Shown here: positions 1 to 64,000 of the stretch, piece by piece
Numbering within the stretch: the first letter of the stretch is position 1
Layout of the letters: the number at the start of each line of letters is the position of its first letter
Assembly: GCA_002787235.1 (NCBI GenBank)
Contig: PCWG01000015.1
Span: forward strand, 124,001-188,000
Direction: 5' to 3'
Origin: Nitrospinae bacterium CG11_big_fil_rev_8_21_14_0_20_45_15
GTDB taxonomy: Bacteria > Nitrospinota > Nitrospinia > Nitrospinales > VA-1
DNA length: 64,000 nt
Position numbers and translations under genes: made by a program
Notes under the pieces: model-generated
What the model saw: only the letters and a program-made list of their open reading frames with translations
The model's database searches: none
What the model was told of the DNA's origin: nothing

Positions 1-190
1 GTGGTGTTCGTCCCGCAGTCAAGCCCGTTCCCGCACCAGATATGGTTATCGCATCTGTATTTTCTAATAAAAATTGCCTCAATTCCGTTTCATTTTCAGG
101 AATGACAACAGCAGAAGCGAAACCATCGGGGTTATTTGAAGCGTCTTTCAGGTAAGGGGCGATCTCTAATGGATCGGTTTTTCGCAACAT
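1..190 (-). CDS. FAD-linked oxidase, N-terminal fragment (cut by window edge)
   Basis: The reverse strand opens with an ATG at 188-190 and stays open to the window edge, giving about 63 residues. After a polar start, the segment containing SAVVIPENETELRQF followed by ITISGAGTGLTAGRTP is the typical beginning of the FAD_binding_4 (PCMH-type) domain of GlcD/D-lactate dehydrogenase-like oxidases. There, the glycine-rich GAGTGLTAG loop contacts the FAD pyrophosphate. Family members oxidise 2-hydroxyacids such as glycolate or D-lactate. The substrate cannot be told because the catalytic C-terminal part lies outside the window. The receiver-PAS gene on the same strand ends 53 bases upstream of this start, so the two could be co-transcribed. 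Confidence 0.75.
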   Translation of the reverse strand, partial: MLRKTDPLEIAPYLKDASNNPDGFASAVVIPENETELRQFLLENTDAITISGAGTGLTAGRTP

Positions 191-242
191 AGACAAGTAT
201 TAGTAAGAGCAAACACTCTATTTGTCTTACGCAAAGGAGAGA

Positions 243-1124
243 TTAGATTCTGGGAAAGCGGACAATACAAAACGTACCTTTAAATTTTTTCTCCATATGT
301 ATTTTGCTGACAACATTATTTTGTAAATTCCATATTCCAAAGCAATCAATCGTCAAAGGTCTGGTTTTAGAGTCAACCGCTTTATCATCTGCTTTGGTTT
401 TAACAAAAAATCGAGCCACCAATCCTCTGGTTGCCCTATCTCCAAATCGCCTTGTATTTATACAGGACCTGAGCTCAGGATGTGCTTCAATATCGACCAA
501 CTCTTCGATTGTTTTCCCTATGAGTTCATCTTCCTTGAATCCCAATTCTCCGCAAAGCTTTGAATTGATCGATGAAACTTTTCCATGTTCATCAAGGTAA
601 AAGACCCCATCCGAAACCGTTTCGACCATGAATTGATACTGGTTCCGACTCTCAATGATCTCTTCCGTTTGTGCCAGAAGTTTTTTATTGGATGTATTCA
701 AATCGCGAATCAATTTTTGTATATTTAAATGCGCTCCAATACGGCTAAAAATTTCGACATCTTTAAATGGTTTCGCAATGTAATCCGAGCATCCCACACG
801 ATATCCTTTTACAATGCTCTCCTCATCAATTTTCCCCGTTAAAAAAATGACAGGGATGTCCTTGGTCTTTTCATTAGCCTTCAATCTTTTGCAAGTTTCG
901 TAACCGTCAATTCCCGGCATCATTACATCGAGCAAAATCAGGTCGGCTTCGAATTTATCCAACACCTGCAATGCTTTTTCTCCACTGCTTACAACAGAAA
1001 GATCAAAGTTCTTCTTTAAAATATAACTCAAAATATCAAGGTTTTCCGGGACATCATCCACAATGAGAATTTTCATCCCGCTCAATTCTTCCGCAAAATA
1101 ACTCATCTTACTCGGACTTCTCAT
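243..1124 (-). CDS. Response regulator: receiver domain, coiled linker and PAS domain
   Basis: This 293-residue cytoplasmic protein begins with a complete receiver domain (about residues 17-135). It has the acidic pair D23-D24, phosphoacceptor D66 in LILLDVMMPG, switch threonine T96 and conserved K118 in IAKPF. A short helical linker (about 138-160) leads into a PAS-like domain (about 160-245) recognised from DGVFYLDEHGKVSSINSKLC and EDELIGKTIEELV. The remaining C-terminal 45 residues match no output domain I recognise. There is no kinase, GGDEF or DNA-binding module, so it probably relays by protein contact. An internal ATG at residue 17 (MKILIVDD) is an alternative start. It sits upstream of the FAD oxidase on the same strand, with no cognate kinase adjacent. 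Confidence 0.82.
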   Translation of the reverse strand: MRSPSKMSYFAEELSGMKILIVDDVPENLDILSYILKKNFDLSVVSSGEKALQVLDKFEADLILLDVMMPGIDGYETCKRLKANEKTKDIPVIFLTGKIDEESIVKGYRVGCSDYIAKPFKDVEIFSRIGAHLNIQKLIRDLNTSNKKLLAQTEEIIESRNQYQFMVETVSDGVFYLDEHGKVSSINSKLCGELGFKEDELIGKTIEELVDIEAHPELRSCINTRRFGDRATRGLVARFFVKTKADDKAVDSKTRPLTIDCFGIWNLQNNVVSKIHMEKKFKGTFCIVRFPRI

Positions 1125-1196
1125 AATTACCAGGACCTCTCGAATAGAGATAAAAACATTTTTTAAAGTTATTGATAAGAAAGAACTAACAACCTG

Positions 1197-1367
1197 TTAT
1201 TCATTTTCCTTTTGATCTTTGTCTTCTTTTTCATTTTCGTCGCTAATTTCTTGAATATTCTTGGGATAGTGATTGATAAAACTTGCGTATTTAATCAATG
1301 AATACCCCATGAACAACATAAAACCAACAGAAAGCACTAAAATAAGAGTATCAAGAAAATCTTCCAA
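1197..1367 (-). CDS. Small single-pass membrane protein, 56 residues
   Basis: The reverse strand carries a TTG-started frame of 56 residues preceded by the ribosome-binding sequence GAGGTG, five bases before the start. Residues 5-26 (LDTLILVLSVGFMLFMGYSLI) are hydrophobic enough for one membrane helix. The tail is highly charged and rich in Asp, Glu and Lys (EISDENEKEDKDQKENE). That layout and the good ribosome-binding site support a real gene. I do not recognise a family, although short one-helix proteins with charged tails are often accessory subunits of membrane complexes. It lies between coaBC and the receiver-PAS gene, all on the same strand. Confidence 0.5.
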   Translation of the reverse strand: MEDFLDTLILVLSVGFMLFMGYSLIKYASFINHYPKNIQEISDENEKEDKDQKENE

Positions 1368-1484
1368 AATTCACCTCGTCATTTTTCAAAATCATCTAAA
1401 CCCAAACAATGATGTTTAGAGTAAACGTTTATATTTTAACAGATTAAATCGTTTAAGGTATAGTAAAGAAATTGATGGGAAGAA

Positions 1485-2693
1485 CTAACTCTTGAGCTCT
1501 TTGCGGATACGATCGAGCAGAATATCGGCAATTTCGCGTTTATCTGCACGTGGCAGTCGCTCCACACTGCCATTGGAGTACACAAGTGAAACCTGATTCA
1601 TGTTGGATTGAAAGCCTATCCCCGGAGCACTGATATCATTCGCGACAATCATATCAACCCCTTTGGAAATCAATTTTTCCTTCGCACTTTCGATCAAGTT
1701 CTCAGTCTCAGCCGCAAATCCTGCAATGAATTGCGTCGTTCTCTTTTGAGCAACCGATTTCAGAATATCTACCGTGGCCTGCAACTCCAGATTCAAGGAC
1801 TGCCGTCCCTGCTTCTTCATTTTTTCTTTCTGAATGGTTCTTGGTGCAAAATCCCCCACCGCCGCAGTCATCACCAAAATATCACAATGAGGAAAACGAC
1901 GATGAACACAATCATGCATTTCATTTGCCGTCACACAATTGAAGATTTCGACACCTGAAGGTTTTTCCAAACGCACGGGACCACTGATCAAGTCCACTTG
2001 CGCTCCCCTGTCGCGAAAAGCTTCCGCAATGGCATATCCCATCTTTCCAGAAGATGGATTGCTGATATATCGAACCGGATCTATGAATTCTCTCGTCGGT
2101 CCCGCCGTCACCAAAACCCGCACACCCGAAAAATCCAGATTTTTCTTTAATATAGCGTGCGTTGCGCTCAAAATATCATCCAGATCAGCCAATCGCCCCG
2201 GCCCCACAGCACCACAAGCCAACTCGCCGCTTGCAGGCTCCACAATCTTCGCACCTCGCTCCTGCAACAAAGCAATATTTGCCTTCACAGCAGGATGTGA
2301 GAACATCACCGAATTCATCGCTGGCGCAATGACAACCGGACCCTCATAGGCCAGAAAAAGATTCGACAATGCAGAATCGGCCAGTCCATGAGCCATTTTA
2401 GCAATCGTATTGGCTGTCGCTGGAGCGACGATAAGTAACTCTGCCTTTTGGGAAAAAGCGATATGCTCCATCGCATTCTCAGTACCAGACTCAAAAATAC
2501 GATGATAAACCGGTCGCCCCGTCAATGCCTGAAACGTGAGCGGTGTCACAAATTTGTCCGCATTGCCACTCATGACCACCGAGACTTCGGCACCTTCTTT
2601 CATCAACAGGCGTAAAAGTTCTACCGATTTGTAACAGGCAATCCCACCGCAGACACCAAGCAGGATCGATTTACCAGATAAGGATTGAGACAT
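1485..2693 (-). CDS. coaBC: Bifunctional phosphopantothenoylcysteine decarboxylase / phosphopantothenate-cysteine ligase
   Basis: This 402-residue protein has the usual length of CoaBC (Dfp). The N-terminal half is the flavoprotein decarboxylase CoaC, with GVCGGIACYK, the active-site region around EHIAFSQKAELL, PAMNSVMF, and the substrate-clamp cysteine in LACGAVGPGRLA. The C-terminal half is the CTP-dependent ligase CoaB, with VLVTAGPTREFIDPVRYISN, SSGKMGYA and the AAVGDFAPR segment. Together they convert 4'-phosphopantothenate to 4'-phosphopantetheine in coenzyme A synthesis. It is divergent from, but close to, the panBCD genes that make pantothenate, so most of the early CoA pathway lies within 5 kb. 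Confidence 0.97.
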   Translation of the reverse strand: MSQSLSGKSILLGVCGGIACYKSVELLRLLMKEGAEVSVVMSGNADKFVTPLTFQALTGRPVYHRIFESGTENAMEHIAFSQKAELLIVAPATANTIAKMAHGLADSALSNLFLAYEGPVVIAPAMNSVMFSHPAVKANIALLQERGAKIVEPASGELACGAVGPGRLADLDDILSATHAILKKNLDFSGVRVLVTAGPTREFIDPVRYISNPSSGKMGYAIAEAFRDRGAQVDLISGPVRLEKPSGVEIFNCVTANEMHDCVHRRFPHCDILVMTAAVGDFAPRTIQKEKMKKQGRQSLNLELQATVDILKSVAQKRTTQFIAGFAAETENLIESAKEKLISKGVDMIVANDISAPGIGFQSNMNQVSLVYSNGSVERLPRADKREIADILLDRIRKELKS

Positions 2694-2915
2694 TATATTT
2701 TAAGTACTCCCAAACAAACTATATTACCATTGAGTTTTTAAATTATAGGCCCTAATAAAAGCAGGATCAATGACTTTCCCACCCTTCCCATAGCAAGACT
2801 ATAAACTCAAGCAAAGGCGGTAACCTGTTCCACTTCAATATTTAGAATTAAAAAATTGAAAATCATGCCCCATTGTTATACAAATTGGCTTTGAATCCAC
2901 ACACAACGGGTGAGA

Positions 2916-3263
2916 ATGAAAAAACTAATCGTATTGATTTCAACCAATCCAACAATAACGGGCCCTGCCAGTGAGCACCTGCATTCCTACAAACTATCCG
3001 CTGTGACTCCAGAAGAGGCTTGCAACTTTGTGAAGGGCTGTTCCCCTTCTGCCATTATCTGGGACCGTGATACAGAAAATAATGAAGCGATTGAATCGTT
3101 TCGGTCAACACTGGGTTCTTACACTCCGATCATCCTGTTGACTGAGGATGGCCCCTGCAAAATGGACTTCAAAACCTGGGCAGAGGATTATATCGTCGTC
3201 CAAAAAGGTAATTGGCGGGATCTTTCGCTTGCCCTGAAACAAATGCACCCAGCCCGGGGTTAA
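2916..3263 (+). CDS. Receiver-fold (pseudo-receiver) small protein
   Basis: This protein has about 115 residues. Its pattern resembles a response-regulator receiver domain: strand MKKLIVLIST, strand SAIIWDRDTE at the phosphoacceptor position, strand TPIILLTEDG, and YIVVQKGNW with a lysine near the conserved switch lysine. The acidic pair normally found after the first strand is missing (STNP here), so it may be a pseudo-receiver that does not bind magnesium or phosphate. A GTG six bases upstream (2910) is an alternative start; the ATG at 2916 follows GGGTGAG. It lies five bases before the deoxynucleoside kinase gene and is probably co-transcribed with it. Confidence 0.6.
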   Translation: MKKLIVLISTNPTITGPASEHLHSYKLSAVTPEEACNFVKGCSPSAIIWDRDTENNEAIESFRSTLGSYTPIILLTEDGPCKMDFKTWAEDYIVVQKGNWRDLSLALKQMHPARG

Positions 3264-3268
3264 AATAA

Positions 3269-3913
3269 ATGTCAATGATTGAGCCACGATTCATAGCTGT
3301 AGAGGGGGCCATCGGCGCAGGAAAAACATCTCTTGTCAAATTACTGGGGTCCCAGTTAGACGCAAGAATCATTCTGGAACAGGATGAGGAAAATCCTTTT
3401 CTGGAGAAATTTTATCAAGATCGGCAAAGTCACGCCTTGCAAACCCAGCTCTTCTTCTTGATGAGCCGCTACAAGCAATACCTCAGCCTGGCACAAAGGG
3501 ATTTATTCGACTCAGTAGTGATCACCGACTATTTGTTTGCGCGTGACCGAATCTTCGCCCAATTGAATCTTCAAGAACACGAGTTCCAGCTCTATGAGCA
3601 AATATACGATCTGGTGAGACAGAAACTGCCCAAACCCGATCTGGTGGTCTTTTTGCAGACCAACCTGGATGTCTTGCGAAAACGTGTCGAAAAAAGAGAC
3701 CGGGACTACGAAGCCTATATGGATAATGAATATCTGGAGGATGTGAATAAAGCCTTCAATAATTTCTTTTTTTATTATTCAGACACCCCTCTTTTGGTGG
3801 TCAATACCAACGAAATCGACTTTGTTGAAAAAAAAGTAGACCTTGAAGAGTTGATAAATAAAATAAATCAGCATAGAATAGGTAGAGAATATTACAATCC
3901 GCTTGGATCCTGA
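3269..3913 (+). CDS. Deoxynucleoside kinase family protein
   Basis: The 214-residue product has the P-loop GAIGAGKTSLV near the N-terminus, the ARDRIF segment (DR motif contacting the nucleoside), and an arginine-rich lid (RVEKRDRDYEAY). This is the deoxyadenosine/deoxyguanosine kinase (dNK) family layout. Such enzymes phosphorylate deoxynucleosides in salvage. In several bacterial lineages a dNK-like gene sits beside folate or pantothenate genes, as here before panB, which has led to doubts about the real substrate. ATG codons at 3269 and 3275 are both possible starts; neither has a strong ribosome-binding site. A 259-base leader separates it from panB. Confidence 0.85.
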   Translation: MSMIEPRFIAVEGAIGAGKTSLVKLLGSQLDARIILEQDEENPFLEKFYQDRQSHALQTQLFFLMSRYKQYLSLAQRDLFDSVVITDYLFARDRIFAQLNLQEHEFQLYEQIYDLVRQKLPKPDLVVFLQTNLDVLRKRVEKRDRDYEAYMDNEYLEDVNKAFNNFFFYYSDTPLLVVNTNEIDFVEKKVDLEELINKINQHRIGREYYNPLGS

Positions 3914-3969
3914 AAGGGACCGGGACGGAAAAACAATTCAGTACAAAGCAGACGCAGTCCAAAGAAACT

Positions 3970-3993
3970 TTCACAATCTTTTTCGATTGTGAA
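3970..3993 (+). promoter_or_regulatory. Perfect 9-bp hairpin in the panB leader
   Basis: TTCACAATC at 3970-3978 pairs perfectly with GATTGTGAA at 3985-3993 around a six-base loop, TTTTTC. No run of T follows on the plus strand, so it does not look like a finished intrinsic terminator. It lies between the deoxynucleoside kinase gene and panB in a 259-base stretch without a gene. It could be a processing or regulatory element or part of an imperfect terminator. Confidence 0.35.
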
Positions 3994-4172
3994 TTAAAGG
4001 AGACCCCCAAAAGGCTCCAAACCCGTCTATGGACCCGTCGTTAAGGATTGTCTTCCCCAGTAAATGTTTTGGGTGGTGCTACGCATCTTCATTCCACTCA
4101 TTGATATTTGCTTCCCGCCTTTCTGCCTTCCGGCAAAATTCAGTATTGAGCACGCATAGGGGGCCGCATACC

Positions 4173-5018
4173 ATGAAAACCAAACGCGCAACCGCACCAT
4201 CTATAATTGCGAGAAAAAACACCGGGAAAAAAATCGTTGCCCTGACCGCTTACGATTATTCATTTTCCCGCATTTTAGATACTACCGGGATAGATATTCT
4301 TCTGGTTGGAGATTCTCTGGGCATGGTTTGTCTTGGCTATGAGAACACGCTCCCCGTAACAATGGAAGACATGATTGCCCATACTCGCTCGGTCAAGCGT
4401 GGGAATACACAGGCACTTCTGGTCAGCGACCTCCCCTTCATGTCCTATCAAATATCCGTTGAGCAAGCTGTGAGCAATGCCGGCCGCTTGATGCAAGAAG
4501 GACTTGCCGACGCCGTAAAACTGGAAGGTGGAACCTCTGAAGCTGAGAAAGTATCGGCCATTGTCCGTGCCGGAATTCCTGTCATGGGGCACATCGGTCT
4601 CACCCCTCAATCTGTGCATCAAATGGGGGGCTATTCTGTACAAGGGAAACATTACTCTGCGGCAAGAAAAATCAAAGAGGACGCAAAAGCATTACAAAAA
4701 GCGGGTGCCTTTTCCATCGTACTCGAAGGCATACCCGGATCCCTCGCTGAAGAGATCACAAAAGAAATAAAAATACCGACGATAGGAATCGGTGCGGGAC
4801 CTCACTGCGATGGGCAAATTCTCGTTCTCCATGACTTGCTCGGGATGAATCTTGATTTCCGCCCCAAATTCGTCAAGCAATACGCCAATCTTGGAGAGCA
4901 AATCCAGTCCGCTGTACACGACTACATCTCAGAAGTACAATCTGGAGCATTCCCGGACACTGAGCACACCTATAATCAAAAAGAAACCGCTATACGCAAA
5001 ATGGAAGAAGCTGTCTGA
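4173..5018 (+). CDS. panB: 3-methyl-2-oxobutanoate hydroxymethyltransferase (ketopantoate hydroxymethyltransferase)
   Basis: PanB transfers a hydroxymethyl group from methylenetetrahydrofolate to alpha-ketoisovalerate, the first committed step to pantothenate. Family motifs include ALTAYDYSFSRILD, VGDSLGMVCLGYENTLPVTM (magnesium and substrate site), LVSDLPFMSYQ, VKLEGG, GHIGLTPQSVHQMGG, the LEGIP glutamate and IGIGAGPHCDGQILV. The frame is open from an ATG at 4029, but I place the start at 4173. This gives 281 residues, matching the family, begins MKTKRATAP and follows a purine-rich AGGGGG. The 48 upstream residues have no family similarity. panC starts five bases after the stop. Confidence 0.96.
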   Translation: MKTKRATAPSIIARKNTGKKIVALTAYDYSFSRILDTTGIDILLVGDSLGMVCLGYENTLPVTMEDMIAHTRSVKRGNTQALLVSDLPFMSYQISVEQAVSNAGRLMQEGLADAVKLEGGTSEAEKVSAIVRAGIPVMGHIGLTPQSVHQMGGYSVQGKHYSAARKIKEDAKALQKAGAFSIVLEGIPGSLAEEITKEIKIPTIGIGAGPHCDGQILVLHDLLGMNLDFRPKFVKQYANLGEQIQSAVHDYISEVQSGAFPDTEHTYNQKETAIRKMEEAV

Positions 5019-5023
5019 GTCAA

Positions 5024-5872
5024 ATGCAAATCATCACCACAATCAATGAAATGAAGGCCTGGTCTGCCAAAGCCCGGAGAGAATCCAAAACACTGGGTTT
5101 TGTTCCAACCATGGGCTACTTGCATGAGGGGCATATGAGCCTTGTCCATAAAAGTTTGGCAGAGTGTGATGTAACCATTGTCAGTTCCTACGTCAACCCA
5201 GCACAATTTGGCCCGAACGAAGATTTGGACACTTATCCTTCGGCCCCTGAAAAAGATCGTGATCTGTTGCTCTCTGCCGGAGTCGATGTACTCTTTCGTC
5301 CAGCCGCAGGAGAAATCTATCCCAAAGGATACAAGACCTATGTTTCCGTCGAAGGAATCACCGCAAAATTATGCGGCATCAGTCGTCCCGATTTCTTTCG
5401 CGGCGTGACGACTGTCGTGTTGAAATTATTTAATATTGTTGCGCCCGACAAAGCCTATTTTGGAGAAAAAGACTGGCAACAACTTGCCGTCATCGAAACC
5501 ATGGTGCGAGATCTGAACATGGATGTAGAAATCAGACGCATGCCTCTCCTGCGCGAAAGCGATGGCTTGGCGATGAGTTCCAGGAATCGCTACCTTGATT
5601 CAAGTGAACGAAACTCGGCCTTACTTCTGTCCCGCGCCCTGAAAATGGCACAGGAAAAAACAAAAAACGGAGAACGTTCGGCAAACAAGATTCGCGATGA
5701 AATCCGTCAAATAATCAATGAAAGTTCACAGGCCAAAATCGACTACATCACCCTGTGCGATCCTTATAATTTTGAAGAAGTAACAAACCTTAATGGTAAA
5801 ACCCTGGCGGCATTGGCTGTAAAAATAGGTTCTGCACGCCTGATAGACAATTGTATTCTGGAGAGTGTTTAA
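5024..5872 (+). CDS. panC: Pantothenate synthetase (pantoate-beta-alanine ligase)
   Basis: The 282-residue enzyme joins pantoate and beta-alanine with ATP. It carries the class I nucleotidyl-transfer motifs: GFVPTMGYLHEGHMSLV (HxGH ATP site), VVSSYVNPAQFGPNEDL-type substrate loop, FFRGVTTVVLKLFNIV, FGEKDWQQL, and MSSRNRYL in place of KMSKS. Length and order are standard. It follows panB by five bases, and its stop codon shares a base with the panD start, so the three genes are translationally close and form one operon. Confidence 0.97.
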   Translation: MQIITTINEMKAWSAKARRESKTLGFVPTMGYLHEGHMSLVHKSLAECDVTIVSSYVNPAQFGPNEDLDTYPSAPEKDRDLLLSAGVDVLFRPAAGEIYPKGYKTYVSVEGITAKLCGISRPDFFRGVTTVVLKLFNIVAPDKAYFGEKDWQQLAVIETMVRDLNMDVEIRRMPLLRESDGLAMSSRNRYLDSSERNSALLLSRALKMAQEKTKNGERSANKIRDEIRQIINESSQAKIDYITLCDPYNFEEVTNLNGKTLAALAVKIGSARLIDNCILESV

Positions 5873-6222
5873 TGCAACGAACTGTTTTAAAATCTAAACT
5901 GCACCGGGCGACGGTTACCGACGCCAACCTTGACTACGAAGGAAGCATAGAAATCGACGAAGCTCTGATGGAACGCGTCGATATCATCCCTTACGAACAA
6001 GTTCATGTTTTCAATATCAATACGGGAGGCAGGTTTGTTACCTACGCCATAGTCGGGAAAAGGAACAGCGGGAGAATTTCAATCAATGGAGCGGCGGCTC
6101 GTCTCGCAGAGATAAATGATCGCATCATTATTGCCGCTTATGGTATGATTGATGATAGTCAAACAGATTTTAAACCTAAAGAAGCTTTGCTCGACGAAAG
6201 CAACGCTATAATAATTAAATAA
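5872..6222 (+). CDS. panD: Aspartate 1-decarboxylase, pyruvoyl-dependent proenzyme
   Basis: PanD makes beta-alanine from aspartate for PanC. The ATG at 5872 overlaps the panC stop (TAATG), giving 116 residues. The self-cleavage site is visible as G24-S25 in YEGSI; processing there yields the pyruvoyl group on the new alpha chain. Other conserved parts are MQRTVLKSKLHRATVT at the N-terminus, FNINTGGRFVTYAI and NGAAARL. A longer frame starting at 5851 adds seven residues inside panC and is less likely. Confidence 0.97.
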   Translation: MQRTVLKSKLHRATVTDANLDYEGSIEIDEALMERVDIIPYEQVHVFNINTGGRFVTYAIVGKRNSGRISINGAAARLAEINDRIIIAAYGMIDDSQTDFKPKEALLDESNAIIIK

Positions 6223-6247
6223 TCGCTTTTGTCACCGGAGTTGTAGG

Positions 6248-7021
6248 ATGGATATTTCTCTAATTGGAATCATCGTCATTGCCTTTTCAGGGTGGATGTG
6301 CCTGGACTGCCTGCAAAGAAAAGAACACATCGTTTGGGTAATCATTATCATCGCGTTGATCCCCCCTATCGGAGCATTGATCTATTTTTTTGCAGTCAAA
6401 GCCCAAAGGGCCGGTGGTTCAACCTCGCCCACAAATATGTTTAATAGCTCCACCAGAAATGCATCAAAAGATATTGATACAGAGGAAACCCTGCAACTCA
6501 AGGAATTGATCAATCAATTTCACAAGGCTTACCATTACGAGAAGCTAGGGCAAGTCTATATGGAGAAAAAGAGATTTGAGCTGGCCGTTCCTCAATTTCG
6601 TGCCGCGATAGAAAAAGACCCGGAATTGGAAGAGGCTCATTACGGACTTGGCAAGTCCTTGCACGCAATGGGGAATTTTGAAGAAGCCGCAGAAGCTCTT
6701 GAAGTGCTTGTTGCGCTGAATAGAAAATACGATTATGGCAATGCCATATTTGGTCTTGCGGAGTGTTACCGTCTTGCCGGAAACGATGAAAAGGCTATCG
6801 AAACCTACGAAGAAGTCATTAAAACATTCCATTTCTTCAAGGCTCAATACCACTACGCGCGTCTCCTCGATAAAAAAGGGGACAAACAGGGAGCTATCGG
6901 TTCCATGAAAAGCATCATCGGTTTGTCCAAAGACTTACCCGATTACAAACTTGAAAAAGAGCGTCACTGGATTGATGAAGCCTATAAATTTTTGAGGAAA
7001 AATGGTGTAGAACTGGCTTGA
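6248..7021 (+). CDS. Membrane-anchored TPR protein with PLDc_N-like N-terminus
   Basis: The 257-residue protein starts with two hydrophobic helices (about residues 3-17 and 29-50). The pattern CLQRKEHIVWVIIIIALIPPIGALIYFF resembles the phospholipase D nuclease N-terminal (PLDc_N) membrane hairpin. From about residue 90 there are several tetratricopeptide repeats (for example AVPQFRAAIEKDPELEEAHYG and EAAEALEVLVALN), so the soluble part should be a protein-binding scaffold on one membrane face. The start follows CCGGAG. It lies 25 bases after panD and may be transcribed with it, but nothing links it to pantothenate synthesis. Confidence 0.75.
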   Translation: MDISLIGIIVIAFSGWMCLDCLQRKEHIVWVIIIIALIPPIGALIYFFAVKAQRAGGSTSPTNMFNSSTRNASKDIDTEETLQLKELINQFHKAYHYEKLGQVYMEKKRFELAVPQFRAAIEKDPELEEAHYGLGKSLHAMGNFEEAAEALEVLVALNRKYDYGNAIFGLAECYRLAGNDEKAIETYEEVIKTFHFFKAQYHYARLLDKKGDKQGAIGSMKSIIGLSKDLPDYKLEKERHWIDEAYKFLRKNGVELA

Positions 7022-7043
7022 CCCTTATTAAAATAAAAGGGTC
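7020..7043 (+). terminator. Possible weak intrinsic terminator after the membrane TPR gene
   Basis: GACCCTT (7020-7026) pairs with AAGGGTC (7037-7043) across a ten-base A/T loop, and ATTTTAAG follows. The stem overlaps the stop codon of the preceding gene. The T-run is short, so termination may be partial before the HTH gene. Confidence 0.35.
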
Positions 7044-7078
7044 ATTTTAAGAAACCGCAACAGAACAGGGCATTCACA

Positions 7079-7627
7079 ATGACCCTTCTTTCGGAAAACT
7101 TAAGAGCAATCAGGAAATACCACCAATGCACCCAAAAAGCCATGGCGCAAGTTCTGGGCATAGGCTTTCGCAGTTACGTCCGCTATGAAGCGGGCGAACG
7201 AGATGCCCCGCCATCTGCTTTGATCCAGATCGCCCATTTAGGTTCTGTCTCGCTCGATCGGCTATTGACAACTCACCTAAACGCCAAAGACCTAGACTTC
7301 CCCGATTCAAAAACTCCACCTGAAATTCTTAAGAAACCTCAAATAATCAATGGAAGCCTCTCTGCAGGAAGACTGAGTTTGAAAGGATTGCGTGCGGATA
7401 TCTACCTTTGCCGCAATGACAAAGAATCCGAAGTATTAAACAAATTCCGTGGACTCAGCCCCAGCGAAAAAGAGAAAACTTTTCAAGATGGCGAATGGTT
7501 GATAAAAAACCGAAACAAACTGCAAAAGCAGTCCAACCCTCAATCACGCAAAATCCTAAAAGCCGAAAGGCTGAATCAATTAAAAGAAATTGTCCGACCT
7601 CTTCAATCCAAATACTTATTTAAGTAA
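7079..7627 (+). CDS. XRE-family HTH regulator
   Basis: The 182-residue protein begins with a Cro/CI-type helix-turn-helix (about residues 5-65): LRAIRKYHQCTQKAMAQVLG, then SYVRYEAGERDAPPSALIQIAHLGSVSLDRLL, the normal spacing of the five-helix fold. The remaining 110 residues are basic, contain a central segment LRADIYLCRNDKESEVLNKF, and match no effector domain I know. It probably binds DNA as a dimer; its targets are unknown. It lies between the panD/TPR genes and a convergent rhodanese gene. Confidence 0.78.
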   Translation: MTLLSENLRAIRKYHQCTQKAMAQVLGIGFRSYVRYEAGERDAPPSALIQIAHLGSVSLDRLLTTHLNAKDLDFPDSKTPPEILKKPQIINGSLSAGRLSLKGLRADIYLCRNDKESEVLNKFRGLSPSEKEKTFQDGEWLIKNRNKLQKQSNPQSRKILKAERLNQLKEIVRPLQSKYLFK

Positions 7628-7682
7628 AAGCAAGCAGGGCTTTCAGCATCCAGAAACTATCAGCAACTCTGAAGAACCGATT

Positions 7683-7997
7683 TTAAGGCTCACAAGGAAA
7701 ACTATTGCGCCAGCTCTCAAATCCCCCCGCCATGCTATAGACTTCCTTAAATCCTTCAGACAATAAAAACGAGGCGGCAGATTTACTATTATTGCCATGA
7801 TAGCAATAAACAATAACAGGTATCTCCTTGTCTGCAGAGTCAATGAACTCCTTAGAATTTTCCTTATTCAAATGAATGGACTCAGGAATATGACTCGCAT
7901 CAAAAGAGTCTGCATCACGAATATCAATGATGACGACCTCTTCGGTTTCCAGTTTTTCAAAAGTTTGTCCCGCGCTGATTTCTTTCCAATTCGTCAT
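7683..7997 (-). CDS. Single-domain rhodanese (GlpE-like sulfurtransferase)
   Basis: This is a 104-residue single rhodanese domain. VVIIDIRDADSFDASHIPES is the conserved N-terminal motif, and C65 in VYCYHGNNS is the active-site cysteine that carries a persulfide. The C-terminal GFKEVYSMAGGFESWR is the family's closing motif. The loop C-YHGNNS resembles GlpE, which uses thiosulfate and small acceptors. No signal peptide is visible, so it acts in the cytoplasm. Its physiological sulfur donor is unknown. Confidence 0.92.
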   Translation of the reverse strand: MTNWKEISAGQTFEKLETEEVVIIDIRDADSFDASHIPESIHLNKENSKEFIDSADKEIPVIVYCYHGNNSKSAASFLLSEGFKEVYSMAGGFESWRNSFPCEP

Positions 7998-8160
7998 AGA
8001 AGTCTATCCATCTCCATAAATGTTCTGACTGATAGGGCTTGCATTTAAATTCGCCAATTTTCTTTCCGCTAATAACTTTAAAAACAGATACTGAAAGAAT
8101 CTCATAAATATGTTTTCAAGGCTGTAAAAATAGATGAAATAAATCACACTCAAAAGTATC

Positions 8161-8190
8161 TTACTTTATAGAATATGGAACTGCTATAGT
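8161..8190 (+). promoter_or_regulatory. Candidate extended -10 promoter upstream of the decaheme cytochrome gene
   Basis: The 319-base gap between the rhodanese and cytochrome genes contains TTACTT (8161-8166), an 18-base spacer and TGCTATAGT, an extended -10 with TATAGT at 8185-8190. A second possible pair, TTGACT (8192-8197) and TAGGTT (8215-8220) with a 17-base spacer, follows immediately. Either would give a leader of about 100 bases. I see no other element in the gap. Confidence 0.35.
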
Positions 8191-8316
8191 GTTGACTATT
8201 GAAAATGTTTTTGTTAGGTTCCAGTTGAAAACTGAGTGGACTTAAGTATCTCCTCATAGCTGTATTCATCGCGTTACAGCATCCATTTTATTTTCAGATT
8301 GATTGAAAGGTTTTGT

Positions 8317-9261
8317 ATGCTAAAGGTCTTGCTCAACGTATTTTTACTTGTGCTTTTTTCATTCCTGCTCCCCACAGAAAGTCCTGCATTCAAACAGATT
8401 GACTGGGCCTCAATCAACCCTTCCTTGAAAAGTGCAATCCCTGTAAACGACACCACTGAGTGTTTGGATTGCCACGACGACTATATTGAATCCTTTGAAA
8501 AAACAAAACATGCGAAAGCCTATCGAGCGATTTTCGGCTGGAGCACACCTGCGTCTTGCGAAGCCTGCCATGGCCCACTCAGCAATCATCTGAAAGAAAA
8601 AGACCTGGATAAAAAACTGGACTCCGTGGTCTCTTTTAAAAATATTTCCCCAGAAGCAAAAAATTCTATCTGCATGCAATGCCATGAAAAAGGCCAATCC
8701 AGAAACTGGATGGGGAGCACTCATGAATCAGCGGGTGTGTCTTGCACCAACTGTCATTATGTGATGACAAAAAGGAGTAAAAGCAAGCTTTTTATAAAAG
8801 GGGACTCAATAAAAGTTTGTTTCCAATGTCACCGTGACAAACGGGCCAAGATGGAACGCGCCTCTCATATGCCTTTGAGGGAAGGGAAAATGTCCTGCAC
8901 AGGTTGTCACAACCCGCATGGAAGTTTTGGCCCCAATTTACTCCAAAAAGCGACAGTGAATGAGACCTGCAGTGACTGCCATCAGGACAAACGCGGCCCC
9001 ATGTTGTGGGAACACGCTCCGGTAAGAGAAAATTGCTCCACCTGCCATGACCCGCATGGTTCTAATTTTCAATCCATGCTCAAGCGCAAACCCCCTTACC
9101 TGTGTCAACAATGCCATATGGATTCATTCCATCCTAGTAGCGTTTACGATGGAACACAGATCAACGCAAGGGAAGCCGAAATTGTAGGAAAGTCATGCAT
9201 CAATTGTCACAGTATGATTCACGGTTCGAACCATCCTTCTGGAGCAAGGTTTCAACGATGA
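8317..9261 (+). CDS. Decaheme c-type cytochrome, DmsE/MtrA-like
   Basis: The 314-residue protein has a hydrophobic signal peptide (about 1-25) and ten CxxCH haem-binding motifs starting at C49, C81, C119, C143, C168, C194, C218, C240, C263 and C294. Many extra histidines (for example NPHGS and DPHGS after two motifs) can act as distal ligands. Length, haem number and the repeated CHNPHGS/CHDPHGS pattern match periplasmic MtrA/DmsE/PioA decahaem cytochromes, which plug an outer-membrane barrel and pass electrons across it. I chose the ATG at 8317, which follows GAAAGG by six bases, over a TTG six codons upstream. The next gene encodes the matching barrel. Confidence 0.93.
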   Translation: MLKVLLNVFLLVLFSFLLPTESPAFKQIDWASINPSLKSAIPVNDTTECLDCHDDYIESFEKTKHAKAYRAIFGWSTPASCEACHGPLSNHLKEKDLDKKLDSVVSFKNISPEAKNSICMQCHEKGQSRNWMGSTHESAGVSCTNCHYVMTKRSKSKLFIKGDSIKVCFQCHRDKRAKMERASHMPLREGKMSCTGCHNPHGSFGPNLLQKATVNETCSDCHQDKRGPMLWEHAPVRENCSTCHDPHGSNFQSMLKRKPPYLCQQCHMDSFHPSSVYDGTQINAREAEIVGKSCINCHSMIHGSNHPSGARFQR

Positions 9262-9342
9262 GTGGACTTCACATCAATTTACAAGGATTTAAGAATGTAT
9301 CTTTCCTCAAGGAATGCCTTCGTGGTAAGGAAGGGTTTTTAA

Positions 9343-11556
9343 ATGATAGATAAAAGCTGGGTGATCAAATCAATGCTGATTTGCTTGCTGGCTCTTCCTG
9401 TGTGCGCTTATGCCGACGAGCCAACCCCTGCCCCTGACAATACAAAAAATGAAGACAGTGTGGACGGTCAAATTACCATTGGTGGAAGTGGGGTTCACCT
9501 CAACACCCGGTCTTCCAAATTTGGGGAATACAACGGACTATTAGACAGCACTGGTTTTTTTGTAGGCGATGCAGATCTTCTGATTCACAGCGACTCCAAA
9601 TATTTCAGTCTGCTGGCTGAAGATATTGGCCTTGAAAATAGAACCATCAACATGGAATTGGGAGAATATGGCGATTACAAATTCTTCGCCGAGTTGGATC
9701 AACAACCCCATTACTTGTCCACCACCAGCAAATCTTATTTTGATGGAATTGGCGGAACCGTTCTCACCAATCCCACGGGTTTTGCGACTGGAGCAAACGC
9801 CGCAGGTGTCACATTCGGCAAAATTAATGATGTTGACTTAAAGCTTGACAGTGTCAATGGCACCCTGGGTTTCGCAAGAACGTTTGGCGAAGACAAGGAA
9901 AAAGAATTCAAATTTACTTTTCATCGAAACGAACGAAACGGAATTCAATCCTTGGGTGGAACCTTTGGAACCACCGGTGGCAACACACGATCTGTCGTTA
10001 TCCCTGAACTCGTGGATCAGGTGACCAACGAAATCAGAACTTCTTTGGCCTTCAACGGTCAAGACAAACAATTTCAGCTAGATTACTTTTTCTCTTCCTA
10101 CAACAATAAAGTAAAGTCCATCACTTTTGACAGCCCTTATACACCCGTTGCAGGAACGATTGCCGCCAAGGGATTGATCTCCAGAGCACCTGACAATCAA
10201 TATCACAAACTGAGTTTGTCGAGCGGCTGGAAACTCAGCCCCACTACACGACTTTCCAGTATCGTTGAGTATGGGGTTTCAAAACAGGATACAAATCTAT
10301 TAGCATTTTCATTGGATGCGGCAGGAAGCGATCGAAGCCTGTTACCCAGACAAACCGCAGGTGCAGAAATTCAAACCGTCCACGTCAATCTCAACTTAAC
10401 AGCCAAGCCTTTTAAAAAACTGGGTGTCAATCTGAAATACCGGCATTACGAAACCATAAACGAAACCGAGCAATCTGAATTTTTATACTTCAGAAACGAT
10501 ACCAATGCCGCCGTTGGTGCCGCAACGAACAGAGCTCTCACCAATCTGCCTTACGATTACAAACAAGATCAGGCGACACTTGATTTGAATTACAGTCTCT
10601 TCAAGGGGACCCAACTCAAGCTGGGGTTTGAGAGCGAACTTTATCAGAGAGATTTCAGAGAAGTCGAAGCTACTGTTGAAAACACTGTCCAGACGCGATT
10701 GAAATCGAGTTACTTTTCGTTCGTGGACATGAGCTTTTGGGGTTCGTATGCCAATCGTGTGGCTGATTCGTATGATCCCACCCGTCCCTTCACAGCGCGG
10801 CATTCGGATGCCTGTTTGCTTGGTGCCTGTGCAGGCTCTTTTGACAGCAATCCGGACCTGAGACGAGTGGATGTCGCCAACAGACATCGAAGCAAATTTG
10901 GATCGGCCTTTACTTTTTTTCCAACAGACAAACTCATAGTGGGAATGAATTATAATTTTTTAGAAGACGACTTCGTCAACTCCACAAGAGGCGTCCAGTT
11001 TGACAAAAATCAGGATGTAACGCTGGATCTGAGCTACACCCCGACACAAACAACTTCTTATACCGCCTATTACACATTCAACCGACGACAAGCCCAACAG
11101 GACAATCGCTCATTCTCCAACGCGGCACAAGCCCAGGATACAAGCAGAGACTGGAGAGCCGACCACGATGATTTGTCCAATACAGTCGGCTTTGAAGTCA
11201 AACGCAAGGCCATGGATAAAAAACTGGATCTAACAGCGAACTATGTTTATACCAAAAGTCTGACGCACATTACCTTTGCTACAGGTTCCGCATTGGCGGC
11301 AGGGGTGGATGCCCCTGATCTATTAACCGAAAGACATCGTTTGGGTCTGACAGGAAAATACACAGTGAACCCAAACCTTACGATTGGGCTCAATTACCTG
11401 TACGAAAATTACCGTACAAAGGATTTTTCCACCATTGGAATCAGTGCCTCCTCAGGAGAAGTTGCACAGTCTATTTTATTGAGCGCGATTGATAGAAATT
11501 ATGAAGCGCAAGTTGGTATGTTATTCGCTGTGTACACGTTCAATACTCCTCAATAA
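9343..11556 (+). CDS. MtrB/PioB-type outer-membrane beta-barrel of a porin-cytochrome conduit
   Basis: The 737-residue protein has a signal peptide ending near A24 (VCAYA before DEPTP) and then a long series of alternating amphipathic strands such as KEFKFTFHRNERNG, KQFQLDYFFSSYNNK and TRLSSIVEYGVSKQ, typical of a large barrel. Repeated motifs like LDLNYSLFKGTQLKLGFE and VTLDLSYTPTQTTSYTAYY are those of the MtrB/PioB decahaem-associated family. An AAGGAAGG ribosome-binding site precedes the start. No CxxC pair is seen near the mature N-terminus, unlike some Shewanella MtrB proteins. With the preceding decahaem cytochrome it would form a two-part electron conduit through the outer membrane. 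No outer-surface MtrC-like cytochrome gene is adjacent. Confidence 0.9.
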   Translation: MIDKSWVIKSMLICLLALPVCAYADEPTPAPDNTKNEDSVDGQITIGGSGVHLNTRSSKFGEYNGLLDSTGFFVGDADLLIHSDSKYFSLLAEDIGLENRTINMELGEYGDYKFFAELDQQPHYLSTTSKSYFDGIGGTVLTNPTGFATGANAAGVTFGKINDVDLKLDSVNGTLGFARTFGEDKEKEFKFTFHRNERNGIQSLGGTFGTTGGNTRSVVIPELVDQVTNEIRTSLAFNGQDKQFQLDYFFSSYNNKVKSITFDSPYTPVAGTIAAKGLISRAPDNQYHKLSLSSGWKLSPTTRLSSIVEYGVSKQDTNLLAFSLDAAGSDRSLLPRQTAGAEIQTVHVNLNLTAKPFKKLGVNLKYRHYETINETEQSEFLYFRNDTNAAVGAATNRALTNLPYDYKQDQATLDLNYSLFKGTQLKLGFESELYQRDFREVEATVENTVQTRLKSSYFSFVDMSFWGSYANRVADSYDPTRPFTARHSDACLLGACAGSFDSNPDLRRVDVANRHRSKFGSAFTFFPTDKLIVGMNYNFLEDDFVNSTRGVQFDKNQDVTLDLSYTPTQTTSYTAYYTFNRRQAQQDNRSFSNAAQAQDTSRDWRADHDDLSNTVGFEVKRKAMDKKLDLTANYVYTKSLTHITFATGSALAAGVDAPDLLTERHRLGLTGKYTVNPNLTIGLNYLYENYRTKDFSTIGISASSGEVAQSILLSAIDRNYEAQVGMLFAVYTFNTPQ

Positions 11557-11668
11557 GATCGAACGAGTTCATTGTAATACACCCACTTGAACGCCCCTTT
11601 CCCATTCCCGTAATTTTCTGCATTTGTTTCCTGCCGTCCCTAAATCCACCTGTTTTTTAGCCCCCCAT

Positions 11669-12625
11669 TCAAACATGATTGCGAAGCATGAGTTCCTGCG
11701 GATGAGGGTTCAAGTACATCTGATCGCGCAAGTATTCCACATCGTATTTTTTAACATAATGCTGAATCAACGTAACGGGGACGATGAGCGGTACGAGCTC
11801 CTTGCGGTAGTCTTCTATGATTTCAAGAATATTTCTTTTATCTTCAGCAGGAAGTAGTTTTTTTAAAAATCCAATCATGTGCAATAGAACATCGGTGTTT
11901 TTTTTTGCAGTGGATTTGAGCGTCAAGGCCTCCATAAAGGTAGAGGTATAAGATTCAAGAGCTCTTTGCCAAGAGTTTCTTTGTCCACAGGCCACGATGT
12001 TTCCAAGAAAGGTATAATGTTTCCTGCTGTGCGCAAGAAGCAAAAATTTATGTTGCGTGTGAAACTTTACTAATGTTCCATGATTGGCTTTATGATCCAA
12101 CAACGTATTTTTTAAACGGTAAAAACTAAAAATTCGTACGATAAAATTTTCTCTAATTCCCGGATCGTTCAATCTTCCTTCCTCTTCAACAGGTATCAGT
12201 GGAAAAGTTTTTACAAAAGCATTTGCAAATATTCCAGAACCTTGATGGACCTTGCCGCCCTGATTATCCGAGTGAACGGGAATCTTCCTCAATCCACAAG
12301 AAGGCGATTTATTTTTAAATATATATCCAGAAAGATTATCTTTGTTCAGCGTGCTGATACGTGCTTTAACATAACGATTCATTTCCCGCGTCCAGTCAGT
12401 ACCGCTGGATTCAGCAATCACCCTCGGTTTCTCAAGAGAACCGTAAAGGGCTACTGTCTCTCGCGGGACCCCCATTCCCATCTCAACCTCAGGGCAAACA
12501 GAAATATATTGAAAATATTTCCCTAGAATATCTTTAACAAATCGATCCTGTTTATGCTCGCCATTCCATCGAACCTTTTCACCCAGAAGGCAACTGCTCA
12601 CACCGATTTTAATTTTTTCTTCCAT
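11669..12625 (-). CDS. DUF523 and DUF1722 domain protein
   Basis: The 318-residue protein joins two domains of unknown function. The DUF523 part (about 5-150) has IGVSSCLLGEKVRWNGEHK, VCPEVEMGMGVPRE and YIFKNKSPSCGL with conserved cysteines. The DUF1722 part (about 175-310) has LVKFHTQHKFLLLAHS and the C-terminal RDQMYLNPHPQELMLRNHV. This fusion is widespread in bacteria (YbgA-type) and has been connected with photolyase genes and stress in some genomes; here no such neighbour is present. It converges on the mtrB-like gene without an obvious terminator between them. Confidence 0.88.
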   Translation of the reverse strand: MEEKIKIGVSSCLLGEKVRWNGEHKQDRFVKDILGKYFQYISVCPEVEMGMGVPRETVALYGSLEKPRVIAESSGTDWTREMNRYVKARISTLNKDNLSGYIFKNKSPSCGLRKIPVHSDNQGGKVHQGSGIFANAFVKTFPLIPVEEEGRLNDPGIRENFIVRIFSFYRLKNTLLDHKANHGTLVKFHTQHKFLLLAHSRKHYTFLGNIVACGQRNSWQRALESYTSTFMEALTLKSTAKKNTDVLLHMIGFLKKLLPAEDKRNILEIIEDYRKELVPLIVPVTLIQHYVKKYDVEYLRDQMYLNPHPQELMLRNHV

Positions 12626-12887
12626 GATTCCTTTCCTGAATTCAAAAAATAAAACCTGTGAAATTTAAAAACAAAGAATTTCACCTTCATGACATTGTAA
12701 GATTCATTTCAGATGTTTGAAAGCACAAGCTGTCTCATTCATTCAAAAATAGTACAAAATTTTGTGAACCAAAAGAGTGGGAAAGAAATGTGAGAGGTTT
12801 AATTAAGGTTGAATTGAAAGATATCGTATTGCTAAACTGACAGCGAAAGAACATATATACTTTATTTTTCCATATACTTGGCAATCT

Positions 12888-13385
12888 ATGCGCTCATTTA
12901 AATTTCTATTTGTTATAACCTATCTGTTGGTAGCAAGCAGCTCGTTCGCTGAAACTCTTTATGTAAAAAAATCGGGGACTGCTCTCAACGCTGAGCCCTC
13001 TGGGAAGTCCGCCACAGTTGCTTTGTTGGATAAAGGTACCGCCGTCGAGTCCATAAACACTTCGGGGAATTTCATCGAAGTTAAAAGTGGCTCACTCAAG
13101 GGTTGGATTTTTAAATTCAAATTAACCAACCAAACCCCCAAAAATGGTGATGGCTCAGGCGATTTCCTTACGGGTCTGCTTGGCAAACAAGAAGTTTCGG
13201 CTCAAGAAGCTTCCTCTTCATCCAGTATACGAGGCTTGAGCCCCATTTCGGAAAAATACGCGAGAGATACTGGGGTTTCAGAAAGCGACATTCTTGCCGT
13301 CAAGGAAATGGAAGGTGTTAAAGCAACCCCAACAGAAGTTGCGCAATTTCTAAAAGAAAGAAAACTTGGAGAATACTCCAATTGA
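12888..13385 (+). CDS. Exported SH3-like protein
   Basis: The 165-residue product has a signal peptide (about 1-21, ending SSSFA). Residues 22-85 resemble a bacterial SH3 (SH3b) domain: ETLYVKKSGTALNAEPSGKS, VALLDKGTAVESI and LKGWIFKFKL. Such domains often bind peptidoglycan. The C-terminal 60 residues, with ISEKYARDTGVSESDILAVKEME, are helical and unassigned. It lies 21 bases before the M48 protease gene and is probably co-expressed, suggesting a shared envelope role. Confidence 0.72.
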   Translation: MRSFKFLFVITYLLVASSSFAETLYVKKSGTALNAEPSGKSATVALLDKGTAVESINTSGNFIEVKSGSLKGWIFKFKLTNQTPKNGDGSGDFLTGLLGKQEVSAQEASSSSSIRGLSPISEKYARDTGVSESDILAVKEMEGVKATPTEVAQFLKERKLGEYSN

Positions 13386-13406
13386 TTCCAATATCAGGAA
13401 AAAGTC

Positions 13407-14252
13407 ATGAATCTCTCTAAATACTTTTCAGTTTTTACACTATGTATTCTCTGCTCTGGCTGTCTTGCAGTAGCACCCGCAATGGAAGCTTATCAGGGCT
13501 ACAACGTAGGGAAAGGTGGCGTTCAAGCTGCCAAAGCCATGCAACCCATCGGATTTGAAGAAGAAAAAGCCATTGGGGGTTCGTTGGCCACGCAGGTCTT
13601 CACCCGCTTTGGAGGCTTGCATACCGACCGTGAACTGCAAAAATACATTGCGACCCTCGGACGCGCACTGGCCGATGTTTCTGACCGGCCCGATATCGAA
13701 TATTATTTTGCGGTTGTTAATTCAGATCAACCCAATGCCCTTGCCACACCTGGAGGTTATGTCTTTCTCAGTGTCGGTTTACTGAGATTGATAGAAAATG
13801 AAGCGCAACTTGCAGGCGTTCTCGGTCATGAAATCGCCCATATTTCCAAACGACATGCCCTTCATACGCTGGAACGAAGCAAAAAAGTTGCAGGTTTCGG
13901 TTCTTTAAGCATTTCCTTATTGGGGCAAGATCCAAATTTATTTGGGAAAATACTCGACCAGGCGGGTGAAATTATTTTCACACACGGCCTTGATAAAAAC
14001 CTTGAATATGAGGCTGACCAATACGGTCTTGAATTGGCACATCGATTGGGATACCAACCGAATGGTCTCGCGGAAGTTTTAAAAATTCTTGAGGGTAATA
14101 TTAAAAAAGACAACTCGGTATTCTTTAGCACACATCCCAGCCCCACAGATCGTCTGAGCCATTTATCCGGTACGCTGAAGGATTATCCCAATAACTCGGA
14201 CCTTCCCATTTTGGCTATGGAATTTCAATCTGCCGTTAAAGGCAAACTTTAA
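13407..14252 (+). CDS. M48-family metalloprotease, probable lipoprotein
   Basis: The 281-residue protein has a type II-like signal ending at C19 (ILCSGC), so it is probably lipid-anchored in the periplasm. The peptidase domain has the zinc motif H141-E142-x-x-H145 in LGHEIAHISKRHA, a third ligand in the EYEADQYG segment (about 200-206), and the downstream FSTHPSPTDRLSHL motif that closes M48 (LoiP/BepA-type) domains. Relatives take part in outer-membrane protein quality control. It follows an exported SH3 protein and precedes a formyltransferase. Confidence 0.93.
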   Translation: MNLSKYFSVFTLCILCSGCLAVAPAMEAYQGYNVGKGGVQAAKAMQPIGFEEEKAIGGSLATQVFTRFGGLHTDRELQKYIATLGRALADVSDRPDIEYYFAVVNSDQPNALATPGGYVFLSVGLLRLIENEAQLAGVLGHEIAHISKRHALHTLERSKKVAGFGSLSISLLGQDPNLFGKILDQAGEIIFTHGLDKNLEYEADQYGLELAHRLGYQPNGLAEVLKILEGNIKKDNSVFFSTHPSPTDRLSHLSGTLKDYPNNSDLPILAMEFQSAVKGKL

Positions 14253-14273
14253 CTTGAACAATGCCAATAGAAC

Positions 14274-15053
14274 ATGAGCTCCATAATCGTCATCACGGGA
14301 ACAGACCTACGCCATCAATATTTCATTGATCGGTTGGCCGAATGCTTCCAACTTTCCGCGATTTTTTGCGAGAGCCCCCATTACCCGACACCCGAATTTG
14401 CAAACGATAAAGACCGGGAAATTTGGGACTGGTTTTTTAAAAGAAGAGAAGAATACGAACTTAAAACTTTTGAATCCCACAAAAACAAGTCTCAAAAAAG
14501 CACTCCTCCAAGCACAATCCTCCAACAGGGAGAGATTCATTCCGAAAAATTTATTGACCAACTCAAGCAACTCAAACCCGATTTCGTAGCCATTTTTGGA
14601 ACCAGTATTTTAAAATCACTCTATCTCGAGAATTTTTCATCAATCACTTTCAATCTCCATCTAGGACTACCGAAATATTACAGAGGTTCCTCTTGCAATT
14701 TTTGGCCAATCCATGATTTGCAGTTAAATCATCTCGGTGCAACGGTACATCAAATCAATTCAGGTATTGATACAGGGATGATCGCAGGTCAAAAACAGAC
14801 ACCTTTAGAGACTGGCGATGACGAACAAACTTTGGCAGGGAAAACCATCTTGATTGGTGTTCAACTGATGATCGATGTCATCCATCGCTGGCAGAACGGC
14901 ACGCTTGAGCTTACACCGTCAAATATGGCAGGCCCCCTTTATAAGATAAAAGACTTTGACACCAAGTCAATTGCGCAGGTCAAAGAATTTGTTCAAACGG
15001 GGCAACTTAAAAATCAAATCAACCTGTTGCATTCTAATGAGAGGCCGATATGA
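14274..15053 (+). CDS. Formyltransferase-fold enzyme
   Basis: The 259-residue protein has the formyltransferase catalytic triad: N and H in FNLHLGLPKYYRG and D in INSGIDTGMI, as in PurN, Fmt and sugar N-formyltransferases. The N-terminal part (IIVITGTDLRHQYFIDRL) forms the nucleotide-fold half, and FVAIFGTSILKS precedes the active site. It is shorter than Fmt and lacks the tRNA-binding C-terminal domain. It is not a canonical PurN because the first glycine loop differs. The substrate may be an amino sugar or a small amine. The downstream gene overlaps it by four bases. Confidence 0.8.
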   Translation: MSSIIVITGTDLRHQYFIDRLAECFQLSAIFCESPHYPTPEFANDKDREIWDWFFKRREEYELKTFESHKNKSQKSTPPSTILQQGEIHSEKFIDQLKQLKPDFVAIFGTSILKSLYLENFSSITFNLHLGLPKYYRGSSCNFWPIHDLQLNHLGATVHQINSGIDTGMIAGQKQTPLETGDDEQTLAGKTILIGVQLMIDVIHRWQNGTLELTPSNMAGPLYKIKDFDTKSIAQVKEFVQTGQLKNQINLLHSNERPI

Positions 15054-15601
15054 TTTTTTCTGGCACGAGAAGCAACAACGATCCTCTTCTGGAGATTCAC
15101 AATTTACAACTTTTCAAAACCTATATTTTCAAAACCCTAATCAGCTTGTCAATGCTTTCAGTTTTATTTTTGTTCTGCGATCATGCGGTTGCCCAGCAAG
15201 CGGCTGATCCGCAAAAAGGGGACGAGGAAGAATTTCTCAACCAAGGCTTGATCTCCACTTCGAAGACCTACAAAATCACCCTCCAATCACAATACATTGT
15301 CTTCAAAATTCAAAATAATGCAGGAAAAACCATCAACAATATTTACCCCTGGATATACAAATTCTTTAAGGACCCCAAAGATGGGATAGATAAATATCTA
15401 TTGGTAAATAACGTACACCGCGGTGGAATCATGCTCAATGGAATTCCACATCGACCCGGTACCCGAGTCGATTGGAGGTTTTCTTTGGTTCGGGGAAATA
15501 AGCCCAACGGTCCTGAAGCTAAAAATTACATCCTGCTCACGCATCCCAAGTCAATCTACTTTAACAACATTGAACCCCCTCCTGATCCACTGCAGAAATA
15601 A
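15050..15601 (+). CDS. Exported or membrane-anchored protein of unknown function
   Basis: The ATG at 15050 overlaps the stop of the formyltransferase gene (ATGA), implying coupled translation. The product has 183 residues. A polar N-terminal stretch precedes a hydrophobic helix at about 28-47 (KTLISLSMLSVLFLFCDHAVA), which may be a signal peptide or anchor. The rest has alternating strands such as KTYKITLQSQYIVFKIQNN and RPGTRVDWRFSLVRGNKP and ends with a proline-rich tail (EPPPDPLQK). I recognise no family. A start nearer the hydrophobic helix is possible. Confidence 0.6.
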   Translation: MIFSGTRSNNDPLLEIHNLQLFKTYIFKTLISLSMLSVLFLFCDHAVAQQAADPQKGDEEEFLNQGLISTSKTYKITLQSQYIVFKIQNNAGKTINNIYPWIYKFFKDPKDGIDKYLLVNNVHRGGIMLNGIPHRPGTRVDWRFSLVRGNKPNGPEAKNYILLTHPKSIYFNNIEPPPDPLQK

Positions 15602-15604
15602 CGA

Positions 15605-15635
15605 TTTGATTTCCAGAGTGACACACTGAATCAAA
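15605..15635. terminator. Hairpin between convergent genes
   Basis: TTTGATT (15605-15611) pairs with AATCAAA (15629-15635), and CAG/CTG pairs inside it. The hairpin lies in the 43-base gap between two convergent genes and could act from either side. The flanking A/T runs are short, so it is a weak terminator candidate. Confidence 0.35.
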
Positions 15636-15644
15636 CAGGAAAAA

Positions 15645-17897
15645 TTATTCAGGTGTGTCTACCAAGTGATTCGAACGTTTGAGCAGTTGATCTATTGTTG
15701 CCAGCAATTCATTTTTTGTGTACGTTCCTTTTTGCAAAACTCCATTCACTTTATTTTGCAGGTTTCTTTTTTCTGCAACTGTAAGTTCTTTACCAGACAA
15801 TACCAATGCTGGAATTTGTTCCAATCCTTCTTGAGAACGCACTTTGTTGATCAAATCAAAACCGTCCATGTCTGGAAGTACCAGATCAAGAAGTATCAAA
15901 CTGGGTTTCATTTGATCTATGATCTCCAAAGCATTCAAGCTATTACTAGCCTCCAGAACATCCCACCCTTCCCTATTCAAGATTCGCCTTAAATTTTCCC
16001 GACTGGCCTTATCATCTTCCACCACAAGAATCTGCGTTTTTTTGTCCAGAGACCGATAAGATCTTAAAAAAAGAAACAAGTCGTCCCAATTGACAGGCTT
16101 TTTAAAAAAACCATCCGCACCCATTTTTTTTGCCTGATCGATGTCATCCAGTTCCGAGATAATAATTATGGGTATCTGACTCAGGTGATGAGCGTCTTTC
16201 AAGCTTTCTAAAATTTTCCAGCCATTCATTTTTTTCCCGTGCAACTCCAGCGTGATGGCAATCGGGTTCAGACTGTTTATAAAACCTATTCCAGTTTCGA
16301 AATCTTCGGCAATTTCAACATGCAGTCCTTCGCGATCCATCAAACGACGCATCAAATCCTGAGCAATGGGATCGTCCTCAAATACCACAATCACGTCACG
16401 ACAATCATGATTAAGGATCTTATTTTCTTCCCCTGCGAGTTCTCTGCTTACTTCATCATAAATGAAACTAAACTCGGACTTACCTTTCCTAAAATCTTCT
16501 TCAGCAGAATTTTCAATTGGCAAAGTAAAAGTGAAAACAGAACCTTTACCCAATTCGCTGATCACATTGATTTCGCCTCCCAACAATTCGCACAAACGTT
16601 TCGATATAGGAAGTCCCAGTCCCGTCCCACCGTATTTACGGGTCGTAGAGGAGTCGGCCTGTACAAATTCTTTAAATAAAGAGTTGATTTTGGCAGGCAG
16701 AATACCAATCCCATTGTCCAATATTTCAAATGATAAGAAGGGCTTCATCATCACTTCAATTTGCGAAACCTTGATTTCTACTTTTCCCTCATGTGTGAAT
16801 TTGCACGCATTCGCAACAAGGTTGATTAAAATTTGTTTTGCGCGAACCAGATCCGTCAAAATCATTTCTGGCAACGGTTCTCCAAAAGTAGCCTTGAGTT
16901 CGTTTCTATTTTTTTCAGCCTGAAATCTTACTGTTTCCAAAGCACCCTGAACCAATTCACGAACCGAAACTTCCTCAATGTGAAGTTCCATCTTATCGGC
17001 CTGGATTCTTGAGATATCCAAAATATCATTGATCAAACTGAGCAAGTGTCTTCCGGCCGATTCTATGGAGCTGAGATCTTTTATCAAATCTTCCCGGTTG
17101 ATCTTGTTGCATTCATATTGCAATATTTCACCAAACCCCAGGATGGCATTGAGGGGAGTCCTGATTTCATGGCTCATATTTGCGAGAAACTCACTTTTCG
17201 CACGAGCCGCGGCTTCCGCCTGATCTCTGGCAATGATCAGAGATTCTTCTGCCAATTTGCGATTAACAATTTCATCGCGCAAAATGATTGTTTTCAATTC
17301 CAAATCCTGAGTACGCAAGCGCACCGTATCCTCAAGATTCATATTCTGATCATAAATGAGTTCATACAACGCGGCTCCTTCCAAAGAGTGCGCTGTATTT
17401 TGCAAAATGACCGATAGTACAGACAAACTGGTTTCTTCAATATCCTTACGCGGTTGGTCAATCAGAGCCGCAAACATTCCCCGCACTCTGGATTTGGAAG
17501 TCAAGACATGAAGAATAAGGGATTCAGAGGGATTTCCTGCTGTAACGACAAGGGGCTTGTTTAGATTCAATGCCCAGGCAAAAGTACCGTTTTCGATTTG
17601 CGCGTTGATTTCTTCCTGTATCATCGAACGAGCTTCTTCGGGTTCTGAGTTTTGAAGAACAAATTCAGAATCGGCTTCATCCACCATAAAGACACCCATC
17701 GCCTTAAAGTCCATCCAGCGCTTCAAATGACTCAGGCCAATGGCGATGATTTTTCCCTGATCACGCGCCATGCTCGCATCTAATTGCAATTCACCAATTG
17801 AATTGAGCAGTTCCAATCCAAACAAGTTTCGGCGTGCTGACTTTTCCAGAAAGTCTATGCGCAACTGCATCTTTTCAGTTGTGATTTTATCTTTCAT
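15645..17897 (-). CDS. Hybrid sensor histidine kinase: GAF-like sensor, HisKA, HATPase, two receivers
   Basis: The 750-residue protein has no membrane segment. An N-terminal GAF-like sensor (about 25-180) and coiled coil (180-232) lead to HisKA with H243 in NMSHEIRTPLN. The HATPase domain follows, with N363 in NLVANACKFT, DNGIGI at 394 and GGTGLGLPISK near 423-433. Two receivers follow. In the first, the phosphoacceptor position is E551 (AITLELHGKKMNG) although K600 is kept. The second has D671 in LILLDLVLPDMDG. The glutamate may mimic constant phosphorylation or make the first receiver structural. The gene is last in a three-gene minus-strand operon, only two bases after the HDOD gene. Confidence 0.93.
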   Translation of the reverse strand: MKDKITTEKMQLRIDFLEKSARRNLFGLELLNSIGELQLDASMARDQGKIIAIGLSHLKRWMDFKAMGVFMVDEADSEFVLQNSEPEEARSMIQEEINAQIENGTFAWALNLNKPLVVTAGNPSESLILHVLTSKSRVRGMFAALIDQPRKDIEETSLSVLSVILQNTAHSLEGAALYELIYDQNMNLEDTVRLRTQDLELKTIILRDEIVNRKLAEESLIIARDQAEAAARAKSEFLANMSHEIRTPLNAILGFGEILQYECNKINREDLIKDLSSIESAGRHLLSLINDILDISRIQADKMELHIEEVSVRELVQGALETVRFQAEKNRNELKATFGEPLPEMILTDLVRAKQILINLVANACKFTHEGKVEIKVSQIEVMMKPFLSFEILDNGIGILPAKINSLFKEFVQADSSTTRKYGGTGLGLPISKRLCELLGGEINVISELGKGSVFTFTLPIENSAEEDFRKGKSEFSFIYDEVSRELAGEENKILNHDCRDVIVVFEDDPIAQDLMRRLMDREGLHVEIAEDFETGIGFINSLNPIAITLELHGKKMNGWKILESLKDAHHLSQIPIIIISELDDIDQAKKMGADGFFKKPVNWDDLFLFLRSYRSLDKKTQILVVEDDKASRENLRRILNREGWDVLEASNSLNALEIIDQMKPSLILLDLVLPDMDGFDLINKVRSQEGLEQIPALVLSGKELTVAEKRNLQNKVNGVLQKGTYTKNELLATIDQLLKRSNHLVDTPE

Positions 17898-17899
17898 CG

Positions 17900-18745
17900 T
17901 TATGCTGACCGAAACATTTGAACTGCATCATCGTATTGACGATCCACCTGAGTGATGATCGATGCCATGAGATTGACCGGTAAATCAATACTGGGAAATA
18001 TTTTTTCATCCAACGGGAGAACATGTGGCTCGCCACTGCCACCCAGTTGCAGCGCGTGTGCAATGACATCTGCTAAGTGAACAATCCCAGCAGACAAAAG
18101 ATATTCATCCTTCATTGAAGGAGAATGGTGATAACGCACCGAATTCCCCAGATCGGGATGCAGTCCCCATTTTTCAGCCAAGGCACAGCCAACTTCAGCA
18201 TGGTCGAATCCCAATACATCCATTTCAACCTCGTGAAGTAACCCTCCTTTGACCCTCAATTCCAGAATTTTCTTCATCTGCTCTGGAGCATTAAGAAACA
18301 AAACCAGACGTCCCACATCATGCAAGATTCCTTTTACATAATAGCGTTCCGCGTTGGGTTCCCTTCTGTAGATTGCAATGATTTTTGCCGCCAGACCACA
18401 AGCAATGGAATGCCCCCAAAAAGCTTCCATATCCACAACATTTTTCGGGACACCTGCAAACTGGCTGATTACTTTTGTCGCTAATACCAGTTCTCTCAAC
18501 TGAGCCAGGCCAACGATGGTGATTGCGTGGGTGACGGTTTCCACCTTCGTTTCAAAACTGTAAAAAGAACTGTTAACGATTTTCAACAACCGAGCTGAAA
18601 GAGCCGCGTCACCACTAATGATATTGCCAATTCGTGAAAAAGAAGCTTCCGGGTCTTCAATCGCATCATTGATTTCATAAAAAATAGAAGGCAGAGTCCC
18701 TATCTTTGTAGAATCGTTGACTAAAGTTTGAACATCAAGAGCCAC
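17900..18745 (-). CDS. HDOD domain signalling protein
   Basis: The 281-residue protein consists mostly of an HDOD domain (about 12-215). Marks include LPSIFYEINDAIEDPEASFSRI, SGDAALSARLLKIVNSSFY, VTHAITIVGLAQLREL, and the degenerate HD-type segment ILHDVGRLVLFL plus GFDHAEVGCALAEKWGLH. HDOD proteins are catalytically uncertain relatives of HD phosphohydrolases and usually serve as scaffolds in two-component signalling. It overlaps the upstream small regulator gene by 11 bases and is followed two bases later by the hybrid kinase, so the three form an operon. Confidence 0.92.
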   Translation of the reverse strand: MALDVQTLVNDSTKIGTLPSIFYEINDAIEDPEASFSRIGNIISGDAALSARLLKIVNSSFYSFETKVETVTHAITIVGLAQLRELVLATKVISQFAGVPKNVVDMEAFWGHSIACGLAAKIIAIYRREPNAERYYVKGILHDVGRLVLFLNAPEQMKKILELRVKGGLLHEVEMDVLGFDHAEVGCALAEKWGLHPDLGNSVRYHHSPSMKDEYLLSAGIVHLADVIAHALQLGGSGEPHVLPLDEKIFPSIDLPVNLMASIITQVDRQYDDAVQMFRSA

Positions 18746-19079
18746 CAGCCCCTCCTTCTTTCTTTTGATTCAACTTTCGTTTCACACACAATCTAAAAAG
18801 CTCCCTCACCATCTCGCTTTTGGGATTTGAATAACGAAACAATTGAGACATTTCCTCTTTCAAAGCTTCGGGCAGATCATTTTTTTTCTCTTTTATTGGA
18901 TCTACACTGCCTCCAACGTCACAGACTTCGACAGCAGTGATTCCCCAGGACTTAAAGGTTTTAATGTGTCTAAAGGTGAGAACACTGTTCGCTTCAAGGA
19001 TCACCCTTCCACGAGGGTCTCGAACCTCGCCCTTAACAACCATACCTTCCTGCAAATCTTCTATATGTATGCTAGACAC
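18735..19079 (-). CDS. Small regulator with HD-GYP-associated (DUF3391-like) N-terminus
   Basis: The 114-residue protein begins IHIEDLQEGMVVKGEVRDPRGRVILEAN-type sequence followed by LTFRHIKTFKSWGITAVEV. This matches the small beta-rich domain often found before HD-GYP or HDOD modules, where the pattern is LKPGMVLAEDVRD...GVTEVEV. Here it is a separate polypeptide. The C-terminal half is charged and helical. It is the first gene of the signalling operon; its last 11 bases overlap the HDOD gene. Confidence 0.65.
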   Translation of the reverse strand: MSSIHIEDLQEGMVVKGEVRDPRGRVILEANSVLTFRHIKTFKSWGITAVEVCDVGGSVDPIKEKKNDLPEALKEEMSQLFRYSNPKSEMVRELFRLCVKRKLNQKKEGGAGGS

Positions 19080-19510
19080 TTAGAAACCTCTCCCACTCGT
19101 ATTATAATGACGAAACTTGCATCAAAGGACTTGACAAAAATTCTCAAAATATAAGCACACTTCGAACGGTATGCTTGAACCTATTTACTCGGTAACTCAT
19201 AGTATTTATTATAAAAGCAAAAAGCACCAATAAGGCAAAAGAATTCTCACTTGTTAAAAATTCAACTCATAAACAGGAAGTCAAAATCCTGCAATTCAGC
19301 AACAATCCATTCACTAAAAATGAATATCTGTAACAATTTTTAATTTGCCTTTGCAGGTGATTTAGTTCAAATTTCTCATAAGAAAACCTGATTTAGGTCG
19401 AAATTGTTTGGCATGGTTGATGAAAATCCTGTTAAATTCATCTTTATACAACTACAGGCATTACTTCCGTGATCCCCGTAGTCACTTTTATATTGAAGGA
19501 AGACCTTATA
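19080..19510. other. Divergent intergenic region, 431 bases
   Basis: This A/T-rich gap separates the signalling operon (minus) from the ammonium transporter gene (plus), so it must hold both promoters. I looked for a nitrogen-type sigma-54 site (GG and GC ten bases apart) before the transporter; TTTGGCATGGTTGATG at about 19408-19423 is suggestive but fails at the -12 element. I see no tRNA, terminator or clear repeat. Confidence 0.4.
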
Positions 19511-20746
19511 ATGACAAACAAAATAGATAGTTTAAACAATAGCGGGGATGTTCTATTCTTGACCTTGGGTGCCATAATGGTTTTCGCAATGCACGGTGGT
19601 TTCGCCTTTCTTGAAGTCGGTACCGTCCGCAAAAAAAATCAAGTCAATGCACTGGTAAAAATTCTTGTGGATTTTGCAATCTCCACATTGATTTACTTTA
19701 TAGTAGGATTTTCTATTGCCTATGGAGTTAATTTTTTTGGTTCAGCAGAAGATCTTTTGGCCGGTAACCAAGGTTACGAGTTGGTCCATTTCTTCTTCCT
19801 TTTGACCTTTGCCGCCGCGGTCCCCGCAATTATTTCCGGTGGAATTGCAGAACGAGCTAAATTCTGGCCTCAGGTTTTAGCCGCCGCAATTTTTGTAGGC
19901 TTGGTCTATCCTCTGTTTGAAGGCATGGTATGGGGGCAAATCACCTTTCTAGGGCAAGAAGGCTCCTGGTTGGCAAACCTTACGGGAGGTCTGGCATTTC
20001 ATGACTACGCGGGTTCTGTCGTCGTACATTCCGTTGGCGGATGGATTGCTTTAACAGCCGTCATGATTTTAGGTCCTCGAAAAGGGCGCTGGGATTCACT
20101 CGGCAGAAGTCGCCCTATTCCGATCAGCAACATCCCTTTTCTTGCGTTGGGAAGCTGGATGCTCTGCGTAGGCTGGTTTGGATTCAACGTCATGTCCGCA
20201 GGAAGTCTGTCAGGAATCTCAGGTTTGGTCGCCATCAATTCACTGATGTCCATGGTAGGAGGAATTCTGGTCGCCCTCGTATTGTCCAAAAATGATCCCG
20301 GTTTTGTCCACAATGGCGCACTCGCCGGGCTCGTCGCCATTTGCGCAGGCTCCGATAAGGTTCATCCATTGGGAGCATTGGTCATTGGCGGAATTGCCGC
20401 ATTCATTTTCGTACAAGGTTTTATGTGGGAACAAGAAAAACTTAAAATTGACGACGTTTTAGGCGTATGGCCCCTCCATGGCATTTCGGGAACGTGGGGC
20501 GGCATCGCCTGTGGAATTTTTGGGCAGAAAACCTTTGGCGGCCTGGGAGGTGTGAGTTTTGTCGCCCAATTCATAGGCTCTATGATGGCTGTTATTATCG
20601 CTGTTGGTTTTGGGTTCGCCGTCTACAAGATACTCGATCTAATGTTCGGACTCAGATTATCCGTAGAGGAAGAGATGGCCGGTTCAGATTTATCTGTTCA
20701 TAAACTGCAATCGACCCCTGAAGATACGTTGTCCCATTACCAATGA
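19511..20746 (+). CDS. amt: Ammonium transporter
   Basis: The 411-residue protein has eleven hydrophobic segments and the Amt/Mep/Rh signatures: FHDYAGS with D165, H173 in VVHSVGGW and H323 in WPLHGISGTWGG. H173 and H323 are the twin histidines of the conduction pore. Also present are GWFGFNVMSAG and HNGALAGLVAICAG. It imports ammonium across the inner membrane. I start at the ATG at 19511 after GAAGGAAGA; a GTG 14 codons upstream is open but adds a hydrophilic extension. No glnK (PII) gene follows, whereas amt is very often paired with one. Confidence 0.96.
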   Translation: MTNKIDSLNNSGDVLFLTLGAIMVFAMHGGFAFLEVGTVRKKNQVNALVKILVDFAISTLIYFIVGFSIAYGVNFFGSAEDLLAGNQGYELVHFFFLLTFAAAVPAIISGGIAERAKFWPQVLAAAIFVGLVYPLFEGMVWGQITFLGQEGSWLANLTGGLAFHDYAGSVVVHSVGGWIALTAVMILGPRKGRWDSLGRSRPIPISNIPFLALGSWMLCVGWFGFNVMSAGSLSGISGLVAINSLMSMVGGILVALVLSKNDPGFVHNGALAGLVAICAGSDKVHPLGALVIGGIAAFIFVQGFMWEQEKLKIDDVLGVWPLHGISGTWGGIACGIFGQKTFGGLGGVSFVAQFIGSMMAVIIAVGFGFAVYKILDLMFGLRLSVEEEMAGSDLSVHKLQSTPEDTLSHYQ

Positions 20747-20770
20747 GAAATTTTAGCCCAACTAAAAGGT

Positions 20771-23053
20771 ATGATACTCAAACCTATAGCCCTGTTCACC
20801 ATCGTACTTTTAACGATTTTAACTCTGCCCGCAAAGAGCCTGGCCTTTGTCGAAAAAATAGATGACTATAAAAAAGCAATCGAATCCGATCCCAAAGATT
20901 ATGCGCCTCATTTTGGATTGGGACGTGCCTATCAGTCTATGGGGCTTTATCAAGCCGCGATTGTAGAGTTCAAAGAAGCCCTGAAACTAGAACCCCTCTA
21001 TACAGCCGCCTGGGTAGGAATTGGTGGAAGTTATGGCGAAATGTTTCAGTATAAAGAGTCTGCAGAAGCCTACCTCACAGCGGTCCAAATGGACCCCAAT
21101 TATCCCGAAGGACAATATGGGCGTGGCTGGGCTTTGGCCAAATTAGGCCGATATCAGGATTCCCTGGTACCCTTACAACTGGCTCTGGAAATCCAACCGC
21201 AAATGACAGCGGCTCATTTCTCACTCGGAGAAAGTCTCGCCGCTCTTGGAAAGCATGAATCCGCGATCAAAGAATACGAAATCACTCTCCATTTGAATCC
21301 TCTCTTCCCTGAAGCTTTTTATGCAAAAGGGCTTAGCCTGCTGAACATGAAGAAATATCAGGAGGCCATCAATGCATTTGAAAGCACCATTGACCTGAAT
21401 CCCAATTTCTTTGAAGCCTTCACACAAATTGGTCACGCGCTCATCGAAACTCACAACAATGAAAACGCCGTAGAGCAGTTGCTAAACGCAATTCGAATCA
21501 ATCCTCAATACATCACCGCTCTGGATCTGCTGGGACAGGCCTATGACAATCTGGGACAACACGAAAAATCTGCCGATGCCTACGCCCGGCTGACTCAGGA
21601 AGTTTTTCACGACCCCATGGCTCATTACAAACTGGGAAGACAAAACTTTTTATTGCATAAAGATGAAGAAGCCCTGCAAAACTTCAAAGAAGCATTGAGG
21701 AAAAATCCTGACTATGCGGAAGCCTATTTTTTAAGTGCCCTGATTTATGAGCGAACCCAAAATCCACAAGAAGCCTTAAAAAATTACAAAGAAGTGGTTC
21801 GCGTCGACTCCCAAAGTCTTGAAAGTCATTTCAATATGGCTCTGATCTATGAAGAAATGGGAGAAATCGGACCTGCCGTAGAAGAGTACAAGAAGGTGCT
21901 TGCCATTGATCCCAATGACTATTCCAGCCACAACCGACTCGGATGGGTCTACGCTCAATCGGATCAATTTGAGAAAGCCGCTCAGGAATTTCAAATCAGT
22001 CTCAACCTGGCCCCTAATATTGCCCAAACCTATTTTCGACTGGCACTCACTTACCAGCGCATGGGCCGTTATGCGGATTCTATCCAACCTCTTCAAAAAA
22101 CTATTCTATTAGATCCTCAAAATGCAGATGCTTTTTTTGAGCTGGGAATTTCACTTTCCCAAACAGGAGATCATCAATCTTCAATCGATCCCTTTAAAAA
22201 TGCAATTCGTCTGGGTTACAATCACGAGCAGACTGAATATCAGTTGGGACTGGCTTACGCCAAATTAAAACAGTACGATCTGGCCATTCCCTATTTACAA
22301 AAATCCATTCAGACCGATCCATCAAATTACGCATCACAATACTACACCGGTTTGAGTTTGAAAAAACTTGGCAGAACCAAAGATGCGGTAGCACCACTGG
22401 AAACCGCCGTCAAAATCAATCCCAAGCGACACGAAGCCTGGGAGAGTTTAGGCGAGGTTTACATGCAACTAGGAAACTTTGCTTCCGCTATCAATGCATT
22501 GAAAAAAAATATCGAGTTGAATCCGTATTCCACGATGGGGTACAAAGATCTGGGTGAATTACAGGCATTATTGGGAGAAAACCGCTCGGCCGTCCAATCT
22601 TTCCAAAAATTATTAAAACTCAGCCCAAACGATGTCGAAACACGCTTCAATCTAGGCCTTTTGCACGAAGTGATGGGCAATATTCCCTCTGCAATCGAAC
22701 AATACAAACAAATAACTCAAATTCAACCATTACACTGGAAAGCCTGGCACAACCTGGGATTGGTTTATAACGATCAAAAACAGTATCCTGATGCCATCAT
22801 TGCTTTAAAAAAATCTATTGCGATAAACCCACAAAATGCAGATTCCCATTTCAACCTGGGAAATATATATTCCGCTCAAAAAAACAACCAGCTCGCCAGT
22901 GAACATTTCAAACAAACCCTGGCCTTAAGTCCAGAGCATATTCAAGCACATTTTCAACTAAAACAATCACTAACAAGTATTGCCTCAAATACAAATCAGG
23001 AAACACCTGTAAACACCATCAAACTCTCTCCAGGTGAAATACTCATCCCCTGA
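20771..23053 (+). CDS. Exported protein made of about twenty TPRs
   Basis: The 760-residue protein has a signal peptide (about 1-26, ending KSLAF) followed almost entirely by 34-residue tetratricopeptide repeats. Examples are APHFGLGRAYQSMGLYQAAI, AWVGIGGSYGEMFQYKESAE and AWHNLGLVYNDQKQYPDAI. The repeats form a long superhelix for protein binding, probably in the periplasm. The last 40 residues are not repeat-like. It starts 25 bases after amt and may be read through from it, though no functional tie is evident. Confidence 0.88.
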   Translation: MILKPIALFTIVLLTILTLPAKSLAFVEKIDDYKKAIESDPKDYAPHFGLGRAYQSMGLYQAAIVEFKEALKLEPLYTAAWVGIGGSYGEMFQYKESAEAYLTAVQMDPNYPEGQYGRGWALAKLGRYQDSLVPLQLALEIQPQMTAAHFSLGESLAALGKHESAIKEYEITLHLNPLFPEAFYAKGLSLLNMKKYQEAINAFESTIDLNPNFFEAFTQIGHALIETHNNENAVEQLLNAIRINPQYITALDLLGQAYDNLGQHEKSADAYARLTQEVFHDPMAHYKLGRQNFLLHKDEEALQNFKEALRKNPDYAEAYFLSALIYERTQNPQEALKNYKEVVRVDSQSLESHFNMALIYEEMGEIGPAVEEYKKVLAIDPNDYSSHNRLGWVYAQSDQFEKAAQEFQISLNLAPNIAQTYFRLALTYQRMGRYADSIQPLQKTILLDPQNADAFFELGISLSQTGDHQSSIDPFKNAIRLGYNHEQTEYQLGLAYAKLKQYDLAIPYLQKSIQTDPSNYASQYYTGLSLKKLGRTKDAVAPLETAVKINPKRHEAWESLGEVYMQLGNFASAINALKKNIELNPYSTMGYKDLGELQALLGENRSAVQSFQKLLKLSPNDVETRFNLGLLHEVMGNIPSAIEQYKQITQIQPLHWKAWHNLGLVYNDQKQYPDAIIALKKSIAINPQNADSHFNLGNIYSAQKNNQLASEHFKQTLALSPEHIQAHFQLKQSLTSIASNTNQETPVNTIKLSPGEILIP

Positions 23054-23225
23054 TCAAATAGAAATATTCTAGGCCAAATTCAAACCACTCCCCGAACTTG
23101 CCTGCAAAGTCAAAACCTCTCCAAAAACCACAATTTCAACACATCCAGCAGTTCCTCATAAGACTTCGATACCAACCAGCAACCAGTCACGCCAATAGCG
23201 TTCAAAACCGCTATTAATAAATAGA

Positions 23226-23255
23226 TTGACAGAAAAACTAACTACCTTATATACT
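23226..23255 (+). promoter_or_regulatory. Strong sigma-70-type promoter for the nuo genes
   Basis: A perfect TTGACA (23226-23231) is followed by an 18-base spacer and TATACT (23250-23255); TATATA at 23248-23253 gives a 16-base alternative. Transcription would start about 23262, leaving a leader of about 120 bases before nuoE. It lies in the 331-base gap after the TPR gene; upstream of it I see nothing further. Confidence 0.7.
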
Positions 23256-23269
23256 CCCTTGAAACTAAA

Positions 23270-23349
23270 AATCGGTTGGAAATGAGGCCTTGCCAACGAG
23301 CCTTGTTTGCACCGATTGAGCAAGGGCAAAAGCCGCCCTTTGAACGCTC
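23270..23349 (+). promoter_or_regulatory. Structured leader upstream of nuoE
   Basis: AATCGGT (23270-23276) pairs with ACCGATT (23311-23317), enclosing a 34-base segment. Directly after it GAGC (23318-23321) pairs with GCTC (23346-23349), enclosing a hairpin of AAGGGC (23322-23327) and GCCCTT (23335-23340). The two adjoining helices fill most of the predicted leader. No T-run follows, so it does not look like a simple terminator. It could be a regulatory RNA element or protein-binding leader. Confidence 0.4.
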
Positions 23350-23384
23350 CACCCTAAATTTAAATCCTGGCGAAGGGAATGTTC

Positions 23385-23876
23385 ATGGCCGATACAGACC
23401 AAGTAGTAGAGGAAGAAATTGATTTAGCCCCAACGCAGAAGATTCTTGATGCTTTGCCTGAAAAAAGCCGCCGGTACTTGATACCTGCGTTGCAAAAAAT
23501 TCAGGGAGTCTATCGCTATCTTCCAGAACCTGCTATGGAGCTAGTGATGATGGATATTGGAATTTCAAAGGCTCAGTTATACGGAGTCATATCATTTTTC
23601 CCCAAATTCCTCATAGAAGAACCCGGTAAGTACATAATCAACTTGTGCTACGGAACCGCATGCTTTGTGAAAGGTGCTGAAATAATCGTCAATAAAATTC
23701 ACGAATGTTATAAAATAAAACCGGGGCAGACCGATGCCAGCAAGCTGTTCACTCTGCAGACGGCATCCTGTCTGGGTAACTGTGGCGCGGCACCTATGGC
23801 AATCATTGGCGAGGACACGCATGGCACCATTGATCCTGAAAAATCACTGGAATTACTTGCGAGTTACAAACTATAA
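23385..23876 (+). CDS. nuoE: NADH-quinone oxidoreductase subunit E (2Fe-2S, thioredoxin-like)
   Basis: The 163-residue protein has a helical N-terminal part (ILDALPEKSRRYLIPALQKIQ) and a thioredoxin-like [2Fe-2S] domain with ligands C88, C93 (CYGTAC) and C129, C133 (CLGNC), the N1a cluster of complex I. I start at the ATG at 23385, seven bases after GAAGGGA; an ATG two codons upstream abuts that sequence. NuoE normally pairs with NuoF, the flavin and NADH-binding subunit, but no nuoF is found here. nuoG follows after 121 bases. Confidence 0.9.
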   Translation: MADTDQVVEEEIDLAPTQKILDALPEKSRRYLIPALQKIQGVYRYLPEPAMELVMMDIGISKAQLYGVISFFPKFLIEEPGKYIINLCYGTACFVKGAEIIVNKIHECYKIKPGQTDASKLFTLQTASCLGNCGAAPMAIIGEDTHGTIDPEKSLELLASYKL

Positions 23877-23964
23877 AATGTTCTGTCTCCAGTGAGACTG
23901 TTGCAAACATATATTATTGCCTCTAATTAATTGATTGAATCTCCCTTATAAATTACAAAAGCAA

Positions 23965-23978
23965 AGGGGAATTCCCCT
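23965..23978. promoter_or_regulatory. Perfect 14-bp palindrome between nuoE and nuoG
   Basis: AGGGGAATTCCCCT reads the same on both strands and sits 20 bases before the nuoG start. It could bind a dimeric protein or form a small RNA hairpin that affects nuoG translation. I do not recognise the operator. Confidence 0.3.
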
Positions 23979-23997
23979 GGGAAAGCGATTTTTATAA

Positions 23998-26577
23998 ATG
24001 AGCGTTACAGTTAGAGAAACCATAAACTTTACTATCGACGGCAAGCCTGCCACCGCACCCGAAGGAACCATCATCCTGGAAGTGGCTCAAAAATACGGCT
24101 TCGAAGTCACCAATCTTTGTTACAACAAGAAGCTCAAACCTTTTGCCGCTTGCAGAACATGCATGGTAGAAGTCCGGCACAATGGCAAAAAAGAGTTGGT
24201 CTACTCCTGTACCCATCCTGTTGCAGAAGGCATGGAAGTCATCATTCATACCGAGGAGACCGACAGATACAACAGTGCGAACATTGAAATGTTACTGGTA
24301 GAACACCCTCTTGACTGTCCAATATGCGATAAATCAGGTGTCTGCCCTCTTCAAGACAACACCGAATTACTGGAACTGCAAAAACCCCGTTTTGAGATTC
24401 AGCGCAGAAACGAACCCAGCATAAAAACCAATCCATTGATTGAGTTTTATCTGAATCGTTGCATTGTATGCGGACTCTGCGTGCGTGCCTGCGACGAGAT
24501 TCAAGGTGTTCAAGCCCTGGATTTTCACCAAAGAGGTATGAAAGCCTCTATTGGAACGGCCAACGACGAACCATTGGATTGTGAGTTCTGCGGTCAATGC
24601 ATCACCGTGTGCCCCACTGGCGCGCTCATGGATATGTCTTCCGACGCACGTGGCCTTGCCGCTCTGTTTAAGAATACCAACACCACCTGCAGTTACTGTT
24701 CGTGGGGTTGCACCGTTCAGTTGGAAACCAAAAAGAATAAACTCGTTCGAATCACCGCCGATGAAACACCAGGTGTCGGCATCAACGAAGGCAACCTCTG
24801 CGCCAAGGGTCGTTTTGGACATGGCATCGTCCATAATGATGAGCGAATTCAAAGCCCGCTCATCAATCAGGGTGGAACCTTTCAGGAAATCGGCTGGGAC
24901 GAGGCGATCGAAATGATTGCGGAAAGAGCAAAAACAACGATCAATCGAAATGGAGCAGAAAGCCTTGCAGGCCTCGCTTCTGAAAAATTGACAAACGAAG
25001 AGAATTATCTTTTCCAAAAATTATTCAGAAACAACTACGGTTCAAATCAAATCAATAATCTGCAGAATCTACAAGCACCTTACGTCAATGACTTCATGCT
25101 CAACTGTTTTGAAAACGGCATTGAGTCAAAGCCAGTAACCGAACTGGATCAGGCCGATGTCGTATTGATCTTCAACTCCGATCTGCCATCAGAATATCCC
25201 GTAGGTGGCAACTCCATACGTAAGGGAGCTATTTTCACCGGAACTCGCGTCATTTTTGCGAATCCCAGGAACATGCGATTCGATCACGAAAGCAGGATCG
25301 ACATTCGCCTGATTTATAATCAAGATGCTGACTTCATGTTGGCCAATAGACTGTGCAGGATCTTGATCGACGAAAACCTGGTCGATACCGCCAAGGTTCA
25401 GGAACAAATTCCAAATTTCAACGACCTCGTTGCTTCTCTGGCACCCTACACCGCCGATGCCACAAAAAAAGCAACGGGTCTTACCAACGAACAGCTCAAA
25501 CGCACCGCCACACAATTGGCGGAAAAAGCCGATCGTGCTCTCATTATTGGCAATGACGTGCTAAATACAGGCAAAGGAAAAGAAACTCTCAATGCCTTGT
25601 TGAACCTCGCGATACTGCTCAATGCCGGTGGAGAGGGAAGCGTCAGCATTTACCCTCCACGCGAACACTGTAATTCACAAGGTGTCAATGATATGGGGGC
25701 AACTCCGCAATATCTGCCCGGCTATCGTCCTGTCAATGATGCGTTTGAACATGAAAATTTAGCAGATGAGCTTTTTGAAAATTGCGCCAATGGAAAAATT
25801 AAATTTTTGCACATTGCCGGGGAAGATCCAATGACCTCTTACAAAAGTCGATCAATTGTCGAGCAGGCACTGGATACCGTCCCTTTTCTTGTCGTTCAGG
25901 ACATTTATATGAGCGAAACGGCAAGAAAGGCCAACCTCATCTTGCCGACCGCAACTTTTGCTGAGAAAGAAGGAACCGTTACCAACATGACCCGTCATGT
26001 TCAAAAGGTAGTTCCTGCTATTCCTGTTCAGGGAAAAGCCAAGTCTGACCTGGAAATATTCCATAATCTCGCAGATGCTCTTGGTTCACCATTCAAATCT
26101 AAATCTTCTTCCGATGTTCTGGAAGAAATTCGTCAAACCATTCCCGCTTACAAAGATGTCGATCCCGCTCGACATGAGCAATGGAAGCCCTCTGGAGTAA
26201 CAGCTAAACCAGCCTTCCAAATCTGTGCATTCGAAGAATTGAAAGCCTCCAAACGAGATTTCTCGATGAAACTTTTGACCAATAATCACATGTTTCATAT
26301 TGGAAGCTACACACATTTTTCAAAAGCTCTAACAGATATTGGGCCGGATTGTTTCGCGGAAATCAATCCCAAGGATGCAAAAAAATCTGAATTGGTGAAT
26401 GGTGATACCTTGCTTGTTGAATCCTCTCAAGCCAATTTAAAAGTGCAAATGAAAATCAATCCCGCTGTACCCGCTGGGATGGTTTACATTCCAAAAAACT
26501 GGCCGGAAGTTCCAGTCAATGCCCTCAGAAACGGCGAAGATGGAACCGTCCACGTTAAAATATCCAAATCCGAATAA
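23998..26577 (+). CDS. nuoG: NADH-quinone oxidoreductase subunit G, formate-dehydrogenase-like form
   Basis: The 859-residue protein carries the full iron-sulfur chain. [2Fe-2S] ligands are C41, C52, C55 and C71; the His-Cys [4Fe-4S] site is H103, C107, C110 and C116. Two ferredoxin-type clusters use C155/158/161/165 and C195/198/201/205, and a [4Fe-4S] at the molybdopterin fold uses C231, C234, C238 and C268. The large domain after residue 225 resembles the formate dehydrogenase alpha subunit (ASEKLTNEENYLFQKLFR). However, the catalytic Sec/Cys-His is replaced by L358-Q359 in NNLQNLQAP, so formate oxidation is not expected. It lies between nuoE and nuoD. Confidence 0.9.
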   Translation: MSVTVRETINFTIDGKPATAPEGTIILEVAQKYGFEVTNLCYNKKLKPFAACRTCMVEVRHNGKKELVYSCTHPVAEGMEVIIHTEETDRYNSANIEMLLVEHPLDCPICDKSGVCPLQDNTELLELQKPRFEIQRRNEPSIKTNPLIEFYLNRCIVCGLCVRACDEIQGVQALDFHQRGMKASIGTANDEPLDCEFCGQCITVCPTGALMDMSSDARGLAALFKNTNTTCSYCSWGCTVQLETKKNKLVRITADETPGVGINEGNLCAKGRFGHGIVHNDERIQSPLINQGGTFQEIGWDEAIEMIAERAKTTINRNGAESLAGLASEKLTNEENYLFQKLFRNNYGSNQINNLQNLQAPYVNDFMLNCFENGIESKPVTELDQADVVLIFNSDLPSEYPVGGNSIRKGAIFTGTRVIFANPRNMRFDHESRIDIRLIYNQDADFMLANRLCRILIDENLVDTAKVQEQIPNFNDLVASLAPYTADATKKATGLTNEQLKRTATQLAEKADRALIIGNDVLNTGKGKETLNALLNLAILLNAGGEGSVSIYPPREHCNSQGVNDMGATPQYLPGYRPVNDAFEHENLADELFENCANGKIKFLHIAGEDPMTSYKSRSIVEQALDTVPFLVVQDIYMSETARKANLILPTATFAEKEGTVTNMTRHVQKVVPAIPVQGKAKSDLEIFHNLADALGSPFKSKSSSDVLEEIRQTIPAYKDVDPARHEQWKPSGVTAKPAFQICAFEELKASKRDFSMKLLTNNHMFHIGSYTHFSKALTDIGPDCFAEINPKDAKKSELVNGDTLLVESSQANLKVQMKINPAVPAGMVYIPKNWPEVPVNALRNGEDGTVHVKISKSE

Positions 26578-26627
26578 ATCAGAAAAAAATCACGTATCGC
26601 ACACCATAGTCAAAGGCGTTTGAAAAC

Positions 26628-27818
26628 ATGACCGATCTGAAAGAAAATTTACATACGGAGCACATGCTCCTCAACATGGGCCCGTCGCATCCTGCAACGC
26701 ATGGTACCGTCAAATTCTTACTCACTCTGGACGGCGAAAGCGTCGTAAATATGGATATAGACATCGGCTATCTCCATCGCGGCTTCGAAAAAATGTGTGA
26801 AAGCGTGACCTGGACCAATGTTTTCCCTTATACCGACCGCCTCAATTACTGCTCGGCTATAATGAACAACATTGGCTACGCATTGGCCGTCGAAAAACTT
26901 TGTGACATTGAAGTCAGTGACCGTTGCAAATACATACGTGTTGTCACTAACGAATTGTCCCGTATTTCAGATCACTACACCAATATTGCGGCGGCCGCTC
27001 TCGAACTAGGAGCCTTAACTGCCTTCATTTATTTTGTTGAGGCCAGGGAAATTGTATGGGATCTGCTCGAAAAAGTTTGTGGTGCTCGCTTGACCTCCAA
27101 CTACATCCGTATCGGTGGTCTCATGTGCGATTTGCCTCCAGGTTTTGACGAAGACCTGAAAGCCGCTTACCCGAAACTCGATGCTCTTTTCGATGACGTG
27201 GACAAACTGCTAACCAAAAACAGAATTTTTCTTGACCGCATGCGCGATACGGGTGGCATCTCTGCAGAACGTGCGATCAACTGGGGATTCACAGGGCCTT
27301 GCCTACGAGCCTGTGGTGTCGATTACGACGTCCGTAAAACACACCCTTATCTGGTCTACGATCGAATCGATTTTGACATCCCAATCGGAACCGTCGGTGA
27401 CAACTTTGATCGTTATTTGGTGCGCATGGAAGAAATCAAGCAGAGCATGAAAATTATCAAACAAGCTATGAAAGATATGCCCGAAGGCCCCATCAATGTG
27501 AACAATCCATACATGAGAATTCCATCAAAGCAGGATGTTTACTCTAAAATGGAGGAAATGATCGCTCACTTCAAAATGGTGATAGATGGACTGAAGCCAC
27601 CTGTTGGGGAAGTTTACTTTCCTACGGAGGCCGCCAATGGAGAATTGGGATTTTATCTGGTAAGCGATGGAACCGGAAAACCCTACAAATGCAGAGTACG
27701 TCCACCCAGCTTCACCATGACAGCGGCTATGTCTGAAATATGCAAGGGTGGGATGCTGGCAGACATCATACCAACGTTCGACATGATCAATATGATCGGT
27801 GGTGAATGCGACCGTTAA
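26628..27818 (+). CDS. nuoD: NADH-quinone oxidoreductase subunit D
   Basis: The 396-residue protein is the 49-kDa subunit of complex I, at the quinone site where the peripheral arm meets the membrane arm. Family motifs are MGPSHPATHGTVKF, DIDIGYLHRGFEKM, PYTDRLNYCSAI, GGLMCDLPPGF and the C-terminal IIPTFDMINMIGGECDR. Length is normal for a separate NuoD. It follows nuoG by 50 bases. nuoA, B, C, F and H-N are not in the window, so the complex is encoded in at least two places. Confidence 0.95.
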   Translation: MTDLKENLHTEHMLLNMGPSHPATHGTVKFLLTLDGESVVNMDIDIGYLHRGFEKMCESVTWTNVFPYTDRLNYCSAIMNNIGYALAVEKLCDIEVSDRCKYIRVVTNELSRISDHYTNIAAAALELGALTAFIYFVEAREIVWDLLEKVCGARLTSNYIRIGGLMCDLPPGFDEDLKAAYPKLDALFDDVDKLLTKNRIFLDRMRDTGGISAERAINWGFTGPCLRACGVDYDVRKTHPYLVYDRIDFDIPIGTVGDNFDRYLVRMEEIKQSMKIIKQAMKDMPEGPINVNNPYMRIPSKQDVYSKMEEMIAHFKMVIDGLKPPVGEVYFPTEAANGELGFYLVSDGTGKPYKCRVRPPSFTMTAAMSEICKGGMLADIIPTFDMINMIGGECDR

Positions 27819-27909
27819 AGTTCTCCCACTGTGTCGATTACAATGAGCCTTGAGGTTTCAGCCACGAGACCGACAGCCCATGAGCTTGCTAACCTCTTAA
27901 AGCGATCTC

Positions 27910-28911
27910 ATGACTAAAGCAATCAAGTTAATTTTCCTTCTTATCGGAGTTGCCCTGTTTGTGTGGGCAGTACAAACTGTTGGCCTTGACGAACTCCTGC
28001 AGTTACTCTCGAAATTAGGGATTGGTTTTATATATATTCTATTCATATACGCCGTTGTCACCTTCCTGGATTGCATTTCCTGGAAATACAATTTCACCCA
28101 ATCCTGCGCACAACGTTTCAATCTTTTCCAAATTTGGAGGATTCGACAAATAGGTGAAGCTTATAATGTGATCACCCCCTTGGGAACACTGGGCGGGGAA
28201 CCTGCTAAGGCACAGTTGTTAAAAGACTACCATGATATCCCCCGACGTCAGGGTCTCGCATCCCAGATTGTCTCTCGCACGACTTTCCTCGCGGCATTGA
28301 TTCTTTTTTTTATTCCGGGAATCTTTCTAACATTCGAAGCAAAAAACATTTCCAGCCAGTTTCAAAACACCGCACTTGCTGGCATGATCATATTTTCAAC
28401 CGCTATATTTTTTTTCTTCCTATTCCAAATCACCGGAACACTGGGACGACTTGCTCGATGGGCCGAAAAGATTTCATGGATCAAACAGAGTTCATCCTTT
28501 AGCGAAAATGTCGACGCATTGTCAGGTCATATTTCCGCATTTTACAGGGAAAACCCGAAGCGAGTCGCTATCAGCATCGCTTTTGCATTTGCAGGTTGGG
28601 TCGTTGGGCTTGCAGAACTTTACGTTGCCATGTATTTTCTGGGAGTCGATCTGAGCTTGGCCGAATTATGGATCATCGAAGCTTTGGCCCAATTGATAAA
28701 AGTTGGAAGTTTTTTGATTCCATTGAGCATCGGTGCTCAAGAGGGAGGGTTTATTATCGTCTTTACAGCGATGGGACTGCCTCCAGGAATTGGACTCACC
28801 CTATCATTTGTACGTAGAATCAGAGAATTGTTTTGGATAGGACTGGGACTTCTAATGGCAGGACAAATGGAATTCAAGCCCGTTATTGATGTGTTGGATG
28901 AGTCCGAATAA
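27910..28911 (+). CDS. Flippase-like integral membrane protein (LPG synthase TM family)
   Basis: The 333-residue protein has about seven to eight hydrophobic segments and the pattern of the lysylphosphatidylglycerol-synthase membrane region / UPF0104 family. Marks are IGEAYNVITPLGTLGGEPAKAQLL, SQIVSRTTFLAALIL, and IEALAQLIKVGSFLIPLSIGAQEGGF. Relatives move lipids or isoprenoid intermediates such as hopanoids across the inner membrane. There is no soluble synthase domain. It is 91 bases after nuoD, and convergent with a methyltransferase gene. Confidence 0.83.
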   Translation: MTKAIKLIFLLIGVALFVWAVQTVGLDELLQLLSKLGIGFIYILFIYAVVTFLDCISWKYNFTQSCAQRFNLFQIWRIRQIGEAYNVITPLGTLGGEPAKAQLLKDYHDIPRRQGLASQIVSRTTFLAALILFFIPGIFLTFEAKNISSQFQNTALAGMIIFSTAIFFFFLFQITGTLGRLARWAEKISWIKQSSSFSENVDALSGHISAFYRENPKRVAISIAFAFAGWVVGLAELYVAMYFLGVDLSLAELWIIEALAQLIKVGSFLIPLSIGAQEGGFIIVFTAMGLPPGIGLTLSFVRRIRELFWIGLGLLMAGQMEFKPVIDVLDESE

Positions 28912-28955
28912 GACCGGATCGCTCTAATCTGTTTAAATGTTAGAGACAATAGGTT

Positions 28956-29822
28956 TCAGTGCGAGGCAAGCCTGAACAAAAATAAACGAACGTACGGCAT
29001 CTTCCTACCCAAAGTGCCCCCTATTTTCCGCGCCAATCCACTTCTATTGAAGATCATACTCAAAATTCTGATTCTTCTCAGCTCCATAAGAAAATCATTA
29101 CGTTCAACAACCTCTAGTTCAAAACCAGCTTCTTTAGCTTTAGCAATGATTTCTTCATCTGTCCTTCTAAAACCATGATGCTTGGATACCAAGCTGTTGG
29201 GTTTCCCTAATAAAGATAGAACCATTTTCTTCAGGCAGGTTTGATATTTTAGAAAAACTTCATCAAGAAGAAGAGTGCTTTCATTATCTGCGGCACCACT
29301 GGGATCAATGAGCAAAGCCCCTCCTCTATTCAAAGAGTTTGCAACATTTTTAAAAAACAGTTTCAATTCATCATCATCAAAAAGATAAATCAGGCTAAAG
29401 GCTGTGATGACATCATAACTTTGTCTCAGTTCGAGGTTTAGTGTATTCAATAGCAAAAAACGGAATTCAGGAAACAACTGTTTTGCATCGCGATGAATAT
29501 TTAATTCCCTTAAATCCGAACAGACAATATTGTAACCTTGATCCAGTAAGTAAAGTTCACCCGCACAGCGCCCGCTGGCCAATGATAGTATTTTATTTTT
29601 TTTATCTACGTACTTTTGAACAAATTCACTGTAGGTCTTTATTCGGCTACGATCCTGATGGTGATACCATTTTTTAAAAAAACTTTCTTTATTGTCATAA
29701 GACACATCGGAATGATACCCATCCATGTCCTTAGCATGTTCCTCAGCCGTTCTTGATTTGTCTTTAAAAACAACACCCTCTTCACGACTGTTATCAATGG
29801 TATATTTAACCCACTTCCTCAT
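28956..29822 (-). CDS. Class I SAM-dependent methyltransferase
   Basis: The 288-residue protein has the SAM-binding fold: motif I as ILSLASGRCAGELYLLDQG, the acidic end of strand two in IVCSDLRELN, and YDVITAFSLIYLFDD followed by RGGALLIDPSG. The N-terminal 90 residues (HHQDRSRIKTYSEFVQ) cover the pocket. Substrate unknown; the C-terminal basic, arginine-rich helices may contact a membrane or nucleic acid. I start at the ATG at 29822, ten bases after AAGGA; a TTG six codons upstream is also open. Confidence 0.8.
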   Translation of the reverse strand: MRKWVKYTIDNSREEGVVFKDKSRTAEEHAKDMDGYHSDVSYDNKESFFKKWYHHQDRSRIKTYSEFVQKYVDKKNKILSLASGRCAGELYLLDQGYNIVCSDLRELNIHRDAKQLFPEFRFLLLNTLNLELRQSYDVITAFSLIYLFDDDELKLFFKNVANSLNRGGALLIDPSGAADNESTLLLDEVFLKYQTCLKKMVLSLLGKPNSLVSKHHGFRRTDEEIIAKAKEAGFELEVVERNDFLMELRRIRILSMIFNRSGLARKIGGTLGRKMPYVRLFLFRLASH

Positions 29823-29944
29823 GGTTTGAAATCCTTGCAATCAAAATATTTTTTATTATTCAAATGACTGAATAATAAAAGAGAATTAAAAATGTAATTG
29901 AAAGCACCTCTTTGAATCATATCCAATATTCAAAAAAACCCGTG

Positions 29945-30961
29945 TCAATCATAGAAGGATTGGAATATTTCTTCTTCAATTTGCTTGATTGTTTTTTGAA
30001 CTTTTCGAGTATTGTGAAAACTGGCAATATGATACAAGGCATCGCCGCCATTCACTAGAGGGAGTTTTAATTCACCGACAATGATTCCTTCATAGGGAGA
30101 GATGATGTCGCCGAGTGATTTTCCAAATTGATCGGTGATCTGCCCCAGTTTTTCCCCTTCTTTTATATGAGCACCCACTTCCTTTAATTTACGAAAAAGT
30201 CCACTGACGGGTGAACGTAACCAGTGACTCGACCAGGCTATAAAGACTTCTCGTCGCTCTGCAAGTTTTTTTTTGGACAGCATTCCGATAGATCGCATCA
30301 CTGAAAGACAGCCCTGAAGACCGATTTGGATGACCTTTTCGTCGAAGCGCAAAGCTTCGCCCCCTTCGAAAAGCAACATGGGTATATTTTTTCTACGCGC
30401 CGCCTCCCTTAATGATCCGTCCCGAATACTGGAATTCAAAACCACAGGCACACCAAATTCAAATGCCAGTTGTTTGGTCTCCGTATGGCTCATGTCGGCC
30501 CGAATTTGCGGAAGGTTATTTCTATGAACTGCTCCCGTGTGAAGGTCGATCCCGTGGGTGCAATTTTTGACAATTTCCTTCATGAAAATTTGAGCCACCC
30601 TCGAAGCAAGAGAACCATTTTCTGTACCGGGAAAGGAACGGTTCAAATCCCTGCGGTCAGGCAAGTATCGAGACAACATATTAAAACCAAATACATTGAC
30701 TACGGGAACCGCAATCAAAGTACCTTTCATCCGTTTGAGGGATCTTTGCTTCAGAATTCGACTGATGATTTCTGTTCCGTTTATTTCGTCGCCGTGAATC
30801 GCCCCTGAAATGAATAAAATGGGTCCGTCTTCTTTTCCTCGGATGACTTCGACAGGAATAGAAAGATCCGTACCGTCATACAAGTTGGATACGGAAAGCT
30901 GAATTTTCTTTCGCTCCCCTTTCTTTATGGGAATTCCGCCTATTTTTAAGACAGCTGCCAT
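29945..30961 (-). CDS. Succinylglutamate desuccinylase/aspartoacylase-family zinc hydrolase
   Basis: The 338-residue protein has the M14-type zinc fold of AstE/aspartoacylase: H and E ligands in SGAIHGDEINGTEI, H in HGIDLHTGAVHRN, and catalytic glutamate in LLFEGGEAL. The C-terminal 100 residues (KEVGAHIKEGEKLGQI and PYEGIIVGEL) look like a lipoyl/biotinyl-type barrel, normal for this branch. It shares one base with the rimK stop (TGATG). The RimK neighbour suggests it removes or trims amino acids from a RimK product rather than acting in arginine breakdown; that is inference. Confidence 0.88.
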   Translation of the reverse strand: MAAVLKIGGIPIKKGERKKIQLSVSNLYDGTDLSIPVEVIRGKEDGPILFISGAIHGDEINGTEIISRILKQRSLKRMKGTLIAVPVVNVFGFNMLSRYLPDRRDLNRSFPGTENGSLASRVAQIFMKEIVKNCTHGIDLHTGAVHRNNLPQIRADMSHTETKQLAFEFGVPVVLNSSIRDGSLREAARRKNIPMLLFEGGEALRFDEKVIQIGLQGCLSVMRSIGMLSKKKLAERREVFIAWSSHWLRSPVSGLFRKLKEVGAHIKEGEKLGQITDQFGKSLGDIISPYEGIIVGELKLPLVNGGDALYHIASFHNTRKVQKTIKQIEEEIFQSFYD

Positions 30962-31866
30962 CAGCCTCTTCCGACCGTCTTGGTATTCCAGAGTCGTGTG
31001 TCCTTTTCCATAAACTGAATAATTTTATCAGCTACGTCAATCCCGGTTGCGACTTCTATGCCTTCAAGACCTGGGGATGAATTGACTTCCATTACTACGG
31101 GGCCATGATTGGAGCGCAACAAATCCACACCGGCAACATTTAATCCCATCGCTTTAGCAGATCGAACAGCGGCACTTCTTTCTTCGGGAGAAATTTTGAT
31201 CACCTTTGCCGTGCCACCGCGGTGAAGGTTGGAACGAAATTCTCCTTCTTTGCCTTGTCGTATCATCGAAGCGACAACTTTGTCTTCAATGACAAAACAT
31301 CGGACGTCGGCACCGCCCGCTTCCTTGATAAATTCCTGGACCATGAAATGAGCATCCAATTCCATAAACGCGCCGATGACGCTTTCAGCAGCCTTGTCCG
31401 TCTCAGCCAAAACTACGCCCTTCCCCTGTGTTCCTTCAAGAAGTTTTACGACGAGAGGTGCTCCTCCAACCAAATTGATTATGTCCTCCGTGTGTTTCGT
31501 AGAGTGAGCAAAACCGGTTACAGGCAAACCAACGCCTTTTTTTGCGAGGATTTGCAGGGAGCGAAGTTTATCGCGCGAACGGGAAATAGCTACAGATTCA
31601 TTCAGAGGGGTGACACCCATCATCTCGAATTGCCGTAAAATAGCCGTTCCGAAAAATGTATTTGACGCTCCAATACGAGGAATGACCGCATCAAATTCAT
31701 TCAATACCCGATCCTTGTAATGAACCGATGGTTTGTGAGAAGTGATATTCACATAACATTTTAAATAGTCTATGACCTCCGCAGTATGGCCTCTTTTCCT
31801 TGCGGCCTCGACCAATCTTTTAGTCGAATACAATTTGGGTCCTCTGGATAAAACTCCAATATTCAT
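30961..31866 (-). CDS. rimK: RimK-family ATP-grasp amino-acid ligase
   Basis: The 301-residue protein has the full RimK layout: N-terminal [27 protein letters not shown]-type segment, [23 protein letters not shown]-grasp region [15 protein letters not shown], and metal/ATP site [19 protein letters not shown]. RimK in enterobacteria adds glutamates to ribosomal protein S6; relatives make poly-glutamate or other peptides. I start at 31866 after AAAGGTAGG; the open frame extends 27 codons upstream but that part is not conserved. It lies between a retropepsin-like protein gene and a zinc hydrolase gene. Confidence 0.93.
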
Positions 31867-31888
31867 TTGCCTACCTTTCTTTATTTTT

Positions 31889-32329
31889 TTATTTATCAAG
31901 TAAAAATGATTGACCTGGGTTGACAAGATAGTGATTTTTGACAGCACTTCTTCCCAAAAGCAATCGGAAGCCCATCACGTCTCTATTCACCAGGGTAAGT
32001 TCGATATCGTAAATCTGCGTGCCAATTTCAAGTTTAGTTTTTATCACAGGCCGAATGCTTGATTCACCATTCGAGCTTTTTATAGGCCGTTCATCCACCA
32101 TCAACGCCGTTGCCTTGACCACGGGATAGTGTTGTCTTTGCGCGGGATGAATAGTAAAACTGACCTTGTTGCTTTGTCTGTTAATTTTAATATTAGAAAC
32201 ATGAAGGGCAGAAGTTCTGGCCCCTGTATCAATCTTTGCTTTAATAGTTTGTATATCCAATTCAGGAAAAGAAACCCACTCTCTCCAGCCAACACAATCC
32301 AACTGTCTTTTTTTTTTCTTTTTCAGCAT
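31889..32329 (-). CDS. Retropepsin-like protease of the RimK-associated family (PF05618)
   Basis: The 146-residue protein contains [12 protein letters not shown] with D34, the retropepsin-like aspartate motif of the family once called ATP-dependent zinc protease. It also has the typical [29 protein letters not shown] and [12 protein letters not shown] segments. It starts with a lysine-rich run. In pseudomonads a homologue (RimB) works with RimK on ribosomal protein S6. Here it is the first gene of a rimK operon, 22 bases upstream of rimK. Confidence 0.85.
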
Positions 32330-32375
32330 TGAAAAAAAATTTCGGAATGATTATTGATAAATAAATCGCCCGTCT

Positions 32376-33299
32376 TCACTCTTTATTTTGAGCCATCCAG
32401 CTTTGAGCTTCAATGAACACCCGTTTTATCTCGGGAAACTTTTTTTTAATATTGGCTTCCAATTCTGAAATTGTAGACTCAACATTTCCCGATGACATGG
32501 CATCTTTAAAGTCTACACTGATATTCAGTAAGATATCATGTGGCCCCAGGTGCATTGTCAGGATTTCATTGATATGTAAAACATCTGATTCACTGTCGAC
32601 GATATTTCTGATGCCTGTAACAATATGATCGCTGGCGGCCTCTCCGGTTAACAATCCTTTGCACTCAAACGCAAGGCATGAAGCCGTAATGGCTAAAATA
32701 AGACCGATAATCACGGATGCAACGCCATCCAATATGGGCATATTAAAAGTCTCGCCTAGGTATATTGCCGATCCGGCAACTATCAAACCTATCAATGCCG
32801 CAAAGTCTTCAAACAACACTGTAAAAATAGCCGGGTCTTTACTCATCCGGATCGCTTTTATCAGACCCTGTGATCCTCTGGTTTTTCCCAGCTCTCTGTA
32901 TGCGACTGAAAATGCCATGGCTTCAAAAAAGACCGCAAAACCAATCACAATATAATTTACCATTGGGTCTGTTAACGGATGCGGATTCTTGATTTTACTT
33001 ATCCCTTCGTAAATGGATATACCTGAGCCCAGGCCAAAAAGTAATATGGCCACCACGAAACTCCAAAAGTAAATTTCCATTCCATATCCAAACGGGTGAG
33101 TTTTATCCGCAGGCTGTTGTGAACGCTTGATGCCATAAAGCAATAGAATTTGATTGCCTGTGTCGACGACAGAATGGATAGCTTCGCTGAACATGGCGGA
33201 GCTACCTGTATAAGCAGCAGCAAAAAACTTGGTCACAGAAATGAGTGTATTCCCCAAAAGAGCCGCATAAATGGACACTTTTGATGACTTTAACGACAT
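32376..33299 (-). CDS. Cation diffusion facilitator family transporter
   Basis: The 307-residue protein has six membrane helices and CDF metal-site motifs: AMFSEAIHSVVDTGNQ (HxxxD in helix 2) and FEDFAALIGL (helix 5). HPFGYGMEIYFWSF is the signature between them. The cytoplasmic C-terminal domain (about 220-300) includes LTMHLGPHDILLNISVDFKD. It is closest in style to the ZnT9/YdfM-like branch, which exports divalent metals such as zinc, cobalt or iron with protons. It lies between the rimK operon and the mgtE operon, on the same strand. Confidence 0.92.
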   Translation of the reverse strand: MSLKSSKVSIYAALLGNTLISVTKFFAAAYTGSSAMFSEAIHSVVDTGNQILLLYGIKRSQQPADKTHPFGYGMEIYFWSFVVAILLFGLGSGISIYEGISKIKNPHPLTDPMVNYIVIGFAVFFEAMAFSVAYRELGKTRGSQGLIKAIRMSKDPAIFTVLFEDFAALIGLIVAGSAIYLGETFNMPILDGVASVIIGLILAITASCLAFECKGLLTGEAASDHIVTGIRNIVDSESDVLHINEILTMHLGPHDILLNISVDFKDAMSSGNVESTISELEANIKKKFPEIKRVFIEAQSWMAQNKE

Positions 33300-33357
33300 A
33301 ATTTTCCTTAATTAAATTTTTCAAACTAACTGATATAACAGGTGCTGTGGGCACCTG

Positions 33358-34665
33358 TCACAACAAATATGATAACATCGTGGCTATCCCCAAAAATGAG
33401 AAAAATCCAGCCACGTCTGTAACTGTCGTCAAAACGATGGAGGATGCAGTTGCCGGATCTTGTCCCAACCGAGTCAATATGATGGGAACAGAGGCACCTG
33501 CAAGCCCTGCCAGAACCATAGAAATTACCATAGAGATTCCTATGACCATCGACAATCCCCATGAACGACTCCAAAAATAAACACCCAAAGCGGTGGTCAA
33601 GGCAACAGCCACTCCATTTAAAAACCCTACCCACATTTCTTTGAAGACCACCGCTTTCCATTGACGGACACTGATCTCCTTCAGAGCCAATCCACGCATG
33701 GTAACGGCAAGGGCTTGAGCCCCTGTATTTCCCGATTGACCAGCAACAACCGGCAACAAAACAGCCAATGCGGTGAACTTGGCTATGGTTGCCTCAAATA
33801 AACCGACAACACTCGCCGCTAAAAATGCAGTCAATAAATTGATTTCCAACCAGGGCAATCGCTTTTTCACCGCAAACATAGGTTTGGACAGTGCTCTTTC
33901 ATCTTTGCCCACACCGAACATGGTTTGGATATCGACCGAAGCTCCTTCTTCAGCGGCTTTTACAAAAGCATCATGGCGGATTACCCCAATCAAACCGCCA
34001 TGAATATCTACAACGGGTAAACTGGAAAGTTTATAAATTTCCATTTTTTCAACCACTTCTTCTTTCGGATCTGTTGGATTTACGAAAGCTTTGATAGGCT
34101 TGGCCAGTTCGCTGAGTGCTTGTAAAGGTTCGGCAAGTGCAAAATCCTGCATTTCGACTCGGGAAACCAATTTATTTTGACCATTGACCAAATACAATGT
34201 TCGACTCGGTCTATGTGTTTGCTTTCGCAATCTTCTGAGACAATGTCTCACACTCATGTTTTCACGAAAGACATAAAAACGTGTTTCCATGAGCCTTCCT
34301 GCTGAATCTTCTGGATACGACATCAAAGTTTTAAAATCATTTTGTATGCCTGTATCCACTAATGCCAGCAACCTGTTTCGTTCCGTCTCTTCTAGCTTCC
34401 CAAGCAATTCAGTCATCAAACTTGGATTGGCATTTTCAAGAACCGCTTTGCTCACGTCGTCTGAGAAATTACTAAAAACAGAAGCCGCAAGATCTGGACT
34501 CAGGAATCCCAAAATATTAGCGACTAAATAAATTTGCTGACAGCTCAAAATCTTCGCACTGACATTAGGATCCAGCAGTTCCAGAACCTCTACAGCTTCA
34601 GACGGATGGTCGATAAAAAACTGCCGATTCAATGTGTCGATTGCGTGATTGGCTTTACCGGACAT
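33358..34665 (-). CDS. mgtE: MgtE-family magnesium transporter
   Basis: The 435-residue protein has the MgtE intracellular N domain (about 10-120), two CBS modules (about 130-245) and five membrane helices (about 270-435). The selectivity-filter signature is VLLPVVAGQSGNTGAQALAV. Magnesium binding to the N and CBS domains closes the channel. I start at 34665 (MSGKANH) after AAGGAG; an upstream start in the same frame would overlap the previous gene by 44 bases. The 11-base overlap with the upstream soluble MgtE-like gene suggests coupled translation. Confidence 0.93.
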   Translation of the reverse strand: MSGKANHAIDTLNRQFFIDHPSEAVEVLELLDPNVSAKILSCQQIYLVANILGFLSPDLAASVFSNFSDDVSKAVLENANPSLMTELLGKLEETERNRLLALVDTGIQNDFKTLMSYPEDSAGRLMETRFYVFRENMSVRHCLRRLRKQTHRPSRTLYLVNGQNKLVSRVEMQDFALAEPLQALSELAKPIKAFVNPTDPKEEVVEKMEIYKLSSLPVVDIHGGLIGVIRHDAFVKAAEEGASVDIQTMFGVGKDERALSKPMFAVKKRLPWLEINLLTAFLAASVVGLFEATIAKFTALAVLLPVVAGQSGNTGAQALAVTMRGLALKEISVRQWKAVVFKEMWVGFLNGVAVALTTALGVYFWSRSWGLSMVIGISMVISMVLAGLAGASVPIILTRLGQDPATASSIVLTTVTDVAGFFSFLGIATMLSYLL

Positions 34666-35512
34666 TGGTGGGCTCCTTTGAACTACTTGAGGTGTCAACG
34701 GTAGAGGTCGCTATCGATTGGATCAACCACTTCAAGGTAGAAATATAGGCATCAATCCCATCAATCAATACAGAATCCACATCAGTCGAAGCAGTGTCAC
34801 CTTCAACCGATTCAAATGCCTTTTTCAAATTTTTATGGGGCAACATACCAACAAATTTTTCCTTTCTGTTGACAACAGGAAGGGCTTCAAAGTCGTCCCA
34901 ATGAGGTAATGAATAAACCGAACGCATTGTCGCGCTATCCAAAATAGCTTTAAAATCACGATCAATGATTCTCGTAACAGGAATAGAATCTTTTGCAACA
35001 ATCAATCGCGAAAGTGTGAGTAATCCCAAAACGGTGCCATCTGAACGAATGACATACAATGAATATTCGGGTTCTCTCTTTGATAAACGGATAGCTTTCC
35101 TGACCTCCCCCACCAAGGCAGTCTCAGAAACAGAAAACATCTCAGAATCCATCCAGGCACCAACCAAGTCCTGAGGATAAGCCAGACGTTTTTTTAACTG
35201 TTTTTGCTTTTTAACCAACAGGTCTCTAAAAATATTTTGCCTTGCCGAATCAGGCATCAAACGTAGTAAAGATATCACCGCATCTGTTTTCATCACCTGT
35301 ATCAACTCCGACGATCTTTCAGAAGAAAAAGCAAGAAAGCATTGTGACGCGTATTGCGGTGAAACAGTTTCGAGAACCCGGGTGGCCTGAGGTAAAGGAA
35401 TTTCTTGCAAAAACGCGACCGTTTCTTTTACAGACAAACGCTCGAATACACTTGCGGCGTTTTCGGGATAACGCGTTAAATAACTTAATGTGAAAGGAAG
35501 AATATCACTCAT
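34655..35512 (-). CDS. Soluble MgtE-like protein: N domain plus CBS modules, no channel
   Basis: The 285-residue protein repeats only the regulatory half of MgtE: an N domain (VFERLSVKETVAFLQEIP and LRLMPDSARQNIF) and two CBS modules (VGEVRKAIRLSKREPEYSLYVI and LPHWDDFEALPVVNRKEKF). It has no membrane helices. ATG codons at 35515 and 35512 follow GGAGGC; I chose the second for spacing. It overlaps the mechanosensitive channel gene upstream and mgtE downstream, so the three are one operon. It may be a magnesium-sensing partner of MgtE. Confidence 0.85.
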   Translation of the reverse strand: MSDILPFTLSYLTRYPENAASVFERLSVKETVAFLQEIPLPQATRVLETVSPQYASQCFLAFSSERSSELIQVMKTDAVISLLRLMPDSARQNIFRDLLVKKQKQLKKRLAYPQDLVGAWMDSEMFSVSETALVGEVRKAIRLSKREPEYSLYVIRSDGTVLGLLTLSRLIVAKDSIPVTRIIDRDFKAILDSATMRSVYSLPHWDDFEALPVVNRKEKFVGMLPHKNLKKAFESVEGDTASTDVDSVLIDGIDAYISTLKWLIQSIATSTVDTSSSSKEPTNVR

Positions 35513-36347
35513 CATTGCCTCCTTCCTGGATGACAAGAAGCGACGGCTGAGAATGAAACATTTGTGCAGGGACAATCATTCTGCCATTCTCCGTGGATAA
35601 AACCATTGACGTCGGAGTCAATTCGAGAATCGTACCCTCAACATTTCCAAAAATTACACTTTGGCCCGGTTTGTAAACTTTTGCCAATTGATGCCCACTT
35701 ATTAGATTGCTCGCCAAATCCTTGGTTCCCAATCCCAGTGCCAGAGCCAAACTGCCCAGAAGAGAGCCCAGCGTTATTGATAACAAAGTGACGATGAAGC
35801 TGACTTGAATGCCTATCTGATCCAGACCAATAATGACGGCAGAAATTAAAATCGTCCCTTGGACAATTTTACCCAGAAATCGAGAGTAGGCAAAATTCGT
35901 CGCCTCGGTAGCCGACAGGGTGATATCCCGGCCCAACGCACTGAACAAAATCCCAAATACAATGATCAGAGCACCTGCCAGAATTTGCGGGAAATAGGTG
36001 ACTAACTGGTTCAACCAAAGTGAGAAAGCAGTCAATCCCAGAATTTCGGTTGCCGCTGTGGCAAAGAAAATCAAGGTTCCCCAAAAGAAAATTTTCCCAA
36101 ACAAATTTGCAAGTGTTTGCGAAAGTTCAAACCGGGACAATATTCCTTTAGAAAATAAACGGTTTAATATCTGATTGGAAACGGCTCCCAAGCGGATACT
36201 GAAAGCTCTCAATATTCGTGCAATGATCCAGCCCAAAAGCATCAATATAACAGCACCCATCAATTTGGGTGAAAATGCTATCAGCTGATCCCACCAAACT
36301 AAAAGTGTATTAGGGAGATCTTCGAGTGTCTTCGTTAACTCTTTCAT
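35505..36347 (-). CDS. MscS-type small mechanosensitive channel
   Basis: The 280-residue protein has about five hydrophobic helices. LMGAVILMLLGWIIARILRA and LAGALIIVFGILFSALGRDI are conserved helices of MscS homologues (TM_helix domain). LLGSLALALGLGTKDLASNLISGH-type sequence is the pore-lining helix TM3. The beta domain follows in YKPGQSVIFGNVEGTILELTPTSMVLSTENGR form, and the C-terminal part is short. It begins the operon with the soluble and membrane MgtE genes, hinting at linked control of osmotic and magnesium homeostasis. Confidence 0.88.
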   Translation of the reverse strand: MKELTKTLEDLPNTLLVWWDQLIAFSPKLMGAVILMLLGWIIARILRAFSIRLGAVSNQILNRLFSKGILSRFELSQTLANLFGKIFFWGTLIFFATAATEILGLTAFSLWLNQLVTYFPQILAGALIIVFGILFSALGRDITLSATEATNFAYSRFLGKIVQGTILISAVIIGLDQIGIQVSFIVTLLSITLGSLLGSLALALGLGTKDLASNLISGHQLAKVYKPGQSVIFGNVEGTILELTPTSMVLSTENGRMIVPAQMFHSQPSLLVIQEGGNDE

Positions 36348-36777
36348 ATAAAAACCTTATTAAAGAATTAGACTTCAGCGGAGAATATTTGGAATATGAA
36401 ATACCCATCGGGTAGACGTAAAATATTTTCAAGTCAGATTAAAAAATAGAATCTTTCCCCAAGATGTCACTTCCTGACATCTATTCAAGGTTTATGAAAG
36501 GTGATCGCTTAAAAAATGCGAAAAAATTCTTAATTATGCGGAGGATTTAACTGGAAGTGATAATTTTACAATCAATTTACAATCTATAAAGTAATCCAAT
36601 GAACAAACCACTCTACACTCAGAATACATTAGTTATTTAGAAAATTCATTGAAAAACATGAAATGATTGACTCAATATTTGAAGGAAAATACGGGGGGTT
36701 TCTGGATCATACAGACCTCATGACCACTGATCATTCGAACAAAAAATTGTACACAAACATGTTCAAATGGAAAGTAT
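36348..36777. other. Intergenic region without a supported gene, 430 bases
   Basis: This A/T-rich stretch lies upstream of the mscS-mgtE operon and downstream of a small minus-strand gene. A plus-strand frame at 36663-36860 is open but has no ribosome-binding site, biased composition and overlap with the next gene, so I reject it. The operon promoter should lie near 36350-36450 on the minus strand; I cannot pick a convincing one. Confidence 0.4.
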
Positions 36778-37044
36778 CTACGATAAAAATTCTTGTTTCC
36801 AGACGGTTTTTTTATCTTTATCTTTTATATAGGCGATTTCTTCTTCCCCATCTTCATTAAGGGTCAGGGGTTCGTCAGCGGTAACAACCATAGCAGAAAC
36901 TTTCTCCATATTTCCTCCAAGTTGTAAAAAAATCTGCTCGCCCTCTTCAAGAATCCGGCTTTTGAAGATGAACAAAAAATTATAATAGTGGGAAAAGTAC
37001 AAGGGGACGTCACCATACTTATCTAATACTTCTTCATCTTCCAT
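36778..37044 (-). CDS. Small acidic protein of unknown function
   Basis: The 88-residue protein starts at the ATG at 37044, a few bases after AAAGGTG; a TTG five codons upstream is also open. It is rich in Glu and Asp, with FLFIFKSRILEEGEQIFLQLGG in the middle and the end ADEPLTLNEDGEEEIAYIKDKDKK, suggesting a small beta-rich fold. No family is recognised. It follows the exported methionine-rich protein gene by four bases and is probably translated with it. Confidence 0.5.
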   Translation of the reverse strand: MEDEEVLDKYGDVPLYFSHYYNFLFIFKSRILEEGEQIFLQLGGNMEKVSAMVVTADEPLTLNEDGEEEIAYIKDKDKKTVWKQEFLS

Positions 37045-37048
37045 CGTT

Positions 37049-38167
37049 TCACCTTTCAACGACTCTCAGTCTAGCTACATAGCCTGGCTTTATCATATCA
37101 CCAGCTAATATTTTAGCGCGTGAAATGCCCGCTTGAGGATCCAAAATTTTGACCGCTCCCTGGAGAATAAATTCATCGCCAAGACTGACATGGCTGTCGG
37201 GATCTTTCCAATCAAATTTTACAGAGTACACATTAAACACTTCTCGAACAGTAACATTGGAATCTTTTCCAAGGTTGATCCAGGCTATTTTATTATTCTC
37301 ATCAATTGCTATAACTTGACCTTCAAGGGGAATCTGCTTTAGCCTGTTTTCAATTTTTTCCACAGCATCAGCAACGGCAGTGTTGAAACTGGAGCCCAAT
37401 GAAGTGAGTTCAAAATCTTTATTATTGTATGGCCATTCCTTAAGCATCTTGGAATCAAATCGCTTCTCTCCTCCTCTTACTTGCGACAGAATGTCACCTC
37501 GCCAAAGAACACTGCCCGTCATGGTGTCTAGCAATTCAATGTCAAATTTGATGCGAGAGGTTTCTACTGGGACCATGCCTGAATCATTGATCTCATCACT
37601 CAAAGGCATCACTTTAGACGAGGGTGAAAAGGTCCAGACCGAACCTCGTATTAAAATCTGTGCGGGATTAATGATCCTCTTTCTCAATCGTTTTTCAGTT
37701 GTCTCCATTCGTCTCGAATTCATATTCGCCAGATTCTTCTTCAGAGACTCTATTTTGTCATTACTCATTCCATCTGGAACGGAGGGTGCACCCATTTCCC
37801 CATTCATAGTGCCCATGTTCGTTGCAACAGCCTTGGGCATGGAACTATCATCCATCGCTGTGTGTCCCATTTTGAGATCCTCTTGCATAGACATTGGATT
37901 CAATTCCGCATCACTCAGTTGAAAATCAGGAATTACAAAATATCCTTTTTTCTGCAAAGTTTTACGAATTGAATCCGCAATCATGGTTCCAGGAGCATAA
38001 CTTTTATCCCAACCTGCAGGAGGACCAAAGTTTTCCACAGAAATCTTCTTGCGAAAATCATCCCCTCGGTACATTTCATTCGCATTGAGGACAGAAGTAA
38101 AAAACGCAATCATCAAGCTGATCACTAAGATAGAAATTGAGAATGTTTTTTTAATTTTTGTTTTCAT
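37049..38167 (-). CDS. Exported protein with CsgG/FlgT-like fold and methionine-rich insert
   Basis: The 372-residue protein has a signal peptide (about 1-29, ending SVLNA). Segments ISVENFGPP, ILIRGSVWTFSPSS, IKFDIELLDTMTGSVLWRGDI and FNTAVADAVEKIENRLKQIP resemble the domain of CsgG/FlgT/LpoB-like periplasmic proteins. There, a small adenine-nucleotide-like fold tracks a lipoprotein or flagellar base. The C-terminal EGQVIAIDENNKIAWINLGKDSNVTVREVFNVY resembles the FlgT C-domain. Residues 92-134 hold nine methionines, an unusual insert that could bind copper or be disordered. Family assignment is tentative. Confidence 0.6.
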   Translation of the reverse strand: MKTKIKKTFSISILVISLMIAFFTSVLNANEMYRGDDFRKKISVENFGPPAGWDKSYAPGTMIADSIRKTLQKKGYFVIPDFQLSDAELNPMSMQEDLKMGHTAMDDSSMPKAVATNMGTMNGEMGAPSVPDGMSNDKIESLKKNLANMNSRRMETTEKRLRKRIINPAQILIRGSVWTFSPSSKVMPLSDEINDSGMVPVETSRIKFDIELLDTMTGSVLWRGDILSQVRGGEKRFDSKMLKEWPYNNKDFELTSLGSSFNTAVADAVEKIENRLKQIPLEGQVIAIDENNKIAWINLGKDSNVTVREVFNVYSVKFDWKDPDSHVSLGDEFILQGAVKILDPQAGISRAKILAGDMIKPGYVARLRVVER

Positions 38168-38351
38168 CGTTTTTTCACAAGTTAAGAGCTATCTGTTATA
38201 GTATCGACCATCAGCACTAAAACTTCAAAATAATTGAGAACCAACATATTTATTTACTTAAAATCCAAAACTAAAACAAAAAAGGCATATTTATTACCCG
38301 TTTTATCTGTATGTATTGACCTTGAAATAAACCGTGAGTACAATATCCCCT

Positions 38352-39110
38352 ATGAAATTTACCAATCGAATTATTCCAGTTTTGCTTTCTGTTTTGAGTC
38401 TTTGTCTGCTCCTGCCTAACCCTTCTTTTTCGGAAGAAGCGGATATGGTTTTGATCAAAGAAGGTTGTTTTATGATGGGAACTGACAAAGTCTTCTGGTA
38501 CCACGATGAAGGGTGGGACAACGAAAGGGAGCGACCTACCCACAAAGTTTGCCTCGATAGCTTTTATATGGACAAATACGAAGCCTGGCAGGAAAAATGG
38601 GAAAAGATCATGGGCTATAATAATTCCACTTACAAAGGCCCCGATCTGCCTGTCTCAGGCATCGATTGGCGTTCAGCGCGCTCCTTCTGCAAGAGACAGG
38701 GGAAAAGACTGCCCACTGAAGCCGAATGGGAATATGCTGCGAGAGCAGGGAGTCAAACCATCAACCCTGAAGGTGATGCCATCAGCGATGATTATCTATG
38801 GTGGGGAGGCAATTCCTTCAGAACATACCCCAAAAGAGGGACCAAAAAGCCCAATGCCTGGGGTTTGTACGATATGATGGGGAGCGTGTGGGAGTGGGTC
38901 AATGACTGGTACTCCGTCAAGTACTATTCGGAGAGTCCTGAAAAAAATCCCCAAGGTCCAGAAATCCAACAAAGCTGGCACGTTATCAGAGGGGGCTCTT
39001 GGGTAGATGAAGAAAAAAACTTTCGCGTCACTATCAGAATGCGGGGCATGGCCGACGCTACAGAAGACTACTGGGTTGGGGTGAGATGTGCGAAATCTTT
39101 GGAAAAATAA
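38352..39110 (+). CDS. Exported FGE/SUMF1-fold protein (no FGE cysteines)
   Basis: The 252-residue protein has a signal peptide (about 1-27) and a formylglycine-generating-enzyme fold. Marks are MVLIKEGCFMMGTD, FYMDKYEAW, LPVSGIDWRSARSFCKRQGKRLPTEAEWEYAAR-type sequence, and HVIRGGSWVDEEKNFR followed by YWVGVRCAKS. True sulfatase-activating FGE needs two copper-binding cysteines after RGGS; this one has none there. It is therefore a member of the wider group, for example the EgtB/PvdO-like or structural versions. The GTG at 38334 is an alternative start. The gene is divergent from the methionine-rich exported protein. Confidence 0.85.
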   Translation: MKFTNRIIPVLLSVLSLCLLLPNPSFSEEADMVLIKEGCFMMGTDKVFWYHDEGWDNERERPTHKVCLDSFYMDKYEAWQEKWEKIMGYNNSTYKGPDLPVSGIDWRSARSFCKRQGKRLPTEAEWEYAARAGSQTINPEGDAISDDYLWWGGNSFRTYPKRGTKKPNAWGLYDMMGSVWEWVNDWYSVKYYSESPEKNPQGPEIQQSWHVIRGGSWVDEEKNFRVTIRMRGMADATEDYWVGVRCAKSLEK

Positions 39111-39156
39111 AATCTCTAACTTTTAAACTCTATCACCGCGTTCCCCCGCTACTATT

Positions 39157-39801
39157 TTGGACGCCAAGACTGCAAATCAACTCTATAAAAAGCTGCAAAA
39201 AAGCCTCCCTGATGCTAAATCTGAGCTTTACTATAATAACCATTTTGAGTTGTTGATTGCCGTTATACTGAGCGCACAGGCCACTGACAAATCGGTCAAC
39301 AAAGTTACCGAGCCTTTATTCAAACAGTATAAAACTCCCCAGGATTTCCTCGTATGCGGAGAAACAAAGCTCCGTAATTTGATCCGAACCATTGGCCTTG
39401 CTCCAACCAAAGCCAAAAATATCATCAAAACCTGTAAAATTCTCATAGAAGATCACGATGGAGAAATACCGTCCACAAGAATAGCTTTGGAAAAGCTACC
39501 CGGTGTGGGACGGAAAACTGCCAATGTCGTGTTAAACGAAGGATTTGGTCAAGCCACAATCGCAGTGGACACGCATGTCTATCGAGTCGCGAACCGAACC
39601 GGACTGGCACCAGGAAAAACGGTATTAGAAACCGAAAATAAACTCATCGAAAATACCCCCAAACAATGGCTTGCCTCTGCTCATCGATATCTTATCTTGC
39701 ACGGTAGATATGTCTGCACCGCTCGAAATTACAATTGCACGAATTGTGCGATTTTTGATGAGTGTCAATTTGAAGAAAAATCATTCAACAAAAACTTATA
39801 A
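39157..39801 (+). CDS. nth: Endonuclease III
   Basis: The 214-residue DNA glycosylase/AP lyase removes oxidised pyrimidines in base excision repair. It has the helix-hairpin-helix LPGVGRKTANVVL with the catalytic lysine, VDTHVYRVANRTGL with the catalytic aspartate, and the [4Fe-4S] loop with C-x6-C-x2-C-x5-C spacing in CTARNYNCTNCAIFDEC. Length and order match Nth. The only fitting start is a TTG at 39157, because no ATG is available before the conserved N-terminal helix. Confidence 0.95.
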   Translation: MDAKTANQLYKKLQKSLPDAKSELYYNNHFELLIAVILSAQATDKSVNKVTEPLFKQYKTPQDFLVCGETKLRNLIRTIGLAPTKAKNIIKTCKILIEDHDGEIPSTRIALEKLPGVGRKTANVVLNEGFGQATIAVDTHVYRVANRTGLAPGKTVLETENKLIENTPKQWLASAHRYLILHGRYVCTARNYNCTNCAIFDECQFEEKSFNKNL

Positions 39802-39890
39802 AAAAGACCCGTCATCGAGTATTCAAAGGCAGGCCAATTCAAACCTCTCTATTTTTTTGATGACAGACGCGCTTTAGGAAAATCCTGATA

Positions 39891-40640
39891 TTGAAATATT
39901 CTACCGTATTAAATCAATTGGAACGTTGTATCCATCCCGTCACAAGGTCTGATTTAAAGTTACAAGTACTCGGGAAATCCCTGAATGGCAGGCCGATCCT
40001 TAAAATTCAAATGGGGATACAAGGGCGCAGACGGATTTTACTCTCCGCAGGAATTCATGGCGATGAACCTGCGGGTATTTTCGCGATCCTGCAATTACTA
40101 GAGCAATCTCTTTTAGCACCTTATCTAAACCACTGGGAAATCATAATTCTGCCGTGCCTGAATCCAGATGGCTTTGAACAAGGCACACGCAACAATGCTG
40201 AAGACATAGATCTAAACCGGCAATTTAAGTTGTTGAATCCCCCGCTTGAAGTCAAACTGGCGCAATCCGTTTTCGACATTCCATTCGATCTGACGCTCGA
40301 ATTGCATGAGGATATCGATAGCCCCGGTTATTACCTGTACCAAAAATCCATAACTGGTAGCATAAATCATCAGTTGGGTAAAAAAATACTGCAAAAAATA
40401 ACAGCGATCATGCCGGTGAATCAACAAGCTGAAATTGACGGTATGCCGGCCACAAATGGAGTCATTGATCGTCTCAAAGACCCCGTGGAAATGGATTTTT
40501 GGCCCATGGCCTTGTTTTCGTTTCACAAAGGGACATCTTGTTGCTTTACCCTTGAAACGGCAAGCAAATTTCCAATGACGGATAGAGTAGCAGGGCACAG
40601 TCGGGCTGTCTTAACCGCATTGAACCACTTTCAATCCTGA
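39891..40640 (+). CDS. M14-type zinc carboxypeptidase/desuccinylase-like protein
   Basis: The 249-residue protein has M14 zinc motifs: SAGIHGDEPAGIFAI with H and E ligands, PCLNPDGFEQGTRNN, DLNRQF and LELHEDIDSPG. The C-terminal catalytic glutamate is in FTLETASKFPM. It starts at a TTG; AGGA lies upstream at a wide spacing. It is shorter than the aspartoacylase-like protein at 29945-30961 and lacks the lipoyl-type tail, so the two are different branches. No signal peptide is seen, so it is cytoplasmic. Substrate unknown. Confidence 0.82.
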   Translation: MKYSTVLNQLERCIHPVTRSDLKLQVLGKSLNGRPILKIQMGIQGRRRILLSAGIHGDEPAGIFAILQLLEQSLLAPYLNHWEIIILPCLNPDGFEQGTRNNAEDIDLNRQFKLLNPPLEVKLAQSVFDIPFDLTLELHEDIDSPGYYLYQKSITGSINHQLGKKILQKITAIMPVNQQAEIDGMPATNGVIDRLKDPVEMDFWPMALFSFHKGTSCCFTLETASKFPMTDRVAGHSRAVLTALNHFQS

Positions 40641-40777
40641 TAGAAATCCCCATCCCTCTTTCGATCACGCTATTTCAACCGTAAACAAATGACAAACTAA
40701 ATCTTTATAGTATAATGTAAAGATTTGACCCCAATAATAAAAATTTTCAAAATACTATCTTTCTCCTCTGAAAAATC

Positions 40778-43024
40778 TCAAGAGCTGGGAACGATCTGAG
40801 GAATAACAATGGGCTCACCGACAGAAAGAGATCGGATATCTTTTTCAGCATTGTAACTGCTCAAAAGCCAAAGTGGTACGGAGTTATTATCATTGCAAAT
40901 TTCCCACAAGGTTTCGCCCTTCTTGATATTTCGCACAACCAGTTTCTTGATTTCGTAATTGTTAAAAAAGTCTTCCTGAATCGCTTTATGATACTCTTGC
41001 CTTTTTTCTTCAAAGCTCTCTGGCGAAACATGGGTGAAAGGAACATTTAACTTATCATGGACAGAAATGGATTTACTGCGACCCATTTTATTGAGCTGAC
41101 GCAAGCTACGGACGGACACTTTAGCCCATTCGGAATAGTGACTCAGAGTTTCGTCAAAATCCACAGTGATCCGACCTACCCTTGATTTGTTATTGGAATT
41201 CGCTTGAAAAGAAACCGGCCTGAAAGCAGGTCGTTTCTGGTTCATTAGATCAAGGTTGGCCATTTTAAATTGACCGGCTTGTCGTTGTGAAATCTTTTCT
41301 TCTCCCGGCGTCACCTCTAAAGAGAAATCTCCCGACTTTAGCTTCCCACCCGACTTCACCTGTTCAAGCTTTGCAACAACGGTTCCTTCAGTTGAAATTG
41401 AAACCACCTTTCCGGCAGGGACTCTTAACCATTGCCCAGGGCTCAAGGCATCCATATCCCTTATACTATTTATGCGGGCCAAATGTTGTACACTCGAATC
41501 AAAACGACGAGCGATCTTGGTGAGATTGTCTTTTTTACGCACCCGATAACGTACGGTTTGGCCATTGCCAGAATCGACGGATTTAATATTATCCGCGCTA
41601 ACCATTTGGATTTCTTCAGCAGGAACGACCGGCTTGCTCCAGCTCCGCGGACGATCGGATTGACCTCTTCCAGGCAAGGTCAATACTTGACCAATATAAA
41701 TCTGATTTTTTCGACCGATTGAATTATACAGCTTCAACTTGCTTACTGTCGTTCCATACCTCTTGGCAATGCCGGAAAGTGTTTGCCCTCGGCGAACCGT
41801 GTGCCATTGCGAATGCACCTGACTCGGATACTTCTCATGAGGAGGAATTCGATTGTACAAGGCGGCAAGACTGTTCAATCGCGTCGCGGGAACTTGAAAC
41901 ACATACCCTTCGGGAATTCTCTTTTCACCAGAAATCACAGGTTGACGCAATGACGGATTGAATTCAGCGATTTCTTCCTTCGACAAGTTCCAATGTTTTG
42001 CGATGGTGTCAATATGGACATAATCATCAAAGCGAACGGTCGATTTTTTGAAGGGCTTTGCAATGTTGAGATTAGGAAAATACGCTTCTTTGTTTTGAGC
42101 AACATGGACCGCCGCCAAAAATTCAGCGTAGAAGTTTTTTGACGCAAAACCAAAAGAGTTGCTACGATAGTTGTCTATTACCTTTGCAAAATCATTACCG
42201 ATCTTTTTCTGAGCACGCTTCATTCCATTGAGCCCATGATTATACGCGGTGATTGCCAAAGGCCAATTTTGAAGGTTTTGATAATTCAATTTCAGCAGTT
42301 TTGCGGCCGCATGACTGGAAAGAATAGGATCTCTCCGTTCATCCACGTCATACCCTACTTTCATAAAAAGCCTGCCGGTGCCACGGGTAAATTGCCATAT
42401 CCCTGCCGCTCCAGCACTTGAATAGGCTCCAATATAAAATGACGATTCAACATGCGGAAGGAATCTCAGTTCTTCGGGAAGACCTTGATTCCTGAAAATC
42501 CTCCGTATCTCATCCATATACAATCCCGACCGCTCTATGCCTCTCTGAAAGCGATCGCTTTGACCGATTTGAACTCGAATATTCCGTGCCGCCTTTTTAA
42601 AATTTTCTTTTACAAGATGATAGACACGATGATCTTCACTGGACAATTCAGATAAATGCTTATTTTTATCCAACTTTCTAAGTATGGCCCGATATTTGGC
42701 CTTGACCCTGTCGGTTTTCCTATCCCGATCTCGGCGGGACAATTGACTGCTCCCCAGATCCACAACCTCGTAAACAATACTCAGGTCATCCGCATCATGA
42801 ACAATCGCCTGACTCATGGGATATTTGGAATAAACATCCTTCCAAAAATTGACACGCGTTTCCAACCCGCGCGGGACGTGAAATATTTCGGAATCTATAA
42901 AGGGTTGCTTGGATAATTTTGCATCAGCCAAATTAGCTGAGAATATAAAAGCAAGTGCCAGGAGAAAGCAAAATCGGATTTTTATATTAAAAAACAATTT
43001 ATTGTTCTTTCTTTGAATATCCAT
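40778..43024 (-). CDS. mltD: MltD-type lytic transglycosylase with LysM repeats
   Basis: The product of about 748 residues has a signal peptide, then a lytic transglycosylase domain. Catalytic glutamate lies in LPHVESSFYIGAYSSAGAAG, and GIWQFTRGTGRLF and ITAYNHGLNGM follow. LysM peptidoglycan-binding modules come after, visible as HTVRRGQTLSGIAKRYGT, RVRKKDNLTKIARRFD and VVRNIKKGETLWEICND. It cleaves glycan strands in the periplasm. The frame is open to a GTG at 43048, but I prefer the ATG at 43024. It closes the flagellar/envelope block and may help flagellar assembly or wall turnover. Confidence 0.92.
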   Translation of the reverse strand: MDIQRKNNKLFFNIKIRFCFLLALAFIFSANLADAKLSKQPFIDSEIFHVPRGLETRVNFWKDVYSKYPMSQAIVHDADDLSIVYEVVDLGSSQLSRRDRDRKTDRVKAKYRAILRKLDKNKHLSELSSEDHRVYHLVKENFKKAARNIRVQIGQSDRFQRGIERSGLYMDEIRRIFRNQGLPEELRFLPHVESSFYIGAYSSAGAAGIWQFTRGTGRLFMKVGYDVDERRDPILSSHAAAKLLKLNYQNLQNWPLAITAYNHGLNGMKRAQKKIGNDFAKVIDNYRSNSFGFASKNFYAEFLAAVHVAQNKEAYFPNLNIAKPFKKSTVRFDDYVHIDTIAKHWNLSKEEIAEFNPSLRQPVISGEKRIPEGYVFQVPATRLNSLAALYNRIPPHEKYPSQVHSQWHTVRRGQTLSGIAKRYGTTVSKLKLYNSIGRKNQIYIGQVLTLPGRGQSDRPRSWSKPVVPAEEIQMVSADNIKSVDSGNGQTVRYRVRKKDNLTKIARRFDSSVQHLARINSIRDMDALSPGQWLRVPAGKVVSISTEGTVVAKLEQVKSGGKLKSGDFSLEVTPGEEKISQRQAGQFKMANLDLMNQKRPAFRPVSFQANSNNKSRVGRITVDFDETLSHYSEWAKVSVRSLRQLNKMGRSKSISVHDKLNVPFTHVSPESFEEKRQEYHKAIQEDFFNNYEIKKLVVRNIKKGETLWEICNDNNSVPLWLLSSYNAEKDIRSLSVGEPIVIPQIVPSS

Positions 43025-43224
43025 TAAACAAACTGCATTTTTTATCACCAGGAGGGAGCATCTACTTGGACAGGAAAAGATTCAAAAATAACGAATAAAT
43101 CCTTTAATTTTAGAAGGATAGCAAAATACCCCTAATTCGTCAAGGTAAAAGCCCCGCCTCCTGCAAGCGAATTTCAGAGGCAAAAAAATCACATTTCTGC
43201 GTCCACTCAAACTTCCACAATTTT

Positions 43225-43509
43225 CTACTGTTTTTGATGTTTATTATTCAGTGTGTAAACAAAAGCCAGTAATTCGGCAACCACTTTGTACAACGACGCA
43301 GGAATATCCTTCCCCACATCAATTTGAGACAACACGGCAACAAGATCGGGATCTTCTTTGACAGGCACCCCATTTTCCCTGGCCAGGGCGATGATTCTTT
43401 CTGCTACATCCCCCTTCCCTTTAGCTGTCACTTGGGGCGCACGGTTCTTTTGGGCGTCATATTTCAGGGTAACGGCAGACTTTCCCGTAGTTCTGGATTT
43501 TCTTCTCAT
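43225..43509 (-). CDS. Stand-alone FlhB cytoplasmic-domain homologue
   Basis: The 94-residue protein is similar to the C-terminal cytoplasmic domain of FlhB/YscU after the self-cleavage site: AVTLKYDAQKNRAPQVTAKG, AERIIALARENGVPVKEDPDLVAVLSQIDVG and IPASLYKVVAELLAFVY. It lacks the membrane part and the NPTH cleavage motif. Such stand-alone versions (FhlB/YlqH-like) occur in several flagellated bacteria and partly substitute for the FlhB C-domain in export switching. It overlaps the fliK gene by four bases (ATGA), fitting a shared role in hook-length control. Confidence 0.88.
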   Translation of the reverse strand: MRRKSRTTGKSAVTLKYDAQKNRAPQVTAKGKGDVAERIIALARENGVPVKEDPDLVAVLSQIDVGKDIPASLYKVVAELLAFVYTLNNKHQKQ

Positions 43510-45002
43510 GTCTCAATATCAACCAGTTTTGAACTGCTGTTTACCATCATTTTCCCCAAATCGTCCTCAAATTCAATTCCCTTTTCTTTTTTCACATTAC
43601 ACTCTGTAGAACCAGAAAATCCCAGATCTTCCAAAACCGCATGCAACTGCGAAACATGGGACTGGATGAATTGAGAAACAGCCTCGTTATCCGTTCCAAA
43701 TTTAATGGATACCAATTCCCCCGAAACCCGAGCGTCAATTTCAAGTTCCCCCAGCGACGATAAATGGAGTAAAAAGACCAGATTATAATTTTGTTTTTTT
43801 CTACCTTTATCGTTCCCCGCTTCTTCGTCCTGCGGCTTATTTCTCACAAAAATTTTTATTTGTTTGTCATGCCCCGAAAATGGATTCGGTATCTGAAGGA
43901 CAAAGGCCTGTCCTTCCTGTTTGGAGAATTGATGCGACAACTGGTTCAATTCAATATTATCTGCAGTCATCTTCAACGCATTCAGCAAAGTAGTGATTTC
44001 ATTTCGCTGATGGCTTTGCGGTGCCTGTGCCTCCAGTCCGGCTTTCAATATCAACAATTGCGCCTTAAGATCCCGTTCAAGCATCGGACTCAATAAATCT
44101 TTTGACCTTGGTGAAGTCATCAATTGAAAAATCTTACTTTCAGTCGACTGAATCGTGGTTCCGACCTGATTTTTTATTTGATCCGCATTGGCTGGCGGCC
44201 CCTCTTTAGGGACAATCACTTCCAGAATTTCTTTCAAACGTACCAATAGGTCAGAATTGACCTTGATGTCTGATGGTATCGTTTCCAATAAACTTGTTAA
44301 ATTTTGCGCCAATTGAATCAAAGGAGATTTTGACAACAAATATGATTTGATCATTGCGGTACTGACAGAGGGGGAGCTATTTGCTTCAGCCTCAGAAGAG
44401 TTTTTTATAAGAAGATCAAACGAATTGTTTCCATTTGCTTTCAAAGTCACCACATCGCCAGATTTGGCCTGATTTTCGGGCAAACGCACTTCGAATTCCT
44501 GCCCTTTAAAAGCAACTTCAACTCGGGAGCCTGTCTTAACTTGGGTATCTGTATGCGATGCAATCACTTTACCTTCTACCGTTTCGCCTGATTTCAGGTT
44601 CAATCGATTGAACGTCTCGGGTTCCGATATTTTGATCGGGCTGGATGGTGGGGGTGCCGTATCTGACCTTGTCTGTTTGGAAGAGTTGATTGTCAGAGAA
44701 TCTGCTGGCCTTGGTGGAGAGAGAGGAGGTTCGTCGATAATTTTAAATACAGGGGCCGAATTCAGACGCTCGGCTCTGACTTGTACCTTCTGCCCCACGG
44801 TCACACTGGAGGAGGTCTGACTCAATGCCTTGTGCCCTCCAAAATCCACCAATGCCTGGTTACCCGCAAAGGTCTTGAGCACCGTTGCAGTCAGTATTTG
44901 GCCTAGATTCAGAGATTTGATAAAAGCAGGATCCAGGGTGGGAGTGCCGCTTTCCCCTGAAAGAATTTTTAAAATATTGCTGGTGAGATCATTAATTAAC
45001 AA
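43506..45002 (-). CDS. fliK: FliK-like flagellar hook-length control protein
   Basis: The 498-residue protein has a low-complexity N-terminal and middle region rich in Ser, Thr, Lys and Gln, and a C-terminal domain (about 380-470) with ALKMTADNIELNQLSHQFSK, FVLQIPNPFSGHDKQIKIFV, VFLLHLSSLGELEIDARVSG and VSIKFGTDNEAVSQFI. This resembles the FliK C-domain that contacts FlhB to switch export from hook to filament. Its 3' overlap with the FlhB-like gene supports the role. The family is poorly conserved, so assignment rests on domain style and context. Confidence 0.75.
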   Translation of the reverse strand: MLINDLTSNILKILSGESGTPTLDPAFIKSLNLGQILTATVLKTFAGNQALVDFGGHKALSQTSSSVTVGQKVQVRAERLNSAPVFKIIDEPPLSPPRPADSLTINSSKQTRSDTAPPPSSPIKISEPETFNRLNLKSGETVEGKVIASHTDTQVKTGSRVEVAFKGQEFEVRLPENQAKSGDVVTLKANGNNSFDLLIKNSSEAEANSSPSVSTAMIKSYLLSKSPLIQLAQNLTSLLETIPSDIKVNSDLLVRLKEILEVIVPKEGPPANADQIKNQVGTTIQSTESKIFQLMTSPRSKDLLSPMLERDLKAQLLILKAGLEAQAPQSHQRNEITTLLNALKMTADNIELNQLSHQFSKQEGQAFVLQIPNPFSGHDKQIKIFVRNKPQDEEAGNDKGRKKQNYNLVFLLHLSSLGELEIDARVSGELVSIKFGTDNEAVSQFIQSHVSQLHAVLEDLGFSGSTECNVKKEKGIEFEDDLGKMMVNSSSKLVDIET

Positions 45003-45061
45003 GGCAGACTCTCAACTGATTTCTCTCAGATTATATTAAAAATCAGAAAAACATTTCGATA

Positions 45062-45502
45062 TCACTCAAAAGATTTTTTCCGTAATTCCAACGCCAACTC
45101 AAGTTCTCCAACGGGAACTTTAAGCTGTTTTGCGACATCTTTAACGCTCATTCCTTCTTTTACAAGCTTCAATGCCGGAGCGTATTTATCAGATTTTTCA
45201 GATTGGAGAGAGGGTTGTTTGGCCTTTTGGTAATATTCTCTGCTCTGACTGGAAAGTGCGTTATCAGTCTCCGAAAAACCAAGTTTCCGGTACTCTTCCA
45301 ACTTTTCGCCAATTTCTTGTGCAATCTTTAGAGCTTCTTGATTTAAATCTTCAATCGAGTCTTTTAAATCCAGAATTTCTTCCGGCTTGACCGAATCGAG
45401 GCAGACGAGTTTCTCAATTTTCTTTAATTTGAAATAACAAGCAATGAAAGCACAAACACAAACCAAGGTGAGAAAAAATTGAATAACAATCAGAATGTTC
45501 AT
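45062..45502 (-). CDS. DUF2802-like membrane protein in the flagellar block
   Basis: The 146-residue protein has one N-terminal membrane helix (about 4-26), a coiled-coil stretch (about 40-75), and a C-terminal helix-turn-helix-like part KLVKEGMSVKDVAKQLKVPVGELELAL, characteristic of DUF2802 proteins in flagellar clusters. Function unknown. ATG at 45502 is preferred to the TTG just upstream; neither has a ribosome-binding site. It lies 59 bases upstream of fliK. Confidence 0.72.
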   Translation of the reverse strand: MNILIVIQFFLTLVCVCAFIACYFKLKKIEKLVCLDSVKPEEILDLKDSIEDLNQEALKIAQEIGEKLEEYRKLGFSETDNALSSQSREYYQKAKQPSLQSEKSDKYAPALKLVKEGMSVKDVAKQLKVPVGELELALELRKKSFE

Positions 45503-45513
45503 CAAAGGGGGGA

Positions 45514-45855
45514 TTATACGACCAGATCGACTTGTTGACCTGTCTTTTCATTGATTCGAGTGGGAGGAGGCGTCGTTTCTCCAGAGGAATCGTTCTCAAC
45601 CACTCCAGCGGTTCTTTTTTTGCGCTTAAATGGACGTTTTTTATCTTTAGGATGCTCTGGATCGGTCGGTGTGACCTCACTGGATTCGGAGGGATCCTGA
45701 ACTTCCAGCAATCGCAATTCATCCTCCGCCGCACGATCTTCGTCCTTTTGTTGAGCCGCTACATTGACCAACTGATGAGAAAGATCCTGCAATTTTTCCG
45801 CAACGGGTGTCATTTGTATCACCTGTTGCATATTCCCAACAACGGTCGTTGACAT
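45514..45855 (-). CDS. Small charged protein of the flagellar block
   Basis: The 113-residue protein starts at the ATG at 45855, four bases after GAGGAGAGG. The N-terminal part, VGNMQQVIQMTPVAEKLQDLSHQ, is helical. The middle is rich in Glu, Asp, Lys and Pro (DPEHPKDKKRPFKRKKR) and is probably disordered. The C-terminal INEKTGQQVDLVV resembles a motif seen in small flagellar operon proteins. I recognise no named family. It lies between fliL and the DUF2802-like gene. Confidence 0.6.
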   Translation of the reverse strand: MSTTVVGNMQQVIQMTPVAEKLQDLSHQLVNVAAQQKDEDRAAEDELRLLEVQDPSESSEVTPTDPEHPKDKKRPFKRKKRTAGVVENDSSGETTPPPTRINEKTGQQVDLVV

Positions 45856-45871
45856 ACGTCCTCTCCTCAAT

Positions 45872-45898
45872 AAAGGGAAAAGCCTTCTAGAGAAGGCT
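45872..45898 (-). terminator. Hairpin after fliL
   Basis: On the minus strand AGCCTTCT pairs with AGAAGGCT (45881-45898), followed by TTTTCCCTTT. It lies after the fliL stop and before the next minus-strand gene, so it may partly terminate or attenuate transcription there. Confidence 0.45.
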
Positions 45899-45972
45899 AT
45901 ACAAATATACGTCCAATCCTGAAGAAGTCAAGATGACATCCGCTTGCGAAAATCTGCTCACACGTTCTTATT

Positions 45973-46563
45973 TCATTTTATTATAAATTGCGTGAAGAAA
46001 ACATCATTGATCGTTCCCGTTCCGCTCAGTAGCAACGCATTGGAAGCTGTCAAAATTTCCCTTTTGATCCGTTCCTTGGCTTCCGACTTGTTTTCGAGTA
46101 AATCCTTGGGTGTTTTTCGCTTTAGAATAAGGTAAATATTTTTCCTTATCAAGGCCTGCACCTTGGAAATCTCTTTATACATCGTCGCATTACTCAATCT
46201 CAAATTGGGTGTGACCGAAATGAATTTCCCGGTTTCTTTGCCATTCTCACGCAAGGGCAGAAAAAAGTTCCGAAATTTGAAGATGTAAATTTTCTCAACC
46301 GCCTCTGCAGGTTCCTCCTCTACAACCGGTTTCTCAACCTCTTCAGCGGCTGGAGCCTCTGCGGGTTTTTCTTCCATCAAAAAAAAGTAAACTCCCGCCC
46401 CTACCCCCACAAGCAAAACGAGCAAAACGGCCAAAGTGATCATCGTCGCTTTTTTGCTGGAAAATAATTTTCCAACAATCCCCTTCTCTGCCGTTTCCTG
46501 GGCATCCGCTTCACTGAGCAGTCGTTCCAGCTCTGCCGCTTCATCGCGATTATCTTCTGCCAT
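45973..46563 (-). CDS. fliL: Flagellar basal body-associated protein FliL
   Basis: The 196-residue protein has a charged cytoplasmic N-terminus, one membrane helix (about 40-62, LAVLLVLLVGVGAGVYFFLM), an acidic Ala/Glu/Pro linker (EEVEKPVVEEEPAEAVEK), and a periplasmic domain ending in INDVFFTQFIIK, the typical FliL ending. FliL surrounds the stator units and supports torque. It lies 59 bases after tsaD, and the downstream flagellar genes are on the same strand. Confidence 0.93.
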   Translation of the reverse strand: MAEDNRDEAAELERLLSEADAQETAEKGIVGKLFSSKKATMITLAVLLVLLVGVGAGVYFFLMEEKPAEAPAAEEVEKPVVEEEPAEAVEKIYIFKFRNFFLPLRENGKETGKFISVTPNLRLSNATMYKEISKVQALIRKNIYLILKRKTPKDLLENKSEAKERIKREILTASNALLLSGTGTINDVFFTQFIIK

Positions 46564-46622
46564 CTCTTATCCTATAATAGAACAACGCTTTAAGCCTGCC
46601 TATTCTGAGAAGCGGAAGCCGG

Positions 46623-47633
46623 TCAAAGTGCTAATGACGCCAAAGCATCCAGTTCAAATGCATTTTTAAGATCTACAGGTTCTTCCTTGTATCGATGATA
46701 ACCCGCAATCGCAATCATAGCGGCATTATCCGTACAAAATACCGGTTTTGGAAAGCACACATCGATCGAGTGTCTTTTTAATTCATTTTCAGCGTGTTGC
46801 CTCAACGCACTGTTCGCCGCCACGCCCCCTGTTATCACTGCACGACAGGCTCTTTCCTGCTTACAGGCAGAAAGTAACTTTGCAACCAGGACATCCACAA
46901 CGGCTGTTTGGAAACAGGCGGCAATATCTGCATCGGACAACTTCAGCCCTTTTTCGTTCTGGCGGGTTTGCAAAAAGTTTTTAACTGAGGTTTTCAAACC
47001 ACTGAAACTAAAGTCGAGAGAACCCTTTTGAAGAAAGGAACGTGGAAAAGGATGCGCCGTCGAATCACCCGACCGGGCAAGCTTTTCAATCACAGGTCCG
47101 CCCGGATATGGCAAACCCATCATTTTTGCCACTTTGTCAAAACACTCACCGGCGGCATCATCCCGGGTTTGACCCAGAAGTTTATAATGTCCAAAACCGT
47201 CCACTCGATACAGGTCAGTATGCCCACCCGAAACGCTCAGCGCAATGTAAGGAAAGGCAATGGCTTCCTGTAAAAAAATAGCGGTCAAATGACCCTCAAG
47301 ATGGTTGATACCTATCACCGGCTTCTTTAAAGCGTAAGCCAATCCTTTAGCGAAGTTCAACCCCACTAACAAAGAACCCGCCAATCCCGGTCCTTGCGTC
47401 ACAGCAATCAAATCAACTTCTGAAAGCTTTATATTCGCTTCCACAACAGCGGAGTAAACCACCGAATGAATATGATCGATATGCGCCCGCCCTGCAAGTT
47501 CAGGCACCACACCGCCATAACGGGAATGGATTTCGCTTTGCCCCGCGATCACATTGGACAAAATATGCTCGCCATCTTTCACGACAGAGGCGGCAGTCTC
47601 ATCGCAGGAAGTCTCAATACCCAATACATACAT
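46623..47633 (-). CDS. tsaD: tRNA N6-threonylcarbamoyladenosine biosynthesis protein TsaD
   Basis: The 336-residue protein is the ASKHA-fold catalytic subunit that moves threonylcarbamoyl to A37 of tRNAs reading ANN codons. Motifs are GIETSCDETAASVV, the metal-binding GINHLEGHL, SGGHTDLY, GGPVIEKLARSG and VITGGVAANSALR. Length matches the family. It lies 31 bases after the S41 protease gene and 59 before fliL. Confidence 0.97.
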   Translation of the reverse strand: MYVLGIETSCDETAASVVKDGEHILSNVIAGQSEIHSRYGGVVPELAGRAHIDHIHSVVYSAVVEANIKLSEVDLIAVTQGPGLAGSLLVGLNFAKGLAYALKKPVIGINHLEGHLTAIFLQEAIAFPYIALSVSGGHTDLYRVDGFGHYKLLGQTRDDAAGECFDKVAKMMGLPYPGGPVIEKLARSGDSTAHPFPRSFLQKGSLDFSFSGLKTSVKNFLQTRQNEKGLKLSDADIAACFQTAVVDVLVAKLLSACKQERACRAVITGGVAANSALRQHAENELKRHSIDVCFPKPVFCTDNAAMIAIAGYHRYKEEPVDLKNAFELDALASLAL

Positions 47634-47664
47634 ATATATATGAACCTGTGAGGAATGATTTTAT

Positions 47665-49119
47665 TTATTGTTGATTGAAGCTGACTTTCGCACCGCCTTC
47701 ATATTCCGATTCAACGGTTTTCTTGATCGTATTTTTCATAATGCCCCAACTCTTCAACAAAAACACGGCATGCCGCAATTGTGAATCTTTCTTCAATTCC
47801 AATCGCAATTCCTCGTGACCTTTTTCTATTTCTGCCTGTTCCTGAGCTTCTTCTACAGCTTGATCGCCGTCAATACTGCTTTTGCCCTTGAGGTGTTTTT
47901 TTAAATCTTTTTCACGGAGAAAGCGTCGAATTTTTTCCTTCTCAACGCTGTCCTCTTTATCTTTATTGTCTTTTGCCGCATCTTCTTGAGGAATCGGATC
48001 TTGCTCAACAATAATATCGGGAACAATCCCATTTTCCTGAATGACTCGACCACTGGGTGTGTAATAGCGCGCTGTCGTCAAACGCAATGCAGATTGATCG
48101 CTCAAAGGGATAATGGTTTGCACCGAACCTTTGCCGAAGGTTTTTGTACCCAAAATCACCGCTCGCCCTAAATCCTGCAAGGCACCGGAAACAATTTCAG
48201 ACGCACTGGCACTGCCACCGTTTACAAGTATCACCATAGGAAATGTGACACGTTTGATGTCTTCGCGAGTAGTGAATCTCATATTTTGTTCGTCACTTCT
48301 ACCTTTTGTGTAGACGATCAGATTTTCACCCTCCAAAAATCGGTCAGAAACCTCGACGGCTTGATTGAGCAATCCACCAGGATTGTTTCTCAAATCCAAA
48401 ATCAACTTGCTGATACCTTTTTCTTCAAGATATGCCAAAGCTTTGTCCAAATCACCCGAAGTGGTTTTTGTAAAGCTTCTGATACTGATGTAGCCAACAG
48501 AATCTTCATAAATCTTATGCTTTACGCTTTGTACGCTGATGATATCCCGAACAATCGTCACATCGAACGGAGCTTCAACAGATTCTCGATATATAGTGAT
48601 TGTAATGGGCTTGCCCCGTTCACCCCGCATATGAGTGACCGCTTCTGTGAGGGTCATATCCAGAGTAGACTCTCCCTCAATCTTGATGATCTTGTCGCCT
48701 GCCAGAACACCCTCTTTCCAGGCAGGTGTGTCTTCAATAGGAGACACGACCGTTAAAACACCACCGCGCATACTGATTTCGATGCCCAAACCACCAAACT
48801 TGCCAGAAGTTTCAACCTGCATTGCCTTAAAAGATTCCGCATTTAAGTAAGAGGAATGGGGATCCAGAGTTTTGACCATGCCGCGGATCGCTCCTTCGAT
48901 CAAGCTCTTTGGGTCAACATCTTCTACATAGTTGCTCTCGACCAAAGAGAGGATTTCAGAGAAAATTTTCAACTGTTCATAGGTACTGGTACGTGGAGCA
49001 CCCTCCTCAGACGAGCTTTCCTTGGCCACAACCCCTGTAACGGGTGCCAGAATAACCACCAATGTGAGACAGAAGGCTCCGATGACCCTGCTAAGATTGA
49101 GTTTTGCTTTTGAGTTCAA
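47665..49119 (-). CDS. S41-family C-terminal processing protease
   Basis: The 484-residue protein has a signal peptide (about 1-31), then DPHSSYLNAESF, a PDZ domain (GGLGIEISMRGGVLTVVSP and AGDKIIKIEG) and an S41 catalytic domain. The nucleophile lies in VNGGSASASEIVSGAL and the lysine in TFGKGSVQTIIPL. It trims periplasmic proteins at their C-termini. The C-terminal 70 residues, lysine- and glutamate-rich, are an extension typical of longer CtpA forms. It is 21 bases downstream of the EnvC-like gene. Confidence 0.95.
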   Translation of the reverse strand: MNSKAKLNLSRVIGAFCLTLVVILAPVTGVVAKESSSEEGAPRTSTYEQLKIFSEILSLVESNYVEDVDPKSLIEGAIRGMVKTLDPHSSYLNAESFKAMQVETSGKFGGLGIEISMRGGVLTVVSPIEDTPAWKEGVLAGDKIIKIEGESTLDMTLTEAVTHMRGERGKPITITIYRESVEAPFDVTIVRDIISVQSVKHKIYEDSVGYISIRSFTKTTSGDLDKALAYLEEKGISKLILDLRNNPGGLLNQAVEVSDRFLEGENLIVYTKGRSDEQNMRFTTREDIKRVTFPMVILVNGGSASASEIVSGALQDLGRAVILGTKTFGKGSVQTIIPLSDQSALRLTTARYYTPSGRVIQENGIVPDIIVEQDPIPQEDAAKDNKDKEDSVEKEKIRRFLREKDLKKHLKGKSSIDGDQAVEEAQEQAEIEKGHEELRLELKKDSQLRHAVFLLKSWGIMKNTIKKTVESEYEGGAKVSFNQQ

Positions 49120-49140
49120 GGTTATTCTCCAAAATTACGA

Positions 49141-50322
49141 TTATTTTTGTGCAAGTTTAAACCATTGTGTGGGTTCCACTGGTTTTCCGTCACGTCTGAT
49201 TTCCAAATAAAGAGAAACTCCATCCAAAGAACCGGTGTCCCCAGCTTTTCCTATGATTTGGCGAGACTGAACGGAGCGCCCCACTTGTGTAACAATTTCG
49301 TCTAAATGTCCATACAGAGAATGATGCTTCTCGCCGTGCCCAAGGATGACCATATTGCCATACCCTTCAAGAAAATCTGCAAACAATACTTTTCCTGCGG
49401 ATATAGCGCGTACAGGCTCACCTTTTTGAGCTCTTATATTGATACCATTATAAACAATCAATGCCCCGAATTTCTTTTGTCTGAAGGTTCCAAATTTATT
49501 AAGAATCTCGCCCGTCACAGGAAGCACCAATCTTCCCTTTTTATCAGATATGTCCAGTCCTTTTCCAAGGCTTAACTTCAATTGCATTCCCGATATCAGG
49601 GTATTCAATCTATCTGAACTCGCAATCAATTCTTTGCGCGCCTGTAGATAAAGGTTCTTTTCAGCTTTTAATTTCGTCAGGAAGTCAGATTTTGAGTGTT
49701 TTCGAGATTTGATTTCTTCCTGTTTTTCGAGGGCGTTTTTTTCCAACCGGATCAACTTGGCGCGTGCCCTCTCTACAGCCGTTTCCTCAGCCCTGAGCGA
49801 CTGCAATTGGTCTTTATACTCCTTAAAAAGCTCTGAATCGTATTTTCCTATGGACTCAAGATAAGTCCTTTGACGTATCAAATCACTAAAATTACTGGCT
49901 GAAAACATCAATTTGAGAGGGAACAACCCCCCTTCTTTATAGATCGCTCGAACTCTTTTGGAAACAGCGCGATTCAAATTACTCAAACTTTCACGACCCC
50001 TTGCCGATTTGGCCTTTAAAGCGACGATCTTTTTCCGGTTGGCTTCCATGTTCCACTGATAGATTTTCAACTCACGTTCTCTCAACTTGAGCTGATCGTC
50101 AAGCCCTCGCAACGTTTTTAAAACCGACTGTGTTTTGACTCCCACGCTTGACAACGATTTTTCCTGCTTCTCAAGACGCTCTTTGATGCGCTCTAACTCT
50201 TTCTTATCCGTTTCTATTAGAGAGTTGAGTTCGCTCTCCTCGTCTGCAAGAGCCCCAAGCGGTACCCAAAAAATTCCCGCGATCACACTCATACATATAA
50301 ATGCTATCAGGTGTCGAATCAT
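49141..50322 (-). CDS. EnvC-like murein hydrolase activator
   Basis: The 393-residue protein has a signal peptide, long coiled coils (about 25-105 and 150-245) and a C-terminal LytM (M23) fold (about 265-390). The metal-site motifs are broken: where active M23 enzymes have HxGxD there is YNGIN, and the last ligand pair reads LYLEIRRDG instead of HFE. The HxLYGHL segment remains (HHSLYGHLDE). Like EnvC, it would therefore activate cell-wall amidases rather than cut peptidoglycan. It overlaps ftsX by four bases, and FtsEX is the ATP-driven partner of EnvC. Confidence 0.9.
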   Translation of the reverse strand: MIRHLIAFICMSVIAGIFWVPLGALADEESELNSLIETDKKELERIKERLEKQEKSLSSVGVKTQSVLKTLRGLDDQLKLRERELKIYQWNMEANRKKIVALKAKSARGRESLSNLNRAVSKRVRAIYKEGGLFPLKLMFSASNFSDLIRQRTYLESIGKYDSELFKEYKDQLQSLRAEETAVERARAKLIRLEKNALEKQEEIKSRKHSKSDFLTKLKAEKNLYLQARKELIASSDRLNTLISGMQLKLSLGKGLDISDKKGRLVLPVTGEILNKFGTFRQKKFGALIVYNGINIRAQKGEPVRAISAGKVLFADFLEGYGNMVILGHGEKHHSLYGHLDEIVTQVGRSVQSRQIIGKAGDTGSLDGVSLYLEIRRDGKPVEPTQWFKLAQK

Positions 50323-51233
50323 TTTTGTTTGATAGAAATGAATTGCCCTACAGAAAGCATGCTTCCCAACCAGCCCACCAGAGCACTCAACAAAACGATT
50401 CCCCAGGCATACGCCGGAGGCAAATAATCGAAGCGCAATCCAAAAAGCGCAGATGCCAGATCTTCTCCAAATTGAGCATCCACGTAAAGTTGAAAACCTT
50501 TGACAAAACCCAGCGCAATGGTAGAACCCAATATTCCCTGCACCGCACCTTCCAGTAAAAATGGCAGTTTGATGAACAGGGGCGTCGCCCCGATCATCAA
50601 CATCAATTCGATTTCACTTTGCTTTGAGTAAATAGAGAGTTCGATCGTATTGGACAAAATCAACACCAGTCCCAAAGTCAACAACCCCCCCGCCGAAACA
50701 AGAAAAACCTGGAGGAATAACATGAAACCTTTAAAACGAGAGATCCACTGTTCCCCAAAATCGACGGCTTCCACTCCTTCCAATTTTGCAAACTTACCGG
50801 CAATTTCTTTCAATTTCTCAACCGAATCTGAGACAGGCTTCAACTTCAAATCATAGGATGCTGGCAGAGGATTGCTTTCCAACTCCATCAAAACAGGAAG
50901 CTTGTCTGAAAAATTTTCCTTAAACTCCTCCCAGGCAGATTCTCTGGAAAAACTCTTGATACTCTCCAGTTCGGGAAGTTTCCGTGCCAATTCCTCAATG
51001 TCCAAACTCTGTTCTTCAGTTATAGAATCTTCCAAATAAACGATGACGCGAACCTGATCATCCAGTTTCTCAAGAATACCACTTAAACTTACATAAAAAC
51101 AAAGGAAAAGTCCGAGTATTGAGAACGCAACAGAGCTTGTCGCTATTGAGACAAAAAACACCTTTTTACTGGCACGAATGTTCCCATAGGTCGTCAATAC
51201 CACGTTGATTGCGAAGTGCAGATAAGCTTTCAA
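50319..51233 (-). CDS. ftsX: Cell division protein FtsX
   Basis: The 304-residue protein has four membrane helices, with a large extracellular loop between the first and second (about 55-170, including ESIKSFSRESAWEEFKENF) and the conserved VEAVDFGEQWISRF before helix 2. It forms a complex with FtsE and transmits ATP hydrolysis to EnvC across the inner membrane at the division site. Four-base overlaps with ftsE and the envC-like gene show an operon. Confidence 0.94.
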   Translation of the reverse strand: MKAYLHFAINVVLTTYGNIRASKKVFFVSIATSSVAFSILGLFLCFYVSLSGILEKLDDQVRVIVYLEDSITEEQSLDIEELARKLPELESIKSFSRESAWEEFKENFSDKLPVLMELESNPLPASYDLKLKPVSDSVEKLKEIAGKFAKLEGVEAVDFGEQWISRFKGFMLFLQVFLVSAGGLLTLGLVLILSNTIELSIYSKQSEIELMLMIGATPLFIKLPFLLEGAVQGILGSTIALGFVKGFQLYVDAQFGEDLASALFGLRFDYLPPAYAWGIVLLSALVGWLGSMLSVGQFISIKQK

Positions 51234-51886
51234 GGCTGAACCCGTTTCCCTCTATGGAGCATGATAACGGGATGTTTTCCCGAGCGAATCATTTCCTGAT
51301 TATGTGTTGCAAACACAATGGTGACTCCCAGCGATTGGGCCTTTTCAAAAAGCTTCAATATTTCCACAGAAATTTCAGGGTCCAGATTTCCTGTGGGTTC
51401 GTCAGCCAGAATCAGTTGAGGGTCATTGACCAAAGCCCGGGCAATCGCGGCACGCTGTTGCTCGCCCCCTGACAATTGCAAAGGGAAGGAATCTTTTTTA
51501 TGCGTCAATCCAACATTCTTCAAAGTTTCCCATGTTCTTTTGCGAACCGTTTTCTGGGGAATTCCGAGAATCTCCTGAGCAAAAGCAATGTTCTCAAACA
51601 CCGTTTTGTTTGGCAGTAATCTATAATCCTGGAAAACAAACCCGATCTGTCGGCGGTGCGCGTAAATTTTGTTGGCGGGTATTTTCGAGATGTTTACTCC
51701 ATTGATCAATATCTGACCACTGTCTATATTTTCCCAACGAAACAAAATTTTGAGTAAAGTCGTCTTGCCCGCACCGCTCGGTCCGGTTAGAAATACGAAC
51801 TCACCGCGCTTAACGTTTAAAGATACGTTGTCAAGAGCGGGACTCGATGAACCATAGACTTTGTGCGCATTAAAAACCTGAATCAT
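51230..51886 (-). CDS. ftsE: Cell division ATP-binding protein FtsE
   Basis: The 218-residue protein is an ABC ATPase with Walker A GPSGAGKTT, Q-loop FVFQDYRLLPNKTV, signature LSGGEQQRAAIAR, Walker B LILADEPTGNLDPE and the switch THNQEM. It is the motor for FtsX. It starts a block of overlapping genes ftsE-ftsX-envC followed closely by ctp and tsaD. Confidence 0.96.
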   Translation of the reverse strand: MIQVFNAHKVYGSSSPALDNVSLNVKRGEFVFLTGPSGAGKTTLLKILFRWENIDSGQILINGVNISKIPANKIYAHRRQIGFVFQDYRLLPNKTVFENIAFAQEILGIPQKTVRKRTWETLKNVGLTHKKDSFPLQLSGGEQQRAAIARALVNDPQLILADEPTGNLDPEISVEILKLFEKAQSLGVTIVFATHNQEMIRSGKHPVIMLHRGKRVQP

Positions 51887-52014
51887 TGCGTTGGCCAGGA
51901 TATTCGCAGGTAGATACTCAAGGAAGCGAGGATAATTGTGGAAAAATTCAAACTTTGCCTAACGTGAAAGCCATCCTCCACATTGGCCTCATGATGCATA
52001 GAGTGGTGCCTTTT

Positions 52015-52656
52015 TTACGGGGACTCTGAATTAACATTCTCAGAGTGGCTTTCTAGATCGTCCATGAGGATAAAATCACTCTCATTAAAGTCATCGGTCA
52101 GATATTCCTCAGAAATCACAGACATGGTCCCGGGTCCGTAAAAATCCAAAATCTGATTTTCAGTCAACATTTCGAAGTTTAAAAAAGTCTTCACAACCAA
52201 ACGTTCATTTTCAAGCACATAAGCAAACACCCCTACCGGGCAGGTCAGATAACCTTCATGCTCACCAAATGTTAAAAGAGCGTCCGCCATGTAACCATCG
52301 AGGGCCAGAATACAATTTTCCTGAGTATCGGTTCGCAAACTGAATCTTTCCAAGCAATGGGATGTATAAAACACCTGGGAATGTACAAAGGATTGATACA
52401 AACTTCCCTTGTCAGTTGACTCAACTCGTGCGGGGGATATGAGAGACCGGAAACCCCCTTTGTTAAAATCGACAAGGCATAAAACGTCTTTCCCGAATCT
52501 CTTGCTTGCTTTACGGGTAATGTCTTTCAAAAACTTTTGACGTTTGCGCAGAGATATACGCCCCGGCTTGCGGAATTTTTTCTTAAACTCCGCCTCCAGA
52601 TATTGCTCTATCTGCGATTTTTTAAAATCGAAATACTTATCCTTCACTTTAATCAA
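52015..52656 (-). CDS. Protein of unknown function
   Basis: The 213-residue protein has a very basic N-terminal region (about 10-60, with many Lys and Arg, including KKKFRKPGRISLRKRQKF), then a beta-rich middle with YTSHCLERFSLRTDT and DGYMADALLTFGEHEG, and an acidic tail. The segment VFYTSHCLERFSLR vaguely recalls a small conserved domain of unknown role. No membrane segment or signal is seen. It stands alone between ftsE and a divergent HmuY-like gene. Confidence 0.6.
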   Translation of the reverse strand: MIKVKDKYFDFKKSQIEQYLEAEFKKKFRKPGRISLRKRQKFLKDITRKASKRFGKDVLCLVDFNKGGFRSLISPARVESTDKGSLYQSFVHSQVFYTSHCLERFSLRTDTQENCILALDGYMADALLTFGEHEGYLTCPVGVFAYVLENERLVVKTFLNFEMLTENQILDFYGPGTMSVISEEYLTDDFNESDFILMDDLESHSENVNSESP

Positions 52657-52678
52657 CTCTTTATTTATTGTAGAATGT

Positions 52679-52707
52679 TTGACTTAAAAACTGTTTATTA
52701 TTATACC
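52679..52707 (+). promoter_or_regulatory. Sigma-70-type promoter for the HmuY-like gene pair
   Basis: TTGACT (52679-52684), a 17-base spacer and TATACC (52702-52707) form a good promoter about 115 bases before the HmuY-like gene start. It overlaps the 5' flank of the divergent gene at 52015-52656. Confidence 0.5.
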
Positions 52708-52822
52708 CTACCCGCTATAAAATAGGAATAATAGCTCTTTAATCGAAGAAAAACCTCAATCACGACAAAATATCTGTTGCTCCAACACCGCAATTAAAAG
52801 ATACTTTCCTGAATTCACTCTT

Positions 52823-53542
52823 ATGAACAATACGCTTAAAATATTTGCCGCCCTTTTGCTCGGCACCTTTGTCTTTCATTCGGCCCTGAACTACATGCTC
52901 GGGAACATTGAAGACTTTGAGACCGTCCGCCTCCCACCCAAGTTACCGAAAAAAGTCGTTCCCGGCAACAGTTATCCTATAATAAAAGTCGACGCGACCT
53001 CCAAAGATTTTTGGACCTTGCTCGATTTTGCCACGGGTGAAACATTCAACGTGGAAGAACCCGAGCAGGAACTGGATAAAATAAAACAAAAAAACTGGGA
53101 CATGGGGTTTCAAAGAACAAAAATAATCACCAACGGTGGAGAGCTGAAAACAGGCGCAGAGGTCGGGGTTATCAACCTTGGACCGGTAGATATCGCCTCT
53201 GTAACATCAGCCCCTCCAACCGGTTATGTCCAAATGACCAAAAGCTTCGGCAAACTGAGCAACAAGGCCATTTCCGACTGGTATAACTACCGAACACGTA
53301 CCCACAATATTGAATCCAACAAAAATGTGTATGTCGTTAAAACACATTCGGGACGTTTTATGAAAATGAAAATTCTGAACTACTATTGCAAAAATGAGGA
53401 TGTTGATTGTCGCTCCGTCATGTGCACAAGAGAAGAAGCCGCCTGCCTGTCGATCGCCTACGCCTTCCAATCGGAAGCGGATGGGAAATTCCTCCCGCCA
53501 CCCTCTAAAAAGGTTCAACCATCCACCGCGAAAAACAATTGA
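52823..53542 (+). CDS. HmuY-like membrane-anchored or exported protein
   Basis: The 239-residue protein has an N-terminal hydrophobic helix (about 5-24). The central stretch is characteristic of HmuY-type haem-binding proteins: KDFWTLLDFATGETFNVEE, then NWDMGFQRTKIITNGGEL and a later segment SNKAISDWYNYRTRTHNI. Four cysteines cluster near the end (YCKNEDVDCRSVMCTREEAAC), probably as disulfides. HmuY binds haem and hands it to a TonB receptor in Bacteroidetes, but related domains exist in many bacteria. No TonB receptor is adjacent. It overlaps the next gene by four bases. Confidence 0.7.
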   Translation: MNNTLKIFAALLLGTFVFHSALNYMLGNIEDFETVRLPPKLPKKVVPGNSYPIIKVDATSKDFWTLLDFATGETFNVEEPEQELDKIKQKNWDMGFQRTKIITNGGELKTGAEVGVINLGPVDIASVTSAPPTGYVQMTKSFGKLSNKAISDWYNYRTRTHNIESNKNVYVVKTHSGRFMKMKILNYYCKNEDVDCRSVMCTREEAACLSIAYAFQSEADGKFLPPPSKKVQPSTAKNN

Positions 53543-54273
53543 AACGACTTCACTACCCCATCATACTCATTCTTTTTTTTGCCTTGTCATGCACCACTAA
53601 GGAACCCAATGACATGGTGCTGATTCCTTCTGGAACCTTTCAATTCGGTATTGACCCTGAAAAAACCCACGCCTTCTTCAACCTGCCACAATCCTCAGGC
53701 TCCAATGCTCAACCTATAAAAAACATAACATTAAAGTCATTTTGGATAGATAAGTTTGAAGTAACATATAAAGATTACATACGATTCAAACCCACTGGCA
53801 AATACAAGATCGATTCCATTATGGAACCGGTACGGGGAGTCAACTGGTATGAAGCCGATGCTTACTGCCTTTGGCTTGGGAAACGACTGCCCACCGAAGT
53901 GGAGTGGGAAAAAGCCGCCCGAGGTACTGACGGCCGCCTCTTCACCTGGGGCAATGATTTTCAACCGGACAATGCCAATCTCGGATCACGGGTCCTGCCT
54001 CCCGACCCATCGACCAAGGACATCAGCCCTTTTAATGTTTTCAATATGAACGGCAATCTGGCCGAATGGACAGCCAGTTGGTACCAAGCCTACCCGGACT
54101 CAAAATATAAAGATCCCAATTTTGGGAAAAAATTCAAAGTCACACGGGGAGCCGCAATTCGAAAAAGCGACCATGGTTTTATGAAAGAATTTACCATGAT
54201 CCCCTTTCGAAATTTTGCACCCCCGCATTTGCGTTTTTGGGACACTGGCTTCCGTTGCGCAAAATCTATTTAG
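53539..54273 (+). CDS. FGE/SUMF1-fold lipoprotein
   Basis: The 244-residue protein starts at a TTG that overlaps the HmuY-like stop (TTGA). It has a short signal ending at C18 (FFALSC), so it may be a lipoprotein. The FGE fold is recognised from NDMVLIPSGTFQFGIDPE, FWIDKFEVTYKDY, GVNWYEADAYCLWLGKRLPTE and FNMNGNLAEWTASWY, ending in GFRCAKS. Cysteines needed for formylglycine formation are absent after the RGAA segment. It resembles the exported FGE-fold protein at 38352-39110. It probably works with the HmuY-like protein. Confidence 0.85.
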   Translation: MKRLHYPIILILFFALSCTTKEPNDMVLIPSGTFQFGIDPEKTHAFFNLPQSSGSNAQPIKNITLKSFWIDKFEVTYKDYIRFKPTGKYKIDSIMEPVRGVNWYEADAYCLWLGKRLPTEVEWEKAARGTDGRLFTWGNDFQPDNANLGSRVLPPDPSTKDISPFNVFNMNGNLAEWTASWYQAYPDSKYKDPNFGKKFKVTRGAAIRKSDHGFMKEFTMIPFRNFAPPHLRFWDTGFRCAKSI

Positions 54274-54285
54274 ACACACTCTCCC

Positions 54286-56364
54286 CTACTTATACGGCGG
54301 TTTTGCCGTCACATTCGGAGGTCCTTGCACCTTAAAGGAGGGTTTTGCAGGTGCCTGTGGCATCCGATGCACTTGATGTTTTAAAGCAGGATGCACTCCA
54401 GCAGGCAATTGCGCGCGCCCTCCATTTTGTGTTGTTTTTGGCTTTGCTTTTTGCTTTAAAGACTTCTTAAGGATATTGCTGAATCTTGAAATACTGGGTA
54501 ACTTTGCATAAAGATCGTAGCGCCGGGAATAACGCCGACGCCGCCCATGCACTTGCCGAGGTCTGCGTTGCGGTCTGCGCTGAAATCGGTTGCGGGACGA
54601 ACGTCCTTTCTCTGCCTTGTTATTGAGGTCCTCCCCTTCCACCGTCGGTATATTTTCGATCTCACTTTCAACAGCTTTAGCAGGCTCCACCGCATCCGTT
54701 CGAACGGGCACCACTTTTTTCTGCCTCTGCGGGGGGGCTTCTGCAATCTGTTTTTTTGCGACCGCTTCGTGAACCGGTTTTTGACGAGCGACCTTCTCAA
54801 CCTGTTTCGGACGCACTGTTTCCTCTACCAGCTTCGGAGTCTTGAATTTTCCTTTAGGAACAATCTCGGAATCATCATTTTTATAACGCTCAATCACCCG
54901 ATATTGAAAGTCAGAAAATTCCAAATGGGACTTCCCTGAAAAATTGACTTTGACTTTATTGTCCACCTGCAAGTTACGAATAAATTCCATCTTGTTGTTC
55001 AAAAGGTACGAGACAACGTCTGCATGCACCTCGACAGAAAGTTCCTTCACAACCCCAGAAGCAATCATTTCCTGAATTTTTCTTAAAACATGCACAGCCA
55101 TAGCACCCACAGCTCGAACATGCCCCGTGCCCTCGCAAATCCGACATTTTTCAAAGATGCCTTCTTTCACAGGCGGCGACATCCTCTGCCGAGACATTTC
55201 CAGCAAACCAAATTTGGAAATACGCGCCAGATTGATTCGTGCCTTATCTTCTTTAAAGGCTTTTTTAACCTGCTTTTCGACTAAAATTTTGTTCTTTTTC
55301 TGGAACATGTCGATAAAGTCGATAACAATCAACCCACCCAAATCGCGCAGCCGGAGTTGTCGTCCCACTTCATCCGCCGCCTCAAGATTGGTTTTGAGTG
55401 CAGTTGCTTCCAGTTCACTTGAATTTGTAGTTTTTCCGGAGTTCACGTCGATCGAAACCATAGCTTCGCCAACATCGATCACGATGGATCCACCTGAAGG
55501 CAGATTCACCGATCGCTGATAAATGGATTCGATCTGTTCTTCAACACCAAAAGCAGAAAATAGCGGCAAAGTGTCCTGATAAAGCTTCACCTTACTTTGC
55601 ATCCTGGACAAAATCAGCTTTACAAAGCCACGAACAGCCTTATAAGCTTCTTTATTGTCTACAATGATTTCGTCGGTATCAGCAGTAAAATGGTCACGAA
55701 CAGTCCTTTGCACCATATCCGCTTCTTGATAAAGGAGGAAAGGAGGCGTTTTATTCTCCGAAGTCATCGTCTCCTGTAGATTTCCCCATATCTTCATCAA
55801 CATTTGCAGATCTTTTTGAAGCTCCAGCTTGGTACGCCCCACACCCGCTGTTCTTATGATCACGCCCATATTTTCAGGCAGATTAAAGCCTTCAACGATA
55901 CTGCGCAATTTCTTCCGCTCGTCCTCATCCTCAATTTTTCGGGAAATACCACTTCCTTCGCTCCCGAACATCAGAACAAGAAATCGTCCAGGAATTGAAA
56001 TGGAATTGGAGAGCGACGGGCCTTTGTGATCGCGCCCCTCTTTTACAACCTGTACGAGTATTTTTTGCCCTCGAACCAATACATCCTGAATCCTTACGCG
56101 TGCCTTTTTTTCGCCAGTTTGCAAATAGGATTCCTTGAGAACATCCTTAAACGGGAGAAATCCAAACTTCTTTCCGCCAAAATCTACAAAAGCGGCTTCA
56201 ATTGCCGGCTCGACACGGTTTATGACTCCAACGTAAATATTCCCTTTGATCTGCTCATTCGCTGCATGCTCGGATATAAAGTTTTCAACCTTGCCGTCTT
56301 CAAGAACAACCGCTCGACACTGCTCGGGCTGATCCGCATTAATCAGCATTATTTTTTTTGACAT
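54286..56364 (-). CDS. Ribonuclease E/G
   Basis: The 692-residue protein has the RNase E/G catalytic core: an S1 domain (about 35-120, GNIYVGVINRVEPAIEAAFV), the 5'-sensor and DNase I-like subdomains with metal aspartates in VSIDVNSGKTT and GLIVIDFIDM, and the zinc-link CRICEGTGH. The C-terminal 180 residues are disordered, rich in Arg, Lys, Pro and Gln (RRPQRRPRQVHGRRRR), and probably bind RNA or partner enzymes. Length is between RNase G and E. coli RNase E, so it is called E/G. It converges with the HmuY/FGE pair. Confidence 0.93.
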   Translation of the reverse strand: MSKKIMLINADQPEQCRAVVLEDGKVENFISEHAANEQIKGNIYVGVINRVEPAIEAAFVDFGGKKFGFLPFKDVLKESYLQTGEKKARVRIQDVLVRGQKILVQVVKEGRDHKGPSLSNSISIPGRFLVLMFGSEGSGISRKIEDEDERKKLRSIVEGFNLPENMGVIIRTAGVGRTKLELQKDLQMLMKIWGNLQETMTSENKTPPFLLYQEADMVQRTVRDHFTADTDEIIVDNKEAYKAVRGFVKLILSRMQSKVKLYQDTLPLFSAFGVEEQIESIYQRSVNLPSGGSIVIDVGEAMVSIDVNSGKTTNSSELEATALKTNLEAADEVGRQLRLRDLGGLIVIDFIDMFQKKNKILVEKQVKKAFKEDKARINLARISKFGLLEMSRQRMSPPVKEGIFEKCRICEGTGHVRAVGAMAVHVLRKIQEMIASGVVKELSVEVHADVVSYLLNNKMEFIRNLQVDNKVKVNFSGKSHLEFSDFQYRVIERYKNDDSEIVPKGKFKTPKLVEETVRPKQVEKVARQKPVHEAVAKKQIAEAPPQRQKKVVPVRTDAVEPAKAVESEIENIPTVEGEDLNNKAEKGRSSRNRFQRRPQRRPRQVHGRRRRYSRRYDLYAKLPSISRFSNILKKSLKQKAKPKTTQNGGRAQLPAGVHPALKHQVHRMPQAPAKPSFKVQGPPNVTAKPPYK

Positions 56365-56611
56365 TTGTTTCGTTCCGTACCTTTTCTGTAACTTGCCTTT
56401 TTCAATATTTCACTTTTTTTGTTAAAACGGTATTCTACCGGGTGAAATTGAAGACAAAATGTGTTAAATTAAGTTCATAAATATCAAGCACTTACAAAAG
56501 CTATATTCATTTTAAAAAAAAATAATGAATTTTTCGAGAATTGGCTTGCAAAAAATTTCAAATCGTTTAAAAAAACAAGTCGTAACCACACTCGTTTTAA
56601 AGGCTCCGACA

Positions 56612-58162
56612 ATGAAAAATGACATCGGATTACTGTCTTTATCGGCACTGCGTCCCGCTGATTTAATTGGCAAAACTATTTTCATAAGAGCGGACTTCAA
56701 TGTTCCGCTTGGTCCACATAAAGGGTATTACCGCGTGGCGGATGATACTCGTATCCGCCGATTCCTTGATTCTACATTCAGTAAAATTCATGAACTGACC
56801 GATGGCAACTGTCGCATTATAATAGGTTCTCATCTGGGACGCCCGCATAAAATGAAGGATTATGCTGGATGGGACGGGGTTTTTAATATCCAATTTGTTT
56901 GCTCTCATTTTGACACCCTGATTCGTGAAAAATACGAAGACACCTATACAATATTCCCGCCTGAAATTATAGACTCTCAGTTAAAAAGTTCACTCGAAAT
57001 TTTTGAACACAATCGTTTTCCGCTGGGGGGCATCAAGTTTTTGCCTAATTTGAGGTACCTTTTGGACCCTGCCAATCCAGACGCATACCGCTTGGAATTT
57101 ATCGAACAGTTGGGAAAAGTTGCTGACGTTTACGTCAATTGCGCTTTCGGATGCAGCCACCGTATCACCAGAAGTATCGGAATGCTCCCACAAATCATGA
57201 GAAAAGAGGAGAAGCTTGTCGTTGCCGGGATCTTACTCTACGAGGAAATCCAGAAGCTGGGTCAATTTGGCCGTAGCACGATGGCCAACCCCAAGAAGAC
57301 TGTAGTTGTCGCCGGCGGAGCGAAAGTTGCCGACAAGATCAATATTCTCAAACAATTCGTCCAAACGCAAATAAAATCCATCTTTATTGGCGGAAAAATG
57401 GTCAATGCTTTTTTATTGGCACGCGATCGTTTTTCACCAGAGATTCCGTTTACGGCAAATAATCTGCCCAAAAAACTGCTCTCCCATGATGCTGAAAAAA
57501 ATCAGGACTTATTGAACGAAATCAAATCCGCCGGAGAAATTCTCAACATGGCGAAAGAACACAAGGTTGAGATAATTTTCCCTGTAGATTACAAGGTTGC
57601 GGCAAACTTTGACGATCCCTCTTATATAATCAAAGAATATCCCGATCTTGAAAGAGAATTCCAGCTCGATCTGGGCCCCAAAACAATACAAGCATTCACC
57701 GAAACCATATTGCACGAAAATGTCCGCAATGTTTTCTGGAATGGCCCTCTCGGTGCTTACGATCACCCCCACTGCCCGTCTTATGCGGAAGGCTCAATGG
57801 AACTGGCCAAGCTATTATTTGGGGGCGCGATACTCAATGAAGATTTGCAAGTGGTGATCGGTGGTGGAGACTCTGCCGCGATTCTGAACAAGGTTTCAAT
57901 GGATGAGATGAAACTCATCATTAAAACGCAAATTGAAAAACAATTGGCCAGTCCTATCAACCGAAGCCTTGTTTCCGTCGATTTTAAGGAAAGCGATTGT
58001 TACACTCTGTGGAATTATTTTACCTCCAACTTTTTTGTTTCCACCGGTGGTGGCGCGGCCCTAGTATTTCTGGAGAAATTCCTGAGTAGAAATGGTGCCG
58101 ACGATTTAGCTTCCTACCTGCCCGGCTCAGCCACTCTCATGGAACTGTGTACCTTGAGGTAA
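56612..58162 (+). CDS. Divergent phosphoglycerate kinase-like protein
   Basis: The 516-residue protein is much longer than the usual 390-415. It keeps most PGK motifs: RADFNVPLG, SHLGRP, LPNLRY, GGAKVADKI, WNGPLGAYD, VIGGGDSAA and STGGGAALVFLE. In the NDAFGTAHR motif it reads NCAFGCSHR, with C177 replacing the aspartate and C181 replacing threonine. It may be an atypical glycolytic PGK or a paralogue with another role. Insertions lie around residues 80-135 and 290-380. I start at 56612 after AAAGG; an ATG 29 codons upstream is open. The gene next to it is acetolactate synthase-like. Confidence 0.8.
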   Translation: MKNDIGLLSLSALRPADLIGKTIFIRADFNVPLGPHKGYYRVADDTRIRRFLDSTFSKIHELTDGNCRIIIGSHLGRPHKMKDYAGWDGVFNIQFVCSHFDTLIREKYEDTYTIFPPEIIDSQLKSSLEIFEHNRFPLGGIKFLPNLRYLLDPANPDAYRLEFIEQLGKVADVYVNCAFGCSHRITRSIGMLPQIMRKEEKLVVAGILLYEEIQKLGQFGRSTMANPKKTVVVAGGAKVADKINILKQFVQTQIKSIFIGGKMVNAFLLARDRFSPEIPFTANNLPKKLLSHDAEKNQDLLNEIKSAGEILNMAKEHKVEIIFPVDYKVAANFDDPSYIIKEYPDLEREFQLDLGPKTIQAFTETILHENVRNVFWNGPLGAYDHPHCPSYAEGSMELAKLLFGGAILNEDLQVVIGGGDSAAILNKVSMDEMKLIIKTQIEKQLASPINRSLVSVDFKESDCYTLWNYFTSNFFVSTGGGAALVFLEKFLSRNGADDLASYLPGSATLMELCTLR

Positions 58163-58272
58163 GATCCGGACTTTTATTCCCCATTTTTTCCCCACTACTA
58201 TATACTGAGCCCAATAAAATTCGATATTCTTCAAATATTATAAAATTCATCCCCTAACCTTTAGGAGTTTTT

Positions 58273-59919
58273 ATGGCCATCAAGGCATCAGATTTATTCA
58301 TCCGTTCTCTTGAGGCAGAAGGCGTTGAATATATCTTTGGCGTACCTGGAGAAGAAAATCTTGATTTCTTAAACTCAATGAAGGGCTCTTCCATCAAACT
58401 GGTCTTGACACGGCACGAGCAAGGGGCTGGTTTTATCGCCGCAACCTACGGACGTCTGACCGGTAAAGCGGGAGTTTGTATAGCAACTCTCGGACCCGGT
58501 GCTACCAATCTGGTGACCTCTGCGGCCTACGCACAATTGGGCGGCATGCCTTTGGTGATGATCACCGGACAAAAACCTATCAAAAAAAGCAAACAGGGCA
58601 AATTTCAGGTTCTTGACATTGTCGAGATGATGCGTCCCTTGACCAAGTTTTCCAAACAGATTGTCAATGGCAACAATATTCCCTCTCTCGTTCGGGAATC
58701 CTTTCGCATCGCCCAGACCGAGCGACCCGGTGCCGTCCACCTCGAACTGCCCGAAGACATCGCCGAAGAACAATGCAATGGTGCCCCGGTCAATATCGGC
58801 CGCGAACGCCGCCCGACAGCAGATCCTAAAATCATAGCCGAAGGCGTGGAAATGATCCGCGCCGCAAAAATGCCCTTATTGCTCATAGGAGCCGCGGCCA
58901 ACCGCAATCGAACACGTGTTCAATTGACCCGCTTCATTGAAAAAACCGGCATCTACTTTTTTGACACGCAGATGGGAAAAGGCGTTGTGGATGAAAGAAA
59001 CCCCAAGTTCATCGGAACCGCCGCCCTGTCACAACACGATTACCTGCATTGCGCCATTGATCGCGCCGACCTCATCATCAACGTCGGACACGATGTCATC
59101 GAAAAGCCCCCCTTCCTCATGGAAGCTGGCGGCACCAAAGTGATTCACATCAACAACATGCCTTCCAATGTGGACGACGTTTATTTTCCACAACTCGACA
59201 TCGTTGGCGACATCGCCAACACCATCAAAAAAATCACCGACACCATTGAGAACAACTCGCAATGGGACTTTAGCTATTTCCAGCGTGTCACCGATGAAGT
59301 CAACAAAAACGTCAAAAACAAGGAAAACGATTCCAGCTTTCCCATCATCCCGCAATACCTCGTTTCGCAAATCAGAACCCTAATGCCCGATGACGGAATT
59401 CTCGCGCTTGACAACGGAATCTACAAAATCTGGTTCGCGCGCAATTACAAAGCCCACGAGCCCAACACCCTGCTCCTGGACAACGCACTCGCCACCATGG
59501 GAGCCGGACTTCCCTCAGCCATGGGAGCCAAAATCGTCTATCCCGACCGGAAAGTCATGGCCATCTGCGGCGATGGCGGATTCATGATGAACTCACAGGA
59601 AATGGAGACCGCCGTACGACTGGGACTCAACATGACCGTGCTCGTCATCCGCGACAACGCCTACGGAATGATCAAATGGAAACAGTCCGGAAAAGGCTTT
59701 GACAATTTCGGACTCGATTATGGCAACCCCGACTTCGTGAAATACGCAGAATCCTATGGAGCGCAAGGCCACCGCGTAGAAAGCTCCGCACAACTGAGCG
59801 AACTGCTCGACAAATGCCTCAACACTCCCGGAGTCCATTTGCTCGAAGTCCCCATCGACTACAGCGAAAACGAAAAAGTCCTCATTGAAGAACTCAAATC
59901 CGCCACCTGCATTCTGTAA
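58273..59919 (+). CDS. Acetolactate synthase large subunit-like ThDP enzyme
   Basis: The 548-residue protein has three ThDP-enzyme domains. The catalytic glutamate is E49 in RHEQGAGFIA, followed by ATLGPGATNLVTS. The ThDP-magnesium motif GDGGFMMNSQEM starts near 433, with the asparagine in RDNAYGMIKW. AGGAG lies just before the start. It makes acetolactate from pyruvate or a related product. It resembles the catabolic AlsS-like form more than IlvB because no regulatory subunit gene follows, but this is not decisive. A strong terminator follows 30 bases later. Confidence 0.85.
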   Translation: MAIKASDLFIRSLEAEGVEYIFGVPGEENLDFLNSMKGSSIKLVLTRHEQGAGFIAATYGRLTGKAGVCIATLGPGATNLVTSAAYAQLGGMPLVMITGQKPIKKSKQGKFQVLDIVEMMRPLTKFSKQIVNGNNIPSLVRESFRIAQTERPGAVHLELPEDIAEEQCNGAPVNIGRERRPTADPKIIAEGVEMIRAAKMPLLLIGAAANRNRTRVQLTRFIEKTGIYFFDTQMGKGVVDERNPKFIGTAALSQHDYLHCAIDRADLIINVGHDVIEKPPFLMEAGGTKVIHINNMPSNVDDVYFPQLDIVGDIANTIKKITDTIENNSQWDFSYFQRVTDEVNKNVKNKENDSSFPIIPQYLVSQIRTLMPDDGILALDNGIYKIWFARNYKAHEPNTLLLDNALATMGAGLPSAMGAKIVYPDRKVMAICGDGGFMMNSQEMETAVRLGLNMTVLVIRDNAYGMIKWKQSGKGFDNFGLDYGNPDFVKYAESYGAQGHRVESSAQLSELLDKCLNTPGVHLLEVPIDYSENEKVLIEELKSATCIL

Positions 59920-59950
59920 AATCCAGATGCAAAGCGGTCAACCACAAAAT

Positions 59951-59987
59951 AAAAGCCCCCGGATCAATCGATCCGAGGGCTTTTTTG
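59951..59987 (+). terminator. Strong intrinsic terminator after the acetolactate synthase-like gene
   Basis: AAAAGCCC then CGGATC (59951-59965) pairs with GATCCG then GGGCTTTT (59970-59984) with one mismatch and an AATC loop; a T-run follows. It shields the accessory ATPase pair downstream from readthrough. Confidence 0.92.
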
Positions 59988-60016
59988 TTAAGCTTAACAC
60001 TACTACTCTTTAAGAG

Positions 60017-60045
60017 TGGAGTTGATTCATAGAAAAATTTATAAT
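60017..60045 (+). promoter_or_regulatory. Candidate promoter for the ATPase-DUF4276 pair
   Basis: A perfect TATAAT (60040-60045) is preceded at 17 bases by TGGAGT (60017-60022), a weak -35. ACTCTT and AAGAGT (60005-60017) form an inverted repeat at the edge of the -35, a possible operator. The remaining 130 bases to the ATPase start are A/T-rich and without other signs. Confidence 0.4.
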
Positions 60046-60177
60046 ACCACTATGATGGAATGAGCCAAAATATTTTCAGCTAATAGTGCCAACCACAACA
60101 AAAAAATGCGAAGTGCTTAAAAAATTTAATGTCTAAAAACAACTTCATCGCTATCATATTGTCAAATAGTTTTCCCC

Positions 60178-61311
60178 ATGTCTGGAGCTTACAGACCAAT
60201 GTTTGAGCAACAAAATACTCACCTTAAAAAAATAGAGATTTGTGGATTCAAATCTATTAAGCATCTCAATTTAGAAATGAATCCTATTAATATTTTGATT
60301 GGCGCAAACGGGTCTGGAAAATCAAACTTCATTTCAATATTTTCATTTTTAAGTAATCTTTCGTTAGGTAAACTTCGGACTCATGTAGAAAGAAATGGTT
60401 TTGCTAACACATTCTTCCATTTTGGTCCAAAGACGACCTCCAAAATTACGATTGATATTGAAATTGCAAACAATGGGTATCATGTAGATTTTGTTCATGG
60501 CGAAAATGATGATTCCCTTGTTTTTGATAATGAATACTGTACTTTTTCAGGCTCAAACAAACACTGGGGTATTAGAGGAAAACTGGGCGAAAGCGGACTT
60601 CTCCCAGGTTCAGCAGCCGCAAGCGATTATGTACAAAAATATACTAAACAATACATGGATCAATGTCGTGTTTATCATTTTCATGACACGGGACCCAAGG
60701 CAGGATTTAAACAAGCTCAAGATTTAAATTCAAATTCATTCTTACATTCTGATGCTAGTAATCTGGCCCCTTTCCTTTACCATCTCAAAAATAAAGCACC
60801 GTCAAGTTATCAGGAAATAGTTTCTGCTATCCAAACAATAGCACCTTTTTTTCACGATTTTTACCTTGAACCTCGAGGAGGGAAAGAGGGGGAGGAATCT
60901 CTTCTTCTAAGGTGGATTCATCGTGACCACGACATACCCTTTTCTGCAAATCAACTTTCCGATGGCACTGCCCGTTTTATTTGCATGACCGTTTTATTTC
61001 TTCAACCTGAATATTTAAGACCGTACACAATTGTCTTGGATGAACCTGAATTAGGTTTGCACCCTGCTGCTTTAAATTCTCTCGTAGATATCATAAAGTC
61101 AGTGTCTAAAACAAATCAATTGATCTGTTCAACCCAGTCTGTAGAATTTGCGAATCTATTCGAACCAGAAGATTTTATTGTAGTAGATCAGGTAAAAGGG
61201 ATTTCAACATTTAGACGACCAGAGGAAAAGGAACTTCACCATTGGTTGGAAGACTTTGGCATGGGGGATATCTGGAATAAAAATCTCATTGGAGGCCGGC
61301 CTGAATGGTAA
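60178..61311 (+). CDS. AAA/ABC-type ATPase of a two-gene defence-like system
   Basis: The 377-residue protein is an SMC/RecF-like ABC ATPase (AAA_21 type). Residues 18-31 (KKIEICGFKSIKHL) open the fold. Walker A is G42-ANGSGKS, the ABC signature is LSDGTARFI (260-268), Walker B is VLDEPELGLHP (287-296), and the switch region is CSTQSVEFA. A coiled or helical insertion lies between about 150 and 250. No ribosome-binding site is obvious; M1 or M8 may start. It overlaps the DUF4276 gene by seven bases. Such ATPases, paired with TOPRIM-like effectors, sense phage in systems such as PARIS; exact family unknown. Confidence 0.88.
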   Translation: MSGAYRPMFEQQNTHLKKIEICGFKSIKHLNLEMNPINILIGANGSGKSNFISIFSFLSNLSLGKLRTHVERNGFANTFFHFGPKTTSKITIDIEIANNGYHVDFVHGENDDSLVFDNEYCTFSGSNKHWGIRGKLGESGLLPGSAAASDYVQKYTKQYMDQCRVYHFHDTGPKAGFKQAQDLNSNSFLHSDASNLAPFLYHLKNKAPSSYQEIVSAIQTIAPFFHDFYLEPRGGKEGEESLLLRWIHRDHDIPFSANQLSDGTARFICMTVLFLQPEYLRPYTIVLDEPELGLHPAALNSLVDIIKSVSKTNQLICSTQSVEFANLFEPEDFIVVDQVKGISTFRRPEEKELHHWLEDFGMGDIWNKNLIGGRPEW

Positions 61312-61901
61312 GAATAGGGGTTTCCGTAGAAGGACTCACTGAAGAGAGATTTATAAAAAAAGTACTTGCCCCATATTTATTGAACAAAGGCATAGCTATC
61401 GTACCAATATCCCTAGGTGGTCGTGTAAGCATTGATAGGGTAAGAAATGAAATGCAAAAATTAGCTATTAATTTCGATTACGTTACTACCCTTTATGATT
61501 TTTATGGTTTTCGTAAGAAAGATGTTGGGGAAACCAAGGATTCTCTTGAGTCAAAAATTTCAAATAAAATACATACGGCAATTAAATCTAAGTTGATTCC
61601 GTACATACAGATGTACGAATTTGAAGGGTTACTTTTTTCCTGCCCACAATCCTTATCATCTACCCTAGAGGGCAATTCACTTGAAACATGGGCAAAGGAC
61701 ATACTTTCAAAGTTTGATCACAATCCAGAGAAAATTAATGACTCTCCAGATACTGCTCCATCGAAAAGACTTTTAAAGGACACCAATTATCGCAAAATTA
61801 CCCACGGTCCTAACATTGCTGAAGCAATTGGCATCAATAAAATACGTGAAAAGTGTGTTGGCTTTAATGCATGGTTGGAAAAACTGGAGAAATTACCGTA
61901 A
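61305..61901 (+). CDS. DUF4276 (TOPRIM-like) putative effector
   Basis: The 198-residue protein matches DUF4276. VSVEGLTEERFIKKVLAPYL contains E9 of the acidic start, VTTLYDFYGF contains D65, and IQMYEFEGLLFS contains E105 and E107; KINDSPDTAPSKRL is a later motif. The acidic residues are arranged as in TOPRIM-type nucleases such as OLD and AriB, suggesting metal-dependent cleavage of nucleic acid. The ATG overlaps the ATPase stop (ATGGTAA). Activity against DNA, RNA or tRNA is unproven. Confidence 0.85.
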   Translation: MVRIGVSVEGLTEERFIKKVLAPYLLNKGIAIVPISLGGRVSIDRVRNEMQKLAINFDYVTTLYDFYGFRKKDVGETKDSLESKISNKIHTAIKSKLIPYIQMYEFEGLLFSCPQSLSSTLEGNSLETWAKDILSKFDHNPEKINDSPDTAPSKRLLKDTNYRKITHGPNIAEAIGINKIREKCVGFNAWLEKLEKLP

Positions 61902-61917
61902 GAAAGAATTTACTTTC

Positions 61918-63660
61918 TCACCGTCCCGCTAATACAGCTTTGTTTTCCAAATTTGGTTCGTCGTTTTGCAGGGTCTGGTGCTGTTCGACGTTCTCCAGCA
62001 CGCGTAGCAATTCCCGACTTTCGGCTTCGAGTCGTTGGTAACACTGGATGGTGGCTTTGGTCAGGACAACGGGATCATCTCCCAGAAAATTCTCTTTCCG
62101 TTTGGAGAACAGTTCGGCGACGGGTTTGATCTCGGGATGGGCGAAGCCTATATTTTTTATTTTCTCGTCGATGCTTTCAATCTCTTCGGTCAGTTTTTGC
62201 AGGGTGTTGCCTTTGTTTCGGTTCCCGGTCAGATTTTTTAGTACGGTGAATCCTGCCTTGATGCCTTTGATGGCGTGCTCGATCAATTGCTCCAGTTCCT
62301 GTTTCTTTCTTTCCAGCGCGGGCTGTATCTTCTCCCATTCTCCACAATCGTAATGTTCGTTCATGAAGCGGACGATTTCGGCTCCGGTCGCTTTCGGATC
62401 GCTCAGTCTCTTGCCTTCCAGCACCATGGGCCAGAAATGGTAATAGGCTTCTTTGAAGAGATCGACGAGTTGGAGCGGGTGTTTCAACAGCGGGATGAGA
62501 CGCAGTCGTTTTTTATGATCCCATTCGGTTTTGACCAGATTCATATCTGGAGCGGTTCCCCAGCTTGCAGGCCATTGCCATTTTCCAGTCTGTTGATGTT
62601 CTGCCATCATTCCAAACACGTGTTTGGGTTGCACGGAGTGGATGCAGATGATGTTGTTGCAGGCCACGCCGTAACTGCAGGGGGCGCAGGCAATGCGTGA
62701 CTGGAAAATCAGGTGTCCGGGCGCGTAGGGTCCGGTTTCGTAGGGATGCGCGTGAGCAAAGAACAGGCCGACGATTTTCACGCCCAATGCGGCGGCGATG
62801 TGCATGGTCCCGGTGTCGTTGGTCACGAGGTACTGACATTTCGGGAGCATGGCGGTCAATTGGGTGATATTTGTTTTCCCGGTCAAGTCCACCACTTGCA
62901 TTTTATTTTTTACGGAATCTTTTATCTTTCCTGCCAGCTCGGATTCGCCTGCGACGCCGAACAGAATGATCTTCGCGCCGAGTTCTGCGGTCAGCGAATC
63001 GATCAATTCGGCGAAATAATGCGCGGGCCAACGTCGCCCTTCCAGACTGGAGCCGGCTTGCACGCCGATCAAAAAATCGTCGGACCGGATGCCCTGCTCG
63101 GCCAACAATCCGGCAATGCTGGCGGAGTCGTCGGGTCGGGTTTCTATGCGTACGGTTTCGCCTGCCGGATCCATGTCTCCACAACGGGCAAAAATTTCAA
63201 CCAGGTTGAAGGGATTGTAGGCCCGGTTGAAGGGCTCGATCCCGAAGTACTGCATCCAGGGATGCAGTGACATGCGGTCGCCTTCTTTGTTGCAGGCAAA
63301 GCCTATGGTTCGTTTGGGGTTCAGGTACAAGTTCATGAAAGCACTCAGTTTGGAGTGACTCAGGTTGACCACCAGATCGAATTTGCGCGACTTAACTTCA
63401 TCCATGAATTGTTCGAGGTACTGAAAAACATCCACCCACAAAGTCCTTTGCCGATCTTCTTCTTTGCCTTTGAACTGACGCAGGTTGAGTACGATGGTTT
63501 CGTCCACATGAGGGATTCTCTCGGCAAACTCGGCGAAATCGGTCGAGACCATTTGCGTGATTTTCGCGTCGGGGTACTTGGCGCGCAATCCAGAGATGAG
63601 AGGCGTGCCCTGTATCAGGTCGCCGAGCCGGGTCAATGTCAGTACGAGGATATTTTTCAT
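61918..63660 (-). CDS. Heptosyltransferase-like GT9 glycosyltransferase with C-terminal helical extension
   Basis: The first 350 residues have the GT9 pattern: LVLTLTRLGDLIQGTPLISGL, FDLVVNLSHSKLSAF, GVQAGSSLEGRRWPAHYFAEL and YLVTNDTGTMHIAAALG. GT9 enzymes add heptose or related sugars in LPS core. The last 230 residues, beyond HVFGMMAEHQQ, are unusual: glutamate- and lysine-rich helices (LEQLIEHAIKGIKAG) that may form a coiled coil or bind a partner. A cluster of cysteines (CAPCSYGVACNNIIC) sits at about 330-345. The neighbouring partial gene is another glycosyltransferase, so the pair may glycosylate protein or surface polysaccharide. G+C content is higher than upstream. Confidence 0.85.
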   Translation of the reverse strand: MKNILVLTLTRLGDLIQGTPLISGLRAKYPDAKITQMVSTDFAEFAERIPHVDETIVLNLRQFKGKEEDRQRTLWVDVFQYLEQFMDEVKSRKFDLVVNLSHSKLSAFMNLYLNPKRTIGFACNKEGDRMSLHPWMQYFGIEPFNRAYNPFNLVEIFARCGDMDPAGETVRIETRPDDSASIAGLLAEQGIRSDDFLIGVQAGSSLEGRRWPAHYFAELIDSLTAELGAKIILFGVAGESELAGKIKDSVKNKMQVVDLTGKTNITQLTAMLPKCQYLVTNDTGTMHIAAALGVKIVGLFFAHAHPYETGPYAPGHLIFQSRIACAPCSYGVACNNIICIHSVQPKHVFGMMAEHQQTGKWQWPASWGTAPDMNLVKTEWDHKKRLRLIPLLKHPLQLVDLFKEAYYHFWPMVLEGKRLSDPKATGAEIVRFMNEHYDCGEWEKIQPALERKKQELEQLIEHAIKGIKAGFTVLKNLTGNRNKGNTLQKLTEEIESIDEKIKNIGFAHPEIKPVAELFSKRKENFLGDDPVVLTKATIQCYQRLEAESRELLRVLENVEQHQTLQNDEPNLENKAVLAGR

Positions 63661-63671
63661 GGAATGTGTTC

Positions 63672-64000
63672 TCAGTTTTTTTGAGTCATGACCTGATCCA
63701 GCATCAAAAACAGTATCTCATTTTTTGAGAGGTCGCCCTGCCCTTTTTCGATACTGTCCATGACGGTCTTGAGCGAGAAATCGGGGGTTCCGCGAAAGTG
63801 TTGCAGAAACGTTCCCAGTTCGCCTTTCGTGCCGGCCTGTTCGATGACCCTGTCTACAGGGTCTCTTCTATTTGCTGTGCGTGCTGTCATTTGCTCCAAA
63901 CGACGGGAGACGATGTGGATCAGCATTTCCGACATTCGGTGCGCGATCGTATGTTCGGCCAAAACGCGCGTGCGGGCGCGTTCGGCCATGCGCTTGCGTT
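63672..64000 (-). CDS. CgeB-like glycosyltransferase, C-terminal fragment (cut by window edge)
   Basis: The frame runs off the window; the visible 109 residues end the protein. RKRMAERARTRVLAEHTIAHRMSEML resembles the closing segment of CgeB/DUF3880-type glycosyltransferases (GRERVLAEHTYRHRM-like), where the H and Arg residues lie near the donor site. The rest is a helical C-terminal tail (RRDPVDRVIEQAG and EILFLMLDQVMTQ). It precedes the GT9-like gene by 11 bases on the same strand. Confidence 0.65.
   Translation of the reverse strand, partial: RKRMAERARTRVLAEHTIAHRMSEMLIHIVSRRLEQMTARTANRRDPVDRVIEQAGTKGELGTFLQHFRGTPDFSLKTVMDSIEKGQGDLSKNEILFLMLDQVMTQKN

Follow-up and report, generated by a model that had tools for sequence, protein, structure and literature searches.

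A putative MtrAB-type outer-membrane electron conduit in a probable nitrite oxidiser of the Nitrospinales

Among the described electron conduits that lack MtrC, MtoAB of the chemolithoautotroph Sideroxydans lithotrophicus ES-1 and of Gallionellaceae combines a decaheme cytochrome with an MtrB-family outer-membrane barrel; expression of an MtrC-free MtoAB on magnetite has been described (PMC12016527). The Mto gene cluster also has the monoheme cytochrome MtoD and the inner-membrane tetraheme cytochrome CymA/ImoA. PioAB(C) of Rhodopseudomonas palustris TIE-1 is likewise a two-part conduit with no surface cytochrome, and in its PioA a long N-terminal stretch, residues 1-270, is free of heme (PMC10654088). 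Under laboratory conditions MtrCAB has been made to run as an oxidising conduit, MtoA and PioA form no function-specific clade, and the direction of electron flow is not readable from sequence (PMC8805035). Genes of this type have already been published from the Nitrospinota lineage, where their function is predicted: four Nitrospinota MAGs have been reported to carry MtoA (PMC11442690), and the tunnel MAGs OFTM166, OFTM368 and OFTM7 of the Nitrospinaceae to carry MtoAB (PMC11995701).

We analyzed a 64-kb stretch of Nitrospinales DNA, hereafter the window, which carries a gene pair of this kind (Table 1). A preliminary description of the window had reported ten CxxCH motifs in an exported 314-residue protein directly before a 737-residue MtrB/PioB-type barrel, and this was confirmed by the motif count, the 81-nt gap and the family cut-offs passed. 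Like MtoAB, the pair consists of a decaheme cytochrome and an MtrB-family barrel with no MtrC, in a chemolithoautotrophic host; however, neither MtoD nor CymA/ImoA has a counterpart adjoining the window pair. With PioAB(C) it shares the two-part layout and the lack of a surface cytochrome, but the N-terminal extension of PioA is absent, the 314 residues of the decaheme protein being its total length and its first heme motif lying at residue 49. Because MtoA and MtoAB have been published from Nitrospinota MAGs, the window pair is not the first of its kind in the lineage. The MtoAB of OFTM166, OFTM368 and OFTM7, which is the same pair in the same lineage by its authors' annotation, is probably the same thing.

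Table 1 Features of the conduit gene pair (positions in the 64-kb window)
Feature	Position	Strand	Description and basis
Decaheme c-type cytochrome, MtrA/MtoA/PioA-type	8317..9261	+	314 aa, ATG start; TIGR03508, 6r2q_A, motif and His count
Spacer between decaheme and barrel genes	9262..9342	+	81 nt; Shine-Dalgarno-like AGGAAGGG precedes barrel start
MtrB/PioB-family outer-membrane barrel	9343..11556	+	737 aa; PF11854, TIGR03509, 6r2q_B, predicted model

Reading of the ORFs showed both frames to be open and intact, and an alternative in-frame start, TTG at 8299, lies upstream of the decaheme ATG. The decaheme protein begins with what reads as a signal peptide and carries its ten CxxCH motifs at residues 49, 81, 119, 143, 168, 194, 218, 240, 263 and 294, a number far beyond chance. 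Exactly ten histidines lie outside these motifs. Each of the ten is kept in 16 or more of the 22 relatives aligned, and nine align with histidines of S. baltica MtrA, the tenth being offset by one residue. Ten motifs accompanied by ten conserved extra histidines would suit ten bis-histidine hemes. In an NCBIfam profile search, the protein passed TIGR03508 (265 bits, cut-off 192), whose name, "DmsE family decaheme", is a family-level label and no evidence of DmsE function. Its best solved relative by sequence was chain 6r2q_A of the MtrCAB complex (E 1.5e-65), and it was 44% identical to the Shewanella protein over 262 aligned positions. The structural model, built without hemes, was poor (pLDDT 58.9), as expected for a protein modelled without its heme.

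The barrel protein also has an apparent signal peptide, read from its sequence as ...PVCAYA/DEP, and it passed both Pfam MtrB_PioB (PF11854; 355 bits, cut-off 23) and TIGR03509 (318 bits, cut-off 240). Chain 6r2q_B of the MtrCAB complex was its best solved relative by sequence (E 1.4e-32). The predicted model (pLDDT 80.5) has 26 strands, counted from the listed elements, and a Foldseek search with it placed 6r2q_B first (E 2.1e-41), 30 orders of magnitude ahead of the next match, the Shewanella MtrB superposing at TM 0.80/0.90. The preliminary description had also noted that no CxxC lies near the mature start of the barrel, and the cysteines bear this out, since they occur only at positions 14 and 21, within the signal peptide, and at 491 and 496. 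Between strands 17 and 18 the model has a long loop of low confidence, which contains Cys491 and Cys496 (CLLGAC, window 10813-10830); the two could form a disulfide there, perhaps on the outer face.

Taken together, the families, the solved MtrAB complex, the predicted barrel fold and the conserved adjacency of the two genes support an MtrAB/MtoAB/PioAB-like outer-membrane electron conduit, an assignment that we hold to be highly probable. The same evidence upholds the earlier classification as a two-part, PioAB-like porin-cytochrome conduit. For this conduit we infer heme loading, outer-membrane assembly, direction, donor and partner cytochromes.

We next compared the pair with its relatives. 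In all ten Nitrospinota relatives fetched, the barrel gene directly follows the decaheme gene, and none of these ten has an MtrC-sized multiheme gene near the pair. Across 88 distinct loci from many phyla, a barrel adjoins the decaheme in 77 and an MtrC-sized neighbour (seven or more hemes, 450 aa or longer, no more than 9 kb away) is present in 11, both counts being lower bounds as many contigs are short. Within this set, an N-terminal CxxC beyond the signal peptide was found only in the barrels of L167 and L133, both of which are MtrC-bearing. The absence of both MtrC and a barrel CxxC is the usual state of the wider family; the preliminary description was thus correct in reporting this absence, whereas the emphasis that it placed on it did not hold, since the absence is ordinary.

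The decaheme and barrel genes are probably read as one transcript, because they lie on the same strand with a short gap. A terminator-like match in the spacer (9317-9334) was no better than shuffled sequences give. No other CxxCH-containing ORF of at least 90 aa occurs across the 64-kb window, which agrees with the earlier statement that neither MtrC nor a quinol dehydrogenase adjoins the pair. The gene after the barrel, on the opposite strand, encodes a 2-thiouracil desulfurase/DUF1722 protein, and at this locus no HiPIP gene was noted adjoining the barrel. When synteny around the DUF1722 gene was compared in six relatives, no empty site was found and the position of the DUF1722 gene was not conserved. 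A single-domain rhodanese gene lies at window 7683-7997 on the - strand, divergent from the conduit genes.

The genome containing the window (3.37 Mb) encodes one decaheme of the MtrA kind and one MtrB-family barrel. Because the assembly is 97.5% complete and comprises 45 contigs, absences in this genome are not absolute. A genome-wide search for mtrC- and cymA-like genes had been proposed at the outset, and it returned neither an MtrC-family match above cut-off nor a CymA-type protein. The best match to the MtrC/MtrF domain (PF22113) in the whole genome reached 25.3 bits against a cut-off of 30, and none adjoined the pair. The search with PF03264 (NapC/NirT) gave no CymA-type quinol dehydrogenase; its sole match (24.9 bits, cut-off 24.1) was rejected as CymA, because it corresponds to the N-terminal part of an octaheme protein whose gene lies next to Rieske/cytochrome b-like genes. 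In the genome-wide CxxCH pattern search, the multiheme genes inspected were those among the first matches listed. A cluster of ExtM-like exported cytochromes with 10 and 11 hemes (818 and 782 aa; C17:148-155 kb) is encoded near a SorA-like sulfite dehydrogenase gene (G000:C17:148396-157551; L073:4397-13551 region). We rejected these cytochromes as a concealed partner on the cell surface: the one with 11 hemes is present in 56 of the 77 Nitrospinota genomes, most of them conduit-free, and is therefore not a dedicated partner. Rieske and cytochrome b-like genes accompany an octaheme protein matching PF13447 at G000:C37:406736-409732 (L072:8737-11733).

The name of TIGR03508 raises the question of a DmsEF-like conduit serving an extracellular DMSO or iodate reductase, as in DmsEF(AB), since the decaheme passed this model. 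However, no DmsA-like molybdoenzyme adjoins the pair or occurs elsewhere in the genome, where the PF00384 loci are three in number: two NuoG-like large subunits of complex-I clusters and one NxrA-like protein. DmsEFAB is therefore unsupported, and this reading, which we consider extremely improbable, is already largely refuted. The two complex-I clusters are separate (window 23379-27818; G000:C18:48000-60000, L175), each with its own NuoG-like subunit. The NxrA-like protein (1151 aa) belongs to the type II DMSO-reductase family and is followed by an NxrB-like protein, the pair being NXR-like in size, order and family. Given this NxrAB-like pair, the window organism is probably a nitrite oxidiser.

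Of the two directions in which the conduit could run, we lean towards inward use, and we regard an MtoAB/PioAB-like conduit that oxidises minerals or Fe(II) as reasonably probable. The decaheme would act as a ten-heme wire within the 26-strand barrel, and this wire would connect periplasm and cell surface without a dedicated cytochrome on the outer face. The donor would lie outside the cell (for example dissolved Fe(II), a solid Fe(II) mineral, or another cell or surface), and its electrons would pass through the conduit to the periplasmic cytochrome c pool, which would already serve as the electron carrier from nitrite to the terminal oxidase. Because this pool already carries nitrite electrons to the oxidase, a CymA-type quinol dehydrogenase would be unneeded. 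We prefer the inward direction because the genome has neither a surface cytochrome nor a CymA-type protein, because the nearest MtrC-free functional analogues, MtoAB and PioAB, work inward (PMC12016527, PMC8805035), and because nitrite oxidisers of this class already run from donor to cytochrome c to oxidase, nitrite electrons in the Nitrospinia passing via cytochrome c straight to the oxidase (PMC10839748). Among the marine nitrite oxidisers known so far, the Nitrospinota are the most abundant (PMC10839748), and if some of them move electrons over the outer membrane, the marine nitrogen cycle would be tied to iron or mineral redox cycling. A broader proposal, tentative and somewhat short of an even chance, is that a Nitrospinales-specific MtrAB-type branch may allow marine nitrite oxidisers to use solid or cell-bound donors via the cytochrome c pool of nitrite oxidation, with neither a surface cytochrome nor a quinol dehydrogenase. 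Such a branch would give the lineage a second lithotrophic source of electrons.

The conduit could instead run outward. The MtrAB wire would then receive electrons from a quinol oxidase, of the bc type or another, and under oxygen limitation the cell would use it to discharge electrons from stored carbon, sulfide or hydrogen onto other cells or onto Fe(III)/Mn(IV) minerals. Of the solved structures, the nearest is that of the outward MtrCAB complex, and for Nitrosomonas communis, an ammonia oxidiser, gene-linked respiration on an anode has been put forward (PMC10415592). A further observation comes from genus g14: in L050, L053 and L054, an 11-heme protein of about 300 aa with a NapC-like N-terminus is encoded upstream of the conduit, and it adjoins genes that, on inspection of their sequences, resemble Rieske, cytochrome b and pentaheme subunits. 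Within g14, three of three genomes with the conduit encode this protein, as against none of five without the conduit. Two g15 genomes have a homologue of it (54% identity; loci L196 and L197) and no conduit. In g14 at least, this arrangement points to a connection with the quinone pool, something that an outward route would need as well and that counts against inward use. Moreover, an outward conduit need not use CymA, as the Rieske/cytochrome b-like clusters with multiheme subunits that the window genome contains could oxidise quinol. On the other hand, the window genome is without an MtrC-family protein above cut-off and without a CymA-type protein, and the g14 11-heme protein is missing from it. 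We consider outward use rather unlikely.

The trees of both proteins were then compared. In the decaheme tree, the Nitrospinales sequences formed one cluster, into which a single long-branch row from the Acidobacteria also fell, and a 100/96 branch divided the tree. The Nitrospinales side of this branch holds no MtrC-bearing rows, and its far side contains the MtrA of Shewanella and Photobacterium, the MtoA-like protein of Gallionellales (L143) and Ca. Manganitrophus. The barrel tree likewise recovered the Nitrospinales as one group (99), so that the two trees agree on the Nitrospinales clade. The phylogeny against MtrA that had been suggested earlier, calculated on a tree without PioA, DmsE and Sideroxydans MtoA sequences, thus gave the decaheme its own Nitrospinales clade, and grouping with a non-conduit family was not seen in this tree. 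Since the clade stands apart from both Shewanella MtrA and the Gallionellales MtoA-like protein, phylogeny cannot settle the direction. Unlike Shewanella MtrCAB, then, the window system has no MtrC-family match above cut-off, lacks the N-terminal CxxC of the barrel and belongs to a distant clade. Among plasmid records, the sole full-length relative was the canonical mtrCAB of Photobacterium, which served as a reference.

The same trees bear on Mn(II) oxidation, the role proposed for the porin-cytochrome complexes of Ca. Manganitrophus. Manganitrophaceae have a decaheme and a 746-aa barrel of the same families as the window pair (L117, L145). However, their sequences lie in another, well-separated part of both trees, and the literature describes PCC_1, the preferred candidate for Mn oxidation, as a complex of the dodecaheme type (PMC9040806). 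We judge this role to be very improbable for the window pair.

The decaheme was found in 12 of the 77 Nitrospinota genomes, comprising 2 of 46 in the family of the window, 8 of 18 elsewhere in the order and 2 of 13 beyond it. It was absent from both same-genus genomes searched, one of which is a single 3.3-Mb contig. Such rarity within the family, including the lack of a conduit in both same-genus genomes, could point to a remnant or an unexpressed acquisition with no current role, but both frames are intact, the ten heme motifs and ten other histidines are retained, and identity to same-order relatives is 52-61%. The local GC content (0.41-0.46) also falls inside the range of the surroundings (0.37-0.49). 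A functionless remnant or acquisition therefore seems highly doubtful. Beyond what has been published, the present analysis adds a clade specific to the lineage in the trees of both proteins, a patchy distribution, the lack of partners of the MtrC family, of the CymA type and of DmsA, and the observation that absence of MtrC and of the barrel CxxC is the norm in the wider family. The MSP enrichment culture carries the gene pair as well, in its named record (L076 = G039), which opens the conduit question to direct test.

Other genes recur near the conduit among the relatives. A histidine kinase gene lies upstream in four of them (L051, L055, L056 and L057), the kinases being 36-59% identical to one another, and Pfam recognised HisKA/HATPase in both that were scanned (L051 and L057); no such gene lies beside the window's copy of the conduit. 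Two relatives encode a triheme cytochrome near the conduit, and its homologue in the window genome, located elsewhere (C2:71692-72111), is a candidate shuttle. Finally, two genes of the window genome, L176:1411-2616 (G000:C9) and L177:1408-2556 (G000:C37), encode proteins of 401 and 382 aa in which FARK...CxxCH at the N-terminus is followed by a barrel-like remainder. These proteins match no Pfam family, and their layout, which recalls that of Cyc2, suggests a possible second path over the outer membrane.
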